Virus record (IMG/VR): IMGVR_UViG_3300028773_000063
Span: 1-22,424 of that record
Strand: one strand, 5' to 3'
Length of the DNA: 22,424 bases
DNA from: a virus
The notes under the pieces: model-generated
The model's database searches: none
Told to the model about the DNA's origin: nothing
What the model saw: only the letters and a program-made list of their open reading frames with translations
Position numbers and translations under genes: made by a program
In this document: in pieces, positions 1-22,424 of the stretch
Layout of the letters: each line of letters opens with the position of its first letter
Numbering within the stretch: position 1 is the first letter of the stretch

Positions 1-264
1 CACGACGCCCTCGCCGCCCACGACGCCCTCGCCGCCCACGACGCCCTCGACGCCAGCGCCGCCAGCGACGCCCGCGACGCCCTCGCCGCCCTCGCCGCCC
101 GCGACGCCCTCGACGCCCGCGCCGCCCGCGCCGCCAGCGCCGCCCACGCCGCCCTCGACGCCAGCGACGCCAGCGACGCCCGCGCCGCCCGCGCCGCCCG
201 CGCCGCCCACGACGCCAGCGCCGCCCGCGCCGCCCTCGCCGCCAGCGCCGCCAGCGACGCCCTC
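1..264 (+). repeat. 9-bp coding minisatellite, 29 units visible
   Basis: There are 29 consecutive 9-base units from 1 to 261, plus a trailing CTC codon. The unit is (CAC, CTC, CGC or AGC)-(GAC or GCC)-GCC. By direct count the first codon is His 5, Leu 8, Arg 8 and Ser 8 times, and the second is Asp 13 and Ala 16 times. The third is always Ala. All codons end in C, and no insertion or deletion breaks the phase. Variation is confined to bases 1, 2 and 5 of the unit. All three forward frames are free of stops here; the frame is fixed by continuity with the downstream domain. The array runs off the left edge, so total copy number is unknown. Confidence 0.95.
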
Positions 265-1014
265 GTTACTTTCTCACCGCTACACAGTTTTGCAGAGTGG
301 TGCATCTATCGGCGCACCTGGTGGTGGACTGGTGAATTGTCCTGGTTCAGCACGACGCACGTAGGTGCGGTGCAATTACAGAAGCCGACTGTGCTTCATT
401 GGAGCCAGCACGTATTCGATGCCTACGTTTCAGGGGCATGGCTGCTGGTATGGACAGACACCACCTTGTACTGGATCGCAAAACCCACCGTGACGACAGA
501 GCTTGTGAATGGTCGCAGACAACTGCACAACGCGACCGGTCCGACCTTGGAGTGCGACGTGCAGAATCTCTACTTCTGGCACGGCGTGATGGTGCCGGCG
601 TTCGTGGTAGTGAAGCCTGAGTGGATTACGCTCAAGCATATCGAGACCGAGGACAATGCCGAAGTACGCCGCGTGATGATCGAGCGTTATGGTACGGCGC
701 GATACATCAAGGATTCAGGGGCTGAAGTGGTTCACGAACTTCCGGACAACTATTACGTCAAGGGGCTGCAAGGCGCGAAGCTTTATCGCAAACCGCGCAA
801 GGATGATTCAGACATCATCATGATCTCGGTCGCCAACTCCACGCCAGAGCCCGACGGTAGCATCAAGCAGTACATGCTGCGCATACAGCCCGACGCGTAC
901 AACGGAGCAGCGGCCAAGGATTGTCACGCGGCCATGGCGTCTACGTGGCGGCGGCAGGATGGGACGCTGTATTTCAGCAAGCCGCAGGACTACCGCCCCG
1001 AGTTTGAATCATGA
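1..1014 (+). CDS. Ala-rich tripeptide-repeat protein with DUF6745-like C-terminal domain (5' end outside window)
   Basis: The frame is open from the first base, so the gene begins left of the window and the in-frame TTG at 337 need not be its start. The first 87 codons are an uninterrupted x-[A/D]-A tripeptide repeat (see the repeat entry). A Trp-rich linker (RRTWWWTGELSWF) follows, then a domain with LHNATGPTLE, YFWHGVMVP, NAEVRRVMIERYG and NSTPEPDGSIKQYMLR. I associate these motifs with the DUF6745 family, whose members often have Ala-rich repetitive N-termini; this is from memory, not a search. Function is unknown. There is no signal peptide or membrane segment in the visible part. The TGA stop overlaps the next start as ATGA (1011-1014), so the two genes are probably translationally coupled. 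I am sure it is coding and moderately sure of the family. Confidence 0.85.
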   Translation, partial: HDALAAHDALAAHDALDASAASDARDALAALAARDALDARAARAASAAHAALDASDASDARAARAARAAHDASAARAALAASAASDALVTFSPLHSFAEWCIYRRTWWWTGELSWFSTTHVGAVQLQKPTVLHWSQHVFDAYVSGAWLLVWTDTTLYWIAKPTVTTELVNGRRQLHNATGPTLECDVQNLYFWHGVMVPAFVVVKPEWITLKHIETEDNAEVRRVMIERYGTARYIKDSGAEVVHELPDNYYVKGLQGAKLYRKPRKDDSDIIMISVANSTPEPDGSIKQYMLRIQPDAYNGAAAKDCHAAMASTWRRQDGTLYFSKPQDYRPEFES

Positions 1015-1322
1015 GCGCAGAGCATCGGGCTGAAGATCAGCGGGTCGTTTGTTCCGCGGTGCGGCACGCCGACGGCCGGATGGTCTGCGGCCCTCGGCAC
1101 CTAGACGGCATCATGTGGGCTCAGATCCTAGGGATGACCTACGAGGACTTCGCGCGCCTTCAGCGGCTGAACGCCCTGCCGCCCTTGCCGGACGAAGCCA
1201 AAGGGTGGGCGAAAGCCGAGCAGGGATTCATTGACCAGTTCGGGACGTTCCTTACGCGCGAGGAAGCCGCCAAGATCGTCGGGAAGCCCTCGGGCGTGCT
1301 CTACAGCGAGGATCTTTATTAA
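1011..1322 (+). CDS. small phage hypothetical protein, 103 aa
   Basis: The ATG at 1011 overlaps the upstream stop as ATGA, which supports this start. The protein has an N-terminal stretch VVCSAVRHADGRMVCG with two Cys, and a C-terminal half EQGFIDQFGTFLTREEAAK ending in LYSEDLY. I recognise this layout (Cys-containing start, 'F-hydrophobic-T-R-E-E-A' helix, 'LYSE-LY' end) from small uncharacterised proteins in many phages of proteobacteria. I know no function for it. There is no signal peptide or membrane segment. It is soluble and probably cytoplasmic, lying within the left-arm accessory operon. Its stop shares one base with the next start (TAATG). Confidence 0.8.
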   Translation: MSAEHRAEDQRVVCSAVRHADGRMVCGPRHLDGIMWAQILGMTYEDFARLQRLNALPPLPDEAKGWAKAEQGFIDQFGTFLTREEAAKIVGKPSGVLYSEDLY

Positions 1323-1663
1323 TGCCTGCTCCGCTGTCATCGAAACCGTTTAACGGCCTAACCGAGGCTGAGGCAGAACAGACGCTCGTGTGCGATGCGC
1401 ATCCAGATTGCGATTGGTCAGGCCCCATGGCAGAGACCGTTGAGGTCGATACTCTAATCTGCTGCCCAAAGTGCAAGTCCGCCGTAACTACGGCCCGGGG
1501 CCTCAGCACGCAGGAATATAGGGCCGTGTGGCGAGTCCTGCGCCTTGTAGACGGCTATCTGAGTGAAATGCCGCAGGAGACCTTACACGGGCACGGGGGC
1601 GGCTTTATGACAATAGCCGAGCTTCGGCAACACGTTCAGGGGGCACTGGGATTACTGGAATAG
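1322..1663 (+). CDS. hypothetical protein with Cys-rich zinc-ribbon-like segment, 113 aa
   Basis: The ATG at 1322 shares a base with the preceding TAA (TAATG), fixing the start. Cys residues cluster at residues 24, 30, 47, 48 and 51 (VCDAHPDCDW and LICCPKCKSA), which could bind one zinc ion as a small ribbon. The C-terminal half is a predicted helical segment (EYRAVWRVLRLVDGYL, then TIAELRQHVQGALGLLE). I do not recognise the family. A zinc-binding regulatory or nucleic-acid-binding role is only a guess from the Cys pairs. The gene sits in the tightly packed left-arm operon, 5 bases before the next gene. Confidence 0.75.
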   Translation: MPAPLSSKPFNGLTEAEAEQTLVCDAHPDCDWSGPMAETVEVDTLICCPKCKSAVTTARGLSTQEYRAVWRVLRLVDGYLSEMPQETLHGHGGGFMTIAELRQHVQGALGLLE

Positions 1664-1668
1664 CTCAC

Positions 1669-2094
1669 ATGACCAAGGATCATCGACTCAAAGGGGCTCT
1701 GGCGAACATAGAGCGCCGTGCTCAGGCTGGCGGAAACGCCTTCAACGAGTTCTGGCCGGCCGAAAGGCTGGTGGACTTCAAGGCGTCCCGGACCATGTAC
1801 CAGCGGGCCAATCATCAGCTCTACTTCCGGTTTATCTCAGCCTCACAGCCGGTTATCTACGGGCCAGCCCCGGTGCTGCCGGTGGGGACTCTCCTGCCCG
1901 GAGACCTCGGTACCGGCATGGGGCCCTACAAGCGTCCGGGGCAGGTCTTCGGTGAGCGCGATCCTGTGAGCCCGTACCTGACCTCGCGCGCCGCCGCTGT
2001 CCCACCGCTGCTGAGTTTGCCCAGTAAAGCCCCCGCCGCTGTCCCACCGCCTCAGTCCCTCCAAGGCCCCGCCTATGCAGCCGCGTCCTGGTGA
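1669..2094 (+). CDS. hypothetical protein with Pro/Ala-rich tail, 141 aa
   Basis: The ATG at 1669 lies 5 bases after the previous stop, with no clear Shine-Dalgarno sequence. The N-terminal third is charged and probably helical (HRLKGALANIERRAQAGG), followed by an aromatic segment FNEFWPAERLVDFK. The middle is Gly/Pro-rich, and the last 40 residues are low complexity with a short in-frame duplication (AAVPP repeated 14 residues later). No known domain is evident. The 3' end overlaps a possible 29-codon ORF in another frame (2075-2164). The coding call rests on operon packing and the uninterrupted frame; function is unknown. Confidence 0.65.
   Translation: MTKDHRLKGALANIERRAQAGGNAFNEFWPAERLVDFKASRTMYQRANHQLYFRFISASQPVIYGPAPVLPVGTLLPGDLGTGMGPYKRPGQVFGERDPVSPYLTSRAAAVPPLLSLPSKAPAAVPPPQSLQGPAYAAASW
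1991..2050 (+). repeat. 18-bp direct repeat, two copies 42 bp apart
   Basis: CCGCCGCTGTCCCACCGC occurs at 1991-2008 and again at 2033-2050. The 42-base offset is a multiple of three, so both copies encode the same AAVPP-like peptide in the Pro/Ala-rich tail of the 1669-2094 gene. It looks like a local in-frame duplication that has since diverged between the copies. Confidence 0.8.
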
Positions 2095-2164
2095 AGGCCC
2101 GTGCCCGCTGTGCGGGCGCACGGACGCCCACAGTCACTATTCAGGGCCTTGGTGGATGACATGA
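2075..2164 (+). CDS. 29-residue CPLC zinc-knuckle-like miniprotein
   Basis: ATG at 2075 to TGA at 2162-2164 encodes 29 residues with the core GPCPLCGRTDAHSHY. This has a CxxC pair followed by two His, a plausible single zinc site. The stop overlaps the next gene's ATG at 2161 as ATGA, the same junction type used throughout this arm. That is the main argument that it is translated. It starts inside the end of the 1669-2094 gene, with a 20-base overlap. I see no strong Shine-Dalgarno sequence, so it may depend on coupling. Function is unknown, and it could be chance. Confidence 0.5.
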   Translation: MQPRPGEGPCPLCGRTDAHSHYSGPWWMT

Positions 2165-2535
2165 GCGAGCAGCCGACTTCAAATCTTGTGAGCACGCTGC
2201 GGGAAGTATTGCGCGCTGACCCGGCACGAGATAGTCGCAATGTCCGCCTTGCCCTGAGCGACGCCATAGGCGAGATCGAGCGGCTTCGGGCAGCGCTGGA
2301 GCGCATCATGCACGGCCATAACGTCCATGCCGAGGACATGCAGAAGCTGGCGGCGGCAACGCTAGCAGGAGCACCGGACGACTCGTCCGACGGACCCGGC
2401 GAGGAAGATGGGCCGTGGGCTGCTGGCTATAACGAACGCGCCGGACTATGCCCGCACGGCATGAGGCTCGCTGACAACACCTGCGGACCGTGCTCCAAGG
2501 GACTACCGAATAAAACAAAACCGGAGCATCCATGA
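2161..2535 (+). CDS. hypothetical protein with coiled-coil segment and C-terminal Cys motifs, 124 aa
   Basis: The frame is open from a GTG at 2101. I prefer the ATG at 2161 because it forms an ATGA overlap with the 29-codon ORF and gives the natural N-terminus MSEQPTSNLV. The protein contains a heptad-like helix AIGEIERLRAALERI, common in small phage proteins. An acidic linker (DDSSDGPGEEDGPW) follows, then a tail with CPHGMRLADNTCGPC, whose three Cys and one His could hold a metal. No signal or membrane segment is present and the family is not recognised. It ends in an ATGA overlap with the next gene. Confidence 0.7.
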   Translation: MSEQPTSNLVSTLREVLRADPARDSRNVRLALSDAIGEIERLRAALERIMHGHNVHAEDMQKLAAATLAGAPDDSSDGPGEEDGPWAAGYNERAGLCPHGMRLADNTCGPCSKGLPNKTKPEHP

Positions 2536-2789
2536 GGATCATCTACGGCAACGGCCCAACCAAGTATGGTCCAGGCGTTGATATCCGGCTGACCGGCGAC
2601 GAGGTAGCCATTGCGATTATGGCTTGGCTGGTCGCCAAAGGCGTTCACGTCGATGGCCCCCGGACGGTCACGGTCAACGGCGAGTTGTGCAATAACGGGC
2701 GCGTGTACGTAGATCCCTCCGGCTTCGCCATCACTCCAAAGGGTCGGAAGCTATCAGGCAGAGGCGCTGAGAACGGGTCCAATGAATAA
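2532..2789 (+). CDS. small phage hypothetical protein, 85 aa
   Basis: The ATG at 2532 overlaps the upstream TGA (ATGA). The sequence is DIRLTGDEVAIAIMAWLVAKG, then VHVDGPRTVTVNGELC and GRVYVDPSGFAI. A helix followed by beta strands (HVDGPRTVTVNG) is a pattern I have met in uncharacterised proteins of many phages. It is predicted soluble with one alpha/beta unit. No function is known to me. Its last 8 bases overlap the next gene, whose ATG is at 2782. Confidence 0.75.
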   Translation: MRIIYGNGPTKYGPGVDIRLTGDEVAIAIMAWLVAKGVHVDGPRTVTVNGELCNNGRVYVDPSGFAITPKGRKLSGRGAENGSNE

Positions 2790-2988
2790 AATCAACCAGA
2801 GGTGGGAGCAGTTCACCGCAGAAGCCGAGCGCCGGGGTTGCGATGTGCGGGTGGCTTACCACACAGACAGCGGCATCTGGCACGCTCTGGATCGTTCCAA
2901 GGCGCCTGCGCGTGTACCTTTAGGTCAGTGGACTGATGTTGAGGGTGGGACTGCCGAATGGTTGGCGGAGAATGGGCAAGAACCATGA
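2782..2988 (+). CDS. small hypothetical protein, 68 aa
   Basis: The ATG at 2782 lies within the last codons of the preceding gene (8-base overlap). The protein is mostly charged and aromatic (NQRWEQFTAEAERRGCDVRV), with no membrane segment or obvious motif. Its end overlaps the next miniprotein (ATGATGA around 2985-2988). The coding call rests on position in the packed operon and the uninterrupted frame. Function is unknown. Confidence 0.65.
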   Translation: MNKINQRWEQFTAEAERRGCDVRVAYHTDSGIWHALDRSKAPARVPLGQWTDVEGGTAEWLAENGQEP

Positions 2989-3104
2989 TGCATGAGATAC
3001 GAGTGTGGCTTGGTGGGTGCCTTTTGGTCGGCGGTTGGGCGGTCGCTGCTGAAATCGCAAAATGGCTTGGGGCCCATTGGGCGTTCGAACTTCGCCGGCA
3101 CTGA
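2985..3104 (+). CDS. 39-residue single-pass membrane miniprotein
   Basis: ATG at 2985 (ATGATG, overlapping the previous stop at 2986-2988) runs to TGA at 3102-3104. The next gene's ATG follows immediately at 3105. The peptide has a short charged N-terminus, a hydrophobic Gly/Ala/Trp-rich stretch (VWLGGCLLVGGWAVAAEIA) and a basic end FELRRH. That layout suits a single inner-membrane helix with a basic, probably cytoplasmic, C-terminus. It exactly fills what would otherwise be a 116-base hole in a gap-free operon. Function is unknown; candidates include a small membrane effector such as an exclusion factor or lysis modulator, but this is inference only. Confidence 0.6.
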   Translation: MMHEIRVWLGGCLLVGGWAVAAEIAKWLGAHWAFELRRH

Positions 3105-3416
3105 ATGAACATCCTGCAGCTACTCGACAGGCGTCCTGACGTACCGCTCAAATTGCGGCTCATGGCTGTTCAGGGTGGCCTCTGCTGGATTTGTCACAAG
3201 CCGATCTGTTTGGAGAAGGGCTGCATGAACTATGCCACTAGGGACCATATACAGCCGGTGAAGCATGGCGGCACAGCGCAATCAAATATTCTGCTGGCTC
3301 ATTTCGCCTGCAATGTCGCGAGACAGGCCCCGAAGCTAATGGAAAAGCGCAGAACCTATATGGAGTGGGCGCTCTCGCGCGTCAGGCGAGCAGCTCCAAC
3401 CGTGTCAGATGAATAG
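3105..3416 (+). CDS. HNH endonuclease-like protein, 103 aa
   Basis: The protein shows the HNH signature in order: CWIC (Cys27 and Cys30), RDHIQPVKHGG (Asp47-His48, the His expected to be catalytic), Asn61 in SNILLAH, and His66 with Cys69-Asn70 in AHFACN. The second zinc pair appears as His-x2-Cys and not the usual Cys-x2-Cys, while the Asn and His of the beta-beta-alpha metal fold are present. Such enzymes cut DNA using a divalent metal. In phages they act as homing endonucleases or as packaging and degradation nucleases. The small size, with no extra DNA-binding domain, suits a free-standing HNH. It begins one base after the upstream stop. Confidence 0.85.
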   Translation: MNILQLLDRRPDVPLKLRLMAVQGGLCWICHKPICLEKGCMNYATRDHIQPVKHGGTAQSNILLAHFACNVARQAPKLMEKRRTYMEWALSRVRRAAPTVSDE

Positions 3417-3430
3417 AAATCCGGTTGAGC

Positions 3431-3640
3431 ATGCTTGATTTCATACGCGCATGGATCTGGCTACCGTCCCGCGAGGGGAAGTCCTACGGCTTCGCCTCGG
3501 GCTCTGAGCGCAGACGCTGGTTCGAGCGCGGGTCGGTGGAGGTTAACGGGCGGAAAGCGGCTGCGGACGATCCGTGGCCCTCAGAAACAGATAGTGTCGT
3601 ACTGCATCCCAGTGGCCGGCACAGAACGACACTCGTTTAG
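3431..3640 (+). CDS. small phage hypothetical protein, S4-like 'RRWFxxGxVxxNG' motif, 69 aa
   Basis: I chose the ATG at 3431; an in-frame TTG at 3425 would add two residues. The core SERRRWFERGSVEVNGRKA resembles the turn of S4-type RNA-binding domains (R-x-W-hydrophobic-x2-G-x-V-x-hydrophobic-N-G). Small phage proteins with an N-terminal WLPSRE-like segment followed by this motif are familiar, but I know no function. No membrane segment is predicted. A shifted-frame ORF over the same bases reads as low-quality basic/Ser-rich sequence and was discarded. Confidence 0.7.
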   Translation: MLDFIRAWIWLPSREGKSYGFASGSERRRWFERGSVEVNGRKAAADDPWPSETDSVVLHPSGRHRTTLV

Positions 3641-3652
3641 AGACTCCGCACC

Positions 3653-3757
3653 ATGAATCTAGAAGTAGATGCGCCGCATGGGTTCGACTGGCGTGAATGT
3701 GTGAGGGAATGCATCACTAGCGCACGCTCAGCCGTAACCGTGGACGTTAAGCCATGA
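3653..3757 (+). CDS. 34-residue hypothetical protein
   Basis: The ATG at 3653 is 12 bases after the previous stop. The TGA at 3755-3757 overlaps the next ATG at 3754 (ATGA). The peptide begins MNLEVDAPHGFDWRECVREC and ends in TVDVKP, with two Cys four residues apart. The ATGA junction and the lack of any other gene in this stretch support translation. There is no strong Shine-Dalgarno sequence and no recognisable motif. Confidence 0.45.
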   Translation: MNLEVDAPHGFDWRECVRECITSARSAVTVDVKP

Positions 3758-3894
3758 TAATACCTACGGCTGGGTGGATTTTGGCCCGCAGCTATCAGCT
3801 GGCGCGGTTCGATGTCACTAACGAGTTTGGCGTGCGTTTGGTCGGTTGGGCCTATATCGGCCCACCGGAATCACAGTCCGAGGGACAGAAATGA
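3754..3894 (+). CDS. 46-residue hypothetical protein
   Basis: The ATG at 3754 overlaps the preceding stop (ATGA). The TGA at 3892-3894 overlaps the following ATG at 3891 (ATGA). The peptide (MIIPTAGWILARSYQLARF, ending ESQSEGQK) is weakly amphipathic with a Gly/Trp/Tyr segment near the middle. No family is recognised. The two flanking ATGA junctions are the main evidence that this short frame is used. Confidence 0.5.
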   Translation: MIIPTAGWILARSYQLARFDVTNEFGVRLVGWAYIGPPESQSEGQK

Positions 3895-4172
3895 GATATG
3901 AGACTCGTTGGCGTCGCCGCGCTAGAGAGCGCGAACAATGGCACGTCAAATTCGCTCTGTTCCCAAGGGAGATTGGTGCCGAGAGCGTATGGCTAGAGAA
4001 TTATTGGCGTCGATGGTGTCCTGGGCCTTATGTGACTGAAGATGACCGCATAGACGCTATCTATGCCGCAATGGCCGGATGTAATTGGGGCTATTGGGAA
4101 TACAGTTTGCAGCCCCCGAAGTCGCCCGATAGGGACGAGAAAGTTGTTTCCATAAGAAGGCTCACCGTTTAA
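3891..4172 (+). CDS. small basic/aromatic hypothetical protein, 93 aa
   Basis: The frame is open from 3846, but I place the start at ATG 3891 because it overlaps the upstream stop as ATGA and gives MRYETRWRRRAREREQW. The N-terminus is strongly basic and the protein is rich in Trp and Tyr (WLENYWRRW, NWGYWEYSL). Nucleic-acid binding is possible from the basic start but unproven. It is the last gene of the plus-strand arm, and the facing minus-strand gene ends 66 bases further on. Confidence 0.65.
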   Translation: MRYETRWRRRAREREQWHVKFALFPREIGAESVWLENYWRRWCPGPYVTEDDRIDAIYAAMAGCNWGYWEYSLQPPKSPDRDEKVVSIRRLTV

Positions 4173-4190
4173 CTCAAGTCCTGAGCAGGA

Positions 4191-4223
4191 AATAAAAACA
4201 ATTCGCCCTCCCCTGCGCGGCGA
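4191..4223 (-). terminator. weak candidate intrinsic terminator between convergent arms
   Basis: On the minus strand, TCGCC and GGCGA (4219-4223 and 4203-4207 in window numbering) can form a 5-bp stem with an 11-base loop. It is followed by ATTGTTTTTATTT. It lies just past the stop of the last minus-strand gene, where a late-transcript terminator is expected. The stem is short, so this is tentative. A separate 12-base inverted repeat TCCTGAGCAGGA (4179-4190) sits after the last plus-strand stop but has no T-run on that strand. Confidence 0.3.
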
Positions 4224-4237
4224 CGAAAGGGAAATTC

Positions 4238-4417
4238 CTACTTTTCGTCCTTGCCGTTCTTCTCGAAGATTTTGGCGGCTTCTAGACGATCAGGATGGAA
4301 GAGCAAGTCCCTAGTCGACCAAATGATCTGGCCGGACGAGGTGACCGTCGGGGATTCAGAAATCGTGATCTGCCCGCCAGAGGGCTGTATCACAACTTCC
4401 GCAGGATTGTTGGCCAT
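4238..4417 (-). CDS. small hypothetical protein, 59 aa
   Basis: The frame is open further back to 4537. The ATG at 4417 has a GGAG just upstream (very close spacing) and begins a normal-looking protein, MANNPAEVVIQPSGGQITI. The extension before it is Ser/Arg-rich with a GTG start and no ribosome site. The product is Thr/Ser/Ile-rich and probably beta-structured, then ends in a charged helix RLEAAKIFEKNGKDEK. No family is recognised. It is separated from the lysis genes by about 200 bases, so it may have its own signals. Confidence 0.5.
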   Translation of the reverse strand: MANNPAEVVIQPSGGQITISESPTVTSSGQIIWSTRDLLFHPDRLEAAKIFEKNGKDEK

Positions 4418-4618
4418 AGCTCCAGACCCGCTGCTAAGGTCCGACCATAGTATCTTTAGGGAACGCATAAAGTGTGATAGGTGGCTAGGAAAGGTAAAAC
4501 TTCCTTCCCGCAAGCAAGTTTCATGCCTAGCTGGCACTACTAAATACTGGGCTCAGATCCACCAAAAACAATCCCGAAGCTCAATAGTAATCTCTTTCCC
4601 GCACCGAGGTGAGCCAAT
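4418..4618. other. 200-base stretch without a convincing gene
   Basis: This lies between the secreted-protein gene and the 59-residue gene. The plus-strand ORF crossing it also runs antisense through both neighbours and has no family features. I see no convincing -35/-10 pair and no strong hairpin with a T-run on either strand. GGCTCA (4550-4555) and TGAGCC (4610-4615) are an inverted pair, but too far apart to act as a simple terminator. Confidence 0.4.
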
Positions 4619-4882
4619 TCATTGTCGGTGGGTTCCCACGCGCGGGGCCATCACGAGATCCCCTTCGCTTGCGGTCGGGAGTGCGATCATGAGGGCCTTG
4701 GGGATCGCTTCCTTGCAAGAGGCTTCGTCCTTGAATAGATACGAATCCACATACGTCACTTCGAGCGTCTTGGGTGCGTACCAGTAGACGTGAAGAACGG
4801 CGGCATTGCCGAGGGTGCGGGGCTGGTGCTGTTCGTCAGCATTTGCGGTAGCGGCCAGTAAGAGTGCAATCAAGTATTTCAC
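4619..4882 (-). CDS. small secreted/periplasmic protein of the lysis region, 87 aa
   Basis: The start is GTG at 4882. It overlaps the stop of the upstream gene as GTGA (4879-4882) and has AGAAGG 8 bases upstream. From there the protein begins with a classic signal peptide: Lys2, hydrophobic core YLIALLLAAT, and a probable cleavage after ANA before DEQHQ. A longer frame to 4933 would bury this signal behind charged residues and is less likely. The mature part is about 70 residues with one Cys (EASCKEA), so it is predicted periplasmic. I do not recognise the family. Its place at the end of the lysis cassette suggests a periplasmic role in lysis or exclusion of other phages, but that is inference. 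Confidence 0.65.
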   Translation of the reverse strand: MKYLIALLLAATANADEQHQPRTLGNAAVLHVYWYAPKTLEVTYVDSYLFKDEASCKEAIPKALMIALPTASEGDLVMAPRVGTHRQ

Positions 4883-5226
4883 TGATGTTTCCTTCTCACG
4901 TTGATGTCGGCCCCCTCTTCTGCTCTTTCCCACTTGCGCGATTGTTCATCGACGCGGCGTTCAAGATCGTTCACCCTCTCCTGCAGCACCGCGGCTGAGG
5001 TGTCGCGTGTGGGCAGGGAATCGATCTTGGTGGTAAGTTCGGCTACGCGCTGCTCGAGGCGATCGATCTTTCCCGTAAGACCTTCCCAGAACGCACCGGC
5101 CGCCCACACGAAGCCGATAAAGCTGAACACCGCAAGCACAAACCTGTAGTTGACGGATGCCCATGAGGCGCCCTTCTGGAGCGTCCTTAAGGTCGCCGTG
5201 AAGGTTTCATCGGGCTTGGTATCCAC
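4879..5226 (-). CDS. membrane-anchored coiled-coil protein of the lysis cassette, 115 aa
   Basis: GTG start at 5226, overlapping the end of Rz by 20 bases. The protein has a short N-terminal charged segment, one membrane helix around residues 28-48 (YRFVLAVFSFIGFVWAAGAF), then a long charged coiled coil (KIDRLEQRVAELTTKIDSL and VLQERVNDLERRVDEQ). This layout occurs in small phage membrane proteins of lysis regions, such as i-spanin-like or accessory holin proteins. A true Rz is already present next door, so this is an additional component. Topology and role are not settled by sequence. It is coupled to the following secreted protein by a GTGA overlap. Confidence 0.7.
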   Translation of the reverse strand: MDTKPDETFTATLRTLQKGASWASVNYRFVLAVFSFIGFVWAAGAFWEGLTGKIDRLEQRVAELTTKIDSLPTRDTSAAVLQERVNDLERRVDEQSRKWERAEEGADINVRRKHQ

Positions 5227-5704
5227 GAAGCTGCGCGCTCACGGCGTCGGCTCTTGCCGCAAGAAAGTTAAGCAGTCCACCGACATCGGGGCCTGGCCCT
5301 GTCCGTACGCCAGAATCTCGCGAAGGCACCGGCTGAACATTTGTGGGGGCGGCGCTGGGATGGCTAGCTCCGCTGCTACCACCGGTTGCTTGGGGCATGC
5401 TTCCACCATTGGGGGCTTGGTAGCACAGCCGTACATCAGCCACGGGATGAGCATCCCGATAAGCAGCCGCTTCACTTTGTTCCTGCACATAGGCTTTCTC
5501 CGCAGCGTCAGAGCGCTGCTGTAGCTCCATTGTCTTTGCTGCGGCCTCTACTTGCGTCTTCTCATCGTTGGCCGTTTCCTGCGCCTTGTAGCTCGTGAAC
5601 TGGTTTTGCAGGTGGCTATAACGCACGTCCTCATAGAGATGTGTGGCGTAGCCACCTACCGCAGCGCAGAGGAGCGCGATGGCGGCGTAGATATACGCGC
5701 TCAT
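5207..5704 (-). CDS. Rz: i-spanin (Rz-like inner-membrane spanin subunit), 165 aa
   Basis: The start at 5704 overlaps the holin-like stop as ATGA. The N-terminus is a single membrane helix (YIYAAIALLCAAVGGYA, residues about 4-20). It is followed by a long helical, Gln/Ala/Glu-rich periplasmic coiled coil (about residues 25-85), a Gly/Ser/Pro-rich linker and a C-terminal helix ending in FLAARADAVSAQLRGYQ. That end is typical of Rz-like proteins. Spanins join the inner and outer membranes and complete lysis of Gram-negative hosts after endolysin action. The partner Rz1 is nested inside this gene in another frame, which strongly supports the assignment. Confidence 0.85.
   Translation of the reverse strand: MSAYIYAAIALLCAAVGGYATHLYEDVRYSHLQNQFTSYKAQETANDEKTQVEAAAKTMELQQRSDAAEKAYVQEQSEAAAYRDAHPVADVRLCYQAPNGGSMPQATGGSSGASHPSAAPTNVQPVPSRDSGVRTGPGPDVGGLLNFLAARADAVSAQLRGYQAR
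5239..5490 (-). CDS. Rz1: o-spanin (Rz1-like outer-membrane lipoprotein) embedded in Rz, 83 aa
   Basis: The frame lies wholly inside the Rz gene in a different reading frame. It starts at ATG 5490 with GGAG 7 bases upstream. The protein has a basic N-terminus (MCRNKVKRLL), a hydrophobic core and a lipobox-like WLMYGC, so Cys22 would be lipidated. Met at -3 and Tyr at -2 are not the commonest residues. The mature part is Pro-rich (ATKPPMVEACPKQP, IPAPPPQ), as in Rz1 proteins. It would sit in the outer membrane and bind the periplasmic end of Rz. A fully embedded Rz1 is the arrangement known from lambda. Confidence 0.82.
   Translation of the reverse strand: MCRNKVKRLLIGMLIPWLMYGCATKPPMVEACPKQPVVAAELAIPAPPPQMFSRCLREILAYGQGQAPMSVDCLTFLRQEPTP
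5498..5501 (-). promoter_or_regulatory. ribosome binding site of embedded Rz1
   Basis: GGAG on the minus strand lies 7 bases upstream of the Rz1 ATG, inside the Rz coding sequence. It supports independent initiation of the nested frame. Confidence 0.65.
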
Positions 5705-5952
5705 TGGGGCGGCTCCGGTGGCTTCAGCGTTGCCTGCTTGGCGCGCCAGAAGATGAGGCTGCCGAGGGCTACGCGAAGGCCTGCGTACCAGTGGCCCCCG
5801 ATCAGGGTTGTGATGTCGTGCTCGAACCCCGTTAGGTAGGCGACCACGTCACTGCCGGCAAGGATTACAAGGAAAGCCGAGATGGTCTTCTGGATATGAT
5901 TGGCCCAGAAATAGGCCAGCTTGGCTTTGATAGAGGCTAGGAAGGCGTTCAT
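5701..5952 (-). CDS. holin-like small membrane protein, 83 aa
   Basis: I place the start at ATG 5952, which overlaps the endolysin stop as ATGA. An in-frame ATG at 5964 would add MGEF. The protein has two hydrophobic segments (TISAFLVILAGSDVVAYL and WYAGLRVALGSLIFW) and a polar tail ending KPPEPPQ. With its small size and position between endolysin and spanins, this fits a phage holin, which forms the inner-membrane lesions that time lysis. The double start (MGEF-MN) recalls dual-start holin/antiholin pairs. The four-residue difference carries no extra positive charge, so I do not press this. Family assignment is by context and topology, not by a specific motif. Confidence 0.7.
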   Translation of the reverse strand: MNAFLASIKAKLAYFWANHIQKTISAFLVILAGSDVVAYLTGFEHDITTLIGGHWYAGLRVALGSLIFWRAKQATLKPPEPPQ

Positions 5953-6398
5953 GAATTCACCCATTGGCCACTTGAAAGTATTTGCATTTCGCGCTTAGCG
6001 CGTCCCGGCGTCTGAAACTTGGCCCAATCGCTATCAAGTCCTGCGGCAGCCGCCGCATTCCAGTCCTGAGCGGTCAGGGCTCCCATAAAATCTGGCCAGT
6101 TGAGCGGCTTATCCCCGAGCTGGAAGGTCATAGAGATGAGCGCGGCTTGCTGGTTGTCATTCATTTGGCCCCAGTTGGGGAATTGTCTAGCGGTGTTTTC
6201 GGCTGCCGCCATATCCTTTTCCAACTGTAGGTCGGATTTTAATTGCGTCCATATGAGACCCCGATACAGTGCATCGTTCTCGGCATTTGAAATCCCTAGC
6301 GTGTGCCCATAGCCAATAAACCAGTAGCCCATCGTGTCGATGGCTGCCTCAAGGATGCATCCCTCTTCCTCGGTTATCAGAACTTCCGCGAGACTCAC
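5949..6398 (-). CDS. endolysin, T4-lysozyme-type muramidase (GH24), 149 aa
   Basis: GTG start at 6398 with GGAG 8 bases upstream, overlapping the previous stop as GTGA. It aligns by eye with T4 lysozyme. EEEG gives Glu12 (T4 Glu11) and AAIDTMGYW gives Asp21 (T4 Asp20). WFIGYGHTLG, LISMTFQLGD and the C-terminal FQTPGRAKRE and GQW match conserved blocks. The spacing Glu +9 Asp +15 is kept, but the position of T4 Thr26 is Phe27. The enzyme should hydrolyse the MurNAc-GlcNAc bond of peptidoglycan, if still active. Length is normal for the family. I see no signal or SAR anchor, so release probably depends on the neighbouring holin. Confidence 0.9.
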   Translation of the reverse strand: MSLAEVLITEEEGCILEAAIDTMGYWFIGYGHTLGISNAENDALYRGLIWTQLKSDLQLEKDMAAAENTARQFPNWGQMNDNQQAALISMTFQLGDKPLNWPDFMGALTAQDWNAAAAAGLDSDWAKFQTPGRAKREMQILSSGQWVNS

Positions 6399-6634
6399 TT
6401 GGGCTTCTCCGGCTTTTCCTTCTGCCCGTGGTAAAGCGCGTCTTTCATCTCCTTCTGTTCATCGGCGTAGTAGTCCGCCTCAGCCCTAAGATCGGCAGAA
6501 CGCTTGGCATCGGGCTCCTGCATCGCTTCCCGGTGCAGCGTGTCGCTACGCTCGCCCAAGGCGTGCACAGCAGCTTCACCGGTAGACTGACGGATGTGTA
6601 TCCAGATCCAGCGGATTAAGTGCTTGACGGTCAT
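6395..6634 (-). CDS. hypothetical protein between tailspike and endolysin, 79 aa
   Basis: The start at 6634 overlaps the tailspike stop as ATGA, and the stop overlaps the endolysin GTG as GTGA. The N-terminal 15 residues are hydrophobic and basic (MTVKHLIRWIWIHIRQ). The rest is a very charged helix (KRSADLRAEADYYADEQKEM) ending in a Lys/Pro-rich tail. The N-terminus could lie on or in the membrane. Its place at the head of the lysis block suggests a lysis-associated role, but no family is recognised. Confidence 0.7.
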   Translation of the reverse strand: MTVKHLIRWIWIHIRQSTGEAAVHALGERSDTLHREAMQEPDAKRSADLRAEADYYADEQKEMKDALYHGQKEKPEKPK

Positions 6635-8598
6635 GCGAGAAGGATGCCGCGCGCCTTGAGTGCCAGTAATATCTCGGCCACTGCGCCACTGGTCTGCAGC
6701 AACGTTGCAGTCGCCCCTGGAAAGTTCGTGGTGATGGTGTTACCCGTCGGAGTGCCGAAGCCGGAAGCATAGGGCGCTACATTGCAGGCCCAACTCGTGC
6801 CATCCACGCCATTGCCGCCAAATGTCCAATTCGCGGAATTTCCTATGAGGACACAGTTACCGGTGACAGCCGCCACAGCACCCAAGCCGCTGCCGATGTT
6901 CAAAACCATGCTGCCGGTCAGAAGGAAACTCTGTCCTGAGAGCTGACCGGGAATGTTCAGGCCCTGACTCGTGGCCTCACTGATGCGTGATACCCAAAGA
7001 CCATTGAGAGTGACGTTGGCATCATGAGCACCAATCGCTGCCCCCCCTGAAGCATTGGAATAGAGCTTGCAGTCATGGATGGAGATAGCGACGTTCGTCA
7101 TCGACGACGCAGCGGCGCCGAAGTAAATGGCATAGGTCGGTAACGTCGCGGCTCGCTCAGTCGAGCAACCGATGAAACTGCAGTCCGAACTGAAGCCGTA
7201 GGTCTGATCAAAGTACACGCCTGACCGACAGCCGTTCGCAGAGCACCACAGGTTACTGGCCCGGAAAGACGCGACTTCATCAAGGCACAAGCAGTCGGAA
7301 GTGTTCGTACCTGAGTTGATAGCCAGGTCTGTGTCAGTGAAGCGGATGACCGTGGTGGAGGCTGGCGTCGGCACCGGGTTGTAAATCGTGGTGAACGGGG
7401 ACGACAGGCCCGCGTTGTTGTTCGCGGTGCAGACTGCCGCTCGCGCCCCGGCAGCGGGGTTGAAGTTATTGAAATAGCACCCGTTCACCAGCAGGTTTTC
7501 AGAACCGAAATTGTAGAAGCAGGCCACCGAGAAATAGCCAACAATCTTGACGCTCTTCAGCTGATTGATGAGGCTGCCGCCGGTGTTGTTGCGGGCCAAA
7601 AGTATCCCGGTCTGTGGAAATAGGTTGCTCGTCGGGATGGCGGTCCCGATAGTGAGATCCTCAAAGATGATGTTGTCATTACCGGTGCAATCAAAGATGG
7701 CAACGCCGTTGTGCTGGGCAATCACCTGATACGTCTGGTCCTTACCGCCGATGCCGCGCACAAGAACCGGATTCTGGTTGGCACCACCGGTGAACGTACA
7801 ATTGATGGGCGCTGACACAAAGTAGGGTCCGCCTGTCAGTTCCAGTCGACCGCCGGTCTGCGCGATAACGTAATAGGCCGTCTGGATGGCCGACGTCATG
7901 TCGGTAGTGCCTGGCGTTGTGTTCACCGTATAGCGCTCAGGCCGCCCCACGGCTGCAAAGAAATTCGCCACCGAACCGCCATACAGGCCGAACACGGTAG
8001 TTTCGGTCGCCGTCTGCGCGTAAGGCGTGCTTGAACCTAAGAACGTGTTGAACTGTGACTGCGGAGTCACCGCATACATCGCGTTGAAGGTCGCCTGCGT
8101 CAGCGCATTAAGCAGCGGAACTGCGACTGTCGGGAGCCCATTGCTGTCGAATCCGAGCAGCGTATTGGCGCGAGCGGATGCATTCGGCAGCATCGTCCAC
8201 GGAGTGAGTTCCGTATCCGGCCCGTGGAAGCCGAACGTCAGAACCTGTCGCACGACGTCCTGCAATGCACGGGTCAGCCGGTCCATGCCGTTGGTGGTGT
8301 TCTCCGGCAGGTAGGCCGTGAGATTCGCAAACTCCGTGGGCTGGATCTCGGGCACCGCGGTGCGCAGGTCGACTGTCGTATTAAGGGGCGGGGCTGTGGT
8401 GAAGGTGACCTGTCCGCCGCCATTAACGCCTACGCCAGATACGGTGTAGCCGGTCGTCTGGAGTTGATACACCCCGCCCGTGATGAAGCCGACGACAAGG
8501 TCGGTGGTGGCGAAGATCTTCCACGGGAAGCTGAAGGTAACGGCCGTGCCGTTGCCTGCGTACTCAACTGGGGAAGAGTTTCCTAGCGCTATAGTCAT
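6631..8598 (-). CDS. tailspike / tail fibre protein with predicted beta-helix body, 655 aa
   Basis: The N-terminal ~120 residues carry the T7-fibre-type attachment pattern: VEYAGNGTAVTFSFPWKIF, then GYTVSGVG, VTFTTAPP, a region like 'P-x2-Q-P-T-E-F' and NGMDRLTRALQDVV. After a linker, residues from about 210 on (GRPERYTVNTTPGTTDMTSA, then GGRLELTGGPYFVSAPI) resemble the start of pectate-lyase-like right-handed beta-helix tailspikes. Strand-rich Asn/Gly/Ser repeats follow to the C-terminus. Such proteins bind, and often cleave, host surface polysaccharide; catalytic residues cannot be assigned by eye. It is coupled by ATGA to the gp16-like gene before it and the 79-residue gene after it. Confidence 0.85.
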   Translation of the reverse strand: MTIALGNSSPVEYAGNGTAVTFSFPWKIFATTDLVVGFITGGVYQLQTTGYTVSGVGVNGGGQVTFTTAPPLNTTVDLRTAVPEIQPTEFANLTAYLPENTTNGMDRLTRALQDVVRQVLTFGFHGPDTELTPWTMLPNASARANTLLGFDSNGLPTVAVPLLNALTQATFNAMYAVTPQSQFNTFLGSSTPYAQTATETTVFGLYGGSVANFFAAVGRPERYTVNTTPGTTDMTSAIQTAYYVIAQTGGRLELTGGPYFVSAPINCTFTGGANQNPVLVRGIGGKDQTYQVIAQHNGVAIFDCTGNDNIIFEDLTIGTAIPTSNLFPQTGILLARNNTGGSLINQLKSVKIVGYFSVACFYNFGSENLLVNGCYFNNFNPAAGARAAVCTANNNAGLSSPFTTIYNPVPTPASTTVIRFTDTDLAINSGTNTSDCLCLDEVASFRASNLWCSANGCRSGVYFDQTYGFSSDCSFIGCSTERAATLPTYAIYFGAAASSMTNVAISIHDCKLYSNASGGAAIGAHDANVTLNGLWVSRISEATSQGLNIPGQLSGQSFLLTGSMVLNIGSGLGAVAAVTGNCVLIGNSANWTFGGNGVDGTSWACNVAPYASGFGTPTGNTITTNFPGATATLLQTSGAVAEILLALKARGILLA

Positions 8599-11500
8599 GG
8601 TGCGGCGGCCTCCGCTGGTTGCCGGTCAGCATTGCTAGTTCCGGGTAAATCGAACAAGTCGCCGATTCCATCTTCGGCAGCATTCACGGCGCGGCGGAAA
8701 TACCAGAGGTTCTGGCCAGGGGCCATGCGGCGCAGGAAGTGAAGGTCAGAGCGTCTGAAGGGCAGGTTCTCCTGTCCGGGGAGTCCCTGTCCGCCCGTGG
8801 CAAGGTTTGCAAGGCGCGCGGGGAAGCGGTGCGCCCAGGCATCCCCGAGCATCCCGACCGAGGGCCCGAGGACCGTCTCGTACGGGTCGCGGTCACTCCA
8901 GCGCGATAGATCCTTAAAGCCTGCCATCCAAAGCGCGGGGAAGATCACCTCCCCGGTCCACCCGAGGAGGTTCGACTTATCGAGCACTTCGCCCGCAAGT
9001 TTCCCCGGTGTCGTCTCGATGGGCTGGCCGGCGGCCTTTTGCTTGGCGACGTACGAGAGCGTGCCCATGGCGGTGAGGGCGATCAGGGCTTCGGCCGAGC
9101 GCACATCCCCGTGGGCTAGTCCCTGCATCAGTGGCATTGCAACAACGCGACTAGCCGCGAATGCAAAGCTCTTGAACTGGGCGACCGCCTTACCCCATTC
9201 CGTTGACATGAATAGCGGGGTATCCCCGACACCGGGACGTAACGTGACGCCGTGGGCTTCCCGCAGGACCGCCGACTCGAACGCTTTAGCGGCCTTCTGA
9301 TCCTTCCAGGTATCCGACATCCCGAAACGCAGACCATTGACCTTTCGCCCATTGGCGGTCCCTTCGGTGGCTATACGCCGCAACATGTCTTCATCGAGGC
9401 CGGCGGCGGCGAGCTTCGCGGAAAGATTTCCGTTGACTGCGCGCCCACCGGCTACCCGGTCAGCGACATTCAGGATCTCGTGCTGGGCGAGGGTTGAGGT
9501 CATCGCCTGCACGAGCGTGATCAGCGGGGTCTCGCCCGTCCCAATCGTGAAAGCTCGAGCCGCCCCCGCTGCGAACCGCTGCTCCAGATACCGGCTGTGC
9601 GAGCCGTAGTCTCCGAGGAGTGAGGCTGAGACATTCATCGTCATATCGATGGCCGCGCCCATGCGCTGCGCTTGCCGCAAGGAGAGCTTCGCCGCTTCCA
9701 TACTGGAGGCGAGCTTCGCCATGGCGGTGAAGGTATTGCCCATCCCGTAGCGAGCGATGACATTGCCGATGTCAGGGAAGTGGGCGAGCGTCGCAGCGCC
9801 CAGGAGCCGCCCGACGTTCGCCTGACGCATGAGACGCCCGGCACGCACGAAGAAAGAGCCGGGGTCCTTGGGCGCGCCATAGATCCCATAGAGCCTGTCG
9901 CGAATGGCGCCCAGGTCCCGCAGTACGCCGTCCCGCTCGTTATCGAGTGAGACCATGCCCTTCTCATCGCCCTGCGCCCTCGCCTGTTCGATCATGTGGG
10001 CGTATTCGTCGGTGATGTCGCCGAACTGGTCTTTGAGGTCCCGGGACCCAAAGCGCTCGGTCATCTCCACTTCCGAGCCCATCGAGCGCAGGTAGGAGTG
10101 CGAAAGATGGTCGATATCGTTGACGAGGAAGGGCTCAAGCTCAGTATCCGGCATCGAGAGCGTGCGTTCCTTCATGTTGTCGGACTTAGGAACGATGCCG
10201 TCCGTCGTGTGCCAGTCCATCGTGCCGCGCTCGCTCCCCCTGACGTTACGGGTGGCGGCGTGCGCCACATCGGTAGCTTCCGCGGGATCTACCCCCTGAC
10301 CGATGAAGTGCGTACGCAGGCGATCAATCCAGTCCTTGTAATTGGCATTGATCTTCTGAATGTCGTACTGGCGGGTCAGGTAGGAGTCCGCATAGAGCTT
10401 GGCCTCCTCGGGGACGAGTCCCGCCTTGGTCGCGCGCTCGTAGAGCGGCTGGAAAATGTTCTTGCGCGTCCACTGAGCGGCCTTCGCAATCTCAGGCACC
10501 GCGCTCTGATCCCCCCGGCGCATGGCCGCAGAGATACCCTCCATAAAGTCCCGGCGGGGCATGGCCTGCTGGCCTTCCTGCTGCATGCGAGTGACGTACT
10601 CGCCAAAGGCGGTCTTCCTCGCCTGCATGCCCTGAACGTGCAGCCCGTCATAGCCCCAGAGGATGCGCTCTACGGGATTAGGATTAGCCGCCCCGCGATA
10701 GTTCTGGGTGAGCGTGCCCGGGAGGTTCGCCAGCTCGGTGAGCGTCTCGCGAGCCTTGACCGACTGGCTGCCCATGATCCTGCCGCCGGGCGTGACCTGA
10801 CCTACGGTTGCTGTCAGCGTCTGTGCCCCGCGCGCGGTAGTCAGCCCCTCTTTCGTGGGCTGACTCGCCGCAGCTGCGCCCATCGTCGACTGCTCTTCGG
10901 GGTTAACGTAGGCGGGCTCCCCGGGGAGCGAGCCCTCAAGATGGGTCTGCTGCGCGGGCTCTACGCCCTCTGCCGGCTCATGCTTGGGTATCTCGCCATC
11001 GACTGTGGCATCCAGCGCGCTACGTTGCTCGGGGCCCATCATCTTATCGCCCTCACCCTTGAGTTCTGGTGCGAGGTTGGTGCGCAGCCGCTCAAGCGTG
11101 CGGTTAGGGGCGGTGCGCGCAATACCCCCCAAGAGGCCTCCCAGGACCGCGCCAGCGCCTACATTCAATGCAGACTCACCGAACGTGCGCGTCTCGGATA
11201 ACTGATGGCTGACGAGCTCCTGACCTGCCGTGGTGGCAGCGTTGGTGAGCCCCCACCGCAACATGTTGCCGAGGCGTGTCGGCGCAGCCTCCGGAACCAG
11301 CGCCATCGTGGCGAGTGTCAGGGGATCTGTGGCGCCCGCTGCAAGACTCGCCGCCACGCCCCTGGCGCCCCCGCGTGCGATCACGCCCTGATCCGTCCGC
11401 TCGGAATCAATCTGCCGCTTCTCCTGCTCTATCTGCTCAGGGTTGGTGGCGTGTAGAAAGCGCGAACCGTAATCGTGCAGGTAGCCAGCCGGGATGTGAT

Positions 11501-11714
11501 CGATGGGATTAAACCCGGGTTGCGCTTTACCTGATGGGAATAGCGTGTCGTTAGACCACCGGTCGTAGAGTTGGCCTGCGATGTTGCCGGTACGCTCGGC
11601 AGAGGCCATCACGTCCAGGGTGTCAGGGGCTGGCTGCGCCTGCTCGGGAGGTGGGGCGGGGAACCGCGGTAATGCTGCGTCCGTAGGATCTGCGCTGGAG
11701 TCCAGAACTGGCAT
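8595..11714 (-). CDS. large internal virion / DNA ejection protein (gp16-like position), 1039 aa
   Basis: It is the largest and last of three consecutive genes in the gp14-gp15-gp16 positions of podoviruses. The C-terminal part has AQFKSFAFAASRVVAMPLMQ, then a hydrophobic LIALTAMGTLSYVAKQK. Towards the end come LGPSVGMLGDAW and FLRRMAPGQNLWYFRRA, a pattern I associate with ejection proteins and related large virion proteins. A Gly-rich hydrophobic stretch (GAGAVLGGLLGGI, residues about 190-205) may insert in membranes. The N-terminal 50 residues are Pro/Ala-rich. I see no soluble lytic transglycosylase motif at the N-terminus as found in T7 gp16. Such proteins leave the capsid before DNA and form the trans-envelope channel. 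Start ATG 11714 overlaps the preceding stop (TGATG). Confidence 0.78.
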   Translation of the reverse strand: MPVLDSSADPTDAALPRFPAPPPEQAQPAPDTLDVMASAERTGNIAGQLYDRWSNDTLFPSGKAQPGFNPIDHIPAGYLHDYGSRFLHATNPEQIEQEKRQIDSERTDQGVIARGGARGVAASLAAGATDPLTLATMALVPEAAPTRLGNMLRWGLTNAATTAGQELVSHQLSETRTFGESALNVGAGAVLGGLLGGIARTAPNRTLERLRTNLAPELKGEGDKMMGPEQRSALDATVDGEIPKHEPAEGVEPAQQTHLEGSLPGEPAYVNPEEQSTMGAAAASQPTKEGLTTARGAQTLTATVGQVTPGGRIMGSQSVKARETLTELANLPGTLTQNYRGAANPNPVERILWGYDGLHVQGMQARKTAFGEYVTRMQQEGQQAMPRRDFMEGISAAMRRGDQSAVPEIAKAAQWTRKNIFQPLYERATKAGLVPEEAKLYADSYLTRQYDIQKINANYKDWIDRLRTHFIGQGVDPAEATDVAHAATRNVRGSERGTMDWHTTDGIVPKSDNMKERTLSMPDTELEPFLVNDIDHLSHSYLRSMGSEVEMTERFGSRDLKDQFGDITDEYAHMIEQARAQGDEKGMVSLDNERDGVLRDLGAIRDRLYGIYGAPKDPGSFFVRAGRLMRQANVGRLLGAATLAHFPDIGNVIARYGMGNTFTAMAKLASSMEAAKLSLRQAQRMGAAIDMTMNVSASLLGDYGSHSRYLEQRFAAGAARAFTIGTGETPLITLVQAMTSTLAQHEILNVADRVAGGRAVNGNLSAKLAAAGLDEDMLRRIATEGTANGRKVNGLRFGMSDTWKDQKAAKAFESAVLREAHGVTLRPGVGDTPLFMSTEWGKAVAQFKSFAFAASRVVAMPLMQGLAHGDVRSAEALIALTAMGTLSYVAKQKAAGQPIETTPGKLAGEVLDKSNLLGWTGEVIFPALWMAGFKDLSRWSDRDPYETVLGPSVGMLGDAWAHRFPARLANLATGGQGLPGQENLPFRRSDLHFLRRMAPGQNLWYFRRAVNAAEDGIGDLFDLPGTSNADRQPAEAAAP

Positions 11715-13894
11715 CAGTAGCCCACCCCGGGGGTCTGGTTCTGGGCGGCTACATCCTCGCGCTGCCGACGTCTATTGAGTGCTGCGCGGTCCTGATCTTC
11801 CTGGGTCTGGCGCTCCACTTCTGCCATGGGGTCTGGCTTCTTTTGGCCGGGGAGTTGGTAGCGCACCGGCATGCCCTTATCGTTGCGGACCACGTCCCAG
11901 GCGCCAAATTCGTCCTTCTGCGCAAGGCTCCAGACCCGTCCGCCAGAAGACCCCGTCTCCGGGCCCTCGACTAACCGCGCAGCGCCGTATCCCGACGCCG
12001 CCATATCTGAACGAATGTCGTCCTTGGAGAGATACGGGAACATGCGCTCGGGCGCGTACTTCATGAGTTCGCGCGAGCCATTGACCTCGGACACCCCCCA
12101 CGTGGCCTTAAGATCATTAATGGCAAGCTGCTGCGCCTGTTTGAGATTGCCGTCCGTGTGATAGAAGTATTGCTTTGTGAGTTCGGAAAATTCAGCGGCC
12201 ATCGGGGTGGGCGGCACCGGCACTGTGTTGCTGAGGTGCAGCCCCGGCGCCTTGTAGTGCTCATCATCCGCTAGCCCGTTGCGAATGGCGTTGCTGTCAA
12301 TCGTCATCCACTTCTGCCCGGGCGAGCGCTGCGAGTTCCAGGCATCGTCCAGAAACTTCTTGTCGGTGGCGCTCCTCGCGGTAGCTTCGCGCGTAAGATT
12401 GACTGCGCCCTCAGGAGACGCGCCGGCAGTGACAGCGCTATTGATGCTCTCAGCCATCGCGCGGGTCTGCTCGTCCGTGGCTTCCATGTACGCACGAGGG
12501 TTGGCACGCTGCAGGCTCGCCAGTAACTGCGCACCCTTGGCCGCAGTATCTGGATCTGCGCCCACGATGCTGGCGCGCCCGAACGAGACAGCGCTCTCAG
12601 GAACCACGCCCACTCGGGAAGTGATGGCGACCGCCGCATTGTTGTATGCGTCAGACCCCGCAGGCGACCCCATCGTCGTGAACGCGAGATAGGAATTAAC
12701 GGCCTTCTTGGCCTCCGCACTCTTACCGTCCATGGGCGTGGATGACTCAACGTGATCGCGTACGTAATCGAGCGACAGTTCTTCCTGATCGCCTTTCTTC
12801 TGAGCGCGCAGGATCTGATCGCGCATCGTCAGGCGCTGATCGTCGGTGAGGGCGCCTTTGCGCCACAGTGACTCAACCGTCCCCAGGGCGCCTGGAGTGA
12901 CGGTTCCAGAAGCGATAGAGCCATCCAGCGCAGTCAATGCGCGGCGGTTAGCGGGGTCTTGCCGGCGCTCATTAGCCAGCGCCGCCCTCCCCCGGTCGAC
13001 CTCTTCTGTAACCTTGGCCTGCTGCTCCGGGGTGAGCCCGGACTGTTCAATCTTCGAGAGCGCATCGGCGCCCACATTCGTATCCTGCTTGTAGGCCCCG
13101 AGGATTGAATTTGCGCTGGCAGACACCTCGCCATCCTGGATGGCACGCTCGAACGTCTTAGCGTCCTGCGGGCGAAGCTCTGCGCGCACAGCATCGTAAT
13201 AGGCCTTCGCCATCGGCACTTTCTGGTCGGCCAGCATGTTGCCGATGACGCCTTCATTCATCTTGACGTGAGCCTGGTACTTCGACTCATTCAACATGTC
13301 ATCCGACCACCCTTGCTGATGGGCGAGACTTTCTAAAGAGGCATCGATGTGATCGCGATTGGTGGCGAGAATGTCGGGATGGTTGTAGTTAGCCGCCGCA
13401 GTCTGCTGGGCGAGTTCAACCGAGGTCTGCGCGGTTTTTATGCCGAACTGGCGGTGCTGCTCAAGTTCGTGCGTGTCCAGCTGCTCTGAGAGATGGTTCC
13501 TGACCTGTCCGGCGGCTAATGCTGCGGCTTGCCGGGCCCGTGGATCGGGCACGGCCGCCACGATATTAGCGGCCTGTTCATCGAACTTCGGCAGGTACTG
13601 ACCTGAGATACCGAAGGCGTCTTTCCCCTCCTTGGTAAAAGCCCCGGTACTCGGATCGTGCGTCAGTCCGAGCGACAGCGCCTGTAGTTGGTTATGGGCG
13701 TCCGTGAGCTGTGATTGACGCGCCTGATCCATGGCAGCGTTGACGTGCTGCTGCACCTCGGTGCCTGCGTACTCAACCGCCCGTCCCACTTCGCCACCAA
13801 AGGCGCCTGACGGGACTTCCTCAGGGACGTGCGGATAGGCACGTCCCGGCAGTGCATCCGGCTGGATCTGCGGGCTATAGGTCAGATCGACCAC
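11714..13894 (-). CDS. internal virion protein (gp15-like position), 726 aa
   Basis: GTG start at 13894, sharing a base with the upstream TAG (TAGTG). The protein is largely helical, rich in Ala, Gln and Asp, with no membrane segment and few recognisable motifs. Examples are the long helices around HVNAAMDQARQSQLTDAHNQ and AKVTEEVDRGRAALANERRQ. Length and position between the small gp14-like and large gp16-like genes match the middle ejection protein of podoviruses, which forms the tube crossing the periplasm. The C-terminus is highly polar (RAALNRRRQREDVAAQ). Assignment is from gene order, size and composition. Confidence 0.7.
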   Translation of the reverse strand: MVDLTYSPQIQPDALPGRAYPHVPEEVPSGAFGGEVGRAVEYAGTEVQQHVNAAMDQARQSQLTDAHNQLQALSLGLTHDPSTGAFTKEGKDAFGISGQYLPKFDEQAANIVAAVPDPRARQAAALAAGQVRNHLSEQLDTHELEQHRQFGIKTAQTSVELAQQTAAANYNHPDILATNRDHIDASLESLAHQQGWSDDMLNESKYQAHVKMNEGVIGNMLADQKVPMAKAYYDAVRAELRPQDAKTFERAIQDGEVSASANSILGAYKQDTNVGADALSKIEQSGLTPEQQAKVTEEVDRGRAALANERRQDPANRRALTALDGSIASGTVTPGALGTVESLWRKGALTDDQRLTMRDQILRAQKKGDQEELSLDYVRDHVESSTPMDGKSAEAKKAVNSYLAFTTMGSPAGSDAYNNAAVAITSRVGVVPESAVSFGRASIVGADPDTAAKGAQLLASLQRANPRAYMEATDEQTRAMAESINSAVTAGASPEGAVNLTREATARSATDKKFLDDAWNSQRSPGQKWMTIDSNAIRNGLADDEHYKAPGLHLSNTVPVPPTPMAAEFSELTKQYFYHTDGNLKQAQQLAINDLKATWGVSEVNGSRELMKYAPERMFPYLSKDDIRSDMAASGYGAARLVEGPETGSSGGRVWSLAQKDEFGAWDVVRNDKGMPVRYQLPGQKKPDPMAEVERQTQEDQDRAALNRRRQREDVAAQNQTPGVGY

Positions 13895-14370
13895 TAGCTA
13901 CCCTGATTCCACTGGCCGTAGGCGCGCGAGCCAGACGTGATGAGAGATCCAAGGCCCTGCATAATCCCGGCCTTCTGGTCCCAACCAGCTTTGGCCAAGT
14001 CGCCCGCCTGATCAACCTGGAAACCCCAGGCCTTACGCGCAGCGTTCGTCTGGATACGCGCGATGTCCTGTGCGCCGATTTCTGAAGTGGTCGACAGCGA
14101 TCGCAGAGCCGACCCCGACATCGTGACGTTCGCCCCACCCACCTGAGCGGCCTGCTTGCCGAGGGTGGCGTTTAGGTGCTGACGATAGACGTCGGCCTGT
14201 TCCGCCCCTGCCTGAACGGTGCTCTGGGCCTGCATGCCAGAAACCTGCGCCGCCGTGCGTGCAAGAGCCGCATTGGAGTTGCCCTGCGCCATCGATGCGC
14301 CGAACTGCATCCCGCCGCCGAGCATGGAAAGGTACGGTGCCCAGTCGGTATAGCCTGCTGAATTTTCCAT
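13894..14370 (-). CDS. small internal virion protein (gp14-like), 158 aa
   Basis: The ATG at 14370 shares a base with the nozzle gene's TAA (TAATG). The protein is Ala/Gly/Gln-rich and helical with GGGMQFGASMAQGNSNAA near the N-terminus. The central segment GGANVTMSGSALRSLSTTSE follows, where small gp14-type proteins have a similar 'G-V-x-x-S-G-S-A' turn. Gene order (nozzle, this, large helical protein, giant protein) matches podoviral ejection protein clusters, whose gp14-like member is thought to form the outer-membrane pore. Family assignment is by context and composition. Confidence 0.72.
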   Translation of the reverse strand: MENSAGYTDWAPYLSMLGGGMQFGASMAQGNSNAALARTAAQVSGMQAQSTVQAGAEQADVYRQHLNATLGKQAAQVGGANVTMSGSALRSLSTTSEIGAQDIARIQTNAARKAWGFQVDQAGDLAKAGWDQKAGIMQGLGSLITSGSRAYGQWNQGS

Positions 14371-17300
14371 TAGCCGGCCTCTCCTACATCGACGGTGGCG
14401 ACCCAGCCGAGCACGCGAAGGGGGGCTGGGTCAGACATCTGGATGCATACCGTCGCGTCATCGTCAGGCTCAGTCTGCAGCGGCACATGGATGACACCGG
14501 TATAGGCCGACACCGGCTGGTTATACAGTTCGTACTGCCGCTGAACGGACGGCACGAGGTGCTCAAAGTCAGGGCCTGCATAGAACGGATAGCTCTGATC
14601 CACCACCACAGAAAGCGTCGGCGTTTGCTTCGTGTGATTGCGAATGGGTTTCTGGTTCTGGACGTTGAAGTTCAGCGACTGAAGCTGCGACACGTAGGGC
14701 AATCCTGCATGCACTACGCCGCCGGGATTGGTGAGCGTGATGCTGCCGCCTGCGGATACCACTTGTTGCGCGAGCACGCTGCCATCGGCAAAAATGCTCG
14801 CCAACTGACCTGCGATGTTCGCAAGTCCAGTGAAGTAGACCTTGGCAAAGGTCCACGCTGTGAGCGCTACGCTTTGATAGGCGACAGGCACCGGGTCCAG
14901 GAACGTCACTTGAGCCTGGTCACCGTTCAATATCTGTGTAATTTGCAGACGGCACACGAGCGTCCCGTCGTTCGTGAACCAGATGGCGTTACCGACGTCA
15001 GTTGGCTGGAAGCCCGTAAAGGCGTTGCTCATCGTGAGCGTGCCGACATCCTGCGCAAGCCACGTCGTCCCGCCCGTGACGGTCGCTGTGGTATTGGTCG
15101 TATTGCGACCGTCGTAGGTGAGGCCTGAATCCACAAAGAACGCATCTGAGATGTACTGATATTCCCGCACCGCAAAGCGCTCGATGTAGCGCTGGTATGT
15201 GCCATTGATAGTGCGGCCGACGATGCAGTAGACCGAAAAGGTGCCGTTCTCTGGCACCACGCACACGTCCTCGAAGTTGCCTTGCGTGGTGTAGCGTGTC
15301 CATGCCACGACTTCCTGCTCTGGCAGGTACGAGCACACACACATCACGCCATCCGAACGCACACAGTAGATGAGCCCGTAAGGCTCTGGTGCGAACGCCA
15401 CACGCTGACAGGTAGTGCCCACGGGGAACATCTGACGGGCAAAGACGGTGAGTTCCTTGCCGAGAAATTTGTCGTTGTAGAACTGGTAGATGATGTCGCG
15501 CAGCTTCCGGCCACCCCACTGGACATAGATGATGGTGGTACCGGTCTGAACGGCCGGCACGTTCTGCATCCCGTAGAACTCCTGCGGGATAAGGGAAATG
15601 TCGGAGGGCGTGATGGCGCCGATGCCGCTCGAATCCGTCACACGCCAGGAAGCACTCGCGGTTCCCAGCAGAAGATTGTTCATCGGTAGAAGATTGTTAA
15701 TCGGGTTCTGCTGTCGCGAGTTGATCGTTTCTGTAATGGCGTCAGAGTCCACCTGAGGGTCCGAAACGTTGAAGTTCAGGTAGTCAGACACCTGAGAGGT
15801 AAAAAGGGTCTGAGGCTGTTGAGCGGTGCCTGAAAGCACCAAGCGGTCGTTGTAATAGCAAATGTCGGACGCATACCCCTGAATCGGGGAGATGGAGCCG
15901 AACGCCCAGTACGTCGACAGACACAAGCCCGTCATGTACTGCGGAGCAGCACTGGATTGGTTGTTATAGATGTTGGTGAGCGAGCCTGTGACTTGCCTTA
16001 TCACCACATTGTTCGTACCCGTAGGCGGGGCGGTATAAAACGTAATGGCGGTGCCGGTGAGATTGATGATGTAGGAACTCGGGTCCTGAAAGACCCCGCC
16101 CACCGTTACGTAGAATTGGTTAGGGTCTGAGGTCGTAATGGCGGTGAGGCCGGTGAAGAGCTTATTTGTGCCATTGCCGCTATAGGTGAAGGGCCCCACC
16201 GCGATCTGCGGGCCACCCACAACGGTCGGCGGGAAGTTTGAGTAAATGCCTTTATAGGACTGCACCACCGCGGTGACGTGCTGTGAGTCGGTGTAGCCGG
16301 TGATGAGCGCAGCCCCGGCATTCGTTGACACGAACTGCCACGACACGCCGCACACGTTCACAAAGTTTGGGACCGGCTGGCCATCCCCGTCAGGAATCGT
16401 CCCCTGCGTGTGAACTGGTTGAAACGTCCCCGTGGCCGTGTGGTCGGTAGATACCGGCGCGTAGACGCACTGATAGATTTTGTTATCGCTGCGGATGTAC
16501 ATGCCCACAGGACTTGAGGCAGTGGGATACGTCAGGATCTTCTGCGCTTCCCAAGGGGCAATGGAGTTCAGGAACTGTTCTTCTAGATAAAAGAGCGCTC
16601 CAACATGTGTCGGCTTGAATATCGGCGCGCTGGCGGTAAGCGTCACAGTCCCCTGGGTGTTGCTCGCATAGACGGTCGTCGTGCCATCCGTATTGATGTC
16701 CTGAAAGGGACCGAAGAGCAGTTGCGGGGCGGTGAAGGTAAACTCATTGGCCGTCACCCGCGTCAGCTGATACATCGGCTGCGTAGATACCACGACACTC
16801 AGAACGTCTGCCGACTGCGCCCAGCGAAGGCTCGGGAGGTCGGCAAAGGCGTAAGGGTTCGTGAGGTTGTACGGCACTGTCGCCTGCCCACCACTCACGT
16901 ACGCAAACGACTGCACCTGTCCTAAGAAATCGACCGTAAAGCCCGTTAGTGATGCCGTAGCAACAGTCCAGGTGCCATTGGGATTGAAGGTGCCGATGTA
17001 AACGACTCCGGTAATGGTAACGACCTGCCCCGCACTGAAGGTGTTGGCTGCCGTGACATTCATCAAGTGATTGCTGGCGGTGACGTGCGTGATCGTTGCG
17101 GCGGTCGTGAAGTTCTGGATGAACGCGCCTTCAGAATAGAACTGCATTCCGCCAGCCGAGAACTCACAGACGTAGCTTTGCTGATTGTTGTAGACGAAGG
17201 GCAGGAGGTAGGAACCATTCGGCGTGTTGCTCAAACAACTGCCGATGAATTCAAGGCCCGGCCGATTGGTCGCAGCCCCTTCCGCATTGATGAAGAAATT

Positions 17301-17408
17301 GACCGCTGTCTGCACAGCAGAGGCGTAGAACTGGGCATCCGTGCGATCTGCCGCGAGAGGGCTTATCTCACCCTTGGCGAACGAGACTTGCGGGATTTCT
17401 ACTTCCAT
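14370..17408 (-). CDS. tail nozzle / tail tubular protein B (gp12-like), 1012 aa
   Basis: The start is directly after the adaptor stop (TAG then ATG at 17408). The first 60 residues carry the hallmark 'F-x-x-G-E-I-S-P ... R-x-D ... Y ... N-F ... G-x-x-x-R-P-G' pattern: QVSFAKGEISPLAADRTDAQ, AVNFFINAEGAATNRPGLEF. The rest is strand-rich with blocks such as YNDRLVLSGTAQQPQT, FTSQVSDYLNF and a QSYVCEFSAGGMQFY-like early block, all common in podoviral nozzle proteins. Several Thr/Val/Gly-rich insertions make it longer than the roughly 800 residues of T7 gp12. It forms the distal tube of the short tail below the adaptor. Confidence 0.88.
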   Translation of the reverse strand: MEVEIPQVSFAKGEISPLAADRTDAQFYASAVQTAVNFFINAEGAATNRPGLEFIGSCLSNTPNGSYLLPFVYNNQQSYVCEFSAGGMQFYSEGAFIQNFTTAATITHVTASNHLMNVTAANTFSAGQVVTITGVVYIGTFNPNGTWTVATASLTGFTVDFLGQVQSFAYVSGGQATVPYNLTNPYAFADLPSLRWAQSADVLSVVVSTQPMYQLTRVTANEFTFTAPQLLFGPFQDINTDGTTTVYASNTQGTVTLTASAPIFKPTHVGALFYLEEQFLNSIAPWEAQKILTYPTASSPVGMYIRSDNKIYQCVYAPVSTDHTATGTFQPVHTQGTIPDGDGQPVPNFVNVCGVSWQFVSTNAGAALITGYTDSQHVTAVVQSYKGIYSNFPPTVVGGPQIAVGPFTYSGNGTNKLFTGLTAITTSDPNQFYVTVGGVFQDPSSYIINLTGTAITFYTAPPTGTNNVVIRQVTGSLTNIYNNQSSAAPQYMTGLCLSTYWAFGSISPIQGYASDICYYNDRLVLSGTAQQPQTLFTSQVSDYLNFNVSDPQVDSDAITETINSRQQNPINNLLPMNNLLLGTASASWRVTDSSGIGAITPSDISLIPQEFYGMQNVPAVQTGTTIIYVQWGGRKLRDIIYQFYNDKFLGKELTVFARQMFPVGTTCQRVAFAPEPYGLIYCVRSDGVMCVCSYLPEQEVVAWTRYTTQGNFEDVCVVPENGTFSVYCIVGRTINGTYQRYIERFAVREYQYISDAFFVDSGLTYDGRNTTNTTATVTGGTTWLAQDVGTLTMSNAFTGFQPTDVGNAIWFTNDGTLVCRLQITQILNGDQAQVTFLDPVPVAYQSVALTAWTFAKVYFTGLANIAGQLASIFADGSVLAQQVVSAGGSITLTNPGGVVHAGLPYVSQLQSLNFNVQNQKPIRNHTKQTPTLSVVVDQSYPFYAGPDFEHLVPSVQRQYELYNQPVSAYTGVIHVPLQTEPDDDATVCIQMSDPAPLRVLGWVATVDVGEAG

Positions 17409-18128
17409 CTACCACCGCGCGATGATAGAGGGCGAATCACGCTCAAGGTCCTGCTGGTTCGCGTTTAGGTGCTGGGCCAGTGCATTGAGCCGGGCCGATT
17501 CGTAAGCGGCCTTACAGTCTGCCACCCGCTCCCTGTCTGCCCGAAGCTGTGCTCCCGCGCGCCAGCCGATGAGGTAAGACAGCGTGTCCGAGAACATCGG
17601 GTCGAACTGCGCAGTGTTGCTCACGCACTGGATGTAGAAGAGGTAAAGCGGGTTCTGCGGGGTGGCAAGAAAATCGCACAGGATGCAAAGACCCCCGGGG
17701 TTCGCCTGACTCTCCACCACCTTGTAGGGAATCTTCGGAATGGTGAGCGTCATCCCGACCGAGGGCCACCAATAACCAAGCCAGAACTGCGGGCCGAAGC
17801 GCTGGCCGGCAAGGGTTGTGACCTGTAGCGGCTGCAGGCAGTCGTTCGGGTACTGGTAGCTGTACTGCCAGCCCGGGGCCGCGTAGCCCTGCTGGGGGCC
17901 CAAGGGGGCGGGAACGGGTTCCTGCACCAGATTGATGTTGGTGTCGCAGAAGTTCCAGGGGGCGGACTGAAGAAGCTGGTCCCGACACTTCGGGTACCAG
18001 AAGGAGGCTATCTGCGCCTGGGCCGTCTGGTCAGGCGGAGTGATCGAATTGATGGTGACACTGATGCCTAAGTGCCCCATCGCCATGTTGCAGATGTCGG
18101 TTTCGGACAGGGCGGTGATGCTTGGCAC
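17409..18128 (-). CDS. tail adaptor / tail tubular protein A (gp11-like), 239 aa
   Basis: GTG start at 18128, 10 bases after the previous stop; the Shine-Dalgarno sequence is weak. The N-terminus (LSETDICNMAMGHLGI), WYPKCRDQLLQSAPWNFC, YQYPNDCLQPLQV and the late FSDTLSYLIGWRAGAQLRAD match the conserved layout of tail tubular protein A / head-tail gatekeeper proteins ('N-x-A-L-x-x-L-G', 'A-x-x-W-x-F', 'Y-P-x-D', 'A-x-x-L-A-x-x-L'). It forms the ring between portal and nozzle. Size is close to the usual 200-230 residues. It contains an unusually Gln/Pro/Tyr-rich loop (LGPQQGYAAPGWQYSYQYP). Confidence 0.85.
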   Translation of the reverse strand: MPSITALSETDICNMAMGHLGISVTINSITPPDQTAQAQIASFWYPKCRDQLLQSAPWNFCDTNINLVQEPVPAPLGPQQGYAAPGWQYSYQYPNDCLQPLQVTTLAGQRFGPQFWLGYWWPSVGMTLTIPKIPYKVVESQANPGGLCILCDFLATPQNPLYLFYIQCVSNTAQFDPMFSDTLSYLIGWRAGAQLRADRERVADCKAAYESARLNALAQHLNANQQDLERDSPSIIARW

Positions 18129-18138
18129 GGCTCATGGC

Positions 18139-18696
18139 TCAGTCATTGGGGAACTCGATCCACACGAGTCCGACTTCAATGGTGGAGCCCGTCAAAGTCG
18201 CCCCTGCCGCCACCGCGGCATATCCTTGCACTCCGACCTCAACCAATCCTCCGAGCGGGACCAGGTTGTCATCGTCCGTCGCCACCGTAATGGCACCCGT
18301 CTGAACGTGTCCGATTGGCAGGAAGAAGGTCCCCGCGTTAACGACCGTCCCAGCGGCGTAAGCCGTGCACTGAGGCGCAGGTCCCGCGGCAGCACCGCCC
18401 ACGCGAAGGTTCGCTACCGCACCGATAGCCGTTATCGAGGTGGGTGCTGCGACTTGGCCAGATGCGCCCGTAATACCGATCGCAGCGGGCACCGTCGTGG
18501 CGACCGTGAGCCCGAAAGACGTTGCCAAGAGATAGGCCGTCACTCCGCGGCCTCCAGAGACCGCAGAGCCGTTCCACAAGAGGGGGCCCGTCAGGGTCGT
18601 GCCGGTATAGATCGCGGGCGTGACGCTCGCGTAGGCGCAGAAGATGTTGCCCTTGCCGCCCCCGATCTGCGTGTAGTCCCTAAACCCTGCGAGCAC
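18139..18696 (-). CDS. putative virion protein, Ala/Gly/Thr-rich, 185 aa
   Basis: GTG start at 18696, 3 bases after the preceding stop. The N-terminus has FRDYTQIGGGKGNIFCAYAS, followed by strand-rich Ala/Thr/Gly/Val sequence with no charged clusters. The protein ends LVWIEFPND. Composition and position in the head-to-tail gene block suggest a structural or decoration protein. No domain is recognised. Confidence 0.65.
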   Translation of the reverse strand: MLAGFRDYTQIGGGKGNIFCAYASVTPAIYTGTTLTGPLLWNGSAVSGGRGVTAYLLATSFGLTVATTVPAAIGITGASGQVAAPTSITAIGAVANLRVGGAAAGPAPQCTAYAAGTVVNAGTFFLPIGHVQTGAITVATDDDNLVPLGGLVEVGVQGYAAVAAGATLTGSTIEVGLVWIEFPND

Positions 18697-18699
18697 GGA

Positions 18700-19242
18700 C
18701 TAAACCGCCCGTGCGATCGGATTCCGAGCGTCCGGATCGACGATGGTCCTCCAGCGAGCATTGACTACTGCAACATCGGTGCGCGGGACCGCGGTCTTCG
18801 CCCCGTCCTCGTGTACAGTGACTGTGACAGGCTCATACGGGTCATCCGACCACAGCACCGGAACGTCGACCTCGAAAATGCTGACCGGCTGGCCCATCTT
18901 GTTGTCCGGGCCGTACTGGTAACTGCCGATGACGCAGTCGGTTCTCGCGCGCACCGTCCCCTTGTAGGGGACGAACTTCGGAGGGACCCCCCGTAGTGGC
19001 GCGGTGGCTCTGGAAGCCCCCGGGCGCAGAGCCTCCAGTTCCGCCTCCGCTTCTCTCAGACGCCGCGCCATCTCAGGGTCAGGCTGAGCGGGCTTTGCGG
19101 CGAAAGCCGCCTCGAGCTTTGCGAGACGCTCTGCCAGGGCTTCATTCTGGGCCTTGGTCTCGGTGAGTTCGGCAGATAAGGTTTCACGCGAAGGTCCCGG
19201 CGGGCGCCCTCCTTTGTTCCTCAGGGCTTCTGGTTCTGTCAT
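18700..19242 (-). CDS. hypothetical virion-region protein with N-terminal coiled coil, 180 aa
   Basis: ATG at 19242 with AGGAG about 9 bases upstream. The N-terminal segment is basic and Pro-rich (RNKGGRPPGPSRETL). A heptad-like helix follows (LTETKAQNEALAERLAKLEA, then RRLREAEAELEALRP), and then a beta-rich C-terminal half (VPPKFVPYKGTVRARTDCVI, VTVTVHEDG). It could be a minor head protein; the C-terminal half may be an assembly domain. No family is recognised, and function is inferred only from the location between capsid and tail genes. Confidence 0.65.
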   Translation of the reverse strand: MTEPEALRNKGGRPPGPSRETLSAELTETKAQNEALAERLAKLEAAFAAKPAQPDPEMARRLREAEAELEALRPGASRATAPLRGVPPKFVPYKGTVRARTDCVIGSYQYGPDNKMGQPVSIFEVDVPVLWSDDPYEPVTVTVHEDGAKTAVPRTDVAVVNARWRTIVDPDARNPIARAV

Positions 19243-19246
19243 GTTC

Positions 19247-19612
19247 TTACGCTCCTACGCACCAGCTGTTGCCGCCGACATAGCGAAAGGCGATGGACGC
19301 CCCCGCTGCGAGGGAATACCCGCCGTTGGTGGCGAGTGTTCCGATCTTTCCCCCCGTTGAGGGGTAGACCTCAAGCGCATTCGCCCCGTGATTGGCAACG
19401 ATGTAGTCCTCACCGAGCGATATCCCCGCAGGTCCCGGCAGCACCGTGCCAGTGGCGCTTGCGACCGTCGTAACCACCGACAGGTCCTGTCCCAGCGGAA
19501 TCGCAAGGGCAGTCCCCTGCGTGCTCCCCGTCGCCGTCAGATTGCCGACAGTGTTAGGAATCCAGGGCGTCTGCCCGAGGGGGACACTGGGGAATCGGGT
19601 GACAAGAGCCAT
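19247..19612 (-). CDS. putative capsid-decoration-like protein, 121 aa
   Basis: ATG at 19612, no strong Shine-Dalgarno sequence. The sequence is almost all short beta strands with Ala/Gly/Thr: WIPNTVGNLTATGSTQGTA, LPGPAGISLGEDYIVANHG, ALEVYPSTGGKI and a final FRYVGGNSWCVGA. The 'N-x-x-A-T-G ... V-Y-P-x-x-G-G-x-I ... A-x-F-x-Y-x-x-x-x-x-W' layout resembles small structural proteins near capsid genes in several phage groups. It is probably a surface or decoration protein; specific function is unknown. Confidence 0.65.
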   Translation of the reverse strand: MALVTRFPSVPLGQTPWIPNTVGNLTATGSTQGTALAIPLGQDLSVVTTVASATGTVLPGPAGISLGEDYIVANHGANALEVYPSTGGKIGTLATNGGYSLAAGASIAFRYVGGNSWCVGA

Positions 19613-19615
19613 GGG

Positions 19616-20125
19616 TTAGAACGGCTCATAGACGGCGTGTCCGCCAATCGCGCCCGAAGTGGTTCCTGTAAAGGCTGAGAGCGACAGCTCGCCCAAGTTG
19701 GCGGTGTTGCCCACCAGGTCAATTTCCTCCCAGTCCTTGGCAAGCCAGCGGGCCGCGCCGCCGTAGGCGTTGAAGGAGAACACCAGAAGGTGCCCGCCAT
19801 TACCGGCCAGGCGCTGTGGGGCGGTCGAGAAGGCGTTACCCGTAATGGGTGCTGCAGCAAGAGCTGCGGTGGCCGCCATGGCTGCAGAATCCACGGTCGA
19901 GGTCGACCCCAGAGTGACGGCTACCGTGGAATCGCGCGACAGAATGATGATCTGCGGCTGGCTCGTTGAACTTGACTGTCCGCCGAGCATGATCTCCAGC
20001 ACGTTGATGCGCTGAGTACCCGAGCCTCCCTGCAGGACGAACGGGTAGGTGTTGTTGGTCATGCCTGAGGTATCACCAAATGCACTCGTGGTGATCGAGG
20101 CGAAACTGACTGTACGCTTTGACAT
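19616..20125 (-). CDS. putative virion protein, 169 aa
   Basis: The open frame reaches 20266, but the extra N-terminus is Arg-rich shadow of the cement-like gene. ATG at 20125 has AGGAG exactly 8 bases upstream and begins MSKRTVSFASITTSAFGD. The protein is rich in Ser, Thr, Ala and Gly, with strand-like segments (RINVLEIMLGGQ, QPQIIILSRDSTVAVTLG) and ends AIGGHAVYEPF. No charged coiled coil or membrane helix is present. It is probably a minor capsid or decoration protein, as it directly follows the cement-like gene. Confidence 0.65.
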   Translation of the reverse strand: MSKRTVSFASITTSAFGDTSGMTNNTYPFVLQGGSGTQRINVLEIMLGGQSSSTSQPQIIILSRDSTVAVTLGSTSTVDSAAMAATAALAAAPITGNAFSTAPQRLAGNGGHLLVFSFNAYGGAARWLAKDWEEIDLVGNTANLGELSLSAFTGTTSGAIGGHAVYEPF

Positions 20126-20133
20126 TTTCCGTG

Positions 20134-20138
20134 CTCCT
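20134..20138 (-). promoter_or_regulatory. ribosome binding site that fixes the 20125 start
   Basis: AGGAG on the minus strand with an 8-base spacer to ATG 20125. It is the reason for choosing this start over the longer frame from 20266, which overlaps the preceding gene by 130 bases. Confidence 0.75.
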
Positions 20139-20670
20139 ACTTGATCGAGTAGCCGGAAACGCCGCCGAGGTCTACGGCGTCGAGATCCCAGCCAATCCAC
20201 GCCACGGCCTGACCGCCCGTCATCGTTCCGACCGTGACGAACTGAAGTCCGATCCACTCTAGCCACGACACCGAGCGCGGGAGAGCGGCGGTCTGACGCA
20301 CGAACTTGCCGTAGCCGGTGGGGCCTGTGAGGTTCGCGATCACTACCGCCGTGAAGTCGTACATCGTTGTGGGCGAGGACAGAGACGAGGATGCCGAAGT
20401 AATGAGCTGTGCATCCACGCTGGTGCCGCCCAAGGGGGCCTGAATCCAGTCAATGCACAGCCACAAGCGCTCCCCACCGCCCATGTCGCGATAAGTGTTC
20501 GCACCCGCTGACAACAGCGTGTCGCTTGGGGTGTTTTCAGAGAGGTAAGCCGCCAAAGGCGCCGTGTCGATGGAGTTCGGAGCGATATAGGTCCCGGCAG
20601 CTCCCACGATGGACACGTAGTTCTGCGTTGAAATGTCGCTAAAGGAGAACTGAACGTCGCGCATGGTCAT
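20137..20670 (-). CDS. capsid cement-like protein (Bbp16-type candidate), 177 aa
   Basis: ATG at 20670 with AAGGAG upstream (the site overlaps the capsid gene stop); a second ATG two codons in is possible. The first strand MTMRDVQFSFSD, the RDMGGGERLWLCIDW segment and the strand-rich remainder resemble the Bbp16 cement protein of phage BPP-1, where a 'R-D-I/M-G-x-G-E-x-L-x-L' segment is typical. Its position directly after the major capsid gene is the same as in BPP-1. Cement proteins bind and stabilise the capsid shell. The family call is from remembered features and context, not a search. Confidence 0.65.
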   Translation of the reverse strand: MTMRDVQFSFSDISTQNYVSIVGAAGTYIAPNSIDTAPLAAYLSENTPSDTLLSAGANTYRDMGGGERLWLCIDWIQAPLGGTSVDAQLITSASSSLSSPTTMYDFTAVVIANLTGPTGYGKFVRQTAALPRSVSWLEWIGLQFVTVGTMTGGQAVAWIGWDLDAVDLGGVSGYSIK

Positions 20671-20681
20671 GGTGGTTCTCC

Positions 20682-21683
20682 TTAGGAAACCGTGGCTTCG
20701 GTGTTGAGGATCTGGTCGACCTTGCGAAGCGGAATTCCCAGGAACTTGTATTCGATCTGGGTCAGACCCTCCTCTACGCTCAAGGCGGCGTTGGATTTCG
20801 CCAGCGCCTGAATCTTCAGGATGCTGAACATGGTGCGGTTCATGTAGAACGCACAGTTACCGGCCGTCAGTGAGGGCAGACGGTCAATCGAGCGGCTCAT
20901 GAGGCCGATGAGATCCGCCGCGATGTTGTTGGATGTGATGGTCGTATCGATGTTGCAGATACGAACTACATACCTCCAATCCGGTACCGCCAGGCCACAG
21001 CGCCACTCCCAGTACTCCCGATACGCCATCATGCGGGCGCCACCGACGCCTGCGACGTTCTCCACTACCTGGAGGCCCAGGTCATGGTGCTGCAAGCCTG
21101 CCTGTGAACCCTTCGGGAAGATGCCAAAGACCGAGTTCGGTCCCCAGCACACGAGCCAGATGGAGGTATTGACGGAGGCCGAACCACCTCCTGAAATGAT
21201 GTTCTGTGCGAATGCGCCGCCCGAGATTTTGTTGTATCTCGGAAAGAGTCCGCGGAAGACCGAAGGCGCTGCTGTCGGGTCACCGTAGATGGTGAGCTGC
21301 GAGAAGCCCTGGTTCATCGATTCGATGAAGGCATCCGCTTCCGTCATGCGGAAGGCAGCTTCTTGGCCGTTGAGTTCGGCCACGGACTTATCCACTTCGA
21401 GGAAGCCTGCGAGTTCCGCGGTAGCCTCATCCACACCCATCGTGGTGGACTTGCTCGGCGGAATGCCCTGGTTCATGGCCCGGGCCATGACGACCGGCAA
21501 ACCCGTGCGCTGGATTACCCTGTGACCGGTGGCAAGATTGCCTTCCTGCCAGTGCATGTCCGGGAGCATCTCGTTCTTCTGAGCGAGTAGCTCAACGATG
21601 AGCGGGATGCGTCCACCGGGATCGGAACGCGTCGCCCAATCGGCAAGGGTGAGAACGTTTGAAGCAACAGCTATTTGGGTCAC
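20682..21683 (-). CDS. major capsid protein, BPP-1-type, 333 aa
   Basis: GTG start at 21683 with AGGAG 7 bases upstream. The conserved layout I recall for this podoviral capsid family is present in order: LADWATRSDPGGRIPLIVEL, QKNEMLPDMHWQEGNLATGH, RTGLPVVMARAMNQGI, PPSKSTTM, EVDKSVAELNGQEAAFRMTE, AFIESMNQGF, YGDPTAAPSVFRGLFPRYN and a C-terminal GIPLRKVDQILNTE. It lies between scaffold and cement-like genes, as expected. BPP-1's capsid protein has a rearranged HK97-like fold, and the same topology may apply here. The length is normal. Confidence 0.9.
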   Translation of the reverse strand: MTQIAVASNVLTLADWATRSDPGGRIPLIVELLAQKNEMLPDMHWQEGNLATGHRVIQRTGLPVVMARAMNQGIPPSKSTTMGVDEATAELAGFLEVDKSVAELNGQEAAFRMTEADAFIESMNQGFSQLTIYGDPTAAPSVFRGLFPRYNKISGGAFAQNIISGGGSASVNTSIWLVCWGPNSVFGIFPKGSQAGLQHHDLGLQVVENVAGVGGARMMAYREYWEWRCGLAVPDWRYVVRICNIDTTITSNNIAADLIGLMSRSIDRLPSLTAGNCAFYMNRTMFSILKIQALAKSNAALSVEEGLTQIEYKFLGIPLRKVDQILNTEATVS

Positions 21684-21702
21684 TCAAGCACTCCTAGACG
21701 CG

Positions 21703-22347
21703 TCAGCTCGGGTTTACGCCGTAGAGCTTTTCCTGGGCGCGCTCGCGCAAGCTGCGGTTGTCCACAGGCTTTGGCGGGGGTTCCGGGCGGCCGAGGTCGT
21801 CCTCGGACAAAAGCTCACCAACCAGACGCATCGCATTGGTGAAAACGGGGTCGTTCAGCTGCCGCTTTGCGACTTCGCGGAACTTAGGATCGAAGGAGGC
21901 GAACCAGCCCACCGCGGTCTTCGCGGCAGCGAGTTCTTCGGACGAGAACGTGGCCTTACAAGCCGCTTCATTGGTCCGATTGGTGTCCTCTATCGTCTTG
22001 AGCCACTGGGCATTCGCATCGCGCGCAAGTTCGACGTAGAGGTCCGCAGTCTTCTGCCTCGATTCGGGCGGGTAGCTCTTCAGGGCTTCCGTGAACTTCG
22101 TCACCATGCTTTCGGGTGGCTTGAAGTCATCGGGGAGCGTGAAGAGCGGTGCGTCCGGATCAGTCTTGGCGAGCTCTGCCTTCGGGGGTTCTGCGGGTGC
22201 TTCGGCTTTTGCGGGCTCAGAGCCTGTCTGAGGTTCCGCGGGCTTGGCTTCCGTTACCGGGGCAGGATCAGCGGGTGTAGCGGTGGGCGCAGCTGCAGGT
22301 TCTGCAGCCGGGGGAGTGCTTGAATTTCCCGGTTCGCCTTCGGCCAC
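21703..22347 (-). CDS. capsid scaffolding protein, 214 aa
   Basis: GTG start at 22347 with GGAG 6 bases upstream. The first ~60 residues are a Pro/Ala/Glu/Thr low-complexity segment (AAPTATPADPAPVTEAKPAE). A helical region follows (FTEALKSYPPESRQKTADLY, ELARDANAQWLKTIED), and the end is a basic tail with RSLRERAQEKLYG. Acidic, helical, directly upstream of the major capsid gene and with a basic C-terminal helix: this is the standard form of phage scaffolds, which guide capsid assembly and leave or are degraded. The 19-base gap to the capsid gene suggests one transcript. Confidence 0.82.
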   Translation of the reverse strand: MAEGEPGNSSTPPAAEPAAAPTATPADPAPVTEAKPAEPQTGSEPAKAEAPAEPPKAELAKTDPDAPLFTLPDDFKPPESMVTKFTEALKSYPPESRQKTADLYVELARDANAQWLKTIEDTNRTNEAACKATFSSEELAAAKTAVGWFASFDPKFREVAKRQLNDPVFTNAMRLVGELLSEDDLGRPEPPPKPVDNRSLRERAQEKLYGVNPS

Positions 22348-22424
22348 ACGTATCTCCGTCGTACGCGGGCGAAGTTGAATCGGAAACTGGTATTAGGGAA
22401 TGGTCACAAGTTAAATGCGTAAAT
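22348..22424 (-). promoter_or_regulatory. leader upstream of the scaffold gene with ribosome binding site
   Basis: GGAG (window positions 22354-22357) precedes the scaffold GTG by 6 bases. The remaining bases on the minus strand are AT-richer than the rest of the arm and include TAATAC, but I do not see a matching -35 and do not call a promoter. A TGA at 22404-22406 could end an upstream gene outside the window. Confidence 0.4.

Follow-up and report, generated by a model that had tools for sequence, protein, structure and literature searches.

Phage T4 lysozyme (gpE; GH24v, PF00959) uses Glu11 as general acid and Asp20 as general base, and the portions consulted of a 2021 paper give the motif Glu-X8-Asp/Cys-X5-Thr for all published structures of T4-lysozyme-like endolysins, together with a conserved Tyr18 in the canonical muramidases (PMC8228626). 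The same portions describe natural variation within the triad, with the P1 lysozyme-type enzymes carrying Cys in place of Asp20 (PMC8228626). At position 26, the engineered T4 variants T26E and T26H (PMC7060211, PMC2976769) bring in polar and potentially nucleophilic residues. We describe here a phage GH24 enzyme in which Tyr18 and Thr26, both near-invariant, are replaced together, and this paired replacement recurs in one unrelated phage.

The window, by which we mean the whole stretch of DNA that was analyzed, is a 22,424-base virus record with its late genes on the minus strand, in the order major capsid protein, tail and internal virion proteins, and lysis region. The major capsid protein (20682-21683) is of the epsilon15 gp7 type (PF20911, 7.7e-112; NCBIfam MCP_gp7_epsi_15), so the phage head is epsilon15-like. 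Small plus-strand ORFs lie opposite the late genes and include one for a DUF6745 protein (337-1014, plus strand, 4.4e-27); a small HNH endonuclease is encoded at 3105-3416 (plus strand, PF01844, 6.2e-5). The internal virion protein (1039 aa, 8595-11714) has a longer counterpart of 1412 aa in another viral contig (L158, 6929-11167), with 56% identity in the best segment and extra sequence in the latter. The L158 sequence stops short of the lysis genes, so its lysozyme could not be seen. A 726-aa protein (11714-13894) matched PHROG 1044, labeled "endolysin", at 6.7e-36, with the best stretch confined to residues 39-229 and no Pfam match at 0.001; this label may have been carried over from fused relatives. 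The lysis region comprises the following features.

4879-5226, minus strand: single-segment membrane protein of 115 aa with a likely coiled coil, possibly another membrane protein of the lysis region (Pfam and PHROG searches, hydropathy)
5207-5704, minus strand: Rz-like inner-membrane spanin, 165 aa (PHROG 2466, 1.1e-4; N-terminal membrane segment)
5239-5490, minus strand: Rz1-like lipoprotein ORF, 83 aa, nested in Rz in another frame (lipobox-like LMYGC; weak match to the PHROG 812 spanin, E = 0.062)
5701-5964, minus strand: candidate holin of 87 aa, predicted to have a single membrane segment (hydropathy; weak match to PHROG 16811, of unknown function, 2.8e-4)
5949-6398, minus strand: GH24 (T4-lysozyme-type) endolysin ORF, 149 aa, GTG start (ORF list, Pfam, PHROG, predicted model)
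6395-6634, minus strand: ORF of 79 aa with a stop codon that overlaps the start of the endolysin gene (nothing matched in Pfam at E 0.1; hydropathy showed no membrane segment)
6407-6410, minus strand: GGAG, a ribosome-binding-like site 8 bases upstream of the GTG start (read from the sequence)

The overlap between the endolysin start and the stop of the upstream ORF takes the form GTGA. Downstream, the Rz-like and Rz1-like ORFs form an adjacent spanin pair in which Rz1 was matched just weakly, and holin is our guess for the 5701-5964 product, which had no match to a holin family in Pfam or PHROG. The closest relative of the endolysin that we found (L184, IMG/VR contig 3300047496_000217) is 51-53% identical and shares its QLGDKPL block. 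On the contig of this relative (L291), a membrane-type ORF and then Rz/Rz1-like ORFs come after the endolysin gene, the same order by eye as in the window. Because the gene has spanin-like and membrane-protein neighbors here and a similar gene order in the contig of its relative, these sequence comparisons point to the 5949-6398 product as the lysis endolysin.

The family assignment made in the earlier note, a T4-type endolysin at this position, was borne out by profile searches with Pfam PF00959 (Phage_lysozyme; 5.2e-15; 56.3 bits, cut-off 22.3) and PHROG 7 endolysin (2.5e-23). An AlphaFold2 model (mean pLDDT 96.3, pTM 0.88) is predicted to have the T4-lysozyme fold: T4 lysozyme entries ranked first both in a Foldseek search (9.2e-9) and in VIA-align, with 26-31% identity in the structure-match rows, and the VIA-align match to the T4 lysozyme mutant 3fi5 gave a Z of 18.9 and 1.9 A over 145 residues. 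No Pfam match to the lytic transglycosylase (lambda R type) family was obtained at E 0.1. The enzyme shares with T4 lysozyme the Glu and Asp at their exact spacing, the equivalents of Gly12, Gly23, Gly30 and Gly107, and a QTPxRAKR block, and it differs in being shorter between the two lobes and in having Ala and Phe where T4 has Tyr18 and Thr26. The residues concerned, assigned by alignment, are as follows.

6363-6365, minus strand: Glu12, codon GAG, equivalent to T4 Glu11 (general acid)
6342-6344, minus strand: Ala19, codon GCC, replacing T4 Tyr18
6336-6338, minus strand: Asp21, codon GAC, equivalent to T4 Asp20 (general base)
6318-6320, minus strand: Phe27, codon TTT, replacing T4 Thr26

The alignments agree with the earlier note in equating Glu12 and Asp21 with the T4 acid and base, and Phe27 fell in the Thr column in several of them. 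Asp21 stands nine residues after the Glu, as in the canonical Glu-X8-(Asp/Cys)-X5-Thr arrangement, and the Glu-X8-Asp-X5 spacing is exact, with neither gap nor shift within the motif. An alignment that puts another Thr or Ser in the active site was one of the findings that the earlier note had named as refuting its reading; another Thr or Ser at position 26 was looked for and ruled out, with no hydroxyl residue aligning with T4 Thr26. The Tyr18 conserved in canonical muramidases is Ala19 here, a loss that the earlier note had not recorded. Since Phe27 stands where Thr (or Ser) is expected, six residues past the Asp, the protein is by descent and predicted fold a GH24 enzyme, not one with the canonical triad. 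Sequencing error was ruled out as the source of these codons: stretches from three other IMG/VR contigs were identical over 7408, 5500 and 8447 bases, although these contigs may be resamplings of one population and so bear on sequencing accuracy, not on evolution. Relative to L184, which is canonical at both sites (Tyr and Thr), the codons differ as TAT against GCC (position 18) and ACA against TTT (position 26), and each of these amino acid replacements takes at least two base changes.

Among 17 columns conserved in at least 85% of the homologues, the window enzyme keeps 14, including Glu12, Asp21 and Arg133, and general decay of the gene is therefore unlikely. Its three departures are at columns 19, 27 and 101, the last a Phe to Trp change that is also present in L184. 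These observations bear on the proposal that the endolysin is catalytically dead or nearly so and binds peptidoglycan or serves some other role, lysis being carried out by an enzyme encoded elsewhere. We regard this as possible but unlikely. The water-positioning residue has been lost together with its conserved neighbor Tyr18, and the 22.4-kb record is possibly a fragment, which would leave room for a second enzyme outside it. Against the proposal, Glu, Asp and 12 of the 15 other most conserved positions are intact; the gene retains its ribosome-binding-like site, its start overlap and its Rz/Rz1-like and membrane-type neighbors; and a further PF00959 gene was found neither in the window (protein-level search) nor in an overlapping contig of 27.8 kb. 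In favor of the proposal, a co-opted, "detoxified" phage lysin is reportedly the subject of a 2019 study by Randich, said to concern SpmX.

To gauge the rarity of these replacements we surveyed positions 18 and 26. A DNA search with the pattern D..G.W.IG.GH, which leaves both positions free, returned at least 120 viral stretches, and among the matches listed (n = 120) position 26 was Thr in 118, Ser in one and Asn in one; the row with Asn has no Glu and gave no match to the GH24 profile. All 104 of the stretches listed with a correctly spaced Glu had both Thr26 and Tyr18. Profile searches (E 1e-3, ORFs of at least 90 aa, all collected loci) gave 224 hits, or 200 once exact duplicates were removed, with near-duplicates remaining. 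The aligned set of 201 rows including the window became 198 after removal of two rows gapped at both positions and of the window's own locus copy; the rows were gathered via patterns and likeness to the window and thus do not sample GH24 at random. Tyr18 was accompanied by Thr26 in 193 of these rows and by Ser26 in 3 (196 of 198), in keeping with the earlier note's statement that nearly all GH24 enzymes have Thr at position 26. The other two rows are the window enzyme (Ala/Phe) and one from an unrelated contig (L032, IMG/VR contig 3300028298_000393; Thr/Phe), so that the sole rows with Phe26 are also the sole rows without Tyr18. Apart from the window, Tyr18 is present in 196 of 197 rows, L032 having Thr. 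At the Asp20 position, Cys stood in 13 of the 199 rows that have a letter there; unlike in the two Phe26 enzymes, in these P1-type rows it is the Asp that varies, and the Thr is kept in all but one of the 13, which has Ser.

Searches aimed at Phe26 added no third case. The motif GxxFIGYGH matched 6 stretches in the viral collection, of which three belong to the same phage and three are not lysozymes by eye. With DxxGxxFIGxGH, the viral scan yielded 25 stretches; three were again the same phage, and L032 alone of the other 22 was a GH24 profile match. With EGx7DxxGxxFIG there were 26, comprising three from the same phage, L032, and 22 others without a GH24 profile match. In genome contigs, the Phe motif occurred in at least 119 stretches, with no GH24 profile match among the matches listed. 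The viral motif scans thus contained no third Phe26 GH24 enzyme; motifs with FVG or FLG, or with a different spacing, fall outside the patterns, and the ORFs covered by the profile searches are those of at least 90 aa. Phage and plasmid collections supplied 10 and 3 records, respectively, all distant homologues below 60% identity. We found no report of a natural Phe26 GH24 enzyme among the titles and abstract openings listed from the open-licence literature, a weak negative because only open-licence papers were covered.

L032 resembles the window enzyme in having Phe26, in having lost Tyr18 (to Thr) and in keeping the Glu and Asp, and it matches PF00959 at 36.8 bits. It departs at 4 of the 17 conserved columns, namely 19, 27, 125 (Trp to Ala) and 129 (Gln to Lys). 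Both Phe26 enzymes have an Asp at position 124 (codon 6027-6029 in the window), which by our own reading of the alignment corresponds to T4 Arg137 and which is Asp in just 3 of 133 other rows. The L032 contig is small, and beside the lysozyme gene it carries an ORF (2948-4003, minus strand) that by eye is reverse-transcriptase-like and may be part of a diversity-generating retroelement.

We examined the relationship between the two Phe26 enzymes by phylogenetic analysis with columns 19 and 27 masked. The IQ-TREE analysis included 69 rows (the window and viral contigs), 67 of them canonical at both positions. The window enzyme grouped with L184 (support 100/99) and L032 with L296 (100/98), values from a run whose bootstrap had not settled, and both partners are canonical. 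A tree forcing the window and L032 together was 79 log-likelihood units worse and was rejected (p-AU 0.011); this pair had been singled out ahead of the IQ-TREE analysis, but by then an initial FastTree tree had already separated them (189 rows; the locus copy of the window, L001, and any row shorter than 95 aa were left out, and one row that shares its locus name with another was entered under a new name). A single clade of Phe lysozymes, the grouping that the earlier note had suggested looking for, was thereby ruled out; two lineages were found, with different canonical sisters, and loss of Tyr18/Thr26 requires a minimum of two changes on the IQ-TREE tree. With a canonical nearest relative in each case and the joined tree rejected, the sequence comparisons suggest that the paired change probably arose twice.

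The pairing might carry no functional meaning if two relaxed lineages lost the same two neighboring residues by chance, an explanation that we consider very unlikely. It draws on there being two known cases only, one of which, L032, lacks other conserved residues and came to light because Phe at position 26 had been searched for. That search, however, did not involve Tyr18, and the association is complete: both rows with Phe26 lack Tyr18, and all 196 rows with Thr or Ser have it. By hand arithmetic that ignores relatedness and near-duplicates, the chance that two cases in 198 rows would pair so completely is 1 in 19,503. The replacement at position 26 is, moreover, Phe in both cases.

The interpretation that we favor, to which we assign about an even chance, is a functional GH24 endolysin whose active-site floor has been repacked by coupled Tyr18 to Ala and Thr26 to Phe changes. 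In the predicted model, residues 15-20 and 25-29 form two neighboring strands. For T4 lysozyme, water bridges from Tyr18 to Glu11 and Gly28 have been described, as has contact between a chlorine placed on the Tyr18 ring and the Gly28 carbonyl (PMC10064326, PMC11273360; sources consulted in part). These bridges and this contact place the Tyr18 ring close to the catalytic Glu as well as to the strand that carries residue 26, and repacking is then the simplest account of a large residue 26 combined with a small residue 18. On the second beta-strand, the Phe ring would occupy the slot that the Tyr ring of the first has left empty. Protonation of the glycosidic bond would still fall to Glu12, and Asp21 alone would hold the attacking water, without a threonine hydroxyl, so that hydrolysis would proceed by Glu12 and Asp21, perhaps more slowly. 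An active enzyme of this kind is the most likely state. Among the outcomes that the earlier note had offered side by side (inactivity, a different mechanism, or compensation by another residue), compensation is the best supported, not through another Thr or Ser but with Tyr18 lost in step.

The T4 variants offer a partial comparison. According to the sections consulted, T26E still cleaves its substrate, with the product staying attached as a covalent adduct (PMC7060211), which indicates that Thr26 is dispensable for bond cleavage. From this and the retaining mechanism of T26H, our reading is that Thr26 controls the step involving the water and not the breaking of the bond itself. The likeness extends to the position changed; unlike the introduced Glu and His, Phe is neither polar nor potentially nucleophilic, and it is paired with a Tyr18 change. 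Several points count against the repacking interpretation. The role of Thr26 has been called pivotal (PMC2976769, as consulted in part), and the seven structurally characterized relatives tabulated in the portions seen of PMC8228626 all have threonine. Phe offers no side-chain hydroxyl for the water, and the Tyr18 and Thr26 hydroxyls are both lost. L032 has also lost Trp125 (to Ala) and Gln129 (to Lys), so that it may itself be a weakened enzyme.

An active enzyme with a different chemistry or substrate would also account for the site, by attack of the MurNAc C6 hydroxyl to give a 1,6-anhydro product, by transglycosylation or by action on a modified glycan; we think this quite unlikely. With the water-holding Thr replaced by a hydrophobic Phe, hydrolysis could be disfavored, and changes at this position in T4 lysozyme are reported, in the sections consulted, to alter the outcome of the reaction: T26H turns the inverting enzyme into a retaining one (PMC2976769), and T26E forms its adduct (PMC7060211). 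The occurrence of this paired change on two branches and the rare Asp124 common to both Phe26 enzymes also fit such a shift. Retention of Asp21, the base of the hydrolytic mechanism, argues against it, and the sharing of Asp124 could be coincidence. In the most far-reaching form of this idea, to which we give only a slim chance, a natural alternative GH24 site would have been reached twice, with an aromatic residue 26 excluding the hydrolytic water and yielding a lytic transglycosylase-like or transglycosylating muralytic enzyme in place of an inverting hydrolase.

With a natural member of the family that has dispensed with Thr26, the need for this residue can be tested directly. The joint replacement further suggests positions 18 and 26 as a residue pair that must change together.
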